In this document: positions 1-64,000 of the stretch, piece by piece
How positions within the stretch are numbered: position 1 is the first letter of the stretch
Layout of the letters: each line of letters begins with the position of its first letter
Source of the DNA: Haloarcula laminariae
GTDB lineage: Archaea > Halobacteriota > Halobacteria > Halobacteriales > Haloarculaceae
Direction: 5' to 3'
Length of the DNA stretch: 64,000 nt
NCBI RefSeq assembly: GCF_025457605.1
Contig: NZ_JAMZFY010000002.1
Span: 682,001-746,000, forward strand
The notes under the pieces: generated by a model
What the model was told of the DNA's origin: nothing
Database searches by the model: none
What the model saw: the letters and a program-made list of their open reading frames with translations, nothing else
Position numbers and translations under genes: made by a program

Positions 1-328
1 CCTGGAAGATGTTGTCCCCCAGCATCAGCATGAAGTCGTCGTTGACGTCGTCCTCGACTGTCAGCAGGGCGTGGGCCAGCCCCAGCTGCTCGCGCTGGTG
101 GGTGTAGGTGATGGGGACCCCCTCGAACTCGTCCTCGTAGTAGTTGATGATGGCCTGTTTCTTGTAGCCGACCACGACCAGCAGCTCCTCGGCGCCCAGC
201 TCGATGAGCTGCTCGAAGCAGTGTGTCAGGATGGGCTTGCCGGCGACCTCGACCATCCCCTTGGGTTTGTCCTCGGTGAGCGGGCGGAGTCGGGTCCCCT
301 CACCGGCGGCGAGTACAACAGCTTGCAT
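1..328 (-). CDS. Sugar-1-phosphate nucleotidyltransferase (N-terminal part, cut by window edge)
   Basis: The first 109 codons of a nucleotidyltransferase that joins a sugar 1-phosphate to UTP or dTTP to give an NDP-sugar for glycan synthesis. The reverse-strand protein starts at ATG 326-328 and opens with the nucleotide-binding signature VVLAAGEGTRLRPLTED, followed by KPKGMVEVAGKPIL and, near the left edge, LGDNIF, the metal and substrate loop. Haloarchaeal AglF-type and RmlA-type enzymes look like this. The substrate cannot be told from the N-terminus alone. The C-terminus is missing only because the window ends. Confidence 0.87.
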   Translation of the reverse strand, partial: MQAVVLAAGEGTRLRPLTEDKPKGMVEVAGKPILTHCFEQLIELGAEELLVVVGYKKQAIINYYEDEFEGVPITYTHQREQLGLAHALLTVEDDVNDDFMLMLGDNIFQ

Positions 329-369
329 GTTTTTCTGTCATTCGCCCCTGGGTAAAACTCTTATCGCAT

Positions 370-942
370 CTAGCGACCCGACAACCCCGCCGTCGCGCCG
401 TCGGCCCGCCGCTTGCACCACCGCCCGACCGCCCGCAACCCCGGGGCGCCGTCGACGGCCCACAGCAGCGTTGCGGCGGCAAACAGGATGAGTTCGGCTA
501 GGAGCTCTGGGGTCGGTTCCGCCGCGAGGAAGTGTGCGAGGATACCCATCGATTCGTCGTAGGCCGGCAGCGAGAGGACGGGCCAGAACAGATAGGCGAG
601 CCCGGCGAACTCACCCGCGATGAGCGCGTAGACGCCGTCGGTCACGAGATGGACGAGATAGCCGAGCGCGAAGCCGGCCCAGGCGCGGCGACCGGCGGGG
701 CCATCGAAGCGCCACCAGAGGACCGCCAGCAGCGGGACGGCGACCAGCAGGGAGTGGGCGCCGGCCCGCCCCGAGGGGAGGACGCCGAACGTCCACGCCA
801 GCGGCTTGTCGACGAGGTCGGGAAACTGGCTTCCGACGGCCAGCGGGACGACGACGCCGGCCGTCGGCACCCGGCCGTAACGTGAGCGGAGCCAGAGCGA
901 ACAGAGGAGGTAGGCGACGGCCGCGTGTCCCCAGGGCCACAT
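370..942 (-). CDS. DUF457/YdjM-type membrane-bound hydrolase-like protein
   Basis: A 190-residue membrane protein. The chosen ATG (940-942) puts a hydrophobic segment at the N-terminus (MWPWGHAAVAYLLCSLWL); the frame stays open further upstream, but those residues are arginine-rich and look non-coding. The conserved His/Asp positions of the DUF457 (LexA-regulated, metal-dependent hydrolase-like) family are visible: GHAAVAY, QFPDLVDKP, GAHSLL and HLVTDGVY, spaced between four to five hydrophobic stretches. Members are predicted metal-binding membrane hydrolases of unknown substrate. It runs in the same direction as the nucleotidyltransferase but is probably a separate unit. Confidence 0.75.
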   Translation of the reverse strand: MWPWGHAAVAYLLCSLWLRSRYGRVPTAGVVVPLAVGSQFPDLVDKPLAWTFGVLPSGRAGAHSLLVAVPLLAVLWWRFDGPAGRRAWAGFALGYLVHLVTDGVYALIAGEFAGLAYLFWPVLSLPAYDESMGILAHFLAAEPTPELLAELILFAAATLLWAVDGAPGLRAVGRWCKRRADGATAGLSGR

Positions 943-1158
943 GTTCCCGTCTCCGTCGGTGGCCGAAAAGAGCCTTCTGTTGTGGGGCGGTGGAATGACC
1001 AGTCTGTTATGCGACTCGGGTAGCTGATTGCTAATGCTCCGATCTCGTCGACGAGAGTAGTTCAATCAGACACCCGCACTGCGCAGACCGCCTGTAACTG
1101 TGAACACATCGAGTCCGTGTCGATACTTTCTAACCGTTCGCTTGGCAACGGAGCCACA

Positions 1159-1434
1159 ATGGCTACCAGGCGCCGCCAGCAGTTCATCCACGGGCAGGCA
1201 CTCTGGATGCTCGCAACGGTGCTCATGCTGGCGGCGCTGAACGCGTTGACACTGGATCTTTTCTTTGTCGTCTCGCTCATCGGCTTTCTCGTTGTGGTCG
1301 AACTCACCGCGGCGGTTAACGTCACCCCACGGTGGCGCTCGCGGCTGAAGTGGCTGATTCTCGCCGGACTGGTCGGGTTTGCCTACATCGTCGTCCGGCG
1401 CATTCTCGAAATCCTGCCGTCGGGGCTGATATAG
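1159..1434 (+). CDS. Small two- to three-helix membrane protein
   Basis: A 91-residue protein starting at ATG 1159 (MATRRRQQFIHG), with hydrophobic segments at about residues 13-32, 34-52 and 65-85. An in-frame upstream start at 1117 would add 14 residues without hydrophobic character. Its stop TAG abuts the next ATG with no gap, so it is translationally coupled to the DUF4350 gene and heads the first MoxR-type operon. I do not recognise a family. A membrane subunit of that system is inferred from position only. Confidence 0.7.
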   Translation: MATRRRQQFIHGQALWMLATVLMLAALNALTLDLFFVVSLIGFLVVVELTAAVNVTPRWRSRLKWLILAGLVGFAYIVVRRILEILPSGLI

Positions 1435-2517
1435 ATGGAGTGGCAGGACTACCCCCGCGTCGCCCTCATTATCCTCTTTCTTGTAACGAACGTCGGGCTG
1501 GTGACGGCGATGAGCACGTCGACGGCCGCGTACGGACCGTACAATTCCGCTTGGGACGGCGGAACCGAGCTGCGGGACCAGACACGGTCGGCCGGCGCGG
1601 AACCGAAAATTGCCACCAGTACGTCGGCGTACGTCGACTCCGGGGCGGACTCGGTCGCTTTTGTCATCGCCCCGACGGCGACCTACAACGCGGCTGATAT
1701 CGCCCGCCTGCGGCAGTTTGTTTCGCGTGGCGGCACGCTCGTGGTCGCTGGCGAGGGTACAAACGCGACAAATGACCTGCTTGGCGGGCTCGATGTGGAG
1801 ACGCGGCTGAACGGCACGAGGGTTCGGGACGACCAGAGCAACTACCGAAACGCCTCGCTGCCGAGAGCGACAAACGTCTCCGAGCACTCGCTTGTCAATG
1901 ACACGGACGCCTTGACGCTGAACCGAGGGACAGTACTGGACGTTCCCGAACGGGACGTAACAGACAACCCGGCCGACCGGCCGACGGTGCTGATCCGAAC
2001 GGCTTCGTCGGCGTATCTCGACACGAACGGCAACGGGACACTCGATGACACCGAATCGGTCGGTTCCTATCCGGTCGCAGTGACCGAGCCGGTGGGTTCG
2101 GGCCGGGTTATCGTGGTTAGCGACGCCAGCGTCTTCACCAACGCGATGCTTGAACAGGAGGGGAACGCGGCGTTTACCCGTGCAGTCAGTCGCAATGCGA
2201 CGACGGCGCTGCTCGATTACTCTCACCGGCCGCCGCTGCCGGCGCTGACCTATGTGTTGCTCGTTATCCGCTCAACCCCTGCTGCACAGGCCTTACTCGC
2301 GGCCGTCGTTCTCGGTATAATAGCGCTGTGGGCCCGCCGGCCGGCAGTTCGCGTACCTGAATCCCTTCGCTCGCTGGTTGGCGATGACCAGCCCGCCGTC
2401 GATACCACCCTCACGGAGGCCGACGTTACCGAATTCGTCCGCGAGCGACACCCGGAGTGGGATGGGGACCGTATCGAGCGTGTGTCGCAACACATTATAC
2501 GCCGGCGCGAGGAGTGA
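1435..2517 (+). CDS. DUF4350 domain membrane protein
   Basis: A 360-residue membrane-anchored protein of the MoxR-associated cluster. An N-terminal hydrophobic segment (residues 8-26) is followed by an extracytoplasmic region with the DUF4350 pattern: a ThuA/glutamine-amidotransferase-like fold with FVIAPTATYNAADIARLRQFV and GGTLVVAGEG, then SGRVIVVSDASVFTN. A second hydrophobic segment lies near residues 280-300, before a charged cytoplasmic tail. Start and stop sit tightly between the upstream membrane gene and the MoxR ATPase (6-nt gap), so the three form one operon. Such proteins usually travel with MoxR, DUF58 and DUF4129 proteins, all of which are present here. Confidence 0.85.
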   Translation: MEWQDYPRVALIILFLVTNVGLVTAMSTSTAAYGPYNSAWDGGTELRDQTRSAGAEPKIATSTSAYVDSGADSVAFVIAPTATYNAADIARLRQFVSRGGTLVVAGEGTNATNDLLGGLDVETRLNGTRVRDDQSNYRNASLPRATNVSEHSLVNDTDALTLNRGTVLDVPERDVTDNPADRPTVLIRTASSAYLDTNGNGTLDDTESVGSYPVAVTEPVGSGRVIVVSDASVFTNAMLEQEGNAAFTRAVSRNATTALLDYSHRPPLPALTYVLLVIRSTPAAQALLAAVVLGIIALWARRPAVRVPESLRSLVGDDQPAVDTTLTEADVTEFVRERHPEWDGDRIERVSQHIIRRREE

Positions 2518-2523
2518 ACCTGA

Positions 2524-3546
2524 ATGACCGATCCGGCCGCCCTCTATACGACTATCAGAGACGAGATGGGGCAGGTCCTCATCGGCAAGGAGACCCTCGT
2601 CAAGGGTATCACTATTGCCCTCCTGACAGACGGCCATATCCTGCTTGAAGGAGTTCCGGGCGTCGCGAAGACGACCGTTGCGAACCTGTTTGCCGTCACT
2701 ACTGGACTCGCCTACAACCGCATCCAGATGACCCCTGACATCCTCCCGGCGGACATCACCGGTAACTCCATCTATCGCGAGCAGACCGGCGAATTCGAAC
2801 TCCAGAAGGGGCCGGTGTTCTCGAACGTCGTCGTCGCCGACGAAATCAATCGTGCGACCCCGAAGACCCAGTCCGCCCTCTTGGAGGCGATGCAGGAACG
2901 AACCGTCTCTATCGAGGGAGAAACCCTCAACTTACCCGACCCCTTCATCGTGATTGCCACGCAGAACCCCATCGAGATGGAGGGAACCTACGAGCTCCCC
3001 GAGGCACAGCGGGACCGCTTCCAGTTGAAACTCACCGCGGACATCCCCGGCCGCGACGAGGAGTCCGAACTGCTCGATCGGTTCGACAGCGATCCGGACC
3101 TCGACCCAGCAAACGTCCAGCAGGTCGTCGACCGCGAGGATGTCAAAGCTGCTCAAGAGGCTGTCACTGAGGTGTATATCGACGATACAATCAAAGCGTA
3201 CATCCTCGATATCGTCGCAGCGACCCGAGACACGCCGGACCTCGACCACGGGGCCTCGCCTCGTGCATCGCTTGCCTTCCTCAATACGAGCAAAGCGCGG
3301 GCCGCCATCGAGGGGCGTGACTATGTCATTCCCGAGGACGTGAAGGTCCTCGTGGAACCCATTCTGGCCCACCGTGTCGGCCTGAGCACGGACGCGGAAC
3401 TGAGCAATCGGACAGCACGCGACGTTATCAGTGACCTCGTTGCCGATATCGAACCGCCGGGGAGCAGTTTCGAGGCCGAACCCGATGCCGCGACCGCCGT
3501 TCAGGACGGCGGGCAACCTGAAGACGACACGACGGACGCTTCCTAG
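2524..3546 (+). CDS. MoxR-family AAA+ ATPase (cluster 1)
   Basis: A 340-residue AAA+ ATPase of the MoxR/RavA class, thought to act as a chaperone for assembly or activation of partner proteins with von Willebrand-like or DUF58 domains. Walker A GVPGVAKTT is at residues 43-51, Walker B VVVADEIN near 104-111, sensor 1 IATQNPIE near 142-149 and the arginine-finger region PEAQRDRF just after. The AAA lid domain follows, with a short acidic disordered tail. It is the last gene of the plus-strand operon. Its partners DUF58 and DUF4129 are encoded just downstream on opposite strands. A second MoxR lies at 41608-42573. Confidence 0.93.
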   Translation: MTDPAALYTTIRDEMGQVLIGKETLVKGITIALLTDGHILLEGVPGVAKTTVANLFAVTTGLAYNRIQMTPDILPADITGNSIYREQTGEFELQKGPVFSNVVVADEINRATPKTQSALLEAMQERTVSIEGETLNLPDPFIVIATQNPIEMEGTYELPEAQRDRFQLKLTADIPGRDEESELLDRFDSDPDLDPANVQQVVDREDVKAAQEAVTEVYIDDTIKAYILDIVAATRDTPDLDHGASPRASLAFLNTSKARAAIEGRDYVIPEDVKVLVEPILAHRVGLSTDAELSNRTARDVISDLVADIEPPGSSFEAEPDAATAVQDGGQPEDDTTDAS

Positions 3547-3632
3547 CAGTAGTGGTGTTCAGTCCTCACTGCGCATTTCGCTCAATTATTCTCTGTCCGG
3601 ACCCGGGCTTTCGAACTGAACTGTGATTTTGT

Positions 3633-3779
3633 TTAGCTCACCCACTCCTCGAAGTCATCACAATCTTCACAGGTAGCACGCGTACACCACCCACTCCCCT
3701 GTTCATGGTTTTCCGGCGCCACTTTGGCGACTTTCACCGATAGTGACCCACAGTGCGGACACTGTGACGGTATCGACAT
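3633..3779 (-). CDS. Zinc-finger microprotein (48 residues)
   Basis: A complete 48-codon gene too short for standard ORF cut-offs. Read from ATG 3777-3779 it gives MSIPSQCPHCGSLSVKV and later WCTRATCEDCDDFEEW, ending TAA at 3633-3635. CPHC near the N-terminus and CEDC (plus one more Cys) near the C-terminus form a likely two-knuckle zinc site with an acidic tail, typical of haloarchaeal zinc-finger small proteins. It is isolated on the minus strand between the MoxR operon and the next minus-strand genes. A promoter-like inverted repeat lies directly upstream. The molecular role is unknown. The conserved Cys spacing and clean frame make it a convincing gene. Confidence 0.72.
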   Translation of the reverse strand: MSIPSQCPHCGSLSVKVAKVAPENHEQGSGWCTRATCEDCDDFEEWVS

Positions 3780-3793
3780 CTATGCTTTAGGAC

Positions 3794-3813
3794 AATGTCT
3801 ATACTGAGACATT
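3794..3813 (-). promoter_or_regulatory. TATA-spanning inverted repeat upstream of the zinc-finger gene
   Basis: A perfect 7-bp inverted repeat, AATGTCT and AGACATT, separated by 6 bp. On the minus strand the spacer region reads CAGTATAGAC, a TATA-like element about 23 bp upstream of the ATG at 3779. A protein bound here would cover the promoter. A second smaller inverted repeat (GTCAC..GTGAC, about 3826-3840) lies further upstream. Confidence 0.45.
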
Positions 3814-3939
3814 TCCTGTTGAGAAGTCACTTTCTGTGACAGCAGTTAGCTTTATCTATCATGCTAAAGGCTATCGATATGAATTGCACCTGCCGTACTA
3901 ACTCCCGATAGTCCGATTCCTACACTGCTCTTGAAGTTG

Positions 3940-4854
3940 CTACTCCGAGGTTTCGCGGTCTTGAGACGGTGTGTCGCTGTCCGCGTTCTCCTCCGCAGGG
4001 TCCCATGTCAGCGTAATCCGGCAAGTATCGTCTTCCCCAGTCGTCTCGGATTCGGCTGTGACTGAGGTATCCAACTGCCGGGCGGTGACGCTCGCAAGGA
4101 AGGAGCTGGCAGGGTGGTCAAACCGCGTGATGTCGCCGTAGACGCTTCCGGTGACGGCGACGGTCAACCGTCCCCCGGACGAGTTCACGTCCGTCGTCGC
4201 GCTCTCGACCAGTTCGAACTGCTCGACGAGTGCGTCGCTTGCCTGTGTGGCGATACTGTCGGCGTCGGCACCGGGACTGCCGGTCACTGCCCGCTCGAAC
4301 TCGTCGGCGAGTCCATCACCGGTCGGTTCCAGCGAGAGCCCCCGCGGGTCGGTATCTGACGTGACAACAAAGACATCAGCCAGCGCTCCTGCGTCCGGGA
4401 CAACGTACTCCTGGTGTTGGGGGACAAACAGACGGACACCGTCGTCAGTCGGGACGTACACTCGGTCGTCTCGCAGGCCGAGCTCGGCGACCATCGCGGC
4501 CTCGTTGGCTGCAAGAGCACTGTAGATAGTGCGTCCGAGTGATGCCGGGAGGAACTGCTCGGGCGTCAGATAGTGGGTCAGGACGGCGAGGAACACACCC
4601 GTCCCAGCCAGTGCAAACAGCACGGTCTGTGCCGCTGGGAATAGTAGCCCACCCAAGGCGGAAACGACACCGAGACCGCCGAGAGCGAGTGCCGTCCGAC
4701 GGTACTGGCTCTGGCGGGCTCGGGCGTACTCTGTCCGGAGTCGGTCGTTTTCCTCCTCAAGCAGTTCGAGTTGCGTTTTGAGCGTCGCCGGGTCAGCGGT
4801 GTCGGCCGGTGTCTCCGGTTCCCCACGCTGTTCGTCACTAGTGGCCCTACTCAT
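3940..4854 (-). CDS. Coiled-coil membrane protein of MoxR cluster 1
   Basis: A 304-residue protein read from ATG 4852-4854 (MSRATSDEQRGEPETPAD). It has an acidic leader, a short coiled coil (TLKTQLELLEEENDRLRTEY), two adjacent transmembrane segments at about residues 55-95, then a soluble domain of about 190 residues with alternating beta/alpha pattern and a Glu/Asp-rich tail. It overlaps the end of the upstream gene by 8 nt and is the last gene of the minus-strand unit DUF58, small membrane protein, this gene. I do not recognise the soluble domain. Its position suggests a structural partner of the MoxR system. Confidence 0.78.
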   Translation of the reverse strand: MSRATSDEQRGEPETPADTADPATLKTQLELLEEENDRLRTEYARARQSQYRRTALALGGLGVVSALGGLLFPAAQTVLFALAGTGVFLAVLTHYLTPEQFLPASLGRTIYSALAANEAAMVAELGLRDDRVYVPTDDGVRLFVPQHQEYVVPDAGALADVFVVTSDTDPRGLSLEPTGDGLADEFERAVTGSPGADADSIATQASDALVEQFELVESATTDVNSSGGRLTVAVTGSVYGDITRFDHPASSFLASVTARQLDTSVTAESETTGEDDTCRITLTWDPAEENADSDTPSQDRETSE

Positions 4855-5269
4855 CGGTCGCCTCCACGAGGTCGAGCATGACCAGTTCGTACCGGTGGAC
4901 ACCGTATCCGGCCACCGTGAGAACAGCGACGACACCCAGTGTCGCAGCCGTCGTCGACCCGACGGTCAGCCAGGCCCACGTGAGTGCCGTACAGAGGGTA
5001 TAGACTGCAACCACGAGGAGTGCAGGCCGTCCGATACCGTCACTGACCGCCACGAGCGCGACGACGAGAACGAGGAGCATGGCTTCCAGAAGCGCCAGGG
5101 TCGTGACCGGCGGGAACGACGGGAAAGCCAGTAGCGCGCCGACGTGGCCGAGGGCGACGAGACCCACCGCGAGGACGGGCCACGCGACACCAGCGACAGT
5201 CCGTGTTTCGGTCCCGGCTGTCATTACTCGGTATGGTGTGAGTCTACGTGTTACGTGTTCTGATTTCAT
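4847..5269 (-). CDS. Four-helix membrane protein of MoxR cluster 1
   Basis: A 140-residue membrane protein with four hydrophobic stretches and a conserved-looking end, HRYELVMLDLVEATDE. The start is uncertain: ATG 5267-5269 lies 16 nt after the DUF58 stop and gives a basic leader MKSEHVTRRLTPYRV; ATG 5222-5224 gives MTAGTETRTVAG directly before the first helix. I use the upstream one because of the tight operon spacing. It is co-transcribed with DUF58 and overlaps the next gene by 8 nt. It is comparable in place, though not clearly in sequence, to the membrane gene at 42545-43222 in the second cluster. Confidence 0.75.
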   Translation of the reverse strand: MKSEHVTRRLTPYRVMTAGTETRTVAGVAWPVLAVGLVALGHVGALLAFPSFPPVTTLALLEAMLLVLVVALVAVSDGIGRPALLVVAVYTLCTALTWAWLTVGSTTAATLGVVAVLTVAGYGVHRYELVMLDLVEATDE

Positions 5270-5285
5270 GTATCCCGCGTGTCGC

Positions 5286-6695
5286 CTACCGCCCCGCGGA
5301 GAGCACGGCTTCGAGGCGGTCACCCGGGCCAACCTCGTAGACGGTGACCCGGTCCAGCGCCGCGAGATCCCGGCGGAACGACTCGAAATCGGCGTACCGC
5401 TCGTAGGCGGCGTCCAGGCCGCTGAGGCCGCCGGATTCGAAGAGGACGTGTGGCGTCAGGAAGACGACGACGCTGTTGCCCCCCTGTCGGGCGACCTTGA
5501 CTGTCTCCCGGAGCTCCGTCCGGTGTTGGTCGTCGGTGAACACGACCGTCAACGCCGTTCCACCGAGCGCCGAGAGATGGGTGCGTGCGGCCGCGAACAG
5601 GGGGTCAGACGCAATCTGGGTCACGTACCCCTCGCGACTGTCGAGATACGGTCTGAGCGTCGTTCCGAAGGCCGACCTGTCCCCCTGGAGCCGTGTACTC
5701 GCGCGCCGGGCCGTCCCCGGGCTTCGTGTCTCCTCAAGCTCCTCTCCGTGTCCGCCTGTCGCCTGCAGGTCGTACAGGGTGTCCTGTATCAGGCGGAACC
5801 GCTTTTCGTCCAGTGAGGGGTCCTGTTCGGTTGTCAGCCCCTCGTCGCCGACCGTGTACAGTCCCAGCGGGTCGTCGAAGGCCCGTGCCTGCTCGGCGAG
5901 TGTCAGTGCAACTTCGCGGATGTAGTCGAGTTTCGTCTCGCCGTCTGGGCCGGTTGCCAGTCCGGCACGGTGGTCCACGAACAACACTGTTCGTCGGTCC
6001 GTCTCGACCTCGTGTTCGCGGATATACGGCTCGTTCAACCGCGCGGTCGCCTTCCAGTCGATATCGCCAGCCGAGTCCCCGGCCACGTACTGCCGGAGTT
6101 CCGCGGGGTCGACACCGTCACCGAGTTCGTCGGTCGCGTGCTCGCCAAACGTCGCCAGCGCTGTGTCGCCACCCTGCCCAACGTGAAGCGTTCGTGTGAC
6201 GTGGGGCTCGACACGGACCGCCGGTGTCGGGCCGCGCGTAAACGTCTCACCGAACAGTCCATATGGGTCGGTTACACGCACTATCGGCGCGTCGAACTGT
6301 GACTGACCGACGACCGGCCATGTCGTGTCGAAGGTCACTGTGGACGGTTCGGGACCGTCGATTTCGATTCGACGGGCGTCCTCGCCGGGGCCTTCGGCAC
6401 TGGCCGGCACGGGTGCCGTGACAGTGACCCCAAGCGGCGTCTCCGCTGTTGCGCCGCTGAGAGTGACTGGGACCGTCTCGTCGGCCGTGATGGTCGTCCG
6501 TGGCACGTCGAGGTCGACGGCGAGGCTCGCATCGAGGCGTCGCAGCCGCCCGACGAACATGAGCTGTGTGGCCAGCAGTATGCCACCGATACCGGCTGTG
6601 CTGACGAGCAACACCGGGCGTTCGAACAGTAGCGCCAGCGCTGCAAGCGCCAGACCGGTTCCTGCGAGCGCGGTGAACCGCCGCGTCACCTCCAT
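5286..6695 (-). CDS. DUF58 domain protein (cluster 1)
   Basis: A 469-residue protein starting at ATG 6693-6695 (MEVTRRFTALAGTG). Two N-terminal transmembrane segments (about residues 8-25 and 28-45) are followed by a beta-rich region, then the DUF58 core RQYVAGDSAGDIDWKATARL near residues 190-210, and a von Willebrand A-like domain with VLFVDHRAGL and VFTDDQ. DUF58 proteins are the usual clients or partners of MoxR ATPases at the cell membrane. This gene is first in a three-gene minus-strand operon. Its start faces the divergent DUF4129 gene across about 95 bp. Confidence 0.9.
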   Translation of the reverse strand: MEVTRRFTALAGTGLALAALALLFERPVLLVSTAGIGGILLATQLMFVGRLRRLDASLAVDLDVPRTTITADETVPVTLSGATAETPLGVTVTAPVPASAEGPGEDARRIEIDGPEPSTVTFDTTWPVVGQSQFDAPIVRVTDPYGLFGETFTRGPTPAVRVEPHVTRTLHVGQGGDTALATFGEHATDELGDGVDPAELRQYVAGDSAGDIDWKATARLNEPYIREHEVETDRRTVLFVDHRAGLATGPDGETKLDYIREVALTLAEQARAFDDPLGLYTVGDEGLTTEQDPSLDEKRFRLIQDTLYDLQATGGHGEELEETRSPGTARRASTRLQGDRSAFGTTLRPYLDSREGYVTQIASDPLFAAARTHLSALGGTALTVVFTDDQHRTELRETVKVARQGGNSVVVFLTPHVLFESGGLSGLDAAYERYADFESFRRDLAALDRVTVYEVGPGDRLEAVLSAGR

Positions 6696-6760
6696 TGCTC
6701 GTTGCCAATACCGGTCCCTAATTGAAGGTAGCGGTCTCGCCTTCGGTGGAACGAAAGAGT

Positions 6761-6768
6761 GTTTATAC
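6761..6768 (+). promoter_or_regulatory. TATA box for leaderless GTG gene at 6790
   Basis: GTTTATAC, centred about 26 bp before the GTG at 6790. In haloarchaea this spacing puts transcription initiation at the first base of the start codon. It decides between the GTG at 6790 and the later ATG at 6820. Confidence 0.6.
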
Positions 6769-6789
6769 TGCCACGACCGATGCTCTGTC

Positions 6790-8913
6790 GTGCGCGGATC
6801 CGACGCCGGTGGCAGCCGCATGCTGTTTGCCCTCGTCGCCCTGAGTATCTGTCTCGTCGTCACCGGCACGGTGGTCGGAACAGTTGTCCCCGGTGCTGCT
6901 GTCGGTGGTACCAGCAGCGACGGGAGTGCTCACGCAGATCCAGACACCGTCGACGACGGGCGCGACCTGAGCGCCCTCGAACGGCAACTAGCGGAGCGGC
7001 TGGCCTCGCGGGCAAGAAGCGGTTCGGTGAACATCAGCCGCGAGGACGCGGGGCGGGCCCGCGAGGCGCTCAACAATTCCGAATACGCCTCCTTGCTGGA
7101 CCAGTATGCGGATGTCGCCAACGAGACGGGTGACCGCGAGCGTGCGCTCGCGTTCCAGCGTGTGCGAGACGACCAACTAGCGCTCTCGACTGCTGTTGAG
7201 GAGTATTGGGAGACACACGAACTGTATCGGACTCTCGTTACTGAGGGGCATGTCGAGACACACGTACGACAACGGACCATCCACAACGGCAGCCGCAAGA
7301 AACAGATACTGTACGACAACGAGACGGACGAACGCACGCTGGCACGCCAACTTGAACGGGAGTGGCAGACAGTCAACGACAGCCACGCGTCGCTCGTCCG
7401 GTCCCAACGTGAGCTTTCGAACAGGACTGACGAGAACGTCACGGCGTCACTGAACAGCCTCAACGCATCGGTACAGGAAATCGAGACGGCCCAGCAGGAC
7501 GTGCGTGACGAGCAGTTCGTCGCGACGAACCTAACTATTGAGGCTAACGGGGCACAGGCATCGTTCCGGTCCCCACTCACTATCGATGGGCGACTGACGA
7601 CGGCGTTGGGTAATACTGTCTCGGCCGACACCGTTCGGTTCGCGGTCGGTAACCAGACGATTCAAACTCGACTCTCCGAGACCGGCGACTTCGACCTGCG
7701 CTATCGGCCGACGACGATTACCGCGAACACGTCGAACCTCACGGTTCGATATCGGCCCGAAAACGAGTCCATCTATTTCGGTGACCAGCGGACCACCCCA
7801 GTCACTATCGAACAGGTTCGTCCGGATATTACTGTCAATGCGACACCGACAACGGTCCGATACAACGATACGATTGCGGTCTCGGGCCGCGTCGGGGCTA
7901 ATTACGGCGGTGCGGCCGAAGTTCCCTATCTCGTCTCGCTTGATGGGCGGGTACTGGCGAACGGAACCACCAAGACGAACGGGATGTACAATTCAACTGT
8001 GGCTGTCCCCGCATCTGTTTCCGAGGGGGACCGCACGGTCCGCGTCGACGTGCCCCTCAACGGGCAGGCACTGTTGAGTACTAACCGTACTACTGCAAGC
8101 AGTATTCGGGAGACGGCGACGACCCTTGATGCGAGCGCAGTCCACACAAGTGGTCGGTCCATCAGGGTGTCCGGATCCTTCCTGACTGACAGCGGTCAGC
8201 CGGTCATCAACCAGGACATTGCAGTGGTAGCCAATGGTACGACGATCGGGCGTGTTTCGACGGGCCCCAACGGTACCTTCGAGACGACGCTGACCGTTCC
8301 ACAGAGTGTTGGGTCAACGGCGGTGTTCGAGTCATCACTCCCGATTGCCATCGAGTTCCGCTATGACGGGAGTGCGACAAACCTCCAGAGTGCACAGGCT
8401 GGGGCAACCGTTATCCTCCCGACGCTCCCTTGGGGACTCATCGGTGGGGCTATGCTGGCGATCATCGTTGTACTCGCTGGTGGCGTCGTCATCGGGCGGA
8501 AACTGCTCGCAGGCCGGTCCCAGCATGTCCCTGACCCGGCCGTCGACATTGACTCGCTGACCGCCCAGCGAACCGGCTCACGTGTCGACAGCACCTCGCT
8601 GCTCGATACTGCCCGAAGATATCTCGACGCCCAACAGTCGGCGGCAGCCGCGAGAGTGGCCTACATTGCCCTTCGGCAGCAGCTCAGTACCGATGTCGGG
8701 CGGAGTGCAGGCCAGACGCCGTGGGAGTTCTACCGGGACTGTGCCGACAGCGATATCGACGAGACGACCCGGGAAACGCTCCAGCGGGCGACGGAACTGT
8801 ACGAACAGGCGCGGTTCAACTCGACTGCGTCGATACCTGCGGATGCCGTCGATGAACTACTCACGGAGCTTGGACCAATGATGGGGGAACCACAGGCGTC
8901 GGATGGAGAGTAA
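6790..8913 (+). CDS. Large surface protein with C-terminal DUF4129 domain (cluster 1)
   Basis: A 707-residue protein. I choose the GTG at 6790 because of the correctly placed TATA box; ATG 6820 is the alternative. A signal or anchor helix (LFALVALSICLVVTGTVVG) is followed by a long acidic, N-glycosylation-sequon-rich region with helical parts (residues 50-230), then several beta-sandwich-like repeats (about 240-540). A transmembrane helix near 555-575 precedes a cytoplasmic DUF4129 domain (RVAYIALRQQL, TPWEFYRDC, ELYEQARFN). DUF4129 is the domain often fused to transglutaminases in MoxR loci; no transglutaminase triad is visible here. It is transcribed divergently from DUF58. Confidence 0.87.
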   Translation: MRGSDAGGSRMLFALVALSICLVVTGTVVGTVVPGAAVGGTSSDGSAHADPDTVDDGRDLSALERQLAERLASRARSGSVNISREDAGRAREALNNSEYASLLDQYADVANETGDRERALAFQRVRDDQLALSTAVEEYWETHELYRTLVTEGHVETHVRQRTIHNGSRKKQILYDNETDERTLARQLEREWQTVNDSHASLVRSQRELSNRTDENVTASLNSLNASVQEIETAQQDVRDEQFVATNLTIEANGAQASFRSPLTIDGRLTTALGNTVSADTVRFAVGNQTIQTRLSETGDFDLRYRPTTITANTSNLTVRYRPENESIYFGDQRTTPVTIEQVRPDITVNATPTTVRYNDTIAVSGRVGANYGGAAEVPYLVSLDGRVLANGTTKTNGMYNSTVAVPASVSEGDRTVRVDVPLNGQALLSTNRTTASSIRETATTLDASAVHTSGRSIRVSGSFLTDSGQPVINQDIAVVANGTTIGRVSTGPNGTFETTLTVPQSVGSTAVFESSLPIAIEFRYDGSATNLQSAQAGATVILPTLPWGLIGGAMLAIIVVLAGGVVIGRKLLAGRSQHVPDPAVDIDSLTAQRTGSRVDSTSLLDTARRYLDAQQSAAAARVAYIALRQQLSTDVGRSAGQTPWEFYRDCADSDIDETTRETLQRATELYEQARFNSTASIPADAVDELLTELGPMMGEPQASDGE

Positions 8914-8982
8914 GTCCGGAGTTTGCCGTGAGTGGTGTGGAGACCGAGTGACTTTTCAGCGGTTCTGCTGTACGAGACGAGC

Positions 8983-10002
8983 ATGAGTGGTCCGCCAGCG
9001 AGGGAGTCGACGCTCTGGTTGCTGCTTCCCCGACCAGTCAGAGAACTCCCCGCTGACCTGGCCGCGACGCTCGTTCTCGTCGTCCTCATGACGCTGTCCG
9101 CGACCGTCCCGTTCGTCAGCGAAACGCCGCTTCGAATCGTGTTTGGATTGCCACTGGTCCTGTTTTTGCCCGGATACGCCCTCATCGCCGCGCTGTTCCC
9201 CGAAGCTGGCTCGTCCCCGGACGCGGATGATGACAGCGAGACTGATAGCGGTATCGACGGTATCGAGCGTCTCGCGCTTTCCTTCGGGTTGAGCATCGCC
9301 GTCGTCCCGCTCATCGGTCTCGCGTTGAACTTTACCCCGTGGGGGATTCGACTGGTCCCCATTCTCGTTGGCGTCGGTGGGTTCACCACCGTGGCGACGG
9401 CTGTCGCGGCACGGCGGCGACGAGCACTCCCCGAAGATGAGCGCTTCGAAGTCCCGTACCGCGAGTGGGTCGCCGAAAGCTATGCGGAGCTCAGGTCGCC
9501 TGAGACCCGTCTCGATTCCGCACTGAACGTCTTACTGGTCTGTAGCCTGCTATTGGCCTCGGGTTCTATCGTCTATGCTGTTGCCGTCCCGGCACAGGGC
9601 GAGTCCTTCAGTGAGTTCTATCTGCTGACGGAAAACGACGACGGCGAACTCGTCGCCAGTGACTACCCGACCGAACTCACGGTCGGCGAGACCGAGGAGC
9701 TTGTCGTCGGCATCGGGAACCAGGAGAACGAACAGACGAGCTACACCGTCATCGTCGCGCTTCAGCGGGTCGACACTATCGACAACGAGACGGTTGTCAG
9801 GGAGTCGACCGAACTGCAGCGCTACTCGCCGACAGTTGGCGACAACGAGACGTGGCAACAACCACACGAGATAACGCCGACGACCACTGGGACGAATCTT
9901 CGCCTGACGTATCTGCTGTACAAGGGCGACCCCGCGCCACAGCGGGATATCGACTCGGCGTATCGGTCGAACTACATCTGGGTGAACGTCACCACTCAGT
10001 GA
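8983..10002 (+). CDS. DUF1616 membrane protein
   Basis: A 339-residue protein starting at ATG 8983 (MSGPPARESTLWLLL). Four to five hydrophobic segments are seen: about residues 28-48, 50-72, 98-118, 122-140 and 180-200. The first pair carries the DUF1616 pattern FGLPLVLFLPGYALIAALFP. The C-terminal 130 residues form a secreted beta-rich domain with LTENDDGELVASDYPTEL and many Asn-X-Thr sites. DUF1616 proteins are common beside archaeal glycosylation and envelope genes; their function is not established. It follows the DUF4129 gene by 69 nt, probably in the same transcript, and bridges the MoxR cluster and the sugar operon. Confidence 0.87.
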   Translation: MSGPPARESTLWLLLPRPVRELPADLAATLVLVVLMTLSATVPFVSETPLRIVFGLPLVLFLPGYALIAALFPEAGSSPDADDDSETDSGIDGIERLALSFGLSIAVVPLIGLALNFTPWGIRLVPILVGVGGFTTVATAVAARRRRALPEDERFEVPYREWVAESYAELRSPETRLDSALNVLLVCSLLLASGSIVYAVAVPAQGESFSEFYLLTENDDGELVASDYPTELTVGETEELVVGIGNQENEQTSYTVIVALQRVDTIDNETVVRESTELQRYSPTVGDNETWQQPHEITPTTTGTNLRLTYLLYKGDPAPQRDIDSAYRSNYIWVNVTTQ

Positions 10003-10095
10003 TGGTCGTCCGGTCCGAATTCCACGGTGCGAAGTCAAACCATCTAGTATTTAACCTTGGACAGTAACATATCTGCAACCCGTACACAGTGACCA

Positions 10096-11391
10096 ATGAC
10101 CGAGGCAACGAACCGGGAACACGATTCGTCGCTGCAAACTGCCCACGACACGGCTGCCGTCGTCGTTTCGACGGCTGAGGCGGACGGCGACGAGGGAGTT
10201 CTCAGGACGATTCTTCGGGCCGAAGAACACGGTCACCACGTCTTCGTCTATTGTGTTGACCGTGACTCCGAGATAGCCCAGTTCGCCCGCCGACTCGACG
10301 CGACGGTCGTCGAGCTTGACCCAGGCCTGACGATTGAAGAGCAGTCCCGTTCGCTCGCTCGCGAGCACGGCTTTCCCGGCGTTATCCATCTCGAGTCGCC
10401 CGAACAACACCTCGATTTCGAGTCAAGCCGCACAAAACTCCGGAACAGTTCGGAGTATATGATCCCGGCCCGAATCGAGTACGAGGTCGAATCGAACCTA
10501 CTTATCGGCGTTCCGGCGTATAACGAGGAGGTCGGTATCGGCAGCGTCATCCTGTCGGCGAAATCGGTCGCCAGTGAGGTAATCGTCGTCGACGACGGGA
10601 GCTCCGACGACACGGTTGAAGTCGCGAAAACGGCCGGCGCGACGGTTATCGAACATGAGGAAAACAAGGGAAAAGGCGCGGCCATCCAGACACTGTTGGA
10701 GACCGTCCGGGAGCGGGAGTTCGACACGTTCGTGTTGTTGGACGGCGACGGCCAGCACGATCCCGACGAGATTCCACTGGTCGCGGAGCCAATCCACGAC
10801 GGTGAAGCGGACCTGGTCATCGGCAGTCGGTATCTGGACGATTCAGCGGAGGACGAGACACCCGCGTATCGACGCGTCGGCCAGCGGATTCTGGACCTCC
10901 TGACGCTCGGTCCGTCCAAGACTCGTGTGACTGACTCCCAGAGCGGCTTCCGGGCGCTGTCCCCCCGTGCGGTTGACGAACTGGCCGTCACGACGGACAA
11001 CTTCGGTGTCGAGACGGAAATGATAGACCTCGCCGCCCGGAACGACTTGACCATTGCCGAACAACCGATCGAAGCGCGCTATGAGGGAATCGACGGCCAG
11101 ACCCAGAACCCGCTCCGACATGGTCTGACAGTCGTTGTCTTCATCCTCCAGCTCGTTCGTGACCGCCACCCGATGCTCTTTTTCGGTCTGCCGGGACTCA
11201 TCTTTCTCGCTATCGGGGCGTACTACGGCATCGACGCCGTTCTGGTCTATCAGAATTCCGGTCTGTTCTACCCGGCGAAAGTCCTCGTCAGCGGCTTCGC
11301 AACGGTAATCGGGTCCATTGGCGTCTTTGTCGGGCTGGTCCTGAACCGCATTAGCAACATGCTGCAACGTCTCGACGATTCGACACTCTGA
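10096..11391 (+). CDS. Family 2 glycosyltransferase with N-terminal extension and two C-terminal helices
   Basis: A 431-residue dolichyl-phosphate-sugar-synthase-like glycosyltransferase. The GT2 core begins near residue 135 (LLIGVPAYNEEVGIGSVI) and shows VVDDGSSDDTVEVA, the metal-binding LLDGDGQHDPDE and the acceptor motif DSQSGFRA. Two transmembrane helices at about 355-375 and 388-412 anchor it. The first 130 residues are an extra alpha/beta domain absent from simple GT2 enzymes. A TATA-like element (TATTTAA, 10048-10054) lies 42 bp upstream. It starts an operon with UDP-GlcNAc epimerase and dehydrogenase genes, so a lipid-linked ManNAcA or related sugar is a reasonable product. Confidence 0.9.
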   Translation: MTEATNREHDSSLQTAHDTAAVVVSTAEADGDEGVLRTILRAEEHGHHVFVYCVDRDSEIAQFARRLDATVVELDPGLTIEEQSRSLAREHGFPGVIHLESPEQHLDFESSRTKLRNSSEYMIPARIEYEVESNLLIGVPAYNEEVGIGSVILSAKSVASEVIVVDDGSSDDTVEVAKTAGATVIEHEENKGKGAAIQTLLETVREREFDTFVLLDGDGQHDPDEIPLVAEPIHDGEADLVIGSRYLDDSAEDETPAYRRVGQRILDLLTLGPSKTRVTDSQSGFRALSPRAVDELAVTTDNFGVETEMIDLAARNDLTIAEQPIEARYEGIDGQTQNPLRHGLTVVVFILQLVRDRHPMLFFGLPGLIFLAIGAYYGIDAVLVYQNSGLFYPAKVLVSGFATVIGSIGVFVGLVLNRISNMLQRLDDSTL

Positions 11392-11402
11392 CTCGCTCAG
11401 CC

Positions 11403-12518
11403 ATGAATACAGCAACCCACGTCACCATTGTCCTCGGTACACGACCGGAAATTATCAAGCTCTCGCCGGTGATTCGTGCGTGCGAACGTGAGGGCGTTCC
11501 GTTTACACTCGTCCACACCGGACAGCACTACTCCGAGTCGCTCGACAGCGTCTTTTTCGACCAGCTAGAGCTTCCGGAACCGGACTACCAGCTCGATGTC
11601 GGCTCGGGGTCACATGGTGAACAGACTGGGGCGATGCTCGCCGAGATAGAGCGGGTAATCCTTGATGTCGAACCCGATTTGGTGCTCGTGCAGGGAGACA
11701 CAAACTCGGTACTGGCTGGCGCGCTCGCGGCGAGTAAGTTGCCTGTCGAAATCGGCCACGTTGAGGCCGGCCTTCGGAGCTTCGACCGGGAGATGCCCGA
11801 AGAGACAAACCGTGTCCTCGCCGACCATGTCGCGGACTACCTGTTCGCCCCGACCGAAACGTCGGCCGACTACCTCCGGGACGAGGGGCTGGACAACGAG
11901 CGGATACACGTGACCGGGAACACGGTCGTCGACGCCGTCCAGCGACACAGCGACTTCGCGGCCGAGAAGAGCGCAGTTCTCAAAGGCTTTGAACTCGAAC
12001 CGGACGAGTTCATACTGTTGACGGCCCATCGAGCGGAGAACGTCGACGACCGGGACCGGTTCGCCGACCTGCTCGACGGTGTCGCACGGGCCGCCTCGGC
12101 ACTCGACCGCGAGGTGGTGTACCCGATTCATCCACGCGGTCGGCAGCGACTCGACGAGTTCGACCTGATGGTCCCCGACTGCGTGCGGCTGGTCGACCCG
12201 CAGGACTATCTGGACTTCCTCGAGCTGGAACGAGCCGCGTCGGTGATTCTCACTGACTCCGGCGGCGTCCAAGAGGAAGCCTGTATCCTCGGTGTCCCCT
12301 GTGTGACACTCCGGGACAACACCGAGCGTCCCGAGACCATCGATGTCGGTGCGAACCGACTGGTCGGTGTTGATTCGGACGCAATCAGAGACGGAGCTGT
12401 TGAGATGTACGAAAGGACAACCGGGTGGGAGAACCCGTTTGGCGATGGAACGGCATCGGAACAGATACTTACAGCGGTGTGTGAACGGTCGACTGACGAC
12501 CAGCAGGTCTCACAATGA
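11403..12518 (+). CDS. wecB: UDP-N-acetylglucosamine 2-epimerase
   Basis: A 371-residue enzyme converting UDP-GlcNAc to UDP-ManNAc. Family marks: VLGTRPEIIKLSPVI at the N-terminus, LVHTGQHYSESLD, VQGDTNSVLAGALAA, GHVEAGLRSFDREMPEE, TAHRAENVD, and the UDP-binding LTDSGGVQEEA near residue 280. Length fits non-hydrolysing WecB/MnaA enzymes. It begins 11 nt after the glycosyltransferase stop and overlaps the dehydrogenase by 4 nt (ATGA), so the two enzymes are translationally coupled as consecutive pathway steps. Confidence 0.95.
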   Translation: MNTATHVTIVLGTRPEIIKLSPVIRACEREGVPFTLVHTGQHYSESLDSVFFDQLELPEPDYQLDVGSGSHGEQTGAMLAEIERVILDVEPDLVLVQGDTNSVLAGALAASKLPVEIGHVEAGLRSFDREMPEETNRVLADHVADYLFAPTETSADYLRDEGLDNERIHVTGNTVVDAVQRHSDFAAEKSAVLKGFELEPDEFILLTAHRAENVDDRDRFADLLDGVARAASALDREVVYPIHPRGRQRLDEFDLMVPDCVRLVDPQDYLDFLELERAASVILTDSGGVQEEACILGVPCVTLRDNTERPETIDVGANRLVGVDSDAIRDGAVEMYERTTGWENPFGDGTASEQILTAVCERSTDDQQVSQ

Positions 12519-13816
12519 GCACGATCTACGTCCACGGACTCGGATACATTGGGTTGCCGACAGCAGCGATGTTCGCGAACTATGACCATGAGGTCACCGG
12601 GTACGACATTGACGAGGCGATTATTGAGGGCCTCGACAATGGTGACGTCCACATCGATGAACCCGGTCTCCGAGCGTTCGTCACGCAAGCGCTAGAATCC
12701 GGCAACCTAACCGTGAGCAACGAGGTTGGCGAGGCAAAGTATCATATTATCGCCGTCCCGACGCCGTTTGACGACGAGACCAAGGAGCCAACACTCGACT
12801 ACGTCGAGGCCGCCGGCGAGGCTATCGCACCGCATCTCCGCACTGGCGACACGGTCATCCTCGAATCGACCGTTCCACCGGGTACGACTGTCGAGACGTT
12901 ACAGCCGGCCCTCGAACAATCCGGGCTGGACGCGGGCGCCGATTTTGCACTCGTCCACTGTCCCGAAACCGTTCTTCCGGGCGATATAATCACGGAACTC
13001 AAGCAAAACGACCGTATCATCGGGGGCGTAAACGGTGTTTCGACTGAGGCCGCCGTTCGCCTCTACAAGTCCTTCGTGGAGGGTGAGATTTACACGACAG
13101 AAAACGCAACAACGGCTGAGTTCGTCAAGCTCATCCAGAACACCTATCGGGATGTCAATATCGCACTGGCGAACGAACTGGCGCTCATTGGAGAGGACTA
13201 CGATATCGACTCCCGCGAGGCCATCGAGATGGCGAACACACATCCACGCGTCGAACTCCACCAGCCCGGGCCGGGCGTCGGTGGCCACTGTCTCCCGATA
13301 GACCCGTGGTTCCTCGGCCATGACTCAGACCAGCTTGACCTGATTAGCACCGCGCGAGCGATTAACGACGGGATGGCCGGCTACATCGTTGACATCCTCC
13401 GTGAGGAACTCGGGACGCTGGATGGCAAACAGATTGCGCTGTTCGGTGTTGCATACAAGGGGAACGTCGGCGACATCCGAGAGAGTCCGGCGCTGGACCT
13501 GGCTACCGAACTGCAACAGGCCGTCGCCGAGCCGCCGGAAGCGACAGCCGACGGCGGGATACAGTCGGACAGCGGTGGCGTCGATGTCCGGCTCCACGAC
13601 CCCCACGTCGACGACCAGGTACTCGACCTCGTCGGCTTCGAGGCGGCCGTCGGCAGCGCGGACGCCGTCGTCATCACGACCGACCACGACGAGTTCGCCG
13701 AACTCGACCCCGAGAAACTGCGCGAATCGATGACCGGTGACCTGGTCGTGGACACGAAGGATATGCTCCCCGAACGCGAGTGGATATCAGAAGGGTTCTC
13801 ACTGCGGCGTATCTGA
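12515..13816 (+). CDS. wecC: UDP-N-acetyl-D-mannosamine dehydrogenase
   Basis: A 433-residue UDP-sugar dehydrogenase that would oxidise UDP-ManNAc to UDP-ManNAcA with 2 NAD. The Rossmann start is IYVHGLGYIGLPTAAMFANY. The catalytic Cys is about residue 259 in GPGVGGHCLPIDPWFL, the lysine-containing AEFVKLIQNTYRDVNIALANE is the central helix, and the C-terminal UDP-binding domain includes FGVAYKGNVGDIRESPA. The GGHCLPIDP form is typical of WecC rather than UDP-glucose dehydrogenases, whose equivalent in this window (46051-47355) reads GGSCFPKD. It is coupled to the epimerase by ATGA. Confidence 0.94.
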   Translation: MSTIYVHGLGYIGLPTAAMFANYDHEVTGYDIDEAIIEGLDNGDVHIDEPGLRAFVTQALESGNLTVSNEVGEAKYHIIAVPTPFDDETKEPTLDYVEAAGEAIAPHLRTGDTVILESTVPPGTTVETLQPALEQSGLDAGADFALVHCPETVLPGDIITELKQNDRIIGGVNGVSTEAAVRLYKSFVEGEIYTTENATTAEFVKLIQNTYRDVNIALANELALIGEDYDIDSREAIEMANTHPRVELHQPGPGVGGHCLPIDPWFLGHDSDQLDLISTARAINDGMAGYIVDILREELGTLDGKQIALFGVAYKGNVGDIRESPALDLATELQQAVAEPPEATADGGIQSDSGGVDVRLHDPHVDDQVLDLVGFEAAVGSADAVVITTDHDEFAELDPEKLRESMTGDLVVDTKDMLPEREWISEGFSLRRI

Positions 13817-13824
13817 ACACCAGT

Positions 13825-14871
13825 ATGTCAACCACGACGACCGGATGGATAGACCTCGCGAGTCCGTCCCATCCGTTCTTTTTCCACGCGCTGGCGTCGG
13901 AGATTCCACACGTCGATTTTCGGACTACAGTCCGAAACAAGACGGAGACTGTCGACCTGGCTGCTGAAGTTGGCTTCGACTACACCGTCGTCGGACGGGA
14001 TTTCGACAACCCACTGTTGCGGAAGGTCGGGATCCCACTCCGGACGGGCCAGCTCACACTCTCTGCGCCAGACGCCGACGTGTCGTTGTCCTCGCGGAAC
14101 GCGATGTGCGTACTCGCGTCGAGGGCCCGTGGGATTCCGTCGATTCACTTCACGGACAACGATATCACCGCCCACGTTGACGGGCTGCGATACGAGAAGC
14201 TATACAACCGGCTGGAGGCGATGGCGACCCACAACGTCGTTCCGGCTGCCTTCGAGACCGAGGAGCTGACCAAGCGCGGCGCAGGCCCCGACAGCGTCCA
14301 CACTTACGACGGGTACAAGGAAGATATCTATATCGCCGACTTCGAACCTGACTCGAATTTCACGGACCAGTTCCCCTTCGAGGAGTATATCGTGATCCGC
14401 CCCGAGGCGTTGGACGCGGCCTACGTCGACGCAGAGCGCTCGCTGGTGCCCGACCTGCTGGAGGGTGCCGCCGAGCGTGACCTCTCGGTGGTGTATCTGC
14501 CCCGTGGACGCGGTGACGAGGCGCATGCCAACCCGTACGACAAGACGCAAGTCTATGTCCCCGACGGCGCGCTCAACGGGCTGCAGCTGGCCTGGCACTG
14601 TCGCTGTATGCTCACCGGCTCTGGAACGATGGCACGCGAAGCGGCCTGTATGGAGAAGCCGGCCGTCTCCTTCTTCCCGAACACGCTGCTGTCTGTCGAC
14701 CAAGAGATGGAAGCCGAGGGCCGGATCTTCCATTCGCGCGAGTCGGAGGCGATACTTGACTACGTCGACTCGATTGACCAGCAGAATGTCGCTCCCGATC
14801 GCGGACGAGCCCAGAGTGTTCGTAACGAGGTTGTGGACTTGGTGACCCGGTTGCTCGCCCAAAACACATGA
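13825..14871 (+). CDS. DUF354 family protein (glycosyltransferase-like)
   Basis: A 348-residue protein with start at ATG 13825 (MSTTTTGWIDLASPSHPFFF), 8 nt after the dehydrogenase stop; an in-frame upstream start would overlap that gene by 37 nt. The DUF354 pattern is seen: an N-terminal Rossmann-like half ending in SIHFTDNDI, then VIRPEALDA, VVYLPRGRGDEAHANPYDKT, and a GT-B-like C-terminal GSGTMAREAACMEKPAVSFF. DUF354 proteins resemble UDP-GlcNAc epimerases and GT-B transferases and sit in polysaccharide loci. Context suggests transfer or modification of the sugar made by the preceding genes. This is the last gene of the plus-strand operon. Confidence 0.87.
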   Translation: MSTTTTGWIDLASPSHPFFFHALASEIPHVDFRTTVRNKTETVDLAAEVGFDYTVVGRDFDNPLLRKVGIPLRTGQLTLSAPDADVSLSSRNAMCVLASRARGIPSIHFTDNDITAHVDGLRYEKLYNRLEAMATHNVVPAAFETEELTKRGAGPDSVHTYDGYKEDIYIADFEPDSNFTDQFPFEEYIVIRPEALDAAYVDAERSLVPDLLEGAAERDLSVVYLPRGRGDEAHANPYDKTQVYVPDGALNGLQLAWHCRCMLTGSGTMAREAACMEKPAVSFFPNTLLSVDQEMEAEGRIFHSRESEAILDYVDSIDQQNVAPDRGRAQSVRNEVVDLVTRLLAQNT

Positions 14872-14913
14872 GCTCCGATACCTGAAACGCAAAACTCGTT
14901 GGGTGTGTTACGG

Positions 14914-15828
14914 TTACAGTAAAGACTGGTACAACGACACAAGCTGTTCACCCATCCGTGTCGTCGACCATTCCTTCGATTTCTTTGACCCATCTGATCG
15001 AACATTCGTCTCTACGATTCTATCTAGTTTAGCTGCGAACTCAGGTGGCGACGTACAGATATACGAGTGCGTGATATCTTCGAGCACTTGTGCAGTGAAT
15101 CCAACATCTGCGGAGACCACGGGAACGTTACACGCGGCAGCTTCCTTAACGACCATCGGGCCCGTTTCCCGTCTTGACGTGATCAAAACAGCGTCGCTAG
15201 CGTTCATATAGTACGGCACCTTGTCGTGGGGAACGTTAGACAGTGTACGTAACTCTACGTCTTGGTCCATCTCTTTGATAACTTTCTCAGCGAGGGCGTA
15301 GTTTTTTACTGGCCGCGATTTCGCAGCCGGAAAGAGGACTACTGATTGATTATCGTCCCAATTGACAAACTCTCTTGCCTTGTGACGGGGAATCGGACGG
15401 AATTTTTCGGTATCGATAGGAAAGGGCACAGTTGCGTGTTGGCGGGGAAGCGATGATGACATATTCTCTGATGGAAGTATGACTTCATCAAAAAAATATG
15501 AGAGCCGTCGGCTCACTGGGCCGAGTTTTCCAACGAGGTCAGATCCCCAGAGTGTCAGTACGATGGGGCGGTGTGGCTGTCCGATGGCATACGGTGCAGT
15601 TAATCCGTGGTTCGCATGTATTATGTCGTATGACTTTGTTGCATGTTGAAGTACATCCGGGTAGAACTGAAAATAATCGGCAATCGAACGTCGGTCAATG
15701 GCCTCGTTGTCGGCAGTGTGTTGACCGGGGACACAGAGGGTTGTGATCTCGATATCCTGCTTACGGAGAGAATAAATCTGATTGTTGAAGAAAGGGCGAA
15801 GAGAATTAGTCAGCTGGAGTACGTGCAT
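14914..15828 (-). CDS. Glycosyltransferase family 4 protein
   Basis: A 304-residue GT-B enzyme, on the short side for GT4 (usually 350-400). It starts MHVLQLTNSLRPFFNNQIYS, has an N-terminal acceptor domain (HANHGLTAPYAIG), a linker (VVLFPAAKSRPVKNYALAEK) and the nucleotide-sugar C-terminal motif (ASDAVLITSRRETGPMVVKEAAACNVPVVSADVG). That form, E-T-G-P-MVVKEAAACN, is the usual E-x7-E donor site. The gene is visibly richer in A/T than its neighbours to the left and marks the start of the lower-GC part of the locus. It lies 60 nt downstream of another GT4 in the same direction. Confidence 0.88.
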   Translation of the reverse strand: MHVLQLTNSLRPFFNNQIYSLRKQDIEITTLCVPGQHTADNEAIDRRSIADYFQFYPDVLQHATKSYDIIHANHGLTAPYAIGQPHRPIVLTLWGSDLVGKLGPVSRRLSYFFDEVILPSENMSSSLPRQHATVPFPIDTEKFRPIPRHKAREFVNWDDNQSVVLFPAAKSRPVKNYALAEKVIKEMDQDVELRTLSNVPHDKVPYYMNASDAVLITSRRETGPMVVKEAAACNVPVVSADVGFTAQVLEDITHSYICTSPPEFAAKLDRIVETNVRSDGSKKSKEWSTTRMGEQLVSLYQSLL

Positions 15829-15888
15829 AGTCTCTCTATATGTAACCGAAAATATTAGCTCTTGGTTTTGATCTATTCGTACTGTTCC

Positions 15889-17007
15889 TCAGGGTTCAGA
15901 TTGTACTATATCTGTTAACACCTGGTGAAGTTCCTCACCGCGGCTACGAAAGGAGTAATCTGTCCGGTCGACCCCTTTTGTCAGCGATTGTTCTACCCGA
16001 AGTGCGAGTGTCGTTTCAGCGATACGTTCTGGTGTCGGATTTTCGACGAAGCCGGTTCCTTCGAATTTCTGCAAGACATCTCCTATCGAACTGTCCTCGG
16101 AACATAGCGCCAGTACGGGCGTGTCTGCCGCGATGTAGTCGTATGTCTTCATCGGAATCTGTGCCGGGTCTCGATTCGTTAACAGGCCGATATCTGCTTC
16201 TGCAATGAGATCCATGAGCGTGTCATGATTGACGTAATCCATTGATTCGTACTCGGCCTGTTTGCTACCGTCGGTAATTCGCTCGATAGTGGAAGAATGC
16301 TTTCCAATCTGGGTGAAAGTGACTGAAGATGTTGGTTGATCAGCAAGGTGAACAAGGGCTTTAGCAAATACCGACTCGCCCTGATAAATTTTCCCCGGAC
16401 ATACGATTTTGATTGTCTCCTCTGTTGACTCTCCCGATCGTCTCACTGTTCGGGTTTCCCGGAAGCCATTTCGGACCGTTCTGAAATTAGTTCCGTGGTA
16501 GTGCTGTCTATATCGCTCAGATGTTCGTTCGGATGTTGTCGTCACCGCTCTTGCATTCTCAATGACAGTACGTTCCATCGTCTTTAGAAACCAGCGTTGC
16601 GCTCGTGACGGGATATCTTTGTACGGGGCAAGTACCCATGGATCACGCATATCGAGCACGTAGGGAACGGACGAAAGACGTTTCAACAACGGAAGTACGA
16701 TTGCTGGGGGAAACGGGGCTCCAGTAAACCAGATCAGGTCTGGTTGTCGTTCTCGAACATGTCGATACAGTGTGTGAGCCAGTGTTGGCGTCCAACCGAG
16801 GCGCCCGAAATCGACTCGCTCTGGAAGTACGGATTGGGTCGAAAATAAACTGTCCTGCTGCTCTCGATTCGACTCTGGAGTAGTGAGAACCTCGATAGTC
16901 CAGCCCGCCTTTCTGAGTACTTCGGCAAATATGCTTGGTCTGATAGCACCAACGGTTTCTCTGGGTGGGAACGCGTGTGAGATTATGAGAAGGTCGTTAT
17001 CGCTCAT
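15889..17007 (-). CDS. Glycosyltransferase family 4 protein (GT4, WbuB-like)
   Basis: A 372-residue GT-B glycosyltransferase. N-terminal signature LLIISHAFPPRETVGAIRPS matches GT4 enzymes of the WbuB/FNT type. A Rossmann-like linker (KIVCPGKIYQGESVFAKALV) and a shortened donor motif (ADIGLLTNRDPAQIPMKTYDYIAADTPVLAL) follow; the donor motif's first conserved Glu appears replaced (D-P-A-Q-I-P-M-K-T-Y-D-Y), as in several GT4 subfamilies. It is transcribed together with the downstream GT4. A TATA-like GGTTATTTTG lies about 35 bp upstream. The sugar and acceptor cannot be assigned. Confidence 0.87.
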   Translation of the reverse strand: MSDNDLLIISHAFPPRETVGAIRPSIFAEVLRKAGWTIEVLTTPESNREQQDSLFSTQSVLPERVDFGRLGWTPTLAHTLYRHVRERQPDLIWFTGAPFPPAIVLPLLKRLSSVPYVLDMRDPWVLAPYKDIPSRAQRWFLKTMERTVIENARAVTTTSERTSERYRQHYHGTNFRTVRNGFRETRTVRRSGESTEETIKIVCPGKIYQGESVFAKALVHLADQPTSSVTFTQIGKHSSTIERITDGSKQAEYESMDYVNHDTLMDLIAEADIGLLTNRDPAQIPMKTYDYIAADTPVLALCSEDSSIGDVLQKFEGTGFVENPTPERIAETTLALRVEQSLTKGVDRTDYSFRSRGEELHQVLTDIVQSEP

Positions 17008-17199
17008 TTCTTCAACAGGTTTCTCTTACAGTCAATGGCAAAATAACCCTGTCTGTTTGGTTCTGTACACCCGAAACAAGCGTTTAGAAAAGGTATGACG
17101 AGAAAAACATCTTCTGTATGTCTCACAGACAAACATAACTACGATGATGCTGTGATCTATAGAGTGCGTAGGTAATCCGTCAAGCGTAAAGAATCACAA

Positions 17200-17207
17200 T
17201 ATATTTT
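17200..17207 (+). promoter_or_regulatory. TATA box for the GTG-started membrane protein
   Basis: TATATTTT, centred 29 bp before the GTG at 17233, in an AT-rich divergent intergenic region (17008-17232). It supports a leaderless transcript and the otherwise doubtful GTG start. Confidence 0.55.
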
Positions 17208-17232
17208 CTAACTGAGAGAGTACCAGATTTCA

Positions 17233-18975
17233 GTGGTAATTCAGAGGGCAAAATTCTGGCTCATCCTCGGTAATATAGCTATTGCTGCAGCCGTTTTGCT
17301 GAGCCACTTGAATCCCGCTACATCTTACGAATATAATCTCTACACAGCGACACCAGTAATAGTCTGGGTACTGCTATTCTGTTCAGTGGTTATTGCTGTT
17401 AATGTATCATTATCCCGTCAGTATTCTCTTCATTGGGCATCAATGTCGACACTCTTGTTGGTTGGAATTGTCGTCTTGTTACTCCCGCTTCTCAGAGGAT
17501 ATTATATATATGGGGTGGGCGATTCGTTTACCCATCTTGGATGGTTGAAAGACTTAGAGACGAGTACTCTTGATCCCTCACAATTCAGGTACCCTATTCT
17601 ACATCTCCAATCTCTCGGTCTGAGTCTCGTGGGTGATTTCGCTCTCCGTCACGGTATCTATCTCGGGGCTGTTAGCTACACGTTAGTCTTGGTCGCAATA
17701 TGTCCGCTGTTCGCACGAGCCATAACCGGGCGTCATCGGCCTACTATGATTGTCGCGATTGCCGCGACAAGCTTCTTCCCCATAATTAATATTCTTGTAG
17801 CCAACGTAAGTGCCCAACCCGCCTCACAGTCCGCTATATATTTCGTTTTGCCGGCTTACCTTTTATACAAGACCATCTACGAACCATCGTACCGGAATTA
17901 CGCACTGGTCATCTGTAGCAGCTTTGTACTCACACTGCTACATCCACATCGTGGAGCGACATTATTATTATATGCGGTTGGTTTAGTTGTAAGCATCCAT
18001 TTTGTTAATATTAACAATTTATTAAGGCGCGGAAAAATGCGAATTATCTCTTCAATATTAGTTGTCGGTCTCGTACTCTGGCTATGGATTGAGGGACAAC
18101 TTGTTCGATCGCTAGGGATAATTCTAGTGGGACTCCTTTCTATTGATGTGGGTAGCACAAGTGCAGGTGCTGGCCTCGCTAGTACGGCCACTCAAGCAGG
18201 GATCAGCCCAATCTCTATCATCCTACGGGCGTTCGCTACACCGATTATCTTCGCACTTGCCTCGATAGCGTTCATTTTCTATGTGCTCAGTGATTTATCA
18301 AGCGAGATATCGAAGCGCTCACTTGGGCTGCTCGGTGGAATGGCAGCACTGTTTGCGTTTCTAGTGTTTGCAGTTGTGGCAGGGGTATTCCTGTCGTTCC
18401 GCAATCTGACACCACTACTAGTTCTCGGGGTTATCACCGGTGGCATTGGCCTATTCCAACTGAGTGAAAGTCGATATCTATCGGGGCGTGTGATTAAGAA
18501 TGCCATCGTTGCAACTGTCTTGATACTCGCCCTGACACTCTCCGGAGCAACTATCCACGATTCAAGTTACATCACCCAGCGAAGCTCGCACGTCACTCAA
18601 GCCCAAATGGAAGGTTACAGTACTTCTTTCGAGTACTGGGACGAGGAGAGTCACTTCGCTGCGATACGTGCACAACCTCAACGATACAAACATGCACTAT
18701 ATGGGGTTGAAGAGACACGTGAGTTGAATTATTCCGGCATGCCGTATCGACTACCACGGTACTCGTTTGTCCCTTCTCACATGGCGAACCATAGCCTCAA
18801 CAGTGCCTACCCGCGTGGACAAAAGATCGTTGTGACACAGATGGACAGACAGTATTACCGTAAAACGCTCGATGGGTTTAGATACAATGCGTCCGATTTC
18901 GCTTACCTTAATTCGACCAACCACGTCGGTAGGACGTATTCGAACGGTGAGTTCGTCGTTTATACTGTAATGTAA
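17233..18975 (+). CDS. Polytopic membrane protein, possibly GT-C fold
   Basis: A 580-residue membrane protein with about 12 hydrophobic segments. The start is GTG 17233, preceded by a TATA box at leaderless distance; the next ATG is about 70 codons in and would remove two helices. The first outward loop contains GVGDSFTHLGWLKDLE, reminiscent of the acidic first-loop motif of GT-C glycosyltransferases, followed by FRYPILHLQSL. The last 130 residues are hydrophilic and probably outside. There are no close marks of O-antigen ligase or polymerase. In this locus it could be a lipid-linked-sugar glycosyltransferase or a repeat-unit polymerase. The lower GC matches its neighbours. Confidence 0.75.
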   Translation: MVIQRAKFWLILGNIAIAAAVLLSHLNPATSYEYNLYTATPVIVWVLLFCSVVIAVNVSLSRQYSLHWASMSTLLLVGIVVLLLPLLRGYYIYGVGDSFTHLGWLKDLETSTLDPSQFRYPILHLQSLGLSLVGDFALRHGIYLGAVSYTLVLVAICPLFARAITGRHRPTMIVAIAATSFFPIINILVANVSAQPASQSAIYFVLPAYLLYKTIYEPSYRNYALVICSSFVLTLLHPHRGATLLLYAVGLVVSIHFVNINNLLRRGKMRIISSILVVGLVLWLWIEGQLVRSLGIILVGLLSIDVGSTSAGAGLASTATQAGISPISIILRAFATPIIFALASIAFIFYVLSDLSSEISKRSLGLLGGMAALFAFLVFAVVAGVFLSFRNLTPLLVLGVITGGIGLFQLSESRYLSGRVIKNAIVATVLILALTLSGATIHDSSYITQRSSHVTQAQMEGYSTSFEYWDEESHFAAIRAQPQRYKHALYGVEETRELNYSGMPYRLPRYSFVPSHMANHSLNSAYPRGQKIVVTQMDRQYYRKTLDGFRYNASDFAYLNSTNHVGRTYSNGEFVVYTVM

Positions 18976-19308
18976 ATTCAGTACTTCACAAAGCGGTTAG
19001 CTGACAATGACATTAGACTCTCCAACTGGCCGGCCGGCAGGACACGTGTCGGCCGTATCGTAAGCGAGGAACACGAACCTAACCAGTTGACTATCGAGTG
19101 GCAGGCGGTCATCGATCATCTCCGGCCACTGACTCCGGTTCGTTCAGTTGTCATCTCCACGGATGGCCCCTATGAGGCGTTGGATCGGACTGTATCGCGC
19201 TCAAACACCCATACGCCGACGGCACCGACCGGACACGACATGCTACGAGAGAGCGGGAACTGTTGCGTCATCTCGGGTGATGTGATAATATCAGATTATC
19301 TCGTTTGA
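18976..19308 (+). other. Open reading frame remnant of unknown family
   Basis: Directly after the TAA at 18973-18975, the same frame stays open for 110 codons to TGA at 19306-19308, passing WPAGRTRVGRIVSEEHEPN and TIEWQAVIDHLRPLTPV. There is no ATG or GTG start with a promoter; the earliest plausible start is TTG 19087. Amino-acid composition is haloarchaeal-like in the first two thirds. I read it as the tail of a degraded gene; no family is recognised. Confidence 0.3.
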
Positions 19309-19353
19309 ACAACTGTCTATACTGTAGGAAGCCGCATCGGGTTCATTCGAGTG

Positions 19354-19479
19354 ATGACAAATAACAAATTCCACACTTATACTGTTCCAACGGAAAACTG
19401 TAATGGCAAGATAGTTGCTATCAATACAAGCTCAGGCAATCTCGTTCCAATCAAGTTCGTGACCGTGTACCAGAACTAG
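19354..19479 (+). pseudogene. Fragment carrying the shared N-terminal tag of the surface module
   Basis: A 41-codon frame from ATG 19354 to TAG 19477 reads ENCNGKIVAINTSSGNLVPIKF. It aligns with the N-terminal tag of the proteins at 19969 (ENGTIVAYDSGENKVPIRF) and 23772 (ENGKIVGYDSDGNKVPVSF). After the stop, another frame continues as VPELVDSDGDDTVNGSTALY to TGA at about 19590, consistent with a frameshifted remainder. I interpret it as a decayed third copy; it is too short to claim function. Confidence 0.45.
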
Positions 19480-19668
19480 TTGACAGCGACGGTGATGACA
19501 CAGTCAATGGTTCGACAGCTCTGTACGATCTGTTGACTGACACTGTTAACAATGGAACAATCTCCGCGACTCACTTGGGCCAGTACTGAGGGAATCGTGC
19601 TTGAGAACACATCAAATTAAGATAATTATGTATGAAGGGTTATTACAAATCGGAAAATAGAGTGGCTA

Positions 19669-19972
19669 TGGACAGTTGCTCCCGGTTCTCGCGACGCAAG
19701 TTTTTGTCCGCAGTAGGGTCAGCTGTTCCACTTGCAGCGTGTCCCCATCCAAGGAGATCGGGCTGTGGATCCAGAACAAAAACAGTCACCACACCAAGTA
19801 CACTCGAAATTCCAGCAAATAGTATATGGCTGTCTCTTCAATATCTACGGACACAACATCCGAGGTAGGAGACATCAATTTAGCTCACACTTACAAATCC
19901 ATCATGTGGGAAACAAGTGGCCAACTCATTGTTGAAGATGGCGCCTCGCTCAACATAACTGATACAGCATGA
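19669..19972 (+). pseudogene. Frameshifted Tat-signal small protein (broken copy of 23443-23775)
   Basis: Begins MDSCSRFSRRKFLSAVGSAV, with a twin-arginine SRRKF motif and hydrophobic core ending in AAC. The frame then breaks. The true C-terminus resumes in another frame as SIMWETSGQLIVEDGASLNI and stops at TGA 19970-19972. That tail matches RIVWEDTGQLVIEDGAGLEL at the end of the intact gene 23443-23775. In both copies the TGA overlaps the ATG of the next gene as ATGA, so the gene pair was duplicated as a unit. At least two frameshifts separate signal and tail. Confidence 0.6.
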
Positions 19973-20601
19973 GTGATATCGAACTTCGGAATGAAAACGG
20001 CACAATTGTTGCATACGATAGTGGCGAGAATAAAGTCCCAATCAGGTTCGACGAAGGGATCTTCGATTCGGTCAGTACAACAGAGCAGTATATCAACAAC
20101 AAGCAGCTCTACGTCCAAGACGGCCAGCCCAATGACCTGACAGATGCCGTCTGGTTGGATTCGGACGCCCAACCGTTCTCCTCTGTCAAAGTCCATCTCA
20201 CAAGCGACCAGAGCATTTCCGCTGATACCTCGTCAGCCACGGTCGAATTTAATGATGTCGTCGAGGACAACCGTGAGGAGTATGATGGGGCTGCGTATGA
20301 GTGGACTGCGGACGAGGCAGGGGAATCTGATATCAGCGGGCAAATTGGCATTGCTCAAAAGGCAGGGGGCGACCAGATAACCACATTTGTGTGGGTCAAC
20401 GGACAGGTCGAAAGACGTAACAATGGGCAAATTGCCGACCTGAGTACTGGCGACCCGACAACTGACCACGCGCTGCCGGACGGGACCTACGACCTCAGCG
20501 CTGGCGACACTGTCTATGTGACGTTCCGCAATGTCACCTCCCCCTGTACAATCGTGTCAGACACTGACCGCACGTATCTCAAAATTCAGCGGGTTGACTA
20601 A
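19969..20601 (+). CDS. Tagged beta-rich secreted-type protein of the surface module
   Basis: A 210-residue acidic protein. Residues 1-35 (MSDIELRNENGTIVAYDSG and following) are the tag shared with the protein at 23772. The rest (residues 45-210) is predicted beta-rich with repeated Thr/Asp/Val patterns (FSSVKVHLTSDQSISADTS, GDTVYVTFRNVTSP), compatible with a jelly-roll or C1q-like fold. No signal peptide of its own is seen, so export would depend on a partner or it may be a passenger of a larger assembly. The start overlaps the broken lipoprotein gene by ATGA. A BNR-type gene follows 6 nt later. Family unknown to me. Confidence 0.65.
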   Translation: MSDIELRNENGTIVAYDSGENKVPIRFDEGIFDSVSTTEQYINNKQLYVQDGQPNDLTDAVWLDSDAQPFSSVKVHLTSDQSISADTSSATVEFNDVVEDNREEYDGAAYEWTADEAGESDISGQIGIAQKAGGDQITTFVWVNGQVERRNNGQIADLSTGDPTTDHALPDGTYDLSAGDTVYVTFRNVTSPCTIVSDTDRTYLKIQRVD

Positions 20602-20607
20602 CCGGCG

Positions 20608-21849
20608 ATGATACCTGATAGAGATGCTTCTTGGACGTGGCATCAGGACCCCCGTGCGGTCCACATCGAGGGCAAGACGTATCTGGGCTACGTTGACCAG
20701 CGGGGAAACATCAAAGCATACAGTTACAACCACGATGCTGACGAGGCCCGCGAAGCTATCCTCCACGCCAACCTCATTCGCGACGACCACGTCGCCCCCA
20801 TACTCTACGAGCGCGACGACGGAAGATTCATTTGCCAGTACGCACGGAACGAGACAGGGCTATTGCAGCGTATTAGTGCCCGACCACACGATATCCGGAA
20901 CTGGCGGCCCGAGCAAACAATTGGCAATGGGGACTGGAACTATCCGAATCCAGTCTGCTACGACGGTGACATCCATCTGTTGGCTCGCGCCGGCATTGAA
21001 GGGTTGAGCGACTACGAGCAGTATAGATTCATCTCCTCCGATGGCGGCGAGACATGGTCGTCGCCGACGCAGGTGACGTTGTTCGACGACCGCGCATATC
21101 TCAAAGTCGCGTCATTCGACGACACGCGATACTATCTTGCACTCACATCAGCAACAGACACCCAGCCAAATCAGGCGTTCTGCATCTACTACGAGGACGG
21201 GGCGTACTACGAGCTGGACGGCACACAGGTCGGAACCTCGGGCCTACCACTGACCGAGTCCGACCTCTCCAGCCTGTACACGGTCGATGGCGATGCATTC
21301 GGTGGGCTTCGTATCTGGGACATCGTCACGCTGGCTGCCGATGACGTCCGGATACTGCTCGCAGATGTTGACGACACGAGCAACCACATCTACAAGGAGG
21401 CTCGCTGGGATGGCAGCTCGTGGGCCGTCGAGACCATCGTCGAATCGGGAGCGTCGCCGGTTGCAATCGCGTATTACTCCGGCGGCCTGTGTTATGCTGG
21501 CGGCGATACCGACACAGTCTACCTCTCCCAAAACGACGGCGGGACGCATGAAGTGTACACGGCGACGCGCGACGGGGGGTCGTGGCCGACGACTCAGGTC
21601 ACATCTTCGTCTGCTGATGACCAGTGGCGACCGATGCGAGTGCGAAACGGGCGCAGTGATATGCCCGCAGTCTGGTTATCTGTCCAAGATTTCCGGACCT
21701 TCACAAAATATCGACAGACAGTGACAAGCGAGTTAGCTGGGACAGAGCAGCCACCGACGCCAGTCCCGCCTCGAAAAAACCCTGCAAGGGATGTCTTCGG
21801 TCAGACTGCCAGCGGCGAGATAATCAGGTTGCGGTCAGTCCGTCGATAG
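20608..21849 (+). CDS. BNR_4-type beta-propeller protein
   Basis: A 413-residue protein of the BNR-repeat (sialidase-like propeller, BNR_4) type. It opens DASWTWHQDPRAVHIEGKTY and includes SYNHDADE, RFISSDGGETWSSPTQVTLF (an Asp-box: S-x-D-x-G-x-T-W) and AVWLSVQD near the end. Such domains bind or cleave polysaccharides; catalytic residues cannot be assigned from sequence alone. No signal peptide is visible. It starts 6 nt after the tagged gene, so the two are coupled. A broken second copy lies at 22144-23279. The C-terminus (TASGEIIRLRSVRR) may be shortened by a frameshift, since an open frame continues beyond it. Confidence 0.78.
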   Translation: MIPDRDASWTWHQDPRAVHIEGKTYLGYVDQRGNIKAYSYNHDADEAREAILHANLIRDDHVAPILYERDDGRFICQYARNETGLLQRISARPHDIRNWRPEQTIGNGDWNYPNPVCYDGDIHLLARAGIEGLSDYEQYRFISSDGGETWSSPTQVTLFDDRAYLKVASFDDTRYYLALTSATDTQPNQAFCIYYEDGAYYELDGTQVGTSGLPLTESDLSSLYTVDGDAFGGLRIWDIVTLAADDVRILLADVDDTSNHIYKEARWDGSSWAVETIVESGASPVAIAYYSGGLCYAGGDTDTVYLSQNDGGTHEVYTATRDGGSWPTTQVTSSSADDQWRPMRVRNGRSDMPAVWLSVQDFRTFTKYRQTVTSELAGTEQPPTPVPPRKNPARDVFGQTASGEIIRLRSVRR

Positions 21850-21860
21850 GTCCTGAATCC

Positions 21861-22043
21861 CAGAACACAACTGGGACCCCAATCCTTGTTAGCATCAATG
21901 CTCGCATCACCCCCGGCGGCGCGGATGAGTTGTTTGAAGCCGCTTTACTCACTTCTGGCCTGTCTGGTATATCTGGGAGCGATTTGTATAAATTCGGGAC
22001 CAAGTTTACCAGACCGACGACTCTGAACTTCGGGCAGTCTTAA
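21861..22043 (+). other. Open-frame remnant downstream of the BNR gene
   Basis: A coding-like frame, shifted by -1 relative to the BNR gene, runs through the BNR stop and continues as NTTGTPILVSINARITPGG and LTSGLSGISGSDLYKFGTKF to TAA 22041-22043. It has no start of its own. It may be the lost C-terminal domain of the BNR protein after a frameshift, or part of another decayed copy. The remaining intergenic stretch to 22143 shows nothing further. Confidence 0.35.
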
Positions 22044-22143
22044 CAGCCATTGTTCCGCCAAATAATCATTACACCCTATCATCTTCGTCTTCGAACTTTG
22101 AAATTCTCCGTTGGATGGAGCGCGAGTTCATCGGAGGGAGCTA

Positions 22144-23279
22144 ATGCTTCCGGCAGAGTTTGCGACTGTGACCCGAGACAGCGCGTGGACAATCCACCAG
22201 TGTCCGCGGGCGATACGGGTGGGCGACAAGACGTTTGTCGGCTCAATTAGTTCCAACGGCGTCATCCAAGTCACCTCGTACAACCACTCGGTGGACACGT
22301 TTCAACACACACAGTTAGCGACCATCTATATCCACGACCACAGTTCTCCGTCAATATACGCCCGCGACGACGACTGTCTCGTGGTATTCTGGACCACTCG
22401 ACGGGACAGCAAAGACCATATAATGTCCTGAAGGGTCAGCGATGCGGCGCTCGATATCTCCGCATTTGGAGATGTGAAGATGTTCACTTCCGACGCGGCA
22501 ATAGATTACCCACAGCCCCTATCGTGGAATGGCAATCTCCGCGTGTACTACCACTATGGCAGCGGCTCGACTGCGAGCTGGCGATATCGTGTTTCAACAG
22601 ACGAAGGCCAGACCTTCGGTGCTGAGCAGACTGCTATCAAGGACAGCGACGGGTAATGGGTCTATACCCATTACCATCGGGAGGGCGACAAGCTGCACTT
22701 CGCCCTTGGCGACCACCGCATGACCGAGACAGGCATCTACCACGGATACCTCCAGAACGGGGACTACTACCAATCGGATGGCACGCAAATCCAGAGCTCC
22801 ACTTCGGAGATTACGGACGTAGCGCCCCTCACACAGATATTTGACGGCGCTGCGAACAATCCTGCCAAACAGTACGTTTGGCGACGGATGCTGACGGCAA
22901 TCTTGTCGTCGCGTTTACCAAACACGTCGCAACGGGCACTGGCGGCGGTGATGGGGATTACCGTGTGCGGTGGGCGCGGTGGGACGGCTCGCAGTGGGTC
23001 GTTGGTAGCGAAATAACTGCTATGGGTGACTCCTTGCCCGAGAACCATTACTACGAGGGTGGGCTGTCACTCGACAGCGCCGACCCAACCAGTGTCTATG
23101 TGTCCGTGGAGCAGCCTAATCGCAATTACGAAATCCAAGAGTGGCAGACGAGTGGCAACGGGTCATCGTGGACGAAGCAGCGGGACGTGTCCGCGGCGGA
23201 TGCGACGTTTGCCAGCCCGACAAAACGTGGCCGGCCAATTAGTCCGAGGGGGCATCAGGGAGACTTGCCTATCCTCTGA
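22144..23279 (+). pseudogene. Broken second copy of the BNR_4-type gene
   Basis: From ATG 22144 the product starts LPAEFATVTRDSAWTIHQCP and aligns with the intact protein (DxxWTxHQxPRAI, KTFVG, SYNH). The frame is broken by TGA at 22429-22431 and TAA at 22654-22656. It then shifts near 22,870 into the frame reading ATDADGNLVVAFTKHVATG and ends at TGA 23277-23279. Between the stops the same frame is clearly coding-like (YRVSTDEGQTFGAEQTAI, another Asp-box). Divergence from the intact copy is high, so this is an old paralogue and not a recent duplication. Confidence 0.72.
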
Positions 23280-23442
23280 TGGTCGAGCTCTTACTACGGC
23301 TTTGAGAGTTATGAGACTCAATCACGGCGCGATGGCTGATGAGCCTGATTTGCCGGTGAAATATGCCTCAAAGTTGCTTCAAATTAGAGATGGGTATGAC
23401 CAAATACTTTTCAGCAGGTGAAGATCAATACTTGGTAAACAA

Positions 23443-23775
23443 ATGGTCCCATGGCTTTCTCGACGAGAGATGTTGGCTGCTGTCGTAGTGGGGTCGACCG
23501 TTGGACTTGCTGGTTGCAGTAAATCAGATAACATCACCACACCAACCGCGACAGACACGCTCACCCTCTCTGCGAACACTTCTACGACAGTTTCACCGAC
23601 CGATACACCTACGCAAACACCGACGGCCAAGAGAGTACAGTCAGACCGGCTCGTTGTCGAAGGCGGGGAGACCGTGGCCGAGGCGGCCGGAGTCTACGAC
23701 CGCATCGTGTGGGAAGACACTGGCCAGCTCGTCATCGAAGACGGCGCCGGTCTCGAACTCACGGAGGCAGAATGA
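23443..23775 (+). CDS. Small Tat/lipobox protein of the surface module
   Basis: A 110-residue secreted protein. The N-terminus WLSRREMLAAVVVGSTVGLAGC has a twin-arginine motif (SRREML), a hydrophobic core and a lipobox-like LAGC, so a lipid anchor on the outer face is likely. A Thr/Ser/Pro-rich spacer (residues 30-65) follows, then a short folded end with DRIVWEDTGQLVIEDGAGLE. The same end occurs in the broken copy at 19669-19972. Its TGA overlaps the ATG of the tagged beta-helix gene. It may tether or present the protein encoded next; that role is inferred from the repeated gene pairing only. Confidence 0.75.
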   Translation: MVPWLSRREMLAAVVVGSTVGLAGCSKSDNITTPTATDTLTLSANTSTTVSPTDTPTQTPTAKRVQSDRLVVEGGETVAEAAGVYDRIVWEDTGQLVIEDGAGLELTEAE

Positions 23776-25232
23776 CTGACATCGAACTACGGAACGAGAA
23801 CGGCAAGATCGTCGGCTACGATAGTGACGGAAACAAAGTCCCGGTCAGCTTCGAAGACGGGGTGTTTGATTCGCTCAGTGCAGAGCGCATATACCCCAAT
23901 CCGGCTGAGTCGTCCAAACATACGTCAACAGAGCGTCCTCAGATTTCCTCGGAGTCCCACACTTTCTACGTGGACCCTGACAGCGGCAGCGACTCAAATC
24001 CGGGGACTGATACCGAACCACTTCAGACTATCGGCGAGTTCCTAAATCGCCTTCCAGAGTTCACATACCACCAGTACAAGTGCCTACTCAAGCCCGGCAC
24101 CTACAACGAGGGTGGCACAATCATCGGGGCGCCGGTTAATATCATCGGGAGTGACCCGCACAACGACTCGTTCGTCATCAAGTCGACAACAGGTACACCA
24201 TCGGACGTGGTAATCGAAAATTCGTTGGCCCTTGGAACCATCACCAATGAAATGGATGACGCGTTTATAAGCAACATCACGTTCGCAGACTCTTTCCAAC
24301 TGCTCTCTGGCAATATAAAGTTGGGGAACGTTACATTCACTGGAGCTGAAAACTCTCTCAACGGTATCGCTGCCCCGATCCACCACACGGGTTCAATCAC
24401 ATTCCAGGACTGCAATTTCCAAACGGGGCTCACTCATGCAGCCCAACTTCGTCAGGGGGCCCAAGCCTACTTCTCAAACTGTGATGGAAGGGTAAGCGGG
24501 TATGTCGCTGTTGCCCGCCACAATGGTCAGGTTTCTGAGGACTCGCAAAACAATGTTATTGGGAAGATTGGTTTCGCTTACCAAGGCCGCGGTGGGCGCT
24601 ATATCAACTATGATGGCGAGCCGTACAGCCGAGATGCCCGCGTCTATGATGACTGGGGGGACGGGCGTCTCAGTAATCGCCTTCGCCCCGCGACAGCGGG
24701 TTATCGTCCCGAGTGGACTAACGATCACGGTTCGCCAACAGCCCGAGAAGGAGGAGCGGTCCTCCCTACAGGCGACTCAAACTACCAATCAATTATCTCG
24801 CCGTACAAGAAATCGAAAATGACAACAGGAACGTGGACTGTTGAGTTTTCTTGTCAATCCACGCCGACGGCAGGCGAACTCTGGCTGGAGCTCATTCGAC
24901 AGGGCAACAATAACCGGTACTACGTTGATTTCGCTGGCGACGGTAATCTTGCGTTGGCAAAGGTTGAGGGAGGAGTGGCCTCTGCTCCTATTACAAGTTC
25001 GTGGACGCCTGACACCGCAACGCGAGAGGTCAAATTTGTGCGGACGCAGGATGTGGATGGCAATGGGAACACTGGTCTCGAACTCATCGTTGACGGAAAC
25101 TCGCAAGGGACTGAGACAGAGACGTTCCTTCCTGATCCGAACTACATCCGTCTAACGAATCTGCTTGATGCAGAAGTTCACATTGAGTCAGTCCACGAAC
25201 GCCCTGAGATGGGTTCGCAAAACCTCTTGTGA
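23772..25232 (+). CDS. Tagged right-handed beta-helix protein
   Basis: A 486-residue protein whose residues 1-35 (MTDIELRNENGKIVGYDSD) are the tag seen at 19969. From residue about 60 it shows TFYVDPDSGSDSNPGTD and PLQTIGEFLNRLP, the start of a DUF1565-like pectin-lyase-type beta-helix that runs to about residue 280 (SGNIKLGNVTF, GSITFQDCNF). The last 170 residues resemble a concanavalin-like carbohydrate-binding sandwich (TGTWTVEFSCQSTPTAGELW, NGNTGLELIVDG). Tail-spike-like architecture suggests polysaccharide binding or cleavage. The start at 23772 is set by the ATGA overlap; an in-frame upstream start would add an arginine-rich run. Confidence 0.78.
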   Translation: MTDIELRNENGKIVGYDSDGNKVPVSFEDGVFDSLSAERIYPNPAESSKHTSTERPQISSESHTFYVDPDSGSDSNPGTDTEPLQTIGEFLNRLPEFTYHQYKCLLKPGTYNEGGTIIGAPVNIIGSDPHNDSFVIKSTTGTPSDVVIENSLALGTITNEMDDAFISNITFADSFQLLSGNIKLGNVTFTGAENSLNGIAAPIHHTGSITFQDCNFQTGLTHAAQLRQGAQAYFSNCDGRVSGYVAVARHNGQVSEDSQNNVIGKIGFAYQGRGGRYINYDGEPYSRDARVYDDWGDGRLSNRLRPATAGYRPEWTNDHGSPTAREGGAVLPTGDSNYQSIISPYKKSKMTTGTWTVEFSCQSTPTAGELWLELIRQGNNNRYYVDFAGDGNLALAKVEGGVASAPITSSWTPDTATREVKFVRTQDVDGNGNTGLELIVDGNSQGTETETFLPDPNYIRLTNLLDAEVHIESVHERPEMGSQNLL

Positions 25233-25284
25233 AAATAACTCTTCTTGGGATTTTTTCGGCATGATGGCCTCTTTCCCTGGGAAC

Positions 25285-27654
25285 TCATGTACCGACTGTT
25301 TTATTCAAAGACTTGGTCCGGCCGTTGACGACCATTTTTTCGGTCACGTTCAGAGACTGATTTCCGACACGGTATTGACCGGTATATGGGACGATGACAC
25401 TGAACCCCCCAGAGGGGCCAGCCGATACCGTTCTGTTGTATGCGAACTCCCTCCCTTCAATTGAGACGGATGTAGAGATATTGATGGACGATTCTGGTTC
25501 CGCTTGTCCCACGATTCGAGTGCCTGGAACGACTTCGAAGACCTTTATTGAGGAATCTTTAGATATGTAGACTGCTCGGAAGTACTGTGTCCCGGGGGAG
25601 TCTCCTTGTCGACTCCCATGTCGGTTGTGGAGGATCTGGAATCCGGGCTCCTGTGCGAACCTAGACGTATTTTCAGTCACCACAAACCCCCTCACCATGA
25701 ATAGTTCTTGTCCTGAGCCGTCAATGGTTGACTGCTCCACCCAGGCGTCTGGATTTTCCGACTGTATTAGCTCTGAATAGTAAACTGTTGAAAATGAATA
25801 CGACCGCGACTCGCCGTTGACAAAGTAATTATAAATTCTACTCTTGTCCCATTCAGTGAGCACGTAGTTTTCCGGATATTCGATTCCTTTCTCTGTTGCA
25901 TATTGGTCGATCCAAACTGCGGTCTCGTAGGTATCTTCACCCGTTGTGATCTGGCTCATTTTGACTGGTGTCTGGACAAGTCCCATACTGGCAACGAGGA
26001 GGAAGAGCGCAACGAGTATACTGACCGTTTTTTTCTCGGGGATTTGGACCGACACTGAAGCGCGGTCACTGAAATCAATCGGTCGTGCACTCTCGATGGT
26101 TCCTGCTATATGTACTAATCCCATACCGGCGAAAATCGAGATGAACACTGATCCCTCACCAGCGAACCGGATTTGATTGATTGTTAGTACGGATATACTC
26201 AATGCAAAGATGCAGGTGACCAGCCACTGTGGCTGGTACTCTTGTACAGCACGCCAACTGAACCATGCGAGGTGTGGGAGTGCAAGGAAGAAGAAAAAGC
26301 CGTAGACGAATACGGGCCCTATTATCGACCCCAACTGACCTGAGAAAATAGAGCTCGTTTCGGCTACAGTCCCAGACTGTGAGAGGAATTGTCTGAACGT
26401 CAACACTGCCGGTCGAAGTTCTGGGAGGAGATACCATACGGATATAGTGCCCCCGAGTACAGCAGCGGTTGTGACTGCAGTTAGTTCCCGTGCTGATCTA
26501 CCCCTCCTGTGCCATAGCTCGGCGCTTCCGACGGAACCAACTGCACCGATTAAGAGGAGGAGTGGTGTGATACCTCGATAAAGCCCCATCCAACCCAATA
26601 GAGCGTGTAGCGAATATGTCAGCAACGAACCGATTGCGATACTACCAAGTAGCCAAATAGTCACCTCGGCGGGGGATCGGTCTGCCCTGACAGCCCCGAT
26701 GGCCAGCGCAGGAACGCAAATCGCAATCGGGAGTAGTAGGATCGGTCCGCCGCGCCATGCCGCGGCCTGTGCAGTAAGGCCCAATCCGAGTCCCAGCGCG
26801 GTCAACGGTTGTGCCCAGCGGTGGGATGGCTGACTATCTCCTATCCGGACCAGCTCCGTCATTGTGAACACGACGAACGCTAATACGAGGAAGTCGAACG
26901 CATGGTGATCACCGAATCCTAGTGCAGTTCGGTATGCGTGTGCAGGTGTGACTGCGAGTATCAATACTGAGGCTATTCCAATTCTTCGGTCACGAGTCAG
27001 ACGTGTTGCGAGGAGATATACAATTGCGCTCGTCACAGTAGCGACTATTACAGGATACCAGGCGACCACTAGTCCCGACGCAATCTGTCCGCTTCCCAGT
27101 AAACTACCGACCCACCACAGCGAGACGATCAACAGTACGTCGTCGTTCGCGACGCCGTCGGGCAGCTGCGTCAGCGACCCGATATCGAACGCCTGCAGGT
27201 CGCTCGCCAGCAGTGTATCGACCCAGTACCGGTAGAAGTAGGGGTCGTTGCCAGCCAGCACGATGTCGCTGCCGCGGAACACACTGGACCACATAAAAAC
27301 AATCCGAACCAGCGCCACGAACGCCAGTGCACTGGCGACGATCAGCGCATTCCGCTTTCCGATTTCGGGAAGTCTGATTGACGATAGGTCGAAGCTGCTC
27401 GTGTCACTTTCGCTCTCTATCGTCTCGTCATTTAGTGCTGCTTGGACAGCGCTCCGGTCAGCCACCCGGTAGCTATCGCCCTTCTTCTCGACAATGTTGC
27501 GCGAGACAATTTCGCCGAATGTACCGGAGTCGATAGAGACGTCGTCGTATGTCCAGGGGCCGTTTTCGTCGATGTCAAGAATCTCTTCGAGTGCGGATTC
27601 GATGTCGGGTCTGTCCGCGAGGAGGTCGTCTGTTGCCTCGCGTACGTCGTCCAT
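25285..27654 (-). CDS. STT3/AglB-like oligosaccharyltransferase homologue
   Basis: A 789-residue membrane protein of the STT3/AglB type, which transfers lipid-linked glycan to Asn of surface proteins. Residues 1-85 form a cytoplasmic winged-helix-like domain (GPWTYDDVSIDSGTFGEIVS). About 11-13 transmembrane helices follow. The first loop acidic motif is GNDPYFYRYWVDTLL, the second is GFGDHHAFDFLVL, and AWRGGPIL resembles AglB. In place of the WWDYG motif it has TEWDKSRIYNYF (Trp about residue 602). The C-terminus is an Ig-like secreted domain. The start ATG 27652-27654 is supported by a TATA box at leaderless distance; a longer open frame upstream runs into the IS. Confidence 0.83.
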   Translation of the reverse strand: MDDVREATDDLLADRPDIESALEEILDIDENGPWTYDDVSIDSGTFGEIVSRNIVEKKGDSYRVADRSAVQAALNDETIESESDTSSFDLSSIRLPEIGKRNALIVASALAFVALVRIVFMWSSVFRGSDIVLAGNDPYFYRYWVDTLLASDLQAFDIGSLTQLPDGVANDDVLLIVSLWWVGSLLGSGQIASGLVVAWYPVIVATVTSAIVYLLATRLTRDRRIGIASVLILAVTPAHAYRTALGFGDHHAFDFLVLAFVVFTMTELVRIGDSQPSHRWAQPLTALGLGLGLTAQAAAWRGGPILLLPIAICVPALAIGAVRADRSPAEVTIWLLGSIAIGSLLTYSLHALLGWMGLYRGITPLLLLIGAVGSVGSAELWHRRGRSARELTAVTTAAVLGGTISVWYLLPELRPAVLTFRQFLSQSGTVAETSSIFSGQLGSIIGPVFVYGFFFFLALPHLAWFSWRAVQEYQPQWLVTCIFALSISVLTINQIRFAGEGSVFISIFAGMGLVHIAGTIESARPIDFSDRASVSVQIPEKKTVSILVALFLLVASMGLVQTPVKMSQITTGEDTYETAVWIDQYATEKGIEYPENYVLTEWDKSRIYNYFVNGESRSYSFSTVYYSELIQSENPDAWVEQSTIDGSGQELFMVRGFVVTENTSRFAQEPGFQILHNRHGSRQGDSPGTQYFRAVYISKDSSIKVFEVVPGTRIVGQAEPESSINISTSVSIEGREFAYNRTVSAGPSGGFSVIVPYTGQYRVGNQSLNVTEKMVVNGRTKSLNKTVGT

Positions 27655-27678
27655 ACGATGTGTAACCGTAGAGGCGCG

Positions 27679-27685
27679 AATAAAC
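27679..27685 (-). promoter_or_regulatory. TATA box of the AglB-like gene, left intact by the IS
   Basis: GTTTATT on the minus strand, centred about 28 bp before the ATG at 27654. The IS inserted about 50 bp further upstream, so this promoter survives. Confidence 0.5.
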
Positions 27686-27731
27686 CCACCGGAAAGATAG
27701 TTGCTCTCTTCTCGGTGCCTCAGATTAGTGT

Positions 27732-27754
27732 TACACAAAGAGGGTGTCATAGAA
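27732..27754. repeat. IS left end: target duplication and inverted repeat
   Basis: TACACAA (27732-27738) is the target copy. AGAGGGTGTCATAGAA (27739-27754) is the 16-bp terminal repeat, matching the reverse complement of the right end exactly. Confidence 0.88.
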
Positions 27755-28808
27755 CAGTTGCCACACCAAAGAGCAGGGTGAACGCTGAGATGGATGAGTC
27801 CAGCGACCCTGCAAGATGAGCCTTCGGTAGAGTCGTTCTTCAATGTCGCGGAGACTGAAACGCTAGCGCTGTTTGAGCATCTCTCTTTCGGGTTTCTTGA
27901 GGAGTTCGACGTGTTCGCCCCGGCGGAGACGGGGCGAACACGAGAGCATGAGCCACCAGAGATGATGCGTGGGTTTCTCCATTGCTACTACCACGACATC
28001 TACGGCATTCGTCCCGTTGAACGGGAGCTTCGGAACACGGTCGTTTGGGTGAGCTGCGGCTTCGATCGACCGCCGTCGAGAGACGCGGTCGATCGCTTCC
28101 TCACTGATCTTGAACACGTTGTCGACGAAGTCTTTGACCACCTCGTCGAGCAGGCCGCCCGCCGCGGCCTGCTCGACTTGACCTACTGCATCGATTCAAC
28201 AGATGTGAGGGCGATGCCCGCCGACCAAGACGCCTCAAAGTGCTACGACCCAACCGACGATGAGTACTATTACGGCTACGGCTGTACGATTGTCTCGACT
28301 GGACAAAAGATTCCGATTGCAGCGGAGTTCACCGAGAGCAAACAAGCGCCAGAGGAGACGGCGATGCGCGTCACGTGTGACGCGCTCGCCGTCGCAAAGC
28401 CGATTTGGATGGTTGGTGACAGTGCCTACGACACGCTTGACTGGCACGACCACCTGCTGGCCGCAGGGGTCGTGCCAGTCGCTCCGTACAACGCGCGAAA
28501 CACCGACGACCCGAAAGATATCGAGTACAGGGTCGAAGACCACATCGGACAACATAGTGAGGACGTTCAGCTGAAGCAGTCCACGTTAGATGAGACGTAC
28601 AACCGCCGTACTGGAGTCGAACGAACCAACGAATCAGTGAAGGACTGCGGCCTCGGGCGAACGCACGCCCGAGGCCGCGTCCATGCACGAGCACAGGTGT
28701 TTCTCACTTTGTGTCTTCGTCTCGTCGTTGCAATCACCAATTACGAACGCGGAGACAATCCGGGCAGCACGATCATCACGGTGTGAGAAGACTTCTATGA
28801 CACCCTCT
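27739..28808 (+). mobile_element. IS5/IS4-like insertion sequence, 1,070 bp, complete
   Basis: A complete insertion sequence bounded by perfect 16-bp inverted repeats (27739-27754 and 28793-28808) and flanked by the 7-bp direct repeat TACACAA. It carries one DDE transposase. It lies between the stop of the flippase gene and the promoter of the AglB-like gene, both on the opposite strand. Removing it and one target copy leaves an ancestral gap of roughly 87 bp between those two genes. Its GC content and codon use resemble the core genome more than the AT-richer flanks, so it came from elsewhere after the locus was formed. Confidence 0.9.
27794..28786 (+). CDS. DDE transposase of the insertion sequence
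   Basis: A 330-residue IS5/IS4-like DDE transposase. Catalytic positions are recognisable: first Asp in YCIDSTDVRAMPADQD (about residue 136), second in MVGDSAYDTLDW (about residue 215) and the Glu in NRRTGVERTNESVKD (about residue 279). An N-terminal helical DNA-binding region precedes them. The gene is undamaged from start to stop, so the element may be active. It starts 39 nt after the left inverted repeat and stops 6 nt before the right one. Confidence 0.9.
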   Translation: MSPATLQDEPSVESFFNVAETETLALFEHLSFGFLEEFDVFAPAETGRTREHEPPEMMRGFLHCYYHDIYGIRPVERELRNTVVWVSCGFDRPPSRDAVDRFLTDLEHVVDEVFDHLVEQAARRGLLDLTYCIDSTDVRAMPADQDASKCYDPTDDEYYYGYGCTIVSTGQKIPIAAEFTESKQAPEETAMRVTCDALAVAKPIWMVGDSAYDTLDWHDHLLAAGVVPVAPYNARNTDDPKDIEYRVEDHIGQHSEDVQLKQSTLDETYNRRTGVERTNESVKDCGLGRTHARGRVHARAQVFLTLCLRLVVAITNYERGDNPGSTIITV

Positions 28809-28815
28809 TACACAA
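28793..28815. repeat. IS right end: inverted repeat and target duplication
   Basis: TTCTATGACACCCTCT (28793-28808) mirrors the left end, followed by TACACAA (28809-28815), the second target copy, which ends 3 nt from the flippase stop codon. Confidence 0.88.
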
Positions 28816-28818
28816 ATT

Positions 28819-30330
28819 CTATACTGACAGGTCATGGATTGTATACACGATTTTATCGACTGGAGACGGCATACGCGTGGCAACGGCTTCTATTTCATCG
28901 GGTTGAATCACGCCAAGTTTAATCGAAATTGCGGTGTACAGCAATAAACCGACAGTAGGTACGATAGTCAACGATAGTACTATATTGGTGATGATTTGTG
29001 CAAGACCGAAAATAACCGGCGCGGTGAGTAGGACCGTAGCCAGTATCCGAAAGAACCGGAGTTCCTTGAGCGGGTCGAATCCGATTCTGCGAGCGCACCA
29101 AACGTGAAAAAAGAGCATCGAACCGTACCCGATACTCGTTGCAACTGCTGCTCCGTACATCCCGTACCGAGGAATCAGTATCAGGTTCAAGACCAGATTA
29201 ACTATCGAAGCTGATGCTGTGGCATATATAATTTGTCGCAGATCGCCGATTCCTTGTCCGATTGCAAAGATAGGTCGGGCGATCGCGAACCCCAAAACAC
29301 CGGGTAACAACAACAGTAGAGGATCGACTGCGACGGAAAACTCAGAACCAAAGTATAGCGGTACGAACTCATCAGCGAGCGCTGCAAGTCCAATAATCAG
29401 TAGGAGAATAAACGCAAGCGAGTAGCGAGTCACGTCGCTGGCAATCTCTGAGACACGATCGTACTCGCCATCCGACCACATCTCTGAAACGGATTGGACG
29501 AGCGTATACTGTATCGCCATTGGCACAAACCAGAGAAATTCGGCAATTACCAGCGCTGCTTTGTAATACCCTGTCTGCTCAGATCCAGCTATCGGCTGTA
29601 GTAGTATTATGTCCACATGATACAGTGACACCGTAAGCAGTGCTAACAATATGCTATTGAGATTGAACGTTAGCAGCTCACGTCGGGGAATATTTTCCGG
29701 TAGTCTCTGGAACACTGTTCTGAACGAGATATTCGATCGGGTCGCATAGAAAGCAATGAAGCCGACGACGGTAATGGCGATAATTTTACCGATTAGTGCG
29801 CCTTTGACTCCCCACCCTAAATAAATGAGACCAATAGCAACACTCCCAAATAGAAATTTATCTAGAATTTGGAGTGGCTCTGAATAGTGTTCCAGTCCAA
29901 ACCCCATGAGTGATCCTCTCGCCACAGAGTACAGTTGGTTTGCAATAACTAGCACAGCGAGTAATACGAAGTATTGTTCGAACTCCGGGCCGAACCATTC
30001 GGTAACGAACTGCGTAGTACTCGCTAAATAGATTAGTAGCCCTACTGTAATTGATGTGAAAACTGCAACCCGTACGTAGAACGTGAAAATATAATCTTCC
30101 CATCCCTCTAGTTCTCGGTTTTCGGCGATATACTTACGGAGCCCGTTAAATATCCCAGAATGGACAACAGTAGATAGCAGACCAAATATAGACAGAATTA
30201 GCGCGTAGTCCCCATAGTTACTGTTCCCGAGTAGTCGAACGATAATCGGTGTTATCAGGACTGCAAGAGCCAGCTTTCCGATCCGTGTACCCAGAATTGA
30301 GGCGAATGCTCGAAGCGTGTTTCGTCCCAT
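28819..30330 (-). CDS. Oligosaccharide flippase (Wzx/MATE-like)
   Basis: A 503-residue membrane protein with about 14 hydrophobic segments. It belongs to the polysaccharide-transport group of the MOP superfamily: MGRNTLRAFASILGTRIGKL at the start, then LLGNSNYGDYALILSIFGLL, the usual helix 2 motif, and LNLILIPRYGMYGAAVATSI near residue 390. It would move lipid-linked glycan across the membrane for the AglB-like enzyme encoded next in the same direction. It follows the pyruvyl transferase by 5 nt. The IS now sits right behind its stop codon. Confidence 0.9.
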   Translation of the reverse strand: MGRNTLRAFASILGTRIGKLALAVLITPIIVRLLGNSNYGDYALILSIFGLLSTVVHSGIFNGLRKYIAENRELEGWEDYIFTFYVRVAVFTSITVGLLIYLASTTQFVTEWFGPEFEQYFVLLAVLVIANQLYSVARGSLMGFGLEHYSEPLQILDKFLFGSVAIGLIYLGWGVKGALIGKIIAITVVGFIAFYATRSNISFRTVFQRLPENIPRRELLTFNLNSILLALLTVSLYHVDIILLQPIAGSEQTGYYKAALVIAEFLWFVPMAIQYTLVQSVSEMWSDGEYDRVSEIASDVTRYSLAFILLLIIGLAALADEFVPLYFGSEFSVAVDPLLLLLPGVLGFAIARPIFAIGQGIGDLRQIIYATASASIVNLVLNLILIPRYGMYGAAVATSIGYGSMLFFHVWCARRIGFDPLKELRFFRILATVLLTAPVIFGLAQIITNIVLSLTIVPTVGLLLYTAISIKLGVIQPDEIEAVATRMPSPVDKIVYTIHDLSV

Positions 30331-30335
30331 TGTAA

Positions 30336-31664
30336 TCAGACCGAACCGAACAGCTGGGTGAGTAAATCTCTCTGACGAATTGTGTCAGTATGTCCTTGGA
30401 TAATCTCACGTTCTTCTTGCTTGTTCGTCTCCATCTGGCGGATTGCCGATTCTACTTTGGAGGCTTCGACTTTGTCCCGACCATCGAAGAAGTACGCCGA
30501 CTGCTCGAAGTTTTCCAGCAGTTCCCCGTATTTTGTTGCCCATCCGATTGCGATGACGGGCACGCTATTTCGATACGAATGAACCAATGAGTGATATCGA
30601 GAGCCGATAAGATAATCGAACTGTTCGATTGTCCGTTCCAGCTCAATCGCGTTCAGATCATCGTCGAGGAGGTGGACACGCTCTCTATTTTCGAACAGGG
30701 ACTTGATCCATGTACAAATCTCTTTGTCCTCGGAGGAGTGCCGAAGCACGTACACGTCTTTCCCCTGAGCCAGTAACGTTTCAAGTATCGCATTGTATAT
30801 CTCTCTGAGTTCGTCGCGGTCTTTCCGCTCTGCAAGCCTTGAATTCGGGACAACACCGACTGCATCTCCTTCGACCGTTGGAACCCGAAACTTGGGGACC
30901 TCAGTGAATACGTTTTCTAGGTCATACTCTTGATACTGGAGAACTATGTCGTACTCTAACTGGACGTTCTCTGTCGTGTATGGGCGTAAGCACTCAACGC
31001 CCTCCTTCTCACGTGGGCAAATAATTTCGGCGGATGGCAGAAGGCTCGAAAACAGCGGCTTGAGAATCGAAGCAGCGACAGGAGTATACGCAAACGGGCC
31101 GATAGATTGTGGTAAAATATAGATTGGAATCCGCTTCTGATTAGCTGAGATTAAATTAGACATATACTCCAGTGATTGCTGGAAGCCCCATTGCGATGAG
31201 AGAGCGTAACCGTTTATATCGATGATACATGCGCAATCATTGAGTACGCTCTTTACCTTCTCATGGGCGGTTTGTGGATATGGGTCGTCGTACACTGCAG
31301 GGACCAGAGAGGACATCGCTTCTATTCGAGCTCCGCCAGACCATGGTAGAATCGTGAAATCGTACTGTTGTTTCTCTGTTTCATTCCGTTGGTAATCTCT
31401 GTTCGAAAAGAGGTAAATCGATTTCTCAGGAAACCGTCTCTTTATCCGATCAACAACGGTAAACGTCATAGCTTGGGCCCCTTTATTGAACAGTTCTCCA
31501 CCGACGATGACGATATTCTCACCACTCAATTCGCTATTTGGAGCGCGGGATGAGAGTGAATTAAATATCGTTTGTTCAGAGACCGCTGCACCGAAGGCGA
31601 GTTTTTGCCTAATCGCTTGAATACGACCGCGCATATTGGGTTCGTTGTCCCGTTCCCGCCTCAT
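30336..31664 (-). CDS. Polysaccharide pyruvyl transferase family protein
   Basis: A 442-residue member of the polysaccharide pyruvyl transferase family (GT-B-like, CsaB/WcaK type), which adds pyruvate ketals or related groups to glycans. Recognisable parts: IVIVGGELFNKGAQAMTFTV, IIDINGYALSSQWGF, YILPQSIGPF, YVLRHSSEDKEICTW and, near the end, DYLIGSRYHSLVHSYRNSVP. The start is taken as ATG 31662-31664 (MRRERDNEPN), 16 nt after the nitroreductase stop. Upstream in-frame starts at 31745 and 31763 would overlap that gene. AT-rich codon use matches its neighbours. Confidence 0.85.
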   Translation of the reverse strand: MRRERDNEPNMRGRIQAIRQKLAFGAAVSEQTIFNSLSSRAPNSELSGENIVIVGGELFNKGAQAMTFTVVDRIKRRFPEKSIYLFSNRDYQRNETEKQQYDFTILPWSGGARIEAMSSLVPAVYDDPYPQTAHEKVKSVLNDCACIIDINGYALSSQWGFQQSLEYMSNLISANQKRIPIYILPQSIGPFAYTPVAASILKPLFSSLLPSAEIICPREKEGVECLRPYTTENVQLEYDIVLQYQEYDLENVFTEVPKFRVPTVEGDAVGVVPNSRLAERKDRDELREIYNAILETLLAQGKDVYVLRHSSEDKEICTWIKSLFENRERVHLLDDDLNAIELERTIEQFDYLIGSRYHSLVHSYRNSVPVIAIGWATKYGELLENFEQSAYFFDGRDKVEASKVESAIRQMETNKQEEREIIQGHTDTIRQRDLLTQLFGSV

Positions 31665-31680
31665 GTATTGTAGTTGGCGG

Positions 31681-32775
31681 TTACGTCTCGTTGAACGACG
31701 AAACTTCGTCTGCGCTCTTTTTTGCAGAGAACGGGACTTTTTCATCAGGATCCGGATATCCAATTGCCATAAGCATAATTACCTCTTCATCATCATCTAA
31801 CCCAATAGTCTCTGCCATCTCAACTTCTAATCGATGGATTACTGGCCAATTGATGCAACAGGACGCCAAACCTTGGGTCTCCAAGGCATATTGGAAACTC
31901 ATTGCTGTCAAACTAGCATCGATATATACCACATTTCTGTCGCGTGCATTGAAATAGGCTCGATGTTTGCCGACAACCACTGCGAGACAGGGAATATTGT
32001 CTCGATATCCGGACACACCGATTGGCAGCTCAGTGATCTCTTCTATTAGTTCTTTGTCGTCGTAGAATCGGAACTCGAATGACTGTCTGTTACAGGCACT
32101 TGGGGACTGTAACGCTGTTTCCATTGAGTTTTTGAGTAAATCTCGTGGCACTTCACGCTGTTCGAACCACCGTGTGCTGGTCCGTTGCATCGCTAACTCA
32201 TGGAAATCGTCATACGTTACGGAGCTTGATGCGAGCTCACCCCGCTCTGTTGGATTTTTATCCGTTGGCTTGTAGTCAATTTCGCGGAGCAACTGTTCGT
32301 AATTAGATTTGGCTCGCGCAATCGTCTCGGTTTCTTTCACAACGTCAAAATACTCCGATAACACGTCGACAGACCATTGCAGTTGATCATCGATAGTGTT
32401 TGATTTATTCCATAATTTCGCCACGTCGTCAACTGTCTGTTCAATATAACTCTCAGCGAACACATCTCGGCGGTCTTTCATCGAGAGCCCCTTTTCTATC
32501 CGATGTATTTGACGAATAACTCTGTGTTGAGGGTTGGATCCGCTATCTTCTAGCTCTTGATAAAGAGCTTGGCCGTGGAGGATCGATTTTTGCTCAAATT
32601 TAAATGTTCTTTTGAAATAAAAATATAGTGTAGTTACAAAAGATGACCGAGATATTAGTCGTTTTGTTCTTGCTTCCGGAAGAATGTGCCATATTACATA
32701 GTGAAATACCGACCGAAAAAGCGATGCAACCCCTTTTTGTTTATAAATAGAAAATGCGGTCTTTAATTTCGACAT
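31681..32775 (-). CDS. Nitroreductase-family protein
   Basis: A 364-residue protein whose C-terminal 190 residues form an FMN-dependent nitroreductase fold: RTSTRWFEQREVP (FMN phosphate loop), SPSACNRQSFEF and GLASCCINWPV. The N-terminal 170 residues form an extra helical domain. Nitroreductase-like genes often sit beside pyruvyl transferases in glycan loci; their substrate there is unknown. ATG 32773-32775 is chosen over 32787 because a TATA box lies 27 bp upstream of it. This is the first gene of the minus-strand operon with pyruvyl transferase and flippase. Confidence 0.83.
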   Translation of the reverse strand: MSKLKTAFSIYKQKGVASLFRSVFHYVIWHILPEARTKRLISRSSFVTTLYFYFKRTFKFEQKSILHGQALYQELEDSGSNPQHRVIRQIHRIEKGLSMKDRRDVFAESYIEQTVDDVAKLWNKSNTIDDQLQWSVDVLSEYFDVVKETETIARAKSNYEQLLREIDYKPTDKNPTERGELASSSVTYDDFHELAMQRTSTRWFEQREVPRDLLKNSMETALQSPSACNRQSFEFRFYDDKELIEEITELPIGVSGYRDNIPCLAVVVGKHRAYFNARDRNVVYIDASLTAMSFQYALETQGLASCCINWPVIHRLEVEMAETIGLDDDEEVIMLMAIGYPDPDEKVPFSAKKSADEVSSFNET

Positions 32776-32796
32776 GAACGTGAGCAAACACTGCAG

Positions 32797-32824
32797 GTAT
32801 AAAAAGAGTGAGTTTCACTCACTC
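32797..32824 (-). promoter_or_regulatory. Promoter and candidate operator of the glycan operon
   Basis: On the minus strand TTTTTATA (32798-32805) is centred 27 bp before ATG 32775. Immediately upstream is a perfect 8-bp inverted repeat, GAGTGAGT and ACTCACTC, with a 3-nt spacer (32806-32824), at the BRE position where a regulator would block TFB. Confidence 0.5.
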
Positions 32825-33372
32825 GGTTTATTTGCGTTATATCAATATAGAATATACTCATCCCCGCCTGCAACCGGTATCTCCAGTATCATACAGGTCT
32901 CCGACGTGTCCGACTCGAACTTAACGGAGCCGCCGACGATGTCGGTGCCCCAGACCACCAGCGCGAGCTTGTAGTTCTCGATACGGACCACAAGGTCTCC
33001 TCGCCCGCCTCGACGATGACTGGAACCTCCGGCTCCAAACTAAAATGGTGTTGGGCGGCGTTCTCGATGACGTTCGAACAGACGACATCGAAGAGGCCGT
33101 CGACGAGGATCTCTCCCGGCCCGGGGTTGTAGTCGATATTTACCTCGGGGTACCTGCGCGCGGTCGCGTCGACGCACTCCCGGAGAATCGCGTCCAGTCG
33201 CAGGTCCTCGCGGTCTGTCCGGCCCTTCTCGAAGACGTCGATAATCTTGCGGACCTTCTCGCCGGTCGCCCCTATCTCGATGGCGTTCTGTTTGAGGGTG
33301 TCGGCCTTCCGCTGGCTGTTGTGGGTCGCCAGATAGCCGGCGTGGCCGAGGATGACTGCAGCAAGCGGAAGT

Positions 33373-33389
33373 CCACCCCTTTGGGGTGG
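33373..33389. repeat. Left-end hairpin of the TnpB element
   Basis: CCACCCC, loop TTT, GGGGTGG: a perfect 7-bp stem, 16 nt inside the left boundary. Such subterminal hairpins are recognised by TnpA as single-stranded DNA. Confidence 0.75.
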
Positions 33390-33423
33390 GTCCAAGCGAC
33401 AGCAGGGCCGCCTCGACCACAGG

Positions 33424-33567
33424 TTATGTATCGTTTGGATGTTCCACGGCTTCCAGACCGGCTTCGATTACCTCCTGATATGCTTCTGTGAGGTCGATTT
33501 CCTGCTGTTCAGCGTAGTCTTTCACCTGTCCGTTCAGTGTGTGGGAAACGTCGATGTTCGGTCGCAT
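33424..33567 (-). CDS. Ribbon-helix-helix-like microprotein inside the TnpB element
   Basis: A 47-residue protein from ATG 33565-33567 to TAA 33424-33426: [20 protein letters not shown], then [21 protein letters not shown] short beta strand followed by two helices fits the ribbon-helix-helix DNA-binding pattern (strand, helix A with AEQQ, helix B with [11 protein letters not shown]). It is divergent to tnpB, with 38 bp between the two start codons. That gap contains TGTCC, AAAAGACA and TAGACA half-sites that could be an operator. It may repress tnpB or itself. The gene is absent from minimal descriptions of these elements and too short for common gene callers. Confidence 0.65.
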
Positions 33568-33605
33568 CTGACTTGTCCAAAAGACATTTAGACATAGAGT
33601 TACTA

Positions 33606-34919
33606 ATGTCTGTTGTCGTGAGGCGAACCAATACGTTCACCGTGCGACCGCTCTCCGAGGGCGACGAGCGGCTACTGCGGGACTTGTTGGACGCCTCTGC
33701 AAGCCTGTGGAACGAACTCAACTACGAGCGCCGCCACCAGTTTTTCAACGGCGAAAGTATCTGGGATACCGCCGACTACCGGAAACAGTACGTCGACGTT
33801 CTCGGAAGTGCCATAGCTCAGCAGGTGATACGGAAGAACAAATCCGCATGGCAGTCCTTCTTCGCTGCTCGCGAAAACGGCGAAAACACTGCCCCACCCG
33901 GCTACTGGGGCAACGAGGATGATGGACGCGAGCTACGCACCTTCATCCGTAACGACCAGTACACCCTTGAAACCGGAGAGCGGTCGCGGCTAGAAATTCC
34001 GGTCGGTCAAGACCTGAAAGACGAGTACGGGCTTGGCTATTACGACCGTCTACGGTTGGAGGTGTGCGGCGCTCTGAAGTGGGAGGGAGATCAGAGCCGT
34101 TTGGAGATACAGTATGACGAGGTTGACGACATGTTCAGAGCCTTTCAGCCTGTCACCGTACCCGATTCTCGGCAGGATTCACCACTGGCCTCCGAAGAGG
34201 CCGCGCTGGACGTGGGCGCTAACAATCTCGTCGCCTGTACTACAACGACCGGCCAGCAGTACTGCTACGAAGGCCGGGACCTGTTCGACCGATTCCGTGA
34301 GACGACCCGAGAGATTGCCCGTCTACAATCCGAACTGCATGAGGGGCGATACAGCAGTCAGCGCATCCGGCGACTATACCGGAAGCGAACACGACGGCGC
34401 GACCACGCGCAAGAGACTCTGTGTCGTGACCTACTGGAACGGCTCTACCCCGAGGGTGTTGCTACGGTGTACGTGGGCGACCTCACAGATGTTCTCTCGG
34501 CCCATTGGTGTGCCGAGGTGAACGAGAAGACCCACCAGTTCTGGGCGTTCCGGGCGTTCATCGACCGATTAGCGTGTACCGCCGAGGAGTATGGTATCTC
34601 GGTAGAAGTTCGCTCCGAGGCCGACACAACCCGGATGTGTCCAGAGTGTGGCGAGCGAGAGAACACACAGCGCGACGGCGACGTGTTCCAGTGCCTGTGC
34701 GGGTACGAAGGCCATGCGGACCTCGACGCTTCGCGGACGTTGCTCAAACAACAGGCTGGCGAAATCGAAGTCGGGTCGATGGCTCGGCCCGTGCGTCTCA
34801 AGTGGGACGACCATGTTTGGTCGGAGCTATCACACTCTCCCGAGAGGGCAAGTCCCAACGAGGAGCGCACAAACCAGAGTACCGGCGACGGGAAAGTTGC
34901 CTCCGTGGGAACGGCATAG
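33606..34919 (+). CDS. tnpB: TnpB RNA-guided nuclease-family protein
   Basis: A 437-residue TnpB. The N-terminal wedge/REC part runs to about residue 195; the RuvC-like core starts at [11 protein letters not shown] (Asp202). The helical [22 protein letters not shown] region is followed by the zinc ribbon CPEC..CLCG and then [12 protein letters not shown] (Asp372). At the position where most TnpB proteins have the catalytic Glu (xxEDL), this one has YVGDL (Gly291). ATG 33606 is used because the upstream in-frame codons fall in the divergent intergenic region. TnpB enzymes cut DNA next to a target-adjacent motif using an RNA derived from the element's right end. Whether this variant cuts is unclear. 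Confidence 0.92.
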
Positions 34920-34971
34920 CCAACATCCCCACCGGAGGAATCCCACGGCTCAGGCCGTGGGAAGAAGTCAA
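34820..34971 (+). ncRNA. Predicted omega RNA (reRNA) scaffold at the element's right end
   Basis: In TnpB elements the guide RNA overlaps the 3' end of tnpB and runs to the right boundary, with its guide taken from flanking DNA. Sense transcripts over the 3' end of tnpB are known in haloarchaea. Here the region ends in hairpin CCCACGGC-TCAG-GCCGTGGG (34942-34961) and GAAGTCAA. The guide would begin CTGGATGTTCGTCCGG at 34972. The 5' end given is a guess; only the hairpin and the boundary are seen. Confidence 0.5.
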
Positions 34972-35070
34972 CTGGATGTTCGTCCGGATGTCGTGTCGGA
35001 AGACACGGTGGAGCACCTCTGGGCGCTGTTCCATCTCGAAGAGGTCGCTGATCCGGGTGTCTGTGGAAAT

Positions 35071-35115
35071 GGGTAATGGTGGGCAAGTCTGATATAGCCG
35101 TGGGCAATAGTGGGT
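35071..35115 (+). promoter_or_regulatory. Promoter and direct-repeat operator of the toxin-antitoxin pair
   Basis: GATATA at 35091-35096 is centred 28 bp before ATG 35122. It is flanked by two imperfect 14-nt direct repeats, GGGTAATGGTGGGC (35071-35084) and GGGCAATAGTGGGT (35102-35115), 31 bp apart, about three helical turns. This is a layout expected for autoregulation by an antitoxin dimer pair. Confidence 0.45.
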
Positions 35116-35121
35116 TACACG

Positions 35122-35358
35122 ATGAAAGTTGACGCCGAGAAACTCCAGACGAACGAGACCGACGACCGGGGGCGGGTGTATCTTGGGACTGAGTACGCGA
35201 ACAAGCGCGTTACGGTGGCTGTTGTTGAGGTTGAGTCCGAGACTCCTGACGAGGAAGAACTGGCCGCCGCGTATCGGGAGGCGTCGGAAAGCGCCAGTGA
35301 GCTTGCCGACGAGTGGGGCGGGGCTTCGGACGAGGCGTGGTCTGGACTTGATGAATGA
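35122..35358 (+). CDS. AbrB-like antitoxin of a type II pair
   Basis: A 78-residue acidic protein. MKVDAEKLQTNETDDRGRVY and GTEYANKRVTVAVVEVE match the swapped-hairpin AbrB/MazE-type DNA-binding start (D-x-R-G-R-V-x-L); the Glu/Ala-rich C-terminal half is the flexible toxin-binding tail. ATG 35122 fits a leaderless transcript; the GTG four codons upstream is less likely. It is coupled to the toxin gene by an ATGA overlap. It neutralises the toxin and represses the operon in characterised relatives. Confidence 0.8.
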   Translation: MKVDAEKLQTNETDDRGRVYLGTEYANKRVTVAVVEVESETPDEEELAAAYREASESASELADEWGGASDEAWSGLDE

Positions 35359-35708
35359 GCGAACACACGGAGATTCGGCGCGGTGATGTCGTTATCGTTC
35401 GACTCGACCCTGCCGAGGGGCACGAAATGCGAAAAACACGGCCTGCGGTGGTGGTCCAGAACGATGTTGGGAACAGAAACTCGAACACAACAATCGTCGC
35501 ACCGGCGACAGGGACGCACAGAGGCTATCCGTTCGAGGTACTCGTCGAAGCAGCGGACTCTCCGTTCGAAAAAGATTCCTCGGTGCGGCTCGATCAAATT
35601 CGAGTCGTGTCTGTCGAGAAGCGAATCCATTCGGTGGCTGGCAGTCTCGACGACTCGACAATGGGCGAGATCGACGACGCGCTCAAATTGAGCCTCGGAC
35701 TCGACTGA
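35355..35708 (+). CDS. MazF/PemK-family toxin
   Basis: A 117-residue endoribonuclease toxin of the PemK/MazF fold. Typical parts are IRRGDVVIVRLDPAEGHEMR, KTRPAVVVQND, NTTIVAPATG (the conserved Thr after the second strand) and the C-terminal SVRLDQIRVVSVEKRI. Length is normal and the catalytic Arg of RPAVVV and the Thr are kept, so it should be active. It overlaps the antitoxin by ATGA. The pair lies between two copies of a histidine-kinase segment. Confidence 0.9.
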   Translation: MSEHTEIRRGDVVIVRLDPAEGHEMRKTRPAVVVQNDVGNRNSNTTIVAPATGTHRGYPFEVLVEAADSPFEKDSSVRLDQIRVVSVEKRIHSVAGSLDDSTMGEIDDALKLSLGLD

Positions 35709-35786
35709 TCGGGAGACGCTTTGCGAAGCAATCAGTGTCAGATCTGTATTCGTTGAGAACGCAAGTATCAGCCACTGAAAACTGTA

Positions 35787-37460
35787 TCAAGGGTTCACCC
35801 GCCCAGCTACCGGTATCTCCAGCGTCACACAGGTCCCCGCCGCGTCCGACTCGAATGCAACCGACCCACCGGCGATGTCGGCGCCCCAGACCACCAGCGC
35901 CAGCCCGAAGCCGCTGCCGTGTTTCAGCGGCGTTTCGGTCCCGTCCTCAACCAGAGCGAGTTCGTGGGGTTCGATGCCAGGGCCGTTGTCCGCGACGCGG
36001 ACCTCGACGGTCTCCTCGCTCGCCTCGACGGTGACGCGCACCCACGGCTCCGAACTGGTGTTGTGCTGGGCGGCGTTCTCGATCACGTTCGAACAGACGA
36101 TATCGAAGAGGCCGTCGACGAGGAGATTCTCGGGCCCGGAGTCGTACTCGACGGTGACCTCGGGGTAGCGCCGTTCCATCGCGTCCACACACTCCCGGAG
36201 AACGGCGTGTAGCCGCAGGTTCTCGCGCTCTTTCCGCCCCTCTTCGAAGACGTCGATTATCTCGCGGACCTTCTCGCCGGTCGCCTCGATCTCCAGGGCG
36301 TTTCGCTTGAGCGTCTCCGCTTTCGACTGGCTGTTGTGGGTCGCCAGATAGCCGGCGTAGCCGAGGATGACCTGAATGTTGGTTCGGATGTTGTGTCGGA
36401 AGACGCGGTGCAACACTTCTAGGCGCTGTTGCATCCGGAAGAGGTCGCTGATGTCGTGGAGCGTGATGATGCGGCCGATGGTCCGGTCGTGGACGTCGGT
36501 GACGGGGCTCTCGGAGACGTCGTAGGTCCGTCTGGTGCCCTTGGGCGTGAACACGCGTTTGTGCTGTGTCGTGTCCCCGATGGCGGTCAGCTCCGGACTC
36601 ACGGTTTCGAGGGACTCCCCGAGCGCTCGCTCCGTCGTCGTCCCGAGGACGGTCGCCGCCCGGTCGTTCATGTCCACGATGGTCCCGTGGGTGTCCAGGA
36701 CGAGGGCGCCTTGGTGCATCTGTTCGTACAGCGACCGGCGGGCATGACGAATCGGCGTCGGACTGGCGCCGAAGAGCTTGAACTGTGTCAGCGCCGAGAG
36801 ATAGGCGACGCCCGACAGCGTGAACGCGACCGGCGTCGGGTCGATGCCGGCGGTCGGCAGGTAGCCCGACAGGTGTGCCAGATTCGTCGCCCACGGGGCT
36901 ATCAGGCCGACGAGCAACGTGAGAGACTGGCCGCGGAAGGAACGCACCTGGCTCGTGATGAGTTTAAACAGCGGGACGAGCCCGAGGAAGCCGAGCAGAT
37001 AGGTGTAGACGGCGATTACCCAGAACCACGGGCCGGGCGTCCGGCTCAGGGTCAGGATGCCGTCCTGGTGGATGAGTGTCGCGTCGAGATAGATGAGGTG
37101 GTGAAACTGGTCGGTGAAACCGAGAAACGCGGTGATCGCGGGGACGATCATGATCAACAGGACGTGTCGCCTGGTCGTGTACTCGTTGTAGCCGCCGTAT
37201 TCGAGCGCGAACAGCAGCCAGGCGGCCGGGATGAGCGCCACGCCGAGCCACGTGCTGTTGGAGAAGAGCACTTTCATCCCGAGCGTCGTCGCCTCAATCC
37301 GGAAGATGAGCGTCGCCGACCACCAGCACTGACCGGCCATGAGGAAGACCAGCGGGACAGCCCCCGGCTCCGGGCGCTCTCGCCACGCCAGCAGCCCGGT
37401 CGTCACGCCGACGGCAATCGACGCAAGTAGTGCCAACTTCATCAACAGCAGGGTAGACAC
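35787..37460 (-). CDS. Seven-helix membrane sensor histidine kinase with PAS domain
   Basis: A 557-residue signal-transduction kinase. Residues 1-215 form an N-terminal seven-helix region (histidine-kinase N-terminal 7TM type), residues 240-330 a PAS domain (GALVLDTHGTIVDMNDRA). The DHp helix carries LHRVFRHNIRTNIQVILGYA with phospho-His near residue 355. The HATPase has NVIENAAQHNTS (N box), DNGPGIEP and HGSGFGLALV. No response regulator is nearby. The start is GTG 37458-37460: a TATA-like element lies about 27 bp upstream. ATG six codons later is the alternative. A truncated copy of its 3' half lies at 32842-35057. Confidence 0.93.
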   Translation of the reverse strand: MSTLLLMKLALLASIAVGVTTGLLAWRERPEPGAVPLVFLMAGQCWWSATLIFRIEATTLGMKVLFSNSTWLGVALIPAAWLLFALEYGGYNEYTTRRHVLLIMIVPAITAFLGFTDQFHHLIYLDATLIHQDGILTLSRTPGPWFWVIAVYTYLLGFLGLVPLFKLITSQVRSFRGQSLTLLVGLIAPWATNLAHLSGYLPTAGIDPTPVAFTLSGVAYLSALTQFKLFGASPTPIRHARRSLYEQMHQGALVLDTHGTIVDMNDRAATVLGTTTERALGESLETVSPELTAIGDTTQHKRVFTPKGTRRTYDVSESPVTDVHDRTIGRIITLHDISDLFRMQQRLEVLHRVFRHNIRTNIQVILGYAGYLATHNSQSKAETLKRNALEIEATGEKVREIIDVFEEGRKERENLRLHAVLRECVDAMERRYPEVTVEYDSGPENLLVDGLFDIVCSNVIENAAQHNTSSEPWVRVTVEASEETVEVRVADNGPGIEPHELALVEDGTETPLKHGSGFGLALVVWGADIAGGSVAFESDAAGTCVTLEIPVAGRVNP

Positions 37461-37484
37461 AACTTACCATAACTGGCAGTTAGT

Positions 37485-37496
37485 GATACTAATAAG
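37485..37496 (-). promoter_or_regulatory. TATA element of the histidine-kinase gene
   Basis: CTTATTAGTATC on the minus strand, centred about 28 bp before the GTG at 37460. It favours the GTG start on a leaderless message. Confidence 0.45.
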
Positions 37497-37639
37497 ATAG
37501 GGGCTACTGACAGTGGCCCATCCAATCGTCATTAATACCCTGTCTGGTACACGGATTGTTCACAATCAGTAGAAAAAATGGACCGGTTGCATCGGGGTGG
37601 CCGCGTCGGGTCGGTTACACGGGGCGAGGGTCTACCCGC

Positions 37640-38563
37640 TCACAGGAGCGGGACGACCACGAGCGCCAACACGGGCAACCGGCTGCACTCAGCGGCGACG
37701 GTGAGCCCGCCGTTGTTATCGGTACGGCCAAGGCCGGCGACGATGACGGCCAGATACACCACACTGACGAGGAGCCACGCCAGCTCCGGAAGGGCCAGAA
37801 GCCCCTCGACGAACGCGGTGACGAGGAGTGCGCCGGCGAGGCCGGACACTCCGTAGAGGGCGTAGCGCGTGCCCCTGACACCCAGGACGACCGGGAGCGT
37901 CTTCACGCCGATTTCCCGGTCGCCGACGCGGTCTCGGACGTTCGGTATCTCCACTCTGATGAACGAACTCAGGAAGAAAAACAGGAAGATGACGCCCGCA
38001 GCGGGCGGTATCGGTCCCTCGGCGAACGCCATCGGTAGGAAGACGATGACGAGCGCCCAGGCGCCGGCGACGAGGACCGAATTGAGGACGAACACCTGTT
38101 TGAGACGCTTCACCTGGCCGATACTGGGCAGCCAGTCCTGGGCGTAACAGAGCCAGGCGACGCCCGGGACCAGCGCCAGTCCGAAGGCGGCCGGCCCGCC
38201 GAGGACGGCCAGTGCGACCGCGAGCCCGTACGCGGCGGCGGAGAGGGCATACAGCAGGCGGTGGTAGCGTTGGACGAAGGCGGTCCGCGCCGGCGTGGTC
38301 CGCTCGTCGGTTTCGAGGTCGGCCACCCTGTCGTTGCCGTACACCGCAAAGGTCAACAGCCCCGCGACGAGGGCCGCCGGGGTCAGCGGGAGCGAGAGCA
38401 GTTCCGTCACGATGAGCACTTCGGCCGCCGCGATGATCGCGAGATACGCGGAGCTAAACAGGAGGAAGTTCTTCAACAGGGTCCCGAGCCGATACAGCCT
38501 CGGCGGAACCGCGCGGAGCAATACTGACGAGTCGTTCGTATTTGTCTGTGGTTTGATTGCCAT
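37640..38563 (-). CDS. UbiA-family prenyltransferase
   Basis: A 307-residue membrane prenyltransferase with about nine helices. The first Asp-rich site is YGNDRVADLETDER (ND-x-x-x-D type), the second is IPNVRDRVGDREIGVKTLPV (D-x-x-x-D). It starts at ATG 38561-38563 (MAIKPQTNTNDSS). UbiA enzymes attach prenyl chains to aromatic or glycerol-phosphate acceptors; in haloarchaea they serve menaquinone, archaeol lipid or other isoprenoid pathways. Neither neighbour indicates which. The region from 37461 to 37639 holds only promoters. Confidence 0.9.
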   Translation of the reverse strand: MAIKPQTNTNDSSVLLRAVPPRLYRLGTLLKNFLLFSSAYLAIIAAAEVLIVTELLSLPLTPAALVAGLLTFAVYGNDRVADLETDERTTPARTAFVQRYHRLLYALSAAAYGLAVALAVLGGPAAFGLALVPGVAWLCYAQDWLPSIGQVKRLKQVFVLNSVLVAGAWALVIVFLPMAFAEGPIPPAAGVIFLFFFLSSFIRVEIPNVRDRVGDREIGVKTLPVVLGVRGTRYALYGVSGLAGALLVTAFVEGLLALPELAWLLVSVVYLAVIVAGLGRTDNNGGLTVAAECSRLPVLALVVVPLL

Positions 38564-38657
38564 TACTGCAGATAAATATTTGCAAGAGAGAGTGAAAATC
38601 ACCCGCTGCGTTCCCAATACTAATACGGGAAATATATGGAAGCCTGTCCAGTTTCGC

Positions 38658-39440
38658 TCACCCCTCGCTGGCACCGGCGGCCTGGGCGACGTGTGCGAAC
38701 GTCACCAGCCCCAGGCCGCCGGCGAGGTTGCCCGCGGTGACGGTCCCCATCACGACGGCGAACCGGATGAGGCCGACGCCGGCGCCGAACAGGCCGCCCA
38801 GCAGGACGTGTAACGCCGTGACGACGACGTGTTCGAACGGGCCCAGCGCGAGGAAGACGCCGACGAGATAGGCCAGCGTCAGCCGGCTCCCGTCGCTCTC
38901 GACCGAGACCAGGAGAAAGGAGAGCAGACTCACCAGCGCGCCCCCCGCGATGGCCCGGGCGAGGGAGGCCGGGAGGCTCCGCGAGGTGCTCTCGGTGGCG
39001 ACGGCGGCCAGTATCTCGTTCGCCCCCGACGGGAGGGCGCCGCCGACGGCGAAGACGAGCGAGAACAGCCCGCCCCCGACCAGATTGAACAGGAGCGTTA
39101 CGACCCACAGCCGGAGGAGCGACCAGGCCACGTCGGGGTCGCCGCTGTCGACGGCCGCGGCGACCGGGTCGGAGAAGTTCTCGTTGAACAGCTCCGTCCG
39201 GCCCGCGACCAGGAAGACGACGCCGACGCCGAAGGCGAGCGCACCGCCCAGCCTGGCGACGCCGTGGCCGACCGGCTCCAGGGCGCTCTCGACGATGCCC
39301 AGCCCGACGAGCCCGAAGACGACGGTAAAGCCCGCGATGAAGCTCGTCGAGACGAGTTCGAGCAGCGACTGGTCGAGCCGTCGTCGCCCCTCCGCGACCG
39401 CCCGGTCGAATATCTCCGCCGGCGTCGGCTCGCTCGCCAT
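38658..39440 (-). CDS. Formate/nitrite transporter (FNT) family channel
   Basis: A 260-residue membrane protein with six helices. It starts MASEPTPAEIFDRAVAEGRR at ATG 39438-39440; the much longer upstream open frame is rejected because it lacks hydrophobic character and crosses the neighbouring promoter. The FNT marks VFLVAGRTELFNENFSDPV and GALVSLLSFLLV are present. Members conduct formate, nitrite, hydrosulfide or lactate. No nearby enzyme points to one substrate. It runs in the same direction as UbiA, 94 nt upstream of it. Confidence 0.9.
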   Translation of the reverse strand: MASEPTPAEIFDRAVAEGRRRLDQSLLELVSTSFIAGFTVVFGLVGLGIVESALEPVGHGVARLGGALAFGVGVVFLVAGRTELFNENFSDPVAAAVDSGDPDVAWSLLRLWVVTLLFNLVGGGLFSLVFAVGGALPSGANEILAAVATESTSRSLPASLARAIAGGALVSLLSFLLVSVESDGSRLTLAYLVGVFLALGPFEHVVVTALHVLLGGLFGAGVGLIRFAVVMGTVTAGNLAGGLGLVTFAHVAQAAGASEG

Positions 39441-39601
39441 GCCCGACGCTCGCCCCCGGGCCGGAAAACGACCGCCGGGCGTTCGCGGTCCTAGCCGGTG
39501 CTTATCGGCCGGCCGTGTCGAACTCGCGTCCCGTGGCAGGGCGAGAGTACCCGAACGGACAGCCGGCAGTGTGGGAGTGGGCGCACAGCCAGAGTGATTA
39601 C

Positions 39602-39609
39602 TTTTTATA
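39602..39609 (+). promoter_or_regulatory. TATA box for the GT39-like gene
   Basis: TTTTTATA, centred 27 bp before ATG 39633. It sets that ATG as start and implies a leaderless message. Confidence 0.6.
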
Positions 39610-39632
39610 CACCCTCTCCCAAACCGAATCCA

Positions 39633-41471
39633 ATGGGTCCCCGCACAGACTGGCTCGGTCGCGCGAAGCGCCAGCTGTATCGGGACCTCCGTACCGACCC
39701 GTATCTGCCGTATCTCCTGCTCGCGGCGCTGTTGCTCTCCGGATTCGGTTTCTGGCATCGCATCCCCGTCTTCGCGACCTGGGACGAACACGACCGGGTG
39801 TTAGACGCCCTGGTGGCCTACGCCGAAATCGTCAACGACCCCAGCATCGAGGGGGTCCGCGAGGGGATTTCTTGGAGTCGGGCCCCCTTCGGCGGCACGC
39901 TGTGGGTGTACCTGCTGGCGGTGTTGCCGGTCGTCCTGGTCGCCCTCGCAACCGGTCAGGGCGACGCCATCGCGGCGATGCGGGACCCGGTCTACACCTA
40001 CGGCCACTACCAGGTGTGGGCGGAGACGCCCCGATGGATCTGGACGTGGAGCCTCGCCTTCGTCCGCCTGACGAACGTCGCCTTCGCCGTCGTCACCGTC
40101 TATCTGCTCTACCGGCTGGGGACTCGCCTCGAAGACCGCGCTACCGGTCGGTGGGCCGCGCTCCTGCTGACGCTGACCTTCGGCTTCCTCAAACTGGCCA
40201 AGGAGGGCGGCGAGGACATGCCGGCGACGATGTGTTTCGTGGCCGCGCTCTACTTCCTGGTCGGCTACGTCCGGACCGGCGACCGCCGCCAGTTCTACGC
40301 CGGCAGCGCCGCTGGCGGGCTCGCTATCGCGTTCAAACTCACGCTCGGGCTGGCGGTACTGATTATCCTCCTCGCGTTCCTGCTGCGTGCCCGCGTGGCA
40401 GACGGTCCGCTCCGGCGGGTACTGTGGCAGCCCCGGCTGCTGGTCGGCGGGGCGGCGCTGGGGGCGCTCATGATAGTGGTCGGTCACCCGACGGCGCTGG
40501 TCGGCGATTTCGAGGCGGTGGGGCATCGTTGGTTCGGCCGCATCGGCCGGCCCAATCGCGTCGTCGGGCCCACGGCGCCGACGTGGTGGTGGTTCCTGCG
40601 GACCTACGGCAGCGCCTTTGGCTGGCCGCTGTTGCTCGGCGCCGTCGGCGGGCTGGTCGCGAGCGCCGTGCACCTGGCCCGCCTCGCGCCGGACCGGACG
40701 GCCCTCCGGGAGCGGGTCCCGGGGTTCGACGAGCGGGCGCTGGTGGTCGGGGCGCTGCTCGTCTTCCTCCTCTTTTTCGCGCGGTGGCACGACTGGCGGG
40801 TCCACCACATCCTCCCTACCTTCCCGCTCGCGGCGCTGTTGCTCGCCGATTCGCTCCGGCGGCTCTCCGCCCACCGCCGGCGGGTCGCCCGCGCGGCGAT
40901 GGCGTTCGTCGTCGTGACCTCGGCCCTCTACGCCGGCGTCGGCGTCGGTCAGTTCGCCTCGATGCCCCGCGACGAGGCGACCGAGTGGCTCACCGAGAAC
41001 GCCGACGAGGACGCCACGATGGAAGTGTACTTCCACGCGTTCTTCGAGAACGCCGTCCCCCACGGGATGGACCTCAACATCCCTCCCGAGGAGACGGGCG
41101 AGCTCGACCCCTGCCCCGACTACATCCAGGTCGGCGACAAGGAGCTGCTGTATCTCCAGGACATCCCCGAGTCCCAGCGTAGCTCGGAGGTCGACTTCTA
41201 TGCGGAGCCCCGCCAGGAGTACATCCGGGCGCTGGTAGACGGCGAGTACGACTACGAGATAGTCGCGGAGTTCGGCGAGCGCCCCCCGAACTTCGCCCCC
41301 CACCGCCCGGAGCCGGGGTCGCTCCGCGAGCTGGCGCCGCTGGGCGTCTACCCGCATAGCGACCAGTACGGCGACGAACAGGAGCTCGCGAGCGACCAGT
41401 ACGTCGCGATTCTGCAGCGGCAAGGCGAGTGTACCCAACCGGCCGAGGCGACCCGCGACGCACCGTGGTGA
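39633..41471 (+). CDS. GT39/ArnT-like membrane glycosyltransferase
   Basis: A 612-residue GT-C protein with about 11 helices. The first loop carries PVFATWDEHDRVLDALVAYA, an acidic Asp-Glu motif in the place where PMT/ArnT enzymes bind the lipid-phosphate sugar. LKLAKEGGEDMPATMCFVA and RWHDWRVHHILPTFPLAALL are other conserved-looking loops. The last 170 residues are secreted and acidic. ATG 39633 is fixed by the TATA box; upstream in-frame codons are not coding-like. It would transfer a sugar from a dolichyl carrier to a surface target. No operon partner is seen. Confidence 0.82.
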   Translation: MGPRTDWLGRAKRQLYRDLRTDPYLPYLLLAALLLSGFGFWHRIPVFATWDEHDRVLDALVAYAEIVNDPSIEGVREGISWSRAPFGGTLWVYLLAVLPVVLVALATGQGDAIAAMRDPVYTYGHYQVWAETPRWIWTWSLAFVRLTNVAFAVVTVYLLYRLGTRLEDRATGRWAALLLTLTFGFLKLAKEGGEDMPATMCFVAALYFLVGYVRTGDRRQFYAGSAAGGLAIAFKLTLGLAVLIILLAFLLRARVADGPLRRVLWQPRLLVGGAALGALMIVVGHPTALVGDFEAVGHRWFGRIGRPNRVVGPTAPTWWWFLRTYGSAFGWPLLLGAVGGLVASAVHLARLAPDRTALRERVPGFDERALVVGALLVFLLFFARWHDWRVHHILPTFPLAALLLADSLRRLSAHRRRVARAAMAFVVVTSALYAGVGVGQFASMPRDEATEWLTENADEDATMEVYFHAFFENAVPHGMDLNIPPEETGELDPCPDYIQVGDKELLYLQDIPESQRSSEVDFYAEPRQEYIRALVDGEYDYEIVAEFGERPPNFAPHRPEPGSLRELAPLGVYPHSDQYGDEQELASDQYVAILQRQGECTQPAEATRDAPW

Positions 41472-41607
41472 GTCACTCGCCCCACGTAGACGCTCATCGC
41501 AGCGTTGTAGCACGCTGGGGGCCATCAGGCCCTCGCACCGGCCGGTACCGCGCTCTCGGCCGGTAGGGCGGCGATAACAAACCACCGTAGCCGCCCACCC
41601 TCGCCCG

Positions 41608-42573
41608 ATGAACACGGACACTCCTGCGGACCACTGCGACGCCGTCATCGACGCCGTCTCCGGCGCCGTCATCGTCGACCGGGAGACGCTCGAAACCGTC
41701 CTCTCGGGGTTTCTGGCGCGCGGACACGTCCTCCTGGAGGACGTCCCTGGCACCGGTAAGACGCTGACCGCCCGCTCGCTGGCCGGGGCGCTGGGCCTGT
41801 CGTTCTCCCGCATCCAGTTCACGCCGGACCTGCTGCCGGCGGACGTGACCGGGACCTACGTCTTCGACGAGCAGTCGGGGGAGTTCCAGTTCCGGCCCGG
41901 CCCCATCTTCGGCAACGTGGTGCTGGCCGACGAGATAAACCGAGCGTCGCCAAAGACACAGGCCGCGCTGCTGGAAGCGATGGCCGAGGGGCAGGTGACA
42001 ATCGAGGGGCGGACCCACGACCTCCCCGAGCCGTTCTTCGTCATCGCGACGCAGAACCCCATCGAGCAGGACGGCACCTTCCCGCTGCCGGAGGCACAGG
42101 TCGACCGGTTCGTGGTGAAGACGAGCCTCGGGTATCCGGACGCGGCCGGCGAGCGCGAACTCGTCGACCGCCGGGCCGCCCGCACGGACCGCACGCCCGG
42201 CGTCGAGGCCGGGAGCGTCGACCCGGCCGCGCTCCGGCGGGCGCCCGAGGCCGTCCACGTCGCCGACGCGGTCCGGGACTACGTCGTCGACCTCTCCCGG
42301 GCGACCCGCGAGGACGCCCGCGTCGCGACCGGCGTCTCCCCGCGGGGGACCCAGCGGCTGTTCGAGGCGGCCCGGGCGCTCGCGGTCGTCCGCGGTCGCG
42401 ACTACGTCACGCCCGACCACGTCGCCGACGTCGCGCCGGCCGTCCTCGGACACCGCCTCGTCCTGACGCCGGACGCCCGCGTGGAGGACGTGGCCAAGGA
42501 CGCGGTCGTCGCGGACCTGCTCGACGACGTGGCGGTGCCGACGGTCACCTATACAGCAACGCCAGCAGAGTGA
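41608..42573 (+). CDS. MoxR-family AAA+ ATPase (cluster 2)
   Basis: A 321-residue MoxR ATPase. Walker A EDVPGTGKT is at residues 44-52, Walker B VVLADEINRASPKTQAALLE, sensor 1 FFVIATQNPIEQDGTFPLPE. It is about half identical by eye to the cluster 1 protein in the core, but lacks its acidic tail. The final 29 bp overlap the end of the convergent membrane gene. The DUF58 and DUF4129 partners are encoded convergently just beyond, instead of following in the same operon. Confidence 0.93.
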   Translation: MNTDTPADHCDAVIDAVSGAVIVDRETLETVLSGFLARGHVLLEDVPGTGKTLTARSLAGALGLSFSRIQFTPDLLPADVTGTYVFDEQSGEFQFRPGPIFGNVVLADEINRASPKTQAALLEAMAEGQVTIEGRTHDLPEPFFVIATQNPIEQDGTFPLPEAQVDRFVVKTSLGYPDAAGERELVDRRAARTDRTPGVEAGSVDPAALRRAPEAVHVADAVRDYVVDLSRATREDARVATGVSPRGTQRLFEAARALAVVRGRDYVTPDHVADVAPAVLGHRLVLTPDARVEDVAKDAVVADLLDDVAVPTVTYTATPAE

Positions 42574-43222
42574 CCGCGGCGGCAAGCAGGAGGACGAGCC
42601 CGCTCAGGGGCAGGCCGGTCGCCCCGTGGTCGTAGACGAGCAGCGCCGCGGCCACCGTGGCGGCGCCGTAAGCCGACGTGGCCCCGGTGTGTACCAGCTC
42701 GACGGTACGGGTCCCGGCGTCGGTCCGGAGCTGTTCGCCGAGGCTGATGCCGTGTTCCGCGGCGTCCCACGCGGCGACGGCGGCGGCGGCCGCGCCCAGC
42801 AGGCGCAGCGGGCCGGCGGCCTCGAAGATACCGGCCAGCGACACGCCGACTATCATGACCGCGAGCCCGGCCGAGACGAACCGGCGGGCAAATCGCTGCC
42901 GTATCGGGCGGACGCCGAGCCCGACGAGCGCCATCCCGACGAGGCCGGGCACCAGTTCGATGCTGTGGCGGGGGTCGGCGAGCGTCTCGCCACGGAGTAT
43001 CGCCCCGACCACGAGCGCCGCCCCCAGCGCCGTCCAGAGCCGCCCCTGTGGCACCGGCGCCGAGAACTCCCGGCCGCCGGCGGCGACGAGGCCGGTCCCG
43101 GCGAGCGCGGCGAGGACGGCGACGCGCTGGTCGAGCGTCGGCGCGAGTATCGCCGTCGAGGCGGCACAGAGCAGGAGGGCGAGCGCGCTGGCCAGCGGCG
43201 TCGGCCGGTGGGCGACGCTCAC
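42545..43222 (-). CDS. Membrane protein of MoxR cluster 2
   Basis: A 225-residue, Ala/Leu-rich membrane protein with about seven hydrophobic segments. The start is GTG 43220-43222 within a GTGA overlap with the DUF58 stop (VSVAHRPTPLASALALLL). The last helices are followed directly by the stop, LLALLYR. It resembles the four-helix protein of cluster 1 in position and in being membrane-embedded, though it is longer. The family is not known to me. Its 3' end overlaps the convergent MoxR gene. Confidence 0.8.
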   Translation of the reverse strand: MSVAHRPTPLASALALLLCAASTAILAPTLDQRVAVLAALAGTGLVAAGGREFSAPVPQGRLWTALGAALVVGAILRGETLADPRHSIELVPGLVGMALVGLGVRPIRQRFARRFVSAGLAVMIVGVSLAGIFEAAGPLRLLGAAAAAVAAWDAAEHGISLGEQLRTDAGTRTVELVHTGATSAYGAATVAAALLVYDHGATGLPLSGLVLLLAAAVTLLALLYR

Positions 43223-44508
43223 GCGGACCACCGCCGTCGCCGCTCGTCCAGCAGCACCGCCCCGAGCGGCGTCGCCGTGTCCCAGTCGACGACCGGGATG
43301 TCGGCCCCGCGTAGAGCGCGCAGTCGGAGGGTGCGCTCCCGGCGGGCCAGCCGCTGGCCGAGGCTCCCGTCGGCAGTCACGTCGGGGCTGACGACCGTCG
43401 TGGTGTGACCGGCCGCCGCGAGGGTCCGGATAGTCTCGACGATTCGCCGGTCCGTGAGCGGCGAGAGGACGACGACCTGCGTGTCGGTCCCGAGCCGCTT
43501 CCGCAGCAGCGTCGCCTGCCCGTCGAGGTCGTCCTCGCCGTCGCCGTCCCGACCCGTCCGGACCGCGCCGGGCGGCGTCGCGTCGAAGGCCGGGTGGGTC
43601 GCGAGCAGCCGCCACAGCGCCGCCTCGTGGTCCGGTCCGACGCCGGGGGCCCGAAAGCAGGGCTCCCGGCCGAAGGCGGCCAGGCCGACGGCGTCCCGGG
43701 TGTCCGAGAGGGCCGAGACGAGCTGCTCGGCGCCGGCGAGGCAGTGGGCGACCGCGTTGGGTCGGTCCTCGGCCGCGGCCCGGTAGGCGGGCGCGCGGGC
43801 GTCGACCAGCAGGCAGACCGACGTGGGGCGCTCCTCGCGGAACTCGACGGTGGTGAGCTCGCCGGTCCTGGCCCACCGCTTCGAGTCGATACGGCCTATC
43901 GGGTCGCCGGGGCGGTACTCCCGGACGGAGTGGAACTCGATGCCGCTGCCGCCCTCGTCCGTGACCAGCCGGCCCGCGTGGCCGTCCGGGTCCGGCCGGA
44001 CGGGGAGCTCGGGGACGGCGTCCCCGACCTGTATCTCGGTGCCGGCGGCGACCGTCGTCTCGACCTCGTGGGCGCCCGTGATGTCGCGGGCGACGACCGT
44101 CGCCGGGTCGAACTGGTGGCGGCCGGGCTCGGCCGCGACGGCGTAGCTGAACTCGGCGGTCCCGCCCGGCCGGAGCACGGCGGCGTGGCGCGGGCTCCCC
44201 TCGGCGACCGAGAGCATCGCCGGGACGCCGTCGATTACGCGGCAGTCCGCGAGCGTCCGGTCGCCGGTGTTTCTCACCCTGGTCGTGACGGGCACCGGCT
44301 CGCCGCGGGCGGGTCGGGCCTCGCCTACCTCCCGCTCCAGTTCCAGCTCGACCGTCGGCGGGCGCGAGAGCCGCGGATAGACCGCCAGTCCGGCCCCGAC
44401 GACGCCGACCAGCAGCGCCGCGGGCCGGTCGGTCAGGACGCCGACGGCGACGAACCACAGCGCGACGGCGACGATACCGCGCCAGCGCCCGGTCGCCCGG
44501 ACCGTCAC
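43219..44508 (-). CDS. DUF58 domain protein (cluster 2)
   Basis: A 429-residue protein with GTG start 44506-44508 in a GTGA overlap. Two transmembrane helices (residues 12-30 and 33-48) are followed by a beta-rich region with VTTRVRNTGDRTLADC. The DUF58 core is VREYRPGDPIGRIDSKRWA, and the vWA-like half carries VCLLVDARAP and VVLSPLTDRR. It is the counterpart of the protein at 5286-6695 but differs clearly in sequence, so the two clusters are ancient paralogues. Confidence 0.9.
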   Translation of the reverse strand: MTVRATGRWRGIVAVALWFVAVGVLTDRPAALLVGVVGAGLAVYPRLSRPPTVELELEREVGEARPARGEPVPVTTRVRNTGDRTLADCRVIDGVPAMLSVAEGSPRHAAVLRPGGTAEFSYAVAAEPGRHQFDPATVVARDITGAHEVETTVAAGTEIQVGDAVPELPVRPDPDGHAGRLVTDEGGSGIEFHSVREYRPGDPIGRIDSKRWARTGELTTVEFREERPTSVCLLVDARAPAYRAAAEDRPNAVAHCLAGAEQLVSALSDTRDAVGLAAFGREPCFRAPGVGPDHEAALWRLLATHPAFDATPPGAVRTGRDGDGEDDLDGQATLLRKRLGTDTQVVVLSPLTDRRIVETIRTLAAAGHTTTVVSPDVTADGSLGQRLARRERTLRLRALRGADIPVVDWDTATPLGAVLLDERRRRWSA

Positions 44509-45083
44509 TGCCCATCACCGCCGTCGACCAGCGCCCGGACGGTCCGCCGGGCCGCGTACTGGGTCCAGGCGTCCCCCCGCAGCGCGGACCGCAGGCGCTC
44601 GGCCACCGTCGGCCCGCTCGCGTCGGTGGCCAGGAAACGGGCCGCCACCGAGTCGTCGGTCCAGGCCCCGGCCTCGACGCGCTCCCTGGCGGCCGCTTTG
44701 CTCCGGCTTCCGCCGCGTTCCCCGTAGACGGCCGCGGCCCGGAGCCGCTCGCGCAGGTAGCCGCGGTCGGCCGCCGAGAGTGCCCACGGCCACCGGCCGA
44801 GCAGGTCGTCGACCCGCTCGCCCGGCCGCGGGGCGTCGGGGACGGTCTCGGGGTCCGGCGGGGCCGCCTGCTCGACGCGCCCCACCGCACGCCGGGCGAC
44901 CATCCAGCCGAGGACGGCCAGCGCGACCCCGCCGAAAGCCCCGAGCAGGAAGTAGTCGTTGCCGACGAACGCGACGACCGCCTCGACGGGCAGCAGCGTC
45001 GCGACGCCCGGGACCAGCGCCACGGCGACGGCGACGACGCCGAGCCCGACGAGCGCGGCGGCGCGGCGGCCGCTCGCTCTCAC
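44505..45083 (-). CDS. Membrane protein with soluble tail, MoxR cluster 2
   Basis: A 192-residue protein with GTG start 45081-45083 ([20 protein letters not shown]), overlapping the DUF4129 stop by GTGA and itself overlapping DUF58 the same way. Two N-terminal transmembrane segments (about 8-28 and 38-60) are followed by a helical, Arg/Ala-rich cytoplasmic domain (WPWALSAADRGYLRERLRAA). The family is unknown to me. The strict coupling makes it part of the same complex or pathway. Confidence 0.8.
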   Translation of the reverse strand: MRASGRRAAALVGLGVVAVAVALVPGVATLLPVEAVVAFVGNDYFLLGAFGGVALAVLGWMVARRAVGRVEQAAPPDPETVPDAPRPGERVDDLLGRWPWALSAADRGYLRERLRAAAVYGERGGSRSKAAARERVEAGAWTDDSVAARFLATDASGPTVAERLRSALRGDAWTQYAARRTVRALVDGGDGQ

Positions 45084-45892
45084 GCGGCCCCACCGTCGAG
45101 CCGGGCGAGCGTCTCGCGGGCGACGCGGGCCTGTTCGTCCGTCGGGGGCTGGGTCCCGTACCGGACGTCCTCGAAGGCCCGCCGGAGCCGGTCGACCTGC
45201 GCCGGGTCGAAGCCCGTCTCGACCGCGCGGCGGGCGCAGTCCCGCGGCGTCCGCGTCCGCGGGCGGTCGACGCCGGCCCGCTCGATGAGCTCGGCCCACG
45301 CCCGCTCCACGTCGTTTTGCGGGGCCGACGACAGCGGCTCGGCCGCGGAGTCGCCGGGGTCGCCCTCGCCTGCCCGACGGAGCCGGTCACGGTAGCGGTA
45401 GGCGAGGATTACGGCCGCGAGCAGGGGGACGAGCGCCAGGAAGTACCACAGCGGCAGGCCCCCGGGAACGAGCCCGGCCCAACCGGTCGAGTCCGATAGG
45501 CCGGTCTGTTCGGGACCGCTCCTATCGGCGCTGTCGGCCCGCTCGCCGCCCGCGTCCCCGCCCTGGGAGGCCTGGTCCCCAGCGCTCTCTCCGGCTTCCC
45601 GGCCCTCCGATGCTCCGTCACCGGACTGTGGGTCCGGCCGCTGAGCGTCCCCGCCGTCACCCTGTCCATCGCGCTCCCCGCTCCCGCCCTGGCGGAAGGT
45701 CTCGTCGACGGTCTCCGCCGCCGACTCTACCCCGCCCTGGTCGTCCTCGCCCAGCGGCAGGGCGTCCCACTGGACGTCGACCGCGTCGGCCGGGTCAGTC
45801 GACATCGACGCCGCCAGCGTCGACGCCGAGAGCCCGATGGCGGCGACGACGACGACGGCCATCCCGGCCGAGAGTAGTCGTTCGGTGTTCAT
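45080..45892 (-). CDS. DUF4129 domain protein (cluster 2)
   Basis: A 270-residue protein starting at ATG 45890-45892 ([20 protein letters not shown]). A signal or anchor helix is followed by a low-complexity Gly/Ser/Asp/Gln stretch (residues 60-150), a transmembrane helix ([19 protein letters not shown]) and the cytoplasmic DUF4129 domain ([34 protein letters not shown]). It is much shorter than its 707-residue counterpart in cluster 1, which has long extracellular domains. It is first in the operon and faces the UDP-glucose dehydrogenase gene. Confidence 0.87.
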
Positions 45893-46050
45893 TCGGCTGG
45901 TCCCGGCTGGCACGTAGCCGAGCCTTGTTATGGACCGGCTATCGACCCGTAGCGGCCGCGAGCCGCGGCATCTATCGACCCAGACCGGAGGCCATACCCC
46001 CCGCCGAAGGACCCGAATTCTCATCACCCGTGACGGCGAAGTCGGGGGCG

Positions 46051-47355
46051 ATGAACGTCAGTATCGTCGGCAGCGGCTACGTCGGCACCACGGTCGCGGC
46101 GTGTCTGGCCGACCTCGGACACGAGGTCACGGCGATAGATATCGACGAGGCCGTCGTCGACGCTATCAACGACGGCGAGGCGCCGATTCACGAGCCGGGC
46201 CTGGACGAACTGGTCGCCGAACACGGCGGGGGGCGGTTGCGGGCGACGACGGACTACGACGCCATCCGGGACACCGACCTCACGATGCTCGCCCTGCCCA
46301 CGCCGTCGAACGACGACGGCAGCATCGACCTCGGGTACATGGAGGCGGGCGCCGCGAGCGTCGGCGAGGCGCTGGCCGAGGGCGACGGGCGCGACCAGCC
46401 CCATCTCGTCGTCACGAAATCGACCGTCATTCCCCGGACGACCGACGAGCGTCTCGCCCCGCGCATCGCCGAGGCCGGCCTGACACGCGGCGAGGACTTC
46501 CTCGTCGCCTCGAACCCCGAGTTCCAGCGCGAGGGCACCGCCGTCGCGGACTTCCTGAACCCAGACAAGCTCGTCTTCGGGGCCGACGACGACCGTGCGT
46601 TCGACACCCTCAACGAGCTCTACGCGCCCCTGCGGGAGGCCGCCGACGGCGACGTGCCCGTCGTCGAGACCGGCATCGCCGAGGCCGAGATGATAAAGTA
46701 CGCCAACAACACCTTCCTCGCCTCGAAGGTCTCGCTCATCAACGACATCGGCAACGTCTGCAAGGAGTTCGGCGTCGACGCCTACGAGGTGGCCGAGGCC
46801 ATCGGGCTCGACGACCGCATCGGCGAGCGGTTCCTCAGAAGTGGCGTGGGCTGGGGTGGGAGCTGCTTCCCGAAGGACACCGACGCCATCATCGCCGCCG
46901 CCCGCGAGCAGGGGTACGACCCGGCGGTGCTCTCCGCGGCGGTCGAGCTGAACGACGCCCAGCCCGAACGCCTGCTCGCCCTGCTTGACGACCACGTCGA
47001 CGTCTCGGGCAAGCGCATCGCCGTCCTCGGGCTGGCGTTCAAACCCGGCACGGACGACATCCGTAACACGCGGGCGGTCCCGGTCATCGAGGGGCTGCGC
47101 GAACGCGGGGCCGAGGTCGTGGCCTACGACCCCGTGGCGACCGAGAACATGCGCGAGCGGTATCCGGATATCGAGTACGCCGACTCGGCCGCCAGCGCCC
47201 TCGAAGGGGCCTCGGGCGCGGTCGTCGTCACCGACTGGGACGAGTTCGCGGCGCTAAACGGCGAGTTCGACGCGATGGATGAGCCGGTCGTCGTGGACGG
47301 TCGAAGAATCGTCGAGCGCCGGGACGGCATCACCTACGAGGGGCTGACCTGGTAG
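46051..47355 (+). CDS. UDP-glucose 6-dehydrogenase (AglM-like)
   Basis: A 434-residue enzyme that oxidises UDP-glucose to UDP-glucuronate, a precursor of haloarchaeal N-glycans. Rossmann start [20 protein letters not shown]; catalytic Cys near residue 272 in [35 protein letters not shown]-terminal [22 protein letters not shown] 46051 gives the usual length; upstream frame extensions are arginine-rich. It differs from the WecC at 12515 in its active-site context. It converges on the SDR operon with 1 nt between stops. Confidence 0.94.
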
Positions 47356-47356
47356 G

Positions 47357-48325
47357 CTACGACTCGGCCGCGAACCGCTCCCGGACGACCGATTCCACGT
47401 CGTATCTGGTCTCCCAGCCCAGCCGCTCCCGCGCGGCGGTCGTGTCGACGGGGAACTCCGAGACGAGCGTCTCCTCGCCGGCCCGCGGGTTCTCGACGAG
47501 TTCGATGTCGACCTCGCGGCCGTGCTCGGCCGCGACGGACTGGACGAGTTCGGCGACGGTCTCGACGCCGGGGTCCTCGTCGCTGGCTATCTCGTACTTC
47601 TCGACGCCGGTCTCACCCGCGTCGAGCTGTTCGACCAGCCGCTCGGCGCTGCGCAGGTACGCGCGGGCCACGTCCTTGACGTGGACGAAGTTCCGACACT
47701 GGGTGCCCGGTTCGTACACCGTCAGCGTCTCGCCGGCCATCGCCCGCGAGAGGAAGAAGTTGATGACGGTCCCCTTGGATATCTCCCGGCCGCCGACTTC
47801 GTGGCCGCCGTAGAGGTTGGAAATCATGAACTGGTGGGCCGGGAACGCGCCGTCGGCGAACTCTTCGATGGCTCGTTCGCTGAGCAGTTTGGTGCGGCCG
47901 TACCAGTTCATCGGGTCCCGAGGGTGGTCGACCGTGATGGGGAACTCCGTCGGGTCCCCGAGCACGGCCATCGAGAAGGGGAATATCATCGCGGCGCCGG
48001 TCTTGTGGCAGAACCACGCGACGTTTTCGGTCCCCTGGACGTTACACTCGTAGGCGAGGTCCTGCTTTGCCTCGCAGTCGTCGACGCCCGAGATGGCCGC
48101 CAGATGCATGACGACGTCGGCGCCGTCCAGCGTCTCCTCCAGGCGGTCGCGGTTCCGGATGTCGACGTGTTCGACGTCGACGTCGCCCACCGAGCGGACG
48201 TCGCCGAGATAGAAGTTGTCCAGTGCGGTAATCTCCCAGTCGGGGTGCTGTGCCTCCAGTTCGACGAGGACGCGGCTGCCGATGTAGCCGGCCGCGCCCG
48301 TGAGAGCGATGTGTGTCTCAGCCAT
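47357..48325 (-). CDS. NAD-dependent sugar epimerase/dehydratase (SDR)
   Basis: A 322-residue extended SDR. It has the NAD site ALTGAAGYIGSRVLVELEA, HLAAISGVDDCE, an active site with FSMAVLG (catalytic Ser/Thr region) and NWYGRTKLLSERA (YxxxK), and substrate loop RNFVHVKDVARAYL. It is the last gene of a three-gene minus-strand operon and overlaps the preceding gene by 8 nt. It probably acts on a UDP-sugar intermediate shared with the two other SDR enzymes. The exact reaction is not determinable. Confidence 0.88.
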   Translation of the reverse strand: MAETHIALTGAAGYIGSRVLVELEAQHPDWEITALDNFYLGDVRSVGDVDVEHVDIRNRDRLEETLDGADVVMHLAAISGVDDCEAKQDLAYECNVQGTENVAWFCHKTGAAMIFPFSMAVLGDPTEFPITVDHPRDPMNWYGRTKLLSERAIEEFADGAFPAHQFMISNLYGGHEVGGREISKGTVINFFLSRAMAGETLTVYEPGTQCRNFVHVKDVARAYLRSAERLVEQLDAGETGVEKYEIASDEDPGVETVAELVQSVAAEHGREVDIELVENPRAGEETLVSEFPVDTTAARERLGWETRYDVESVVRERFAAES

Positions 48326-49253
48326 CGGTGAATCTCCGTGCGATGTCGCGGACCCCCTCGCGGAGGGTCGTCTGCGGTTCGTAGCCCGTGCCCGCCAGCC
48401 GGTCGAAGTTGACGTGGTAGGACGGCCCGGGGTGTTCGTCCTCCAGATAGGTGATGTCGACCGCGCCGACCTCCTCGTCGACGATGTCGGCGATTTCGGA
48501 TATCTGATAGTTGGCGTCGTTGGACCCGACGTTGTAGACCCGTTCGTCCCACGCGCCGGGCTCCAGGGCGGCGTGTTTGTACGCCCGAGCGGCGTCGCTG
48601 ACGTGGATAAAGGGCCGCCAGTTCGACCCGTCGCCGTAGACGGTGAGGGTCCGCCCGGTCAGCGCCCGGAAGACGAAGTAGTTCACGACGAGGTTGAACC
48701 GGATGCCCGGCGAGTAGCCGAAGTTCGTCGCCATCCGCAGCGCCGTCCCGTCCATCCCGAACTCCTCGCAGGCCTCCCGGAGGAGCGCCTCCGAATCGAG
48801 TTTCGTCTCTGCGTAGGGGTTGATGGGGTCGGGGTCGACGGTCTCGTCGATGTCGGTGCTGGTCGCGCGGCCGTAGACGTTACACGAGGAGGCGAAGACG
48901 ACGTTCTCGACGCCGAGTTTCCCGGCGGCCGTCAGGACGTTCTCGGTGCCGTCGTAGTTGACCGCGACGGTCTCCTCGCGGCGGTCGTGGGTGCTTGCGG
49001 CGCCCGTTATCGCGGCGAGGTGGACGACGGCGTCGACGCCCCGCATCGCGCTCTCGACGTCGCCGTACTCGCGGACGTCGCCCCGACGAAACTCCAGACT
49101 GCCGTTGACAGCGCCCATGAGCGCGCGCGGCGACCCCGACGCGAGGCTGTCGAGGACGACCACCTCGCCCACCCGGTCGTCGTCGGCCAGCCGGGGAATC
49201 AGGTCGCTCCCGATGTAGCCACAGCCGCCCGTGACCAGCACGTCGGTCGTCAT
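48318..49253 (-). CDS. NAD-dependent sugar epimerase/dehydratase (SDR), middle gene
   Basis: A 311-residue extended SDR with VLVTGGCGYIGSDLIPRLAD at the start, VVHLAAITGAASTHD, ASSCNVYGRA and NPYAETKLDSE (YxxxK). RMATNFGYSPGIRFNLVVNY and WRPFIHVSDAARAY follow the UDP-sugar epimerase layout. It overlaps the SQD1-like gene by 4 nt (ATGA-type) and the next SDR by 8 nt. Tight coupling suggests sequential steps on one nucleotide sugar. Confidence 0.88.
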   Translation of the reverse strand: MTTDVLVTGGCGYIGSDLIPRLADDDRVGEVVVLDSLASGSPRALMGAVNGSLEFRRGDVREYGDVESAMRGVDAVVHLAAITGAASTHDRREETVAVNYDGTENVLTAAGKLGVENVVFASSCNVYGRATSTDIDETVDPDPINPYAETKLDSEALLREACEEFGMDGTALRMATNFGYSPGIRFNLVVNYFVFRALTGRTLTVYGDGSNWRPFIHVSDAARAYKHAALEPGAWDERVYNVGSNDANYQISEIADIVDEEVGAVDITYLEDEHPGPSYHVNFDRLAGTGYEPQTTLREGVRDIARRFTDG

Positions 49254-50422
49254 TCGTCGACGAGCACGCCCGGCAGGAAGCGGTCCTCGTGGGCCTCGAT
49301 GGTGTCGGCGTACGTGGTCAGCGTCTCGAAGATGTCTTCGACACCCTCCTCGAAGGTCTGGTCCTGGTCACCGATGAGGTCCGTGTACCGGGACTTCTCT
49401 ATCTCCATCTTGTGTGTCTCGTCCTCGTCGCGCGGGTTCTCGAAGTGTTCGACGGCCACGTCGAGGTCGAACTGCTCGCCCACGTCGGCGATGGTCTCGG
49501 CTATCTCGACGATACTGATGGCGCGGGTCACCTGGTTGTACACCGTCAGCCCCTCCGGCCGGTCGTCGGCGTCGCCCAGAGCCAGCTGGGCCAGCCCCTC
49601 GACGGCGTCCTCAAGCGAGACGAACGGCTTGCGCTGCTCGCCCTTGCCGTAGACGGTGACGGGGTAGCCCGCGACGGCCTGCGCACAGAAGCGGTGCGTG
49701 ACCGTCCCGAAGTAGTAGTCGAAGTCGAACCGAGTTTTGAGCCGCTCGTCCTCGCGGGTCTCCTCGGTCTCGGTCCCGTAGGTGATGGCGGTGCGCACGT
49801 CCGAGACGGGGATGTCGAACTGCTTGTGGGCCAGCCGCATGTTGGCCGCGTCGTGGGACTTCGTGAGGTGGTACCACGAGCCGGCCATCGCCGGGAACGG
49901 CACGTCGTCGGCCTCGCCCTGGTTCTCCATCGTCGCCCCGCCCTCGGGGATGGGGAACTCCGGCGCGCCGTAGACGCCCGTCGTCGTCGTCTCGACGAAG
50001 TGGGTGTCCGTGAGGTCGTGCTCTTCGAGCCCCCACAGGAGGTTTCGGGTGGCCTGGAGGTTGTTGTGCTGGGTGTAGTTGGCCCGCTCGCCGTTTATCT
50101 GGGAGTACGGCGCGGAGGGCTGGGCGGCGGCGTGGACGACGGTGTCGGGTTCGTGGACCTGGAGCAGCTCGTCGACGAAGTCCTTCTCGACGAGGTCGCC
50201 CTCGACGAAGGACATGTTCGAGATGCCGAGCGTCTCCTCGGCGGCGTCGAGCCGCTCGTCGATAGAGGCCACGGGGACGGCGCTGGTCGCGCCGACCTCT
50301 TCGACCCACTCGCGGCGGCCGAAGTTGTCCACGAGGAGGACGCGGTCGTCGGTTCGCGACGCGATACGCAGCGCTGTGGGCCAGCCGATGTAGCCGTCTG
50401 CCCCGGTGACGAGTATCGTCAT
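49250..50422 (-). CDS. SQD1-like UDP-sulfoquinovose synthase
   Basis: A 390-residue SDR enzyme closely following the SQD1/SqdB/Agl3 plan, which makes UDP-sulfoquinovose from UDP-glucose and sulfite. Marks are TGADGYIGWPTALRIASR, SAPYSQINGERANYTQHNN (SQD1 has SAPYSMID and YTQHNN), TTTTGVYGAPEFPIPEGGAT, SWYHLTKSHDAANMRLAHKQ and TVYGKGEQRKPFVSLEDAVE. The catalytic Tyr-x-x-x-Lys is kept. It heads the three-SDR operon. Sulfoquinovose is known in Sulfolobus N-glycans. A sulfated surface glycan or lipid is the likely use, by inference. Confidence 0.88.
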   Translation of the reverse strand: MTILVTGADGYIGWPTALRIASRTDDRVLLVDNFGRREWVEEVGATSAVPVASIDERLDAAEETLGISNMSFVEGDLVEKDFVDELLQVHEPDTVVHAAAQPSAPYSQINGERANYTQHNNLQATRNLLWGLEEHDLTDTHFVETTTTGVYGAPEFPIPEGGATMENQGEADDVPFPAMAGSWYHLTKSHDAANMRLAHKQFDIPVSDVRTAITYGTETEETREDERLKTRFDFDYYFGTVTHRFCAQAVAGYPVTVYGKGEQRKPFVSLEDAVEGLAQLALGDADDRPEGLTVYNQVTRAISIVEIAETIADVGEQFDLDVAVEHFENPRDEDETHKMEIEKSRYTDLIGDQDQTFEEGVEDIFETLTTYADTIEAHEDRFLPGVLVDE

Positions 50423-50423
50423 T

Positions 50424-50464
50424 AGTTACTCAGTTCGTGAGTAACTCGCGGGAGATATATATTT
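50424..50464 (-). promoter_or_regulatory. Promoter and palindromic operator of the SDR operon
   Basis: A minus-strand TATA element (AAATATATATC, about 50455-50465) predicts initiation near 50432. A perfect 8-bp inverted repeat, AGTTACTC and GAGTAACT, with 7-nt spacer (50424-50446) spans that start site and abuts the ATG at 50422. A bound repressor would block initiation or translation. Confidence 0.5.
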
Positions 50465-50580
50465 TCTGTACTCCGGCCAGCAGAAGTCGGTGTCGAAATG
50501 CCAGTCCCCTCCACGTCCTCCGACGGTCGGTTCCGGAAGGGTTAAAAATCGTCCTCGCCATCGTTCAGTTGCTATCGCAC

Positions 50581-50653
50581 GGGCCGGTGGGGTAGCCTGG
50601 TATCCTTCGGCCTTCGGGTGGCCGTAACCGCGATTCGAATTCGCGCCGGCCCA
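50581..50653 (+). tRNA. tRNA-Pro (anticodon CGG)
   Basis: A 73-nt cloverleaf. Acceptor stem GGGCCGG pairs with CCGGCCC, discriminator A. D arm contains GGGGTAGCCTGGTATCC. The anticodon arm CGGCC-TTCGGGT-GGCCG has loop positions U33, CGG and G37; the T arm is CGCGA-TTCGAAT-TCGCG. CCA is not encoded and no intron is present. A TATA-like TTAAAAATC is at about 50542-50550, roughly 35 bp upstream. Confidence 0.95.
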
Positions 50654-50730
50654 CTTCTCCAAAACACTGTATTCAGGAGCGAAAGCGCCGATTACGGCGC
50701 TATTCGGACCGACCTGTTTCGGACCAACAA

Positions 50731-50736
50731 TATTAT
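50731..50736 (+). promoter_or_regulatory. TATA box for the membrane glycosyltransferase at 50763
   Basis: TATTAT, about 29 bp before ATG 50763, giving a leaderless message. It lies about 80 bp downstream of the tRNA. Confidence 0.5.
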
Positions 50737-50762
50737 GCGTATCCTTACACTGCCGGAAGTAT

Positions 50763-52376
50763 ATGCGATTGAACCGGTACTGGAAGCTCTTGCTGGTGGC
50801 TCTCTGCGCCTCTGTGGCCGTTCAGGCCGCGTATCTCCACAGCCACGGATTCCCGGCGCTTCTGGGTGGGCTCTTCCTGAAGATGGCGACAACAGTCGCC
50901 GATTCGGGGACGTTGCCGACGACGATTCAGGGCTTTACGACCGAGGGTATCCCCTTCGCGTACCCCCCGCTCGCGTTCTACGTCATGGCCGTCTTCCTGA
51001 AGCTGGGCGTCGACGGCGTGACGCTGCTGCGCTTTGGCGCCCCGGTCGTCCTCCTCGGTATCGTCGGGATGCTGTACCACCTCACGGTGGTGCTCACCGA
51101 CAGTCCCGAGACGGGGTGTCTCGCCGGCATCGTCACCGGCACGCACGTCACGCTGAACGTGTTCCTCGTCGGCGCCAGCGGTTTCGTCCGGGGCCTGGGG
51201 TTTCTGTTCATGCTGGTCGCGCTGTTGGAGGCCTATCAGTACTTCGCCAACGGCGGCGGTCGGCGGGCCCTGGCGACCGCGACGCTGGGCTGGGGACTCG
51301 TCGTGTTGACCCATCCCGTCCACGCCGCGGCAGCGGGGGCGGGCGTCGCCGCCGCCTGGCTCGTCTGGGACCGCACGCCGCGGGGGCTCGCGGTCGGCGC
51401 GGGCGTCGCCGTCGGCGGGCTCGCCATCGCAAGCCCGTGGTGGCTCACCGTCGTCTCGAACCACGGCCCGGGCATCTTCTTCAACGGCGCGGGGTCGCAC
51501 GGCTCGATGAACCACAGTCTCTCCGACCTGCAGGCGCTGGCGAGCTGGTTCCTGGACGGCGGCTACGTCATGAACTGGCCCGCCGTCTTCGCGGTGCTCG
51601 GTACCGTCGTGACGGTGGCCCGGGGGGACTGGGAACAGCCCGCCTGGCTCGCCGTCCCCGTCGTCCTCCTGGTACCGCCCCACGACCGTCTCGGGATACT
51701 CTTCATCGCGCCGCTGGGCGCGGTGGGGCTCGCGTTCACCTACTCGCTGCTCACGGCCCTCGATGTCGACCGGCTGGACCTGCCCGACTGGGACGGCGCT
51801 GTCCCGGACCGTCTGACCCAGCGGTTCGACCTGCCGGACCTGTCCGCCCAGCAGGTGGTCGCAATCGCGTTCGTCGTCGTCCTCGTCGGCCCGTTCGTGG
51901 GCCAGAACATGGTCGCGGCGTCGAGCACGAACCCGGACAGCCCGTTGCCGGTGTACGCCGACTCGGACGACCGGACGGCGATGGAGTGGATAGAGAACGA
52001 GACCGCTCAGGACACCCGGGTCGCCGTCGTCGGCGGGGCGAGCGAGTGGTTCCCGTATCTGGCGAACCGCACGTCCGTCATCGTGAAGTACGGGACCGAA
52101 TGGTCGGGCGGTGAGACGTTCGACAGGCACGAGTCCGCCCAGAACCGGCTCACGAGGTGCTGGAACGCGTCGTGCGTGAACGCGACGCTCGGCGAGTACG
52201 GGTTCGCCTCGGAGGTCGATTACGTCTACGTCCCCCGAGGGTGGTTCGTCTCCGGCCGGGGCGGAGCGACGATTTCACCGGCGCTCCACGAGTCGATGCG
52301 GACCAGCGACCGGTTCACCCGGGTGTACCGTAACAGCGGCGTCGGCGTCTACGAGTACAACCGCACGCGGCGGTGA
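50763..52376 (+). CDS. GT-C-like membrane glycosyltransferase
   Basis: A 537-residue membrane protein with about 11 helices. After the first helix comes a loop with TTIQGFTTEGIPFAYPPLAF, the Pro-Phe-x-Tyr-Pro-Pro-Leu pattern common in archaeal GT-C/ArnT-like proteins. GASGFVRGLGFLFMLVALLE follows. The final 140 residues are outside and acidic (DRTAMEWIENETAQDTRVAV), like the periplasmic domain of such enzymes. The ATG is supported by a TATA box. It is a monocistronic gene; the likely role is transfer of a lipid-linked sugar, not proven. Confidence 0.78.
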   Translation: MRLNRYWKLLLVALCASVAVQAAYLHSHGFPALLGGLFLKMATTVADSGTLPTTIQGFTTEGIPFAYPPLAFYVMAVFLKLGVDGVTLLRFGAPVVLLGIVGMLYHLTVVLTDSPETGCLAGIVTGTHVTLNVFLVGASGFVRGLGFLFMLVALLEAYQYFANGGGRRALATATLGWGLVVLTHPVHAAAAGAGVAAAWLVWDRTPRGLAVGAGVAVGGLAIASPWWLTVVSNHGPGIFFNGAGSHGSMNHSLSDLQALASWFLDGGYVMNWPAVFAVLGTVVTVARGDWEQPAWLAVPVVLLVPPHDRLGILFIAPLGAVGLAFTYSLLTALDVDRLDLPDWDGAVPDRLTQRFDLPDLSAQQVVAIAFVVVLVGPFVGQNMVAASSTNPDSPLPVYADSDDRTAMEWIENETAQDTRVAVVGGASEWFPYLANRTSVIVKYGTEWSGGETFDRHESAQNRLTRCWNASCVNATLGEYGFASEVDYVYVPRGWFVSGRGGATISPALHESMRTSDRFTRVYRNSGVGVYEYNRTRR

Positions 52377-52529
52377 GGACGCCGGCCGCGGCGGTGATCT
52401 CACCTTCGCTCAGCCGTCTACCGGGCCCACGACAGTAGCGAAGAGCCGGTACGCTCACAGTGGTGTCGGTATCCCCCCGCGCTCGCTGCGGGCCGAAAAC
52501 CTACCACCCCCGACGCCGAAGGGCCGCCA

Positions 52530-53297
52530 ATGCACGCAGGGGACATCGCCAGTCGACTCGACGAGACACTCGACACCGAGGCCTACGCCGACATCGACGC
52601 CAGCCCAAACGGGCTCCAGGTCGGGCCCGCCGACCGTGAGGTCGAGACTGTCGCGGTCGCCGTCGACGCCGCCGCCGAGACCGCCGCGCGGGCCAGCGAG
52701 GCCGGCGCGGACCTCCTCGTGGCCCACCACGGCATCGTCTGGGGGAGCATCGAGCGCGTGACCGACAGCAACTACCGGCGCATCGCGCCGCTGATAGAGA
52801 ACGACATCGCGCTGTACGTCGCCCATCTCCCGCTGGACGGCCACCAGCGACTGGGCAACGCCGCCGGGCTCGCGGACCTGCTGGACCTGGTGAACCGGGC
52901 GCCGTTCGGGGCGATGGGCGGGGAGTATATCGGCCAGCGGGGCCGTCTGACCGAGGCGACGCCGCTGTCGGCGCTCGCCGACCGGCTCGACGCCGACCTC
53001 GACACCGGCGGACAGCCGGTCCAGACGCTGGACTTTGGCCCCGAGACCGTCGAGGACGTCGCCATCGTCACCGGGAGCGGCGCCGACTGGCTCGACGAGG
53101 CCGTCGACGTCGGTGCGGACGTGCTCGTCACCGGCGAGGGGAAACAGCAGGTCTACCACGAGGCCCGGGAGGCCGGCATCAACGTCGTCCTCGCGGGCCA
53201 TTACGCCACCGAGACGTTCGGCGTGGAGGCCCTGGGGGAACTGCTCGAAGACTGGGGGCCGGAGACGACCTACATCGACTGTCCGACCGGGCTGTGA
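52530..53297 (+). CDS. NIF3-like dinuclear metal-centre protein
   Basis: A 255-residue NIF3 family protein. Metal ligands of the family appear as VAHHGIVWGS (His-His), LPLDGHQRLGNAAGL (Asp, His) and VLAGHYATETFGVEALGELL (His, Glu). Length matches the short archaeal form without the PII-like insertion. It forms hexamers in relatives; a role in metal handling or GTP cyclohydrolase-like chemistry is proposed for some. It overlaps the SprT-like gene by GTGA. Confidence 0.92.
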   Translation: MHAGDIASRLDETLDTEAYADIDASPNGLQVGPADREVETVAVAVDAAAETAARASEAGADLLVAHHGIVWGSIERVTDSNYRRIAPLIENDIALYVAHLPLDGHQRLGNAAGLADLLDLVNRAPFGAMGGEYIGQRGRLTEATPLSALADRLDADLDTGGQPVQTLDFGPETVEDVAIVTGSGADWLDEAVDVGADVLVTGEGKQQVYHEAREAGINVVLAGHYATETFGVEALGELLEDWGPETTYIDCPTGL

Positions 53298-53857
53298 CGG
53301 GCGATATCGAGCACGCGGCCGTCGAGACCGACGCGGAGGTCGTCGCCTGGTCCCGGGACTACTGCCGCGGGGTCCGCCGCCAGCGGGGCGTCGACGTGCG
53401 CTTCGACCTCGTCGAGTGGGACGTTTCCCATCGGGCCAAGCGCCGAGCGGCGGCAGTCAAGCGGCCGAAACTGCCCGACGCGACGGTGGGCGAGCGCTAC
53501 GACTGGGACGCCCTCGACGGGGCCGACGGGCGCCCGCTGCCGTGTACGCTCTCGTTGACCCGCGAGGCGTTCGACGCCTTCGACCGGGCCGAGTGGGCGG
53601 CGACGCTGCGCCACGAACTGATACACGTCGAGCAGTACCAGCGCGACGGGACGACCGACCACGGCGCGGCCTTCCGCGAGCGAGCGGCCGAGCTGGACAC
53701 CGACGTTCACTGCCCGGTCTTCGCGGACGCGAAGTACGAGCTCGCTTGCGAGGCGTGTGGCGGGCTGGTCGCCCGACGCTACCGGGAGTGTAAGCTGGTC
53801 CGACAGCGCGACCGCTACCGCTCTGACTGCTGTGGGGCGCCGCTGGTACTCTCCTGA
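53294..53857 (+). CDS. SprT-like zinc protein
   Basis: A 187-residue SprT-like domain protein starting with GTG 53294 in a GTGA overlap. The zincin motif TLRHELIHVEQY (HExxH) is near residue 97, a third His ligand in DHGAAFRERA, and a C-terminal zinc ribbon CEACGG...CRSDCCG-like (residues 155-183). The eukaryotic relative Spartan removes DNA-protein crosslinks. Whether the archaeal form is a protease is unknown, but all key residues are kept. Confidence 0.9.
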   Translation: MTGDIEHAAVETDAEVVAWSRDYCRGVRRQRGVDVRFDLVEWDVSHRAKRRAAAVKRPKLPDATVGERYDWDALDGADGRPLPCTLSLTREAFDAFDRAEWAATLRHELIHVEQYQRDGTTDHGAAFRERAAELDTDVHCPVFADAKYELACEACGGLVARRYRECKLVRQRDRYRSDCCGAPLVLS

Positions 53858-53861
53858 ACCG

Positions 53862-54029
53862 TCACCGCTTGTGGATAGCGTAGCCGGTCACGCTCAGCCC
53901 GAGGCTGGAGACGCCGGCGACCGACGCGAACACCGGGGCCCAGGTGGACGGCAGGAGGACGAATCCGGCGAGACCGGTAAGGAGGGCCAGGCCGAACACG
54001 GTGACCATTGCGAGCAATGCGTTTTCCAC
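53862..54029 (-). CDS. Small two-helix membrane protein (55 residues)
   Basis: A complete reverse-strand frame from GTG 54027-54029 (VENALLAMVTVFGLALLTGL) to TGA 53862-53864 (ending VTGYAIHKR). Two transmembrane helices separated by a short LPSTW turn fill it. A TATA-like element, TACTTATC (about 54054-54061), is 28 bp upstream of the GTG, as expected for a leaderless message. It is the only gene between the SprT-like and MFS genes. Function unknown. Confidence 0.62.
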   Translation of the reverse strand: MENALLAMVTVFGLALLTGLAGFVLLPSTWAPVFASVAGVSSLGLSVTGYAIHKR

Positions 54030-54102
54030 GTTAGAACTAACTGGTATTCGTTTGATAAGTATTTCGGCCAGTCGCCGGACGGGTCGCTGCGGACGGACCC
54101 GG

Positions 54103-55311
54103 TCACGAGCGACGCGTCGCCGCGGCGAGCGCGAGGGCGGCGACCCCGGCGGCCACAGCGGCGACCGCGAACACGCCGCGGACGCCGACGAGGGGGACCA
54201 GCGGGCCGAACAGGAGCGGCGAGAGGAACTGTCCGGTGTAGCCGAAGGAGGCGACGTAGGCGCTGAACTGCCCCTGTCGGTCCGGCGGAGCGAACTGCTC
54301 GACCCAGGCGAACGTCGACGGGAACACCAGCCCGACGCCGAGTCCGAAGAGGACGACCGGTACCATCGCGGTCACTGCGGTCCCGACCACCGTCGCCGCC
54401 CCGAAGCCGAGCACCCAGAGCAGGAAGGCGACGCCGACGAGCGTGGCTCGCCCGGCGCGGTTCAGGAGCCGGTCGTACACTGCCGCAGAGACGCCGCCGG
54501 CGGTGCCGTTGGCGGCCAGATAGAGGCTGATAGCCAGCGAGGAGCTGACGCCCACCTCCGGGAGGAACTGCGGGTAAAACACCACGATGGCATAGAGCAG
54601 CGCGTTCGCGCCGAAGTAGAGCAGATACACCGGCAGGAGCGCCGGCTGCCGGCGGAAGACCGCAAGCGTCGCCCGGACCCGGGCGGGGAGGGCGGCCGAC
54701 GCGTCCGACCCGTCGCCGTCGGCCGCGCCGTCGCGCGTCTCCGGTATCGTCAGGACCGCCACCAGCCCGAGCGGGACGGCGACGAAGTAGACGCCGAAGG
54801 GGAGGTTCCAGGCCACCGCGCCGGCCGCGCCGCCGACGAGGGGCCACACCGCGGCCCCGGCGCTGTTGGCGCCGCTGCGGTACCCCAGCGCCCGCTCCAT
54901 CGACTGGCCCTCGTACAGCTCGTAGATGAGGACCGTAATCGCGGTGTACACCGCCGCCGTTCCGATACCGAGGACGACCCGCGAGAGCAGGAGCGGGACG
55001 AAGCTGTCGATGACCAGCCCCGCGCCCCCGCCGACGCCGTAGACGAAGAGGCCCGCGACGAAGGGCCGGCGGGGTCCGACCCGGTCGACGAGCGAGCCCA
55101 TCAGCGGGCTCGCGAGCACGATGACCCCGCCGTGGGCCGTAATGATGAGCCCCGCGGCGGTCCCCGAGACGCCGAGTTCGTCCTGTATCCGCGGGACGAC
55201 CGGTCCGAGTATCGCGCCAGCCATCACCGTCAGCGTCGCCGCCGCGACGATGACCCAGAGGGACCGTCGCCGGCTCGTCGAGATGGACACACCGGCCCCC
55301 TCGTGAGCCAC
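54103..55311 (-). CDS. MFS transporter
   Basis: A 402-residue, 12-helix major facilitator. The start is GTG 55309-55311 (VAHEGAGVSISTSRRR), with GTG 55290 as alternative. Loop 2-3 motif GSLVDRVGPRRPFVAGLFVY and the second-half counterpart are seen, plus RVVLGIGTAAVYTAITVLIY and YRSGANSAGAAVWPLVGGAA, as in drug/proton antiporters of the DHA1 type. The substrate cannot be assigned. It is divergent to deoxyhypusine synthase across about 70 bp. Confidence 0.88.
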   Translation of the reverse strand: MAHEGAGVSISTSRRRSLWVIVAAATLTVMAGAILGPVVPRIQDELGVSGTAAGLIITAHGGVIVLASPLMGSLVDRVGPRRPFVAGLFVYGVGGGAGLVIDSFVPLLLSRVVLGIGTAAVYTAITVLIYELYEGQSMERALGYRSGANSAGAAVWPLVGGAAGAVAWNLPFGVYFVAVPLGLVAVLTIPETRDGAADGDGSDASAALPARVRATLAVFRRQPALLPVYLLYFGANALLYAIVVFYPQFLPEVGVSSSLAISLYLAANGTAGGVSAAVYDRLLNRAGRATLVGVAFLLWVLGFGAATVVGTAVTAMVPVVLFGLGVGLVFPSTFAWVEQFAPPDRQGQFSAYVASFGYTGQFLSPLLFGPLVPLVGVRGVFAVAAVAAGVAALALAAATRRS

Positions 55312-55380
55312 GGTGTCGACGGTTTCGGTTCCGTTCCGAAACCACGCCGTTGAAGCCCGCCGCCCGACCACACAGTGCCA

Positions 55381-56385
55381 ATGAGCGACCACGAGGACCG
55401 AGAGACGTTCTGTCACGACCCCATCGGCCACGCCGAGGCGCGCGCGGGGATGACCGTCGGCGAACTGGCGGACAGCTACGGTGGGGCCGGCATCGGCGCG
55501 GCCGACATCCACGAGGCCGTCGACATCTACGCCGAGATGCTCTCCGACGACGTGACGACCTTCGTCGGGCTGGCCGGCGCGATGGTCCCCACAGGGATGC
55601 GCGCTATCATCTCCGAACTCATCCGGGACGGCCACGTCGACGTGCTGGTCACGACCGGCGCGAACTGCACCCACGACACCATCGAGGCCATCGGCGGCAA
55701 ACACCACCACGGCGAGGTCACGGCGGAGGGCCACACCGAGCGCGAACACGACGAGACGCTCCGGGACGAGGGCGTCGACCGCATCTACAACGTCTACCTC
55801 CCCCAGGAGCACTTCGCGCTGTTCGAGAACCACCTCCGCGAGGAGGTCTTCACCGTCCTCGAAGACGAGGGCGCGGTCTCGATTCAGCGGATGACCGAGG
55901 AGCTGGGCCGGGCCAACAGCGAGGTCAACGAGCGCGACGACGTGGCCGAGGACGCCGGCGTCCTGGCCGCCGCCTACGAGAACGACGTGCCGGTGTACTG
56001 CCCCGCCTTCCAGGACTCCGTCCTGGGGCTGCAGGCCTGGATGTACTCCCAGACGAGCGACTTCACCGTCGACGCGCTCGCGGACATGACCTCGATCACG
56101 GACATCGCCTACGAGGCCGACAGCGCCGGCGCGCTCGTGGTCGGCGGCGGCGTCCCGAAGAACTACGTCCTCCAGACGATGCTGGTCTCGCCCGACGCCT
56201 ACGACTACGCCGTCCAGCTGACGATGGACCCCGCAAACACCGGCGGGCTCTCGGGGGCGACGCTGGACGAGGCCCGCTCGTGGGGGAAGCTAGAGAAGGA
56301 CGCCCGGAACGTCTCCGTCTACGCCGACGCGACCATCACCCTGCCGCTGGTGGTCGCCGCGGCCCGGGAGCGAATCGGGGAGTGA
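55381..56385 (+). CDS. dys: Deoxyhypusine synthase
   Basis: A 334-residue enzyme that transfers the aminobutyl group of spermidine to the conserved Lys of aIF5A. Marks: VTTGANCTHDTIEAI, GVPKNYVLQTM (the NAD site), and the catalytic Lys near residue 303 in ARSWGKLEKDARNVSVYADA. The start at ATG 55381 is preferred over one two codons upstream. It is followed after 6 nt by a GDPD gene, likely co-transcribed. Confidence 0.94.
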   Translation: MSDHEDRETFCHDPIGHAEARAGMTVGELADSYGGAGIGAADIHEAVDIYAEMLSDDVTTFVGLAGAMVPTGMRAIISELIRDGHVDVLVTTGANCTHDTIEAIGGKHHHGEVTAEGHTEREHDETLRDEGVDRIYNVYLPQEHFALFENHLREEVFTVLEDEGAVSIQRMTEELGRANSEVNERDDVAEDAGVLAAAYENDVPVYCPAFQDSVLGLQAWMYSQTSDFTVDALADMTSITDIAYEADSAGALVVGGGVPKNYVLQTMLVSPDAYDYAVQLTMDPANTGGLSGATLDEARSWGKLEKDARNVSVYADATITLPLVVAAARERIGE

Positions 56386-56391
56386 GTCGGT

Positions 56392-57225
56392 GTGGGCCCG
56401 ACCAGCGACGACACAACCGTCATCGCTCACCGCGGGTTCGCCGGCCGGTACCCCGAAAACACCGTGGCGGCCGTCGAGGCGGCCGCACGCGGCGGGACGG
56501 GAGCGGGCCACGCCCCCGCGGACATGGTCGAGGTGGACGTGGTCCCCACGGCGGACGGCACCCCGGTCGTCTTCCACGACAAAACCCTCGGCGGGCGCGC
56601 CGACGGCGGGCTGACCGACCGCTCGGGCACCGTCTGGGAGACCGACACCGAGACCGTGACCGGCGCGCGGGTGCTCGGCACTGCTGAGACGGTCCCGACG
56701 CTCGACGAGGTGCTGGCGGCGATTCCGCCGAGTGTCGGGGTGAACGTCGAGTTCAAGAACCCGGGTAGCGACGACCTGGCCTTCGAGACGGCGCTCTCGG
56801 AGGCGGCCCTGGCGACCCGGGCGGACATCTGGCGGCCCTTCACCGACGCCGTCCTCGACGTCGTCGACGAGCACGACAACGACGTGCTGGTCTCCTCGTT
56901 CTACGAGGCCGCGCTCTCGACCGTCCGCGAGCGGGCCCCGTCGGTTCCGGTCGCCGTCCTCGTCGCTTCGGAGGTCCGAACCGGGTTAGAAATCGCCCGC
57001 AGATACGATTGTGAGGCGGTACACGTCGCGCTCGATACTGTGCCGGGGACGCCCTTCGCCGACGAGTCCCTCGCGGTCGACGACCTCGTTGCGCTCGCTC
57101 ACGGAGAGGACCGCCGGCTGAACGCGTACACCGTCCGGAGCTGGTATCAGGCCCGCCAACTGGTCGAGGCGGGCGTCGACGGTATCATCGCCGAGTACCC
57201 CGGGCTGCTCGGTTTCGAGGGCTGA
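56392..57225 (+). CDS. Glycerophosphodiester phosphodiesterase
   Basis: A 277-residue TIM-barrel GDPD with GTG start 56392. The active-site pair is VIAHRGFAGRYPENT (His, Arg, Glu) and MVEVDVVPTADGTPVVFHDK (Glu, Asp, His). VGVNVEFKNP and the C-terminal LNAYTVRSWYQARQLVEAGV close the barrel. There is no signal peptide, so it is cytoplasmic. It hydrolyses glycerophosphodiesters to glycerol phosphate and alcohol in characterised relatives. Confidence 0.92.
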   Translation: MGPTSDDTTVIAHRGFAGRYPENTVAAVEAAARGGTGAGHAPADMVEVDVVPTADGTPVVFHDKTLGGRADGGLTDRSGTVWETDTETVTGARVLGTAETVPTLDEVLAAIPPSVGVNVEFKNPGSDDLAFETALSEAALATRADIWRPFTDAVLDVVDEHDNDVLVSSFYEAALSTVRERAPSVPVAVLVASEVRTGLEIARRYDCEAVHVALDTVPGTPFADESLAVDDLVALAHGEDRRLNAYTVRSWYQARQLVEAGVDGIIAEYPGLLGFEG

Positions 57226-57285
57226 CGCCGCCGACGCGGCCGCCGGGGGTTCGCCCGCGAGCGGTCGCCGACGCGTCAGGGGTGC

Positions 57286-57534
57286 CTACTTCTGTTGCCA
57301 GATGCCCTGCTCCTCGTTGACTAGCCCCTCGAACTGTCCCTGCTGGAGATAGCCGCCGAAGACCAGGACGACGACGCCCAGAGCGCCCAGAAGCGCCGCA
57401 ATCGCCGCGTTCGCGCCGCTGACGACGACCGAGGTCGCCGCAGTGAAACACAGCGCCCCGGTCGCAATCGTAATTGCGAACAGGATGCTCCGGCGCGTCC
57501 CCGCCTCCGAGTTGTCGAATAGCTGTCGGTCCAT
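57286..57534 (-). CDS. Small membrane protein (82 residues)
   Basis: Starts at ATG 57532-57534 (MDRQLFDNSEAGTRRSILFA). Two transmembrane helices (about residues 17-38 and 43-62) are followed by a polar tail, GYLQQGQFEGLVNEEQGIW. A TATA element (TTATAAATAAGG on the minus strand, about 57567-57578) lies upstream. It resembles small haloarchaeal DUF-type membrane proteins. No function is known. Confidence 0.72.
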   Translation of the reverse strand: MDRQLFDNSEAGTRRSILFAITIATGALCFTAATSVVVSGANAAIAALLGALGVVVLVFGGYLQQGQFEGLVNEEQGIWQQK

Positions 57535-57759
57535 CTGTGTTCGCCGGAGAGATTCGGCCGAAGCGCCTTATTTATAATGGCTCAATTGGCGGGACGCTCC
57601 CGCCCTTTCGCGGCCCGTGTGACGCGTTCGCTGTGCCTGTCACGCTTCGTGGTCCGGCCCGGCGATACTGTGGCCGGCGGCGGCCCGCTTGTTTGCGACT
57701 CTCACACGCTCTCGGTCCGTTTGACAACTCTTTAGCCGCTCTCTGTCATCCTTTCCCCA

Positions 57760-58947
57760 ATGAGCTACAAGATCGGACTCGTCGGCAAGCCCTCCGTCGG
57801 CAAGTCCACCTTCTTCAACGCGGCGACGATGAACGACGTGCCCGAGGGCGCGTACCCGTTCACGACTATCGACCCCTCGATGGGCGAGGCGTACGTCCGC
57901 GTCGACTGTGCCGCCCCGGAGTTCGAACACAGCTGTACCCCCAACCACGGCTACTGCGACGACGGCGTCCGCTTCGTCCCGACGAAACTGGTCGACGTGG
58001 CCGGGCTGGTCCCGGGCGCCCACGAGGGGAAGGGCCTGGGGAACCAGTTCCTCTCGGACCTCAACGAGGCCGACGTCCTCATCCACGTCGTCGACTTCAC
58101 CGGCGAGACGGACCTGGAGGGCGAGCCCACCGAGGACCACGACCCCCGCGAGGACATCGACTTCCTGGAGAACGAACTGGACATGTGGTATCTCGACGTG
58201 CTGGAGAAGGGCATCGAGCGCTACCGCTCGGGCTACCACGGCGAGGACGGCGACATCGAGGTCGACCTCGCCGAGCAGCTCTCGGCGTTCAAGATTAACG
58301 AGGACGAGATCAAGCAGGTCATCCTGTCGCTGGACCTCGAACTCGACCCCGACGCGTGGGACGACGCGGACCGCGAGGAACTCGCCCGCGAGATCCGCAT
58401 CCGGACGAAGCCGATGGTCATCGCGGCCAACAAGATGGACACCGAGGCCGCACAGGACAACTGGGAGGCGGTGACGACCGACCCCGACTACGAGCATCTC
58501 ACCTTCGTCCCCGTCTCGGCCCACGCCGAGAAGGCGCTGAAGAACGGCGCCGAACAGGACGTGCTGGACTACCGGCCCGGCGACAGCGACTTCGAGATTC
58601 TGGCGGACCTGCCCGAGGCGAAGGCCGCGGGACTGGAACAGATACGGGAGTTCGTCGACGACTTCGGCGGCACCGGCGTCCAGCGGGCCCTCGAAACGGC
58701 GCTGTTCGAGGAACTGGAGGCGATTGCGGTGTTCCCCGGCGCCCGGAAACCACAGGACGACGGCACCTTCCTGCAGGACTGTTTCGTCCTCCCCGACGGG
58801 TCGACCGCCGAGGACTTCGCGTACTTCTTACACACCGACATCGGTGACGGCTTCCTCCACGCCCACGACGTGCGCTCACAGCGCCAGATAGGGGCCGACA
58901 CGGAGCTAGACCACCGCGACGTGGTCGAAATCACGACGACGAACTAA
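57760..58947 (+). CDS. ychF: YchF/OLA1-type redox-regulated GTP/ATP-binding protein
   Basis: A 395-residue Obg-like P-loop NTPase. G1 is LVGKPSVGKSTFFNAATMND, G3 DVAGLVPGAHEGKGLGNQFL, G4 AANKMD near residue 228, and the C-terminal TGS domain (DCFVLPDGSTAEDFAYFL) ends in HRDVVEI. The longer C-terminal region fits the archaeal form. A TATA element (CTTTAG, 57731-57736) is 27 bp before the ATG. It probably associates with ribosomes. Confidence 0.95.
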   Translation: MSYKIGLVGKPSVGKSTFFNAATMNDVPEGAYPFTTIDPSMGEAYVRVDCAAPEFEHSCTPNHGYCDDGVRFVPTKLVDVAGLVPGAHEGKGLGNQFLSDLNEADVLIHVVDFTGETDLEGEPTEDHDPREDIDFLENELDMWYLDVLEKGIERYRSGYHGEDGDIEVDLAEQLSAFKINEDEIKQVILSLDLELDPDAWDDADREELAREIRIRTKPMVIAANKMDTEAAQDNWEAVTTDPDYEHLTFVPVSAHAEKALKNGAEQDVLDYRPGDSDFEILADLPEAKAAGLEQIREFVDDFGGTGVQRALETALFEELEAIAVFPGARKPQDDGTFLQDCFVLPDGSTAEDFAYFLHTDIGDGFLHAHDVRSQRQIGADTELDHRDVVEITTTN

Positions 58948-59263
58948 CGGGGTCGTAGCACAGCAGAGGCACCGAGTCTGGCTCTCTTGTCTCCTTGAGA
59001 GAGAGGGGTTCTTGCGTCCCTCGCACGCCCTCGACGGGGACGTGTGGACAACCGAGATAGTCCGGGCATACGGGTCCGGCCGGCCGCCTTACTCCGGATA
59101 AGGGTGGGTTTCGCTCCGGCCCGTCACGCAAGGTGCAGATACTTTACCCCCGACCGGCCGGCCCGGTCGGGGAAACGGCCCTATACTAATCCCCGCTCGC
59201 CGCCGACGGCCGGCGGATGCTCGGACGCTCGCTCACCGACGCGACTACAGCGGGGCACTGCGA
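58948..59263 (+). other. Intergenic region with a strong palindrome, no gene
   Basis: 316 bp between ychF and the hydrolase gene. I see no convincing frame on either strand. It holds a short CTCTC..GAGAG repeat (about 58982-59005), a TATA-like ATACTTTA (59139-59146), a 25-bp palindromic hairpin next to it and a second TATA-like CTATACTAAT (about 59180-59189). The last is the likelier promoter for the downstream hydrolase, with a leader of about 50 nt. Confidence 0.55.
59148..59172. repeat. Perfect 10-bp inverted repeat downstream of a TATA element
   Basis: CCCCGACCGG, spacer CCGGC, CCGGTCGGGG. The stem is unusually GC-rich and symmetrical. It starts 2 nt after the TATA-like ATACTTTA and would span the predicted initiation region. 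Confidence 0.75.
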
Positions 59264-60073
59264 ATGAATCGACCCGAGTCGGAGACGCTCCGTCGGGGCG
59301 TCGACGCGACCGGCCCGGCGGACGCGACGACGCTCGTGTTCGTTCACGGAGCGGTGTTCCAGCGCCGGATGTGGGCGCCACAGCGGGACGCGCTGGCCGA
59401 GCAGTTCCGTGTCGTGACTGTCGACCTCCCCGGCCACGGCGAGCGGGCGGGGACCGACTTCGACCTCGGCTCGTCGGTCGAACTGTTAGAGGGGGTGTTC
59501 GACGAGGTCGGCCCGGCGATACTCGTGGGCCTCTCGCTGGGCGGGTACGTGGCGACGGCCTACGCCTACGACAGCCCCGAAGCCGTCGACGGACTGGTGC
59601 TCACGGGCAGCAGCGCGAACCCGGTCGGGGCCCTCGACCCCCTCACCCGCGCCATCGCCGGCCTGACCCGACTGCTGACCCGGAGCGACCGCGTCGAGTC
59701 GAAACTGGAGGACTTCGCCGCGTGGTGGACCAACAGGCGCGACATCACCGCCGACCACAAGCGGGAGATAATCGACGCCGGCTTCAGCCCGCGGCAGTTC
59801 GGCGTCGCCGGGCCGTACCTCGCCGGACAGGACTTCCGGGCCGCCTTCGGCCGCTACGACGGCCCGGCGCTGGTCCTCAACGGCCAGGGCGACCTCGTCA
59901 GCAGACTCGGTGCGGGCGACCACGGCGAAGCCGCGCCCGACGCCAGGGTCGAGGTCGTCGACGGCAGCGGTCACACGGCCAATCTCGGCCGGCCGGAGGC
60001 CTACACCGAGGCGATTCGGCGGTTCACGCGCCGTGTCCGCTCCGATACCTCGCCGGGGGTCGAACAGCAGTAA
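59264..60073 (+). CDS. Alpha/beta hydrolase
   Basis: A 269-residue alpha/beta-hydrolase-fold enzyme. Oxyanion motif FVHGAVFQRRMWAPQ, nucleophile elbow LVGLSLGGYVATAY (G-x-S-x-G, Ser about residue 94), acid-site region LVLNGQGD and catalytic His in GSGHTANLGRPEAY. The architecture is like haloperoxidase/esterase types. The substrate is unknown. It starts at ATG 59264. Confidence 0.9.
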   Translation: MNRPESETLRRGVDATGPADATTLVFVHGAVFQRRMWAPQRDALAEQFRVVTVDLPGHGERAGTDFDLGSSVELLEGVFDEVGPAILVGLSLGGYVATAYAYDSPEAVDGLVLTGSSANPVGALDPLTRAIAGLTRLLTRSDRVESKLEDFAAWWTNRRDITADHKREIIDAGFSPRQFGVAGPYLAGQDFRAAFGRYDGPALVLNGQGDLVSRLGAGDHGEAAPDARVEVVDGSGHTANLGRPEAYTEAIRRFTRRVRSDTSPGVEQQ

Positions 60074-60176
60074 GGACGACGGCGTGGACGGCCTGCCCGG
60101 AGGGTCCGGGGTCGTTTAGCGCTTCTTCCAACCCGTACCCGAAAGGGACAACCGCCAGCGCCCGGTAGGTGCGTCC

Positions 60177-60247
60177 GGCCGATGACGAACCGGTGTTCCG
60201 AGCCGGGGTGACTCCCCGGCGGTGACGAACCCTATGAGTGCCGAGGC
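60177..60247 (+). ncRNA. Possible structured RNA with C/D-like boxes
   Basis: Between the hydrolase (+) and the F420 enzyme (-), the sequence reads GGCC, GATGACGA, CCGA, a 7-bp hairpin GCCGGGG-TGACT-CCCCGGC (60202-60220), GTGACGA, CCGA, GGCC. This copies the order C, D', C', D of a C/D box RNA closed by a GGCC stem, but each box has C where the consensus (RUGAUGA, CUGA) has U. The hairpin is certain as sequence; the RNA gene is speculative. Confidence 0.22.
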
Positions 60248-60283
60248 CACCGACTCCCCCAGAGGGACAGCCGCGTTCCGCCC

Positions 60284-61240
60284 TCACGAGAACGACGGGA
60301 GCACTTCCTCCTCGTACAGCTCCAGCAGCGCCCCCTGGTCGTCTCCTATCTGCATGGTGTAGACGTGGTCGTAGCCGGCGTCGATGGCCGCCTCGATGCT
60401 GTCGATGTGGGCCTGCGGGTCGGGGTCCGTGATGATGCTGCCCTCGGCGATGTCGTCCTTCGAGACCATTTCCGTCGCCTGTTCGAACAGCGCCGGGGTG
60501 GCCAGTTCGGCGCTCAGTTCGCCCGGCAGCGCGCTGTTGGGCCAGTACTTGTAGGCGGTCTCGACCGCTTCGTCCTCGGTCTCGGCCACGCAGGCCTGGA
60601 GCTGGCAGAAACGCGGCCCCTCTCCGCCGTTGTCCTCCCAGACCTCGATGGCCTCCTGCGGGCCGACCGACCAGAACCCGTCGCTGAAGTCGGCGGCGGC
60701 CGTGGCGGCGCGCTCGCCGTACGCGGAGACGCAGATGGGCGGGGGTTCCTCGGGTAGCGTGAACAGCCGTGCGTTCTCGACGGTGTAGTGGTCCCCGTGG
60801 TGGCTGATTTCCCGGCCCGACCAGAGTTTCCGTATCACGCCGACGGCCTCTTCGAGCATCTCCAGGCGGACGGCGTGTTCGGGCCAGCGGTCGCCCAGGA
60901 CGTGTTCGTTGAGGTTCTCGCCGGTGCCGACGCCGGCGTAGAACGCGCGGCTCTCGAACATCGCGGCGACGGTGGCGGCGGCCTGCGCGTAGATGGCCGG
61001 GTGGAAACGCTGTATCGGCGCCGAGACGCCGACACCGACGTCGATGTCTTCGGTCGCGGTCGCGACTCCGCCCAGCGTCGACCAGACGAAGGGCGCCTCG
61101 CCCTGCTCGCCGACCCAGGGGTGGAAGTGGTCCGAGATAGAGAGGAAGTCGAAGCCGGCCGCCTCCGCCCGCTGGGCGTAGTCGACCAGGGCCGACGGGT
61201 GGTGCTCCTCGCTCGATAGGGTGTAGCCGATTGCTGTCAT
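60284..61240 (-). CDS. F420-dependent LLM-class oxidoreductase
   Basis: A 318-residue luciferase-like TIM-barrel oxidoreductase of the F420 type (TIGR03557-like). MTAIGYTLSSEEHHPSALVD opens the barrel; SISDHFHPWVGEQGEAPFVW carries the F420-contact His. GVGTGENLNEHVLGDRWPE and CVSAYGERAATAAADFSDGF are characteristic. It starts at ATG 61238-61240; a longer upstream frame lacks family similarity. It reduces or oxidises an unidentified organic substrate with F420. Confidence 0.92.
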   Translation of the reverse strand: MTAIGYTLSSEEHHPSALVDYAQRAEAAGFDFLSISDHFHPWVGEQGEAPFVWSTLGGVATATEDIDVGVGVSAPIQRFHPAIYAQAAATVAAMFESRAFYAGVGTGENLNEHVLGDRWPEHAVRLEMLEEAVGVIRKLWSGREISHHGDHYTVENARLFTLPEEPPPICVSAYGERAATAAADFSDGFWSVGPQEAIEVWEDNGGEGPRFCQLQACVAETEDEAVETAYKYWPNSALPGELSAELATPALFEQATEMVSKDDIAEGSIITDPDPQAHIDSIEAAIDAGYDHVYTMQIGDDQGALLELYEEEVLPSFS

Positions 61241-61518
61241 TGTGGCTCCGGGGCGGATGTAGCCTGTCGCCCGGCCCGGCAGTGGGGCCACTGCCGGCGA
61301 CTGAAAGGCCACTTAGTGCAGTGTGACGAGACAGTGCCAGCGGGTCGTTCCGGCGCCGACCCTCGCTGTCTCCCGCTGCCGTCGCGGCTGTCGGTGTCGT
61401 CCCCGCTGCCGTCTGGCCGCCAGTGTGCCAACTCGGCGCGTCCACGCCCCGGGTGGCGGCCTGCAGCTACAACCAGACAACTGATTGACAGCCCGCGCCA
61501 GTTCCCGCTAGAGGCACC

Positions 61519-62010
61519 ATGACTACAGAATCCATAGACGAGCTCCTCCTCGAGGGGCTCCAGGAGATGTACTACACCGAACAACAACTCGTCGACGCAC
61601 TGGAGACACTCGCCGAGGGGACCGAGAACGCGGACGCCAAGGAGGCGTTCTCGGAACACCGCGCCGAGACGGAGGGACAGATAGACCGGCTGGAGCGGGT
61701 GTTCGACCAGCTCGGCGAGGAGCCGACCGCCACGGAGGACGCGGTCGTACAGTCGATGATCTCCGAACACGAGCAGTTCGCTCGGGAGAACGAGGGCGAA
61801 GTGCTGGAGCGGTACAACATGGAGGTCGGCCAGAAGACCGAACACTACGAGATAGCGGCCTACGGGAACCTCACGTCGCTGGCGGAGAAGACCGGCCACG
61901 AGGAGGCCGCCGACATGCTCGCGGAGTCGCTCCGGGAGGAGGAGGACGCACTCGACAAAGTGACACAGGTCAGCGAGCAGTACGACCAACAGCAGATAGC
62001 GGGCGACTGA
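61519..62010 (+). CDS. DUF892 (YciE/YciF-type) ferritin-like protein
   Basis: A 163-residue all-helical protein of the DUF892 group, structurally ferritin-like four-helix bundles. LLLEGLQEMYYTEQQLVDAL is helix 1, FSEHRAETEGQIDRLERVFD helix 2 with the usual His-Glu, and MEVGQKTEHYEIAAYGNLTS helix 3. Members are stress-induced and of unclear chemistry. No neighbour is co-transcribed. Confidence 0.92.
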   Translation: MTTESIDELLLEGLQEMYYTEQQLVDALETLAEGTENADAKEAFSEHRAETEGQIDRLERVFDQLGEEPTATEDAVVQSMISEHEQFARENEGEVLERYNMEVGQKTEHYEIAAYGNLTSLAEKTGHEEAADMLAESLREEEDALDKVTQVSEQYDQQQIAGD

Positions 62011-62012
62011 GG

Positions 62013-63245
62013 TCAGGGCCGGTCCAGGAACAGCGTCAGGTGGCTGACGATGGTCCGGCTCTCCAGCCCGCCGGCCAGCGCGCCCGACAGGACGCCGATA
62101 GTGCTGATGAACGCGCCGGTCCGGACGAGGTCGACGAGGCCCACGACCGGATCTTCGAGGCTCGGCCAGTTCGACATCAGGTTTGGCGGGAAGACGACGA
62201 GTTCGATGACGAGCATCACGCTCCAGACGACGGCGAACAGGCCGACCATCGCCCCCAGAAGTATGAGGAAGACAGTCACGTTGACCAGTGCCGTCTGCTC
62301 AGTGACAACCCGGTGTCGTTTGCGCGGGAAGGCGAGCTTCTGAGCGAAGAAGACGTACAGCGCGGCGACGAGGACGCTCACCGCCGCGAACAGCGCCGCC
62401 GTGAGGTTCCCCATGTGCACGCCCACGTCCCAGGACTCGGCGCTGAAGACGATGACGAGCGTCGGCGCCACCGCCGCTGTCGACAGCTTCGGCAGCGACA
62501 GCGGGAGCAGCGGGGCGCGGCTGTTGCCCAGCGCCCGCAGGACCCGACTCGGGTTCCGGGCGGCGCTCGCCCCGTGGAAGGCCAGGCGCCCCAGCGGGCC
62601 CCGCGGCGTGGCCTCGTCGGCCGGTATCTCACCCGCAATCCGCCGGAGCTGGGCCGCGACATCGGCGTCTATCGGCGGTATCGACCGCCTGTCGGCAGCG
62701 AACTCGAATGGGGCCATGACGCCGCCGTCGGCGTGGCGCGCGCCCAGCACGTGCCCGACCAGATGGGCCAGCAGCGCCGCCCCGTTCCACCGGACCGCGC
62801 CGTCGTCGAGTCGGCGCGTCGGCTCGCCCCGTGGCGCCCGCCGGAGGTTCCGCGTCGACAGTACGGCCACCCGCGCCAGCGGCGAAGCCAGCCCCGGGAC
62901 GAACCGCTCGCGCCGGGAGACGAGCGGGGCGTCGGTCACCACTGCGACCATGTCGTAGGGCCCCTCGGCCATCTCGTCGGTGGCCCTGTCGAGGAACTCC
63001 GAGGGCCGGCGCCGGTCGGCGTCGGGGAGCCGCTGGGGCGATTCCAGGAAGCACCGCCACGAGACCTCCGTGGCCGCGCCGAACGCCTCGACGGTGTCAG
63101 CGGCGACCTGCGAGGCGAACGACGACAGCCGGTCCGGGTCGGTCCCGGGCGCGTGGGCGACGAACACGCCGACGTCGACCCGCAGGTCGCTCGCCCCCTC
63201 CGTCTCGGCGGCCACGAGCGCGGGCTCCGCTTGGGACTTACTCAT
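62013..63245 (-). CDS. Degenerate metzincin-like membrane protein
   Basis: A 410-residue protein starting at ATG 63243-63245 (MSKSQAEPALVAAETEGASD). Residues 1-220 form a soluble domain with LLAHLVGHVLGARHADGGVM: the spacing H-x3-H-x2-G-x2-H of metzincin proteases followed by a Met (VMAPF), but with Leu at the position of the catalytic Glu. The C-terminal half has four transmembrane helices. The fold is probably archaemetzincin-like with lost catalysis. It ends 2 nt after the DUF892 stop (convergent). Confidence 0.75.
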   Translation of the reverse strand: MSKSQAEPALVAAETEGASDLRVDVGVFVAHAPGTDPDRLSSFASQVAADTVEAFGAATEVSWRCFLESPQRLPDADRRRPSEFLDRATDEMAEGPYDMVAVVTDAPLVSRRERFVPGLASPLARVAVLSTRNLRRAPRGEPTRRLDDGAVRWNGAALLAHLVGHVLGARHADGGVMAPFEFAADRRSIPPIDADVAAQLRRIAGEIPADEATPRGPLGRLAFHGASAARNPSRVLRALGNSRAPLLPLSLPKLSTAAVAPTLVIVFSAESWDVGVHMGNLTAALFAAVSVLVAALYVFFAQKLAFPRKRHRVVTEQTALVNVTVFLILLGAMVGLFAVVWSVMLVIELVVFPPNLMSNWPSLEDPVVGLVDLVRTGAFISTIGVLSGALAGGLESRTIVSHLTLFLDRP

Positions 63246-63352
63246 CGCGAGAAAGTTCACTTCCACGACACTTCTGCGTTTGGTCCGTCGCCGACGGATA
63301 CCCACGCAGGCGACTGGCCAAACAGTATGTGGCCCCGGCCACACCGTGTCGT

Positions 63353-64000
63353 ATGGACAAACAGGCCATCAGGGAGCGGGTGTGGGACCGGATGGAAGAG
63401 GAGGGAATCGCCCGGTTCCCGTTTCCGCCCCACGACCGCATTCCGAACTTCGAGGGCGCCCCCGCGGCCGCCGAGCGGGTGACCGAGACCGACGTGTGGG
63501 ACGGCGCCGAGACGGTCAAGGCCAACCCCGACTCGCCGCAGCTCCCACTGCGCCGGGCCGCGTTGCGGGCCGGCAAGACGGTGTACATGGCGGTCCCGCG
63601 GCTGCGTGACCGACGCTGTTTCTACGAACTCGACCCGGCCGAACTGGACGACATCGAGGCCGCGCCGGCCGTCTCGAACGTCGCCGACCACGCCCGGCAG
63701 GTCGGGCCCGAGGCGGTCGGACAGATAGACCTCGTGGTCTCGGGGTCGGTGGCGGTCACCGAGGACGGCGCCCGCATCGGCAAGGGCGAGGGGTACAGCG
63801 ACCTGGAGTACGCCGTTCTGTGCGAGCTGGGGCTGGTCGACGCGTCGACGCCGGTCCTGACAACGGTCCACGAACGGCAGGTCGTCGACGGGCCCGAAAG
63901 CGCCGCTCCGGGGGCGACCGTCCCCGTCGACGACCACGACGTACCGATGGACTACGTCGTCACGCCGGAGCGGACAGTCGAGACCCACAGCCCGTATCCG
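63353..64000 (+). CDS. 5-formyltetrahydrofolate cyclo-ligase-like protein (cut by window edge)
   Basis: The first 216 codons of a 5-FTHF cyclo-ligase family protein, which regenerates methenyl-folate. MDKQAIRERVWDRMEEEGIA, LPLRRAALRAGKTVYMAVPR and DLVVSGSVAVTEDGARIGKG followed by EGYSDLEYAVLCELG match the archaeal branch (GKGEGYSDLE is the ATP/metal site). The C-terminal end lies outside. ATG 63353 has a weak TATA (AGTATG) about 27 bp upstream. Confidence 0.88.
   Translation, partial: MDKQAIRERVWDRMEEEGIARFPFPPHDRIPNFEGAPAAAERVTETDVWDGAETVKANPDSPQLPLRRAALRAGKTVYMAVPRLRDRRCFYELDPAELDDIEAAPAVSNVADHARQVGPEAVGQIDLVVSGSVAVTEDGARIGKGEGYSDLEYAVLCELGLVDASTPVLTTVHERQVVDGPESAAPGATVPVDDHDVPMDYVVTPERTVETHSPYP

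Follow-up and report, generated by a model that had tools for sequence, protein, structure and literature searches.

Why does an N-glycan locus of a haloarchaeal genome carry, in repeated form, a small lipoprotein-like gene coupled to a variable protein that opens with a conserved tag? The pair lies in the stretch of DNA analysed here (the window, 64,000 nucleotides, taken from contig C2, positions 682001-746000, of a haloarchaeal genome of 3.69 Mb), where it is surrounded by WecB/WecC-like genes, group-1 glycosyltransferases, AglB/STT3 and a flippase, in keeping with a preliminary description that had placed the module inside a glycan assembly locus.

The two-gene module and its copies in the window

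The repeated two-gene module that had been described from this DNA is partly confirmed (Table 1). The conserved tail Y..IVWE.TGQLVIEDGA stands directly before each tag gene of the window, and at both junctions it runs into the tag gene through the ATGA overlap that had been pointed out. Of the two Tat/lipobox genes claimed, the downstream one is intact, with its tail motif at 23638-23772, but the first is frameshifted: its RR/lipobox part and its tail lie in different frames, and copy 1 of the lipoprotein gene is thus broken. The tail of this copy is recognized by tail profile A5 with E 1.8e-16 (among the retrieved loci) at the junction GCATGAG. Likewise, the suspected third tag remnant was borne out by a match to tag profile A4 (E 3.4e-6, in a search among the retrieved loci). 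The two tag proteins share 63% identity over residues 1-43 and no detectable similarity past residue 43, as expected if the same tag is followed by unrelated C-terminal parts. The start of tag protein 2 overlaps the stop of the lipoprotein gene, and no signal peptide was seen in it by reading. The two BNR_4 propellers reported among these genes, one intact and one broken, are present, but they do not belong to the two-gene module; the propeller was tried and rejected as a third component, its homologues occurring in two genomes and none of them near a tag.

Table 1. Features of the module and its surroundings in the window (window coordinates)
Feature	Position	Strand	Basis and remarks
Sugar-nucleotide and glycosyltransferase genes (context)	11403..15828		Synteny with the locus in G073; 42-75% identical to genes of L008
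Third tag remnant, pseudogene	19354..19476	+	Tag profile A4 match 19396-19458 in frame 19309-19476
Broken lipoprotein gene copy 1, 5' part	19632..19868	+	RR signal and LAAC lipobox; open reading frame list; SRRKFLSAVGSAVPLAAC in translation
Broken lipoprotein gene copy 1, tail motif	19823..19969	+	Tail profile A5; frame unlike that of the signal part
Tag protein 1	19969..20601	+	Tag (about residues 1-41) and C-terminal domain of a type that ends haloviral tail fibres (phrog_15750)
BNR_4 propeller gene, neighbour outside the conserved module	20608..21849	+	BNR_4 E 2e-13; homologues elsewhere away from tags
Broken second BNR copy	22111..23279	+	Match about 22171-22821, two stops
Intact Tat lipoprotein	23443..23775	+	RR residues 7-8; lipobox LAGC, Cys25; T/S/P-rich linker
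Tag protein 2	23772..25232	+	Tag residues 1-40; beta-helix about 54-265; LamG/galectin-like sandwich about 339-478
AglB/STT3 oligosaccharyl transferase, surrounding N-glycan locus (context)	25285..27843	-	TIGR04154, PF02516, PF18079

Occurrence and anatomy of the pair in haloarchaea

Profiles of the tag (about 40 residues) and of the lipoprotein tail (about 45 residues) were searched separately. A first search with the tag, in 146 family genomes, returned G028 and G073, the lipoprotein preceding the tag gene in both. A second tag profile, built from four training tags and run on 391 genomes of the class without any use of lipoprotein sequence, gave seven further strong sites, six of them with a Tat lipoprotein directly upstream. 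On the same 391 genomes the tail profile returned the same loci, to which it added G160 and one more site in G361, and a tail profile search in family f3 added G461. The tail profile was built from most of its other matches, G160 and G461 excepted; both are absent from the tail alignment and in both the tag gene comes next, which makes them the cleanest independent test of the pairing.

Overall, a strong or plausible tail site was found in 14 genomes, and the recurrence of the same pair in other haloarchaeal genomes exceeds chance. The module is rare within the class (12 of the 391 genomes, after G426, whose tail match had E 0.008 and covered about half of the model, was dropped). Weak tag matches in G403, G360, G384, G249 and G287 were also discarded, having neither an upstream lipoprotein nor a tag at the protein start. 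A sample of the phylum, drawn to an unstated extent from outside the class, yielded no new genome; the tag scan of a collection of 84,980 species gave no confirmed match, and the tail scan of that collection a single one, Halorubellus salinus GX3, judged to be the already counted G337. Scans of IMG/VR with tag, tail and whole proteins met one related beta-helix and not the pair. The separate searches thus agree that tag and tail co-occur as neighbouring genes with varied bodies, as had been anticipated; the two motifs adjoin almost everywhere they occur, and the tag, which has no Pfam match and heads several unrelated bodies, is not the start of a long-known domain family. On this comparison of sequences, the tag/lipoprotein pair is almost certainly conserved.

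All 12 intact anchors have the twin arginine, and 11 of them the lipobox cysteine as well (G160 lacks it; read by eye); these 11, having both, are predicted to be Tat-type lipoproteins. Their linkers are rich in T, S, P and D and vary in length. All lipoprotein pairs share the ATGA junction, except those of G342 (stop, then ATG) and G461 (a gap of 3 nt). Every tag protein begins at the tag, with no signal peptide visible by reading, and a single gene joining lipoprotein to fibre was not encountered among the loci examined. The bodies behind the tag are diverse: a beta-helix family is common to window protein 2, G073, G361, G337 and G461, a C-terminal domain to window protein 1, the G354 provirus fibre and the haloviral proteins HALG_00044 and gp29 (see below), and a body of about 500 residues to G103 and G160 (53% identity), whereas G342, G288, G176, G247 and G028 show by BLAST little or no similarity to the other bodies past the tag region. 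By reading, the G103 and G160 bodies look enzyme-like. Decayed copies (window copy 1 with the remnant, G218 and the interrupted copy in G461) indicate that the module is not always maintained, and such frequent decay fits a fast turnover.

Relatives among haloviral tail fibres and proviruses

A link between bodies and virions is provided by the G461 protein, encoded in a sugar-nucleotide locus, which is 46% identical over 319 aa (residues 57-375, E 2e-70) to HSTV-1 gp29, annotated as 'virion component' in GenBank, and 41% identical (E 2e-56) to HALG_00044 of CGphi46. Its match to gp29 starts just past the tag, leaving only the first 56 residues of different origin; the N-terminus of gp29 is unrelated, and neither gp29 nor HALG_00044 contains the tag at a significant score. 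The G361 fibre matches CGphi46 with E 2e-18, and a beta-helix profile containing the window protein, G461 and G361 reached HALG_00044 with 136 bits in a five-sequence database. Window protein 2 alone scored E 6e-5 against the five-sequence set, and a tblastn search of the full phage collection matched neither window tag protein to an isolated phage genome; its place among tail fibres therefore rests on a chain of relatives. Its structure model, which resembles galectins and phage tail spikes including that of CGphi46, is of low confidence (pLDDT 51), and these fold matches are consequently supporting only. Window protein 1 matches phrog_15750, as does the C-terminus of HALG_00044, and the G342 body matches a viral contig. 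No tail-fibre match was obtained for the bodies of G103/G160, G288, G028 and G176, that of G160 having no Pfam, PDB-sequence or phage match, and PDB sequence searches found no relative. For the families named, descent in common with tail fibres is very probable from these alignments.

In three tailed proviruses (G354, G361 and G247) the same tail is found on virion-type proteins near a tag fibre. In G354, identified as a tailed provirus by a tape measure match of E 1e-88, the tail closes a protein that is not a lipoprotein, and the gene that follows begins with the tag. G361 is a provirus of the BJ1/CGphi46 type, in which the order of genes is FN3 protein, Tat lipoprotein, tag fibre and HALG_00045 homologue. 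Residues 1-175 of its 221-aa FN3 protein are homologous to the C-terminus of CGphi46 HALG_00046, and the tail lies in the extra residues past this homology, so that virion FN3 protein and Tat lipoprotein both carry the tail beside a single tag fibre. The third case is G247, with a weak tail motif (E 2e-5) inside a hub protein of 1469 aa and a tag fibre three genes downstream, without an adjacent lipoprotein. G342 and G288 are tailed proviruses with lipoprotein and fibre at the end of the tail genes, as in G361. Of the 14 genomes in which tail sites were found, five thus have them in tailed proviruses, and the G176 copy sits in an element that distantly matches a spindle virus.

The window, G073, G337 and G461 copies are not among virion genes, whereas those of G361, G342, G288, G354 and G247 are; glycan or sugar-nucleotide loci house the copies of G000, G073, G337, G461 and G160. 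Homology to haloviral tail proteins, together with virion versions of both motifs in proviruses, supports the earlier interpretation of a receptor-binding or tail-spike type system.

A putative display unit and its alternatives

We favour, as somewhat the likelier course, a reading in which the module is a putative cell-surface display unit for tail-fibre-type adhesins: the pairing of a lipoprotein with a tail-fibre relative suggests that cells may present receptor-binding proteins of virus type on the outside of their own envelope. The lipoprotein tail would be a socket and the fibre tag a plug, and gene coupling would bring both proteins together in the cytoplasm. In the virion, docking of tail and tag would hold the fibres, and the lipoprotein would move the socket to the membrane. 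Its Tat signal would carry the folded lipoprotein-fibre complex out (hitchhiker export), lipid anchor and T/S/P-rich linker would keep the fibre near the S-layer, and the fibre would bind or cleave surface glycans, probably ones like those that the adjacent glycan locus makes.

Docking of tail and tag is probable, because only the protein ends on either side of the gene boundary are conserved, all else being exchangeable, and because the same ends are reused between virion hub and fibre. Export of the fibre as a Tat hitchhiker appears a fairly good guess: as only one partner bears a Tat signal, co-export would follow a known principle, co-export of partners without a signal being established in bacteria (PMC4273604), and Tat and lipobox anchoring are in wide use among haloarchaea (PMC12186497). 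Binding of surface glycans is rated about as plausible; their binding or trimming would suit the glycan loci as well as the descent from tail fibres, and S-layer glycans have been proposed to be recognized by HFTV1 (PMC12494034). A more tentative proposal is that the provirus with two sockets, on virion tail and Tat lipoprotein, points to one fibre serving virion and lysogen surface alike, and that cells took over the pair and kept it in N-glycan loci, where it would act as an exchangeable adhesin for self-glycans or as a shield of virus receptors.

Several observations count against a display unit: the tag fibre of G247 with its weak tail match and no lipoprotein next to it, the bodies of G103/G160, G288, G028 and G176 without a tail-fibre match, the CGphi46 and HSTV-1 fibres that are homologous yet lack tag and tail, the broken copies (window copy 1, G218 and G461), the poor tail-tag fusion model (see below), and the fact that overlapping neighbour genes occur in ordinary operons too.

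Lysogenic conversion or exclusion is compatible with a display unit and would add a function to it: a provirus would display its own fibre via the lipoprotein, occupy the glycan receptor and block related viruses, and the glycan-locus copies would be captured descendants. The pairs at the tail-gene end of G361, G342 and G288 and the twofold tail of G361 beside its single fibre speak for this putative role, as does phage T5, which excludes by Llp, a virus-encoded lipoprotein at the cell surface, a placement that the provirus lipoprotein would share (PMC9586334). Llp acts on the receptor itself, whereas the module lipoprotein would hold a separate fibre. Putative receptor shielding by the provirus is attractive for G361; as an explanation of the module, exclusion is rather unlikely, and against it, glycan loci without nearby viral genes hold no fewer copies than the proviruses.

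The five glycan or sugar loci could also mean that the tag proteins serve the glycan locus as enzymes that process polysaccharides, either secreted or at the surface, the lipoprotein being only an export partner and the resemblance to tail fibres reflecting common carbohydrate-active folds (lyase-like beta-helices and other enzyme folds). Carbohydrate-active proteins often have beta-helix and LamG folds, and the look of the G103 and G160 bodies would agree with this, but 46% identity over 319 aa to a virion protein exceeds fold similarity, tag and tail motifs occur within virion gene clusters, and no catalytic residues were identified; we consider enzymes of this kind improbable.

Still harder to sustain is an ordinary operon of coupled lipoprotein and tag protein that do not bind, tag and tail being unrelated conserved ends. 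Structure models without tail-tag contact speak for it. As plain tail-tag alignments misplaced rows, 700 random subsets of rows were aligned by MAFFT, of which 54 placed tails and tags on their own halves, and the alignment was taken from among these; the resulting fusion model reached pLDDT 60 and pTM 0.36, values too low to bear on docking, and showed no contact, only the tag hairpin attaining pLDDT of about 80-85. Against it, exactly those two protein ends that adjoin across the gene boundary are conserved, bodies and linkers being variable, and the same end recurs in virion hubs. Finally, the view that all copies are provirus remnants, their lipoprotein acting in the virion or in membrane assembly, draws on the tailed proviruses of five of the 14 genomes and on the G176 element but is very doubtful, as no viral structural genes accompany the glycan-locus copies of G000, G073, G337 and G461 within the stretches read.

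If true, the display unit would be a way to present folded virus-type fibres on an archaeal cell, with a lipoprotein socket common to virion tail and cell and with Tat as the export route. Receptor-binding proteins of viruses, surface glycan loci and superinfection would then be connected through a single cassette, whose short plug and socket could be usable as a haloarchaeal display tool. A description of such a system was not found in the open literature, most subscription journals being outside the scope of the search.

Hydrogenase-2 is a Tat hitchhiker complex. Such complexes are cofactor enzymes, whereas the module would pair a virus-type fibre with a lipoprotein carrier in putative co-export. 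In E. coli PaoABC one subunit has the Tat signal and its partner has none, as in the module (PMC4273604). The haloviral proteins HSTV-1 gp29 and CGphi46 HALG_00044 (phrog_1627) resemble the module bodies in their homologous beta-helix and C-terminal domain; unlike module fibres, they have other N-termini of 100 or more residues and no tag, and the virus stretches read of CGphi46 and HSTV-1 contain neither tag nor tail nor a lipoprotein partner. In adhesins of Hafunaviridae, the specificity for cell surfaces is determined by a variable binding part (PMC8651126), and phase variation of phiCh1, as mentioned in a passage of PMC3950731 that cites it, likewise concerns a variable adhesin. Compared with variable halovirus adhesins, the module swaps whole bodies of unrelated folds behind a short tag, and does so also in cellular loci.

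Glycan loci and the BNR_4 genes

Between the syntenic glycan loci of the window (11403-14871) and of a second haloarchaeal genome (L008, 246-3725), the sugar genes are 65-75% identical, whereas the tag proteins of the same two loci reach only 37% identity, hinting that the fibre changes faster than the sugar genes. The window locus also contains a transposase-like ORF (see table). Tags are absent from the neighbourhoods of the homologues of its BNR_4 genes in two other genomes, G285 and G187.

Coordinates of the features discussed
Feature	Location	Strand	Remark
BNR_4 gene, intact	window 20608-21849		directly 3' of tag gene 1; no signal peptide visible
BNR_4 paralogue, broken	window 22111-23279
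Transposase-like ORF	window 27794-28786		between AglB and flippase genes
580-aa membrane protein	window 17233-18975
Multi-spanning membrane protein, provirus G342	L028 11824-13644		3' of pair
Tag protein, ~500-residue body	L034 9983-11506
Tag protein, ~500-residue body	L055 6125-7627	(-)
Tag gene, HSTV-1 gp29-like, G461	L070 7686-8813	(-)	interrupted by in-frame stop
Tag gene, G218	L031 9940-11013		broken by frame changes past residue 131

Bodies of the tag proteins

The body common to the L034 and L055 tag proteins (53% identity) looks enzyme-like; it has no Pfam match, and PDB-sequence and phage searches with the L055 body returned none. Beyond the stop in the G461 gene, the C-terminus homologous to gp29, a haloviral protein annotated 'virion component', resumes. 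Two lipoprotein genes, polysaccharide-related by appearance, adjoin the broken G218 gene.

Pairs in a provirus and an integrated element

The G342 multi-spanning protein, which follows a lipoprotein-tag pair, is weakly similar (21%) to the 580-aa protein of the window, with an E-value of 5e-5 that comes from a small search set. The G176 pair (L032) is carried by an integrated element with a DUF7845 gene; if this element is a membrane virus, the lipoprotein could serve as an envelope anchor. One of the element's proteins distantly matches Halorubrum spindle-shaped virus BLv25.
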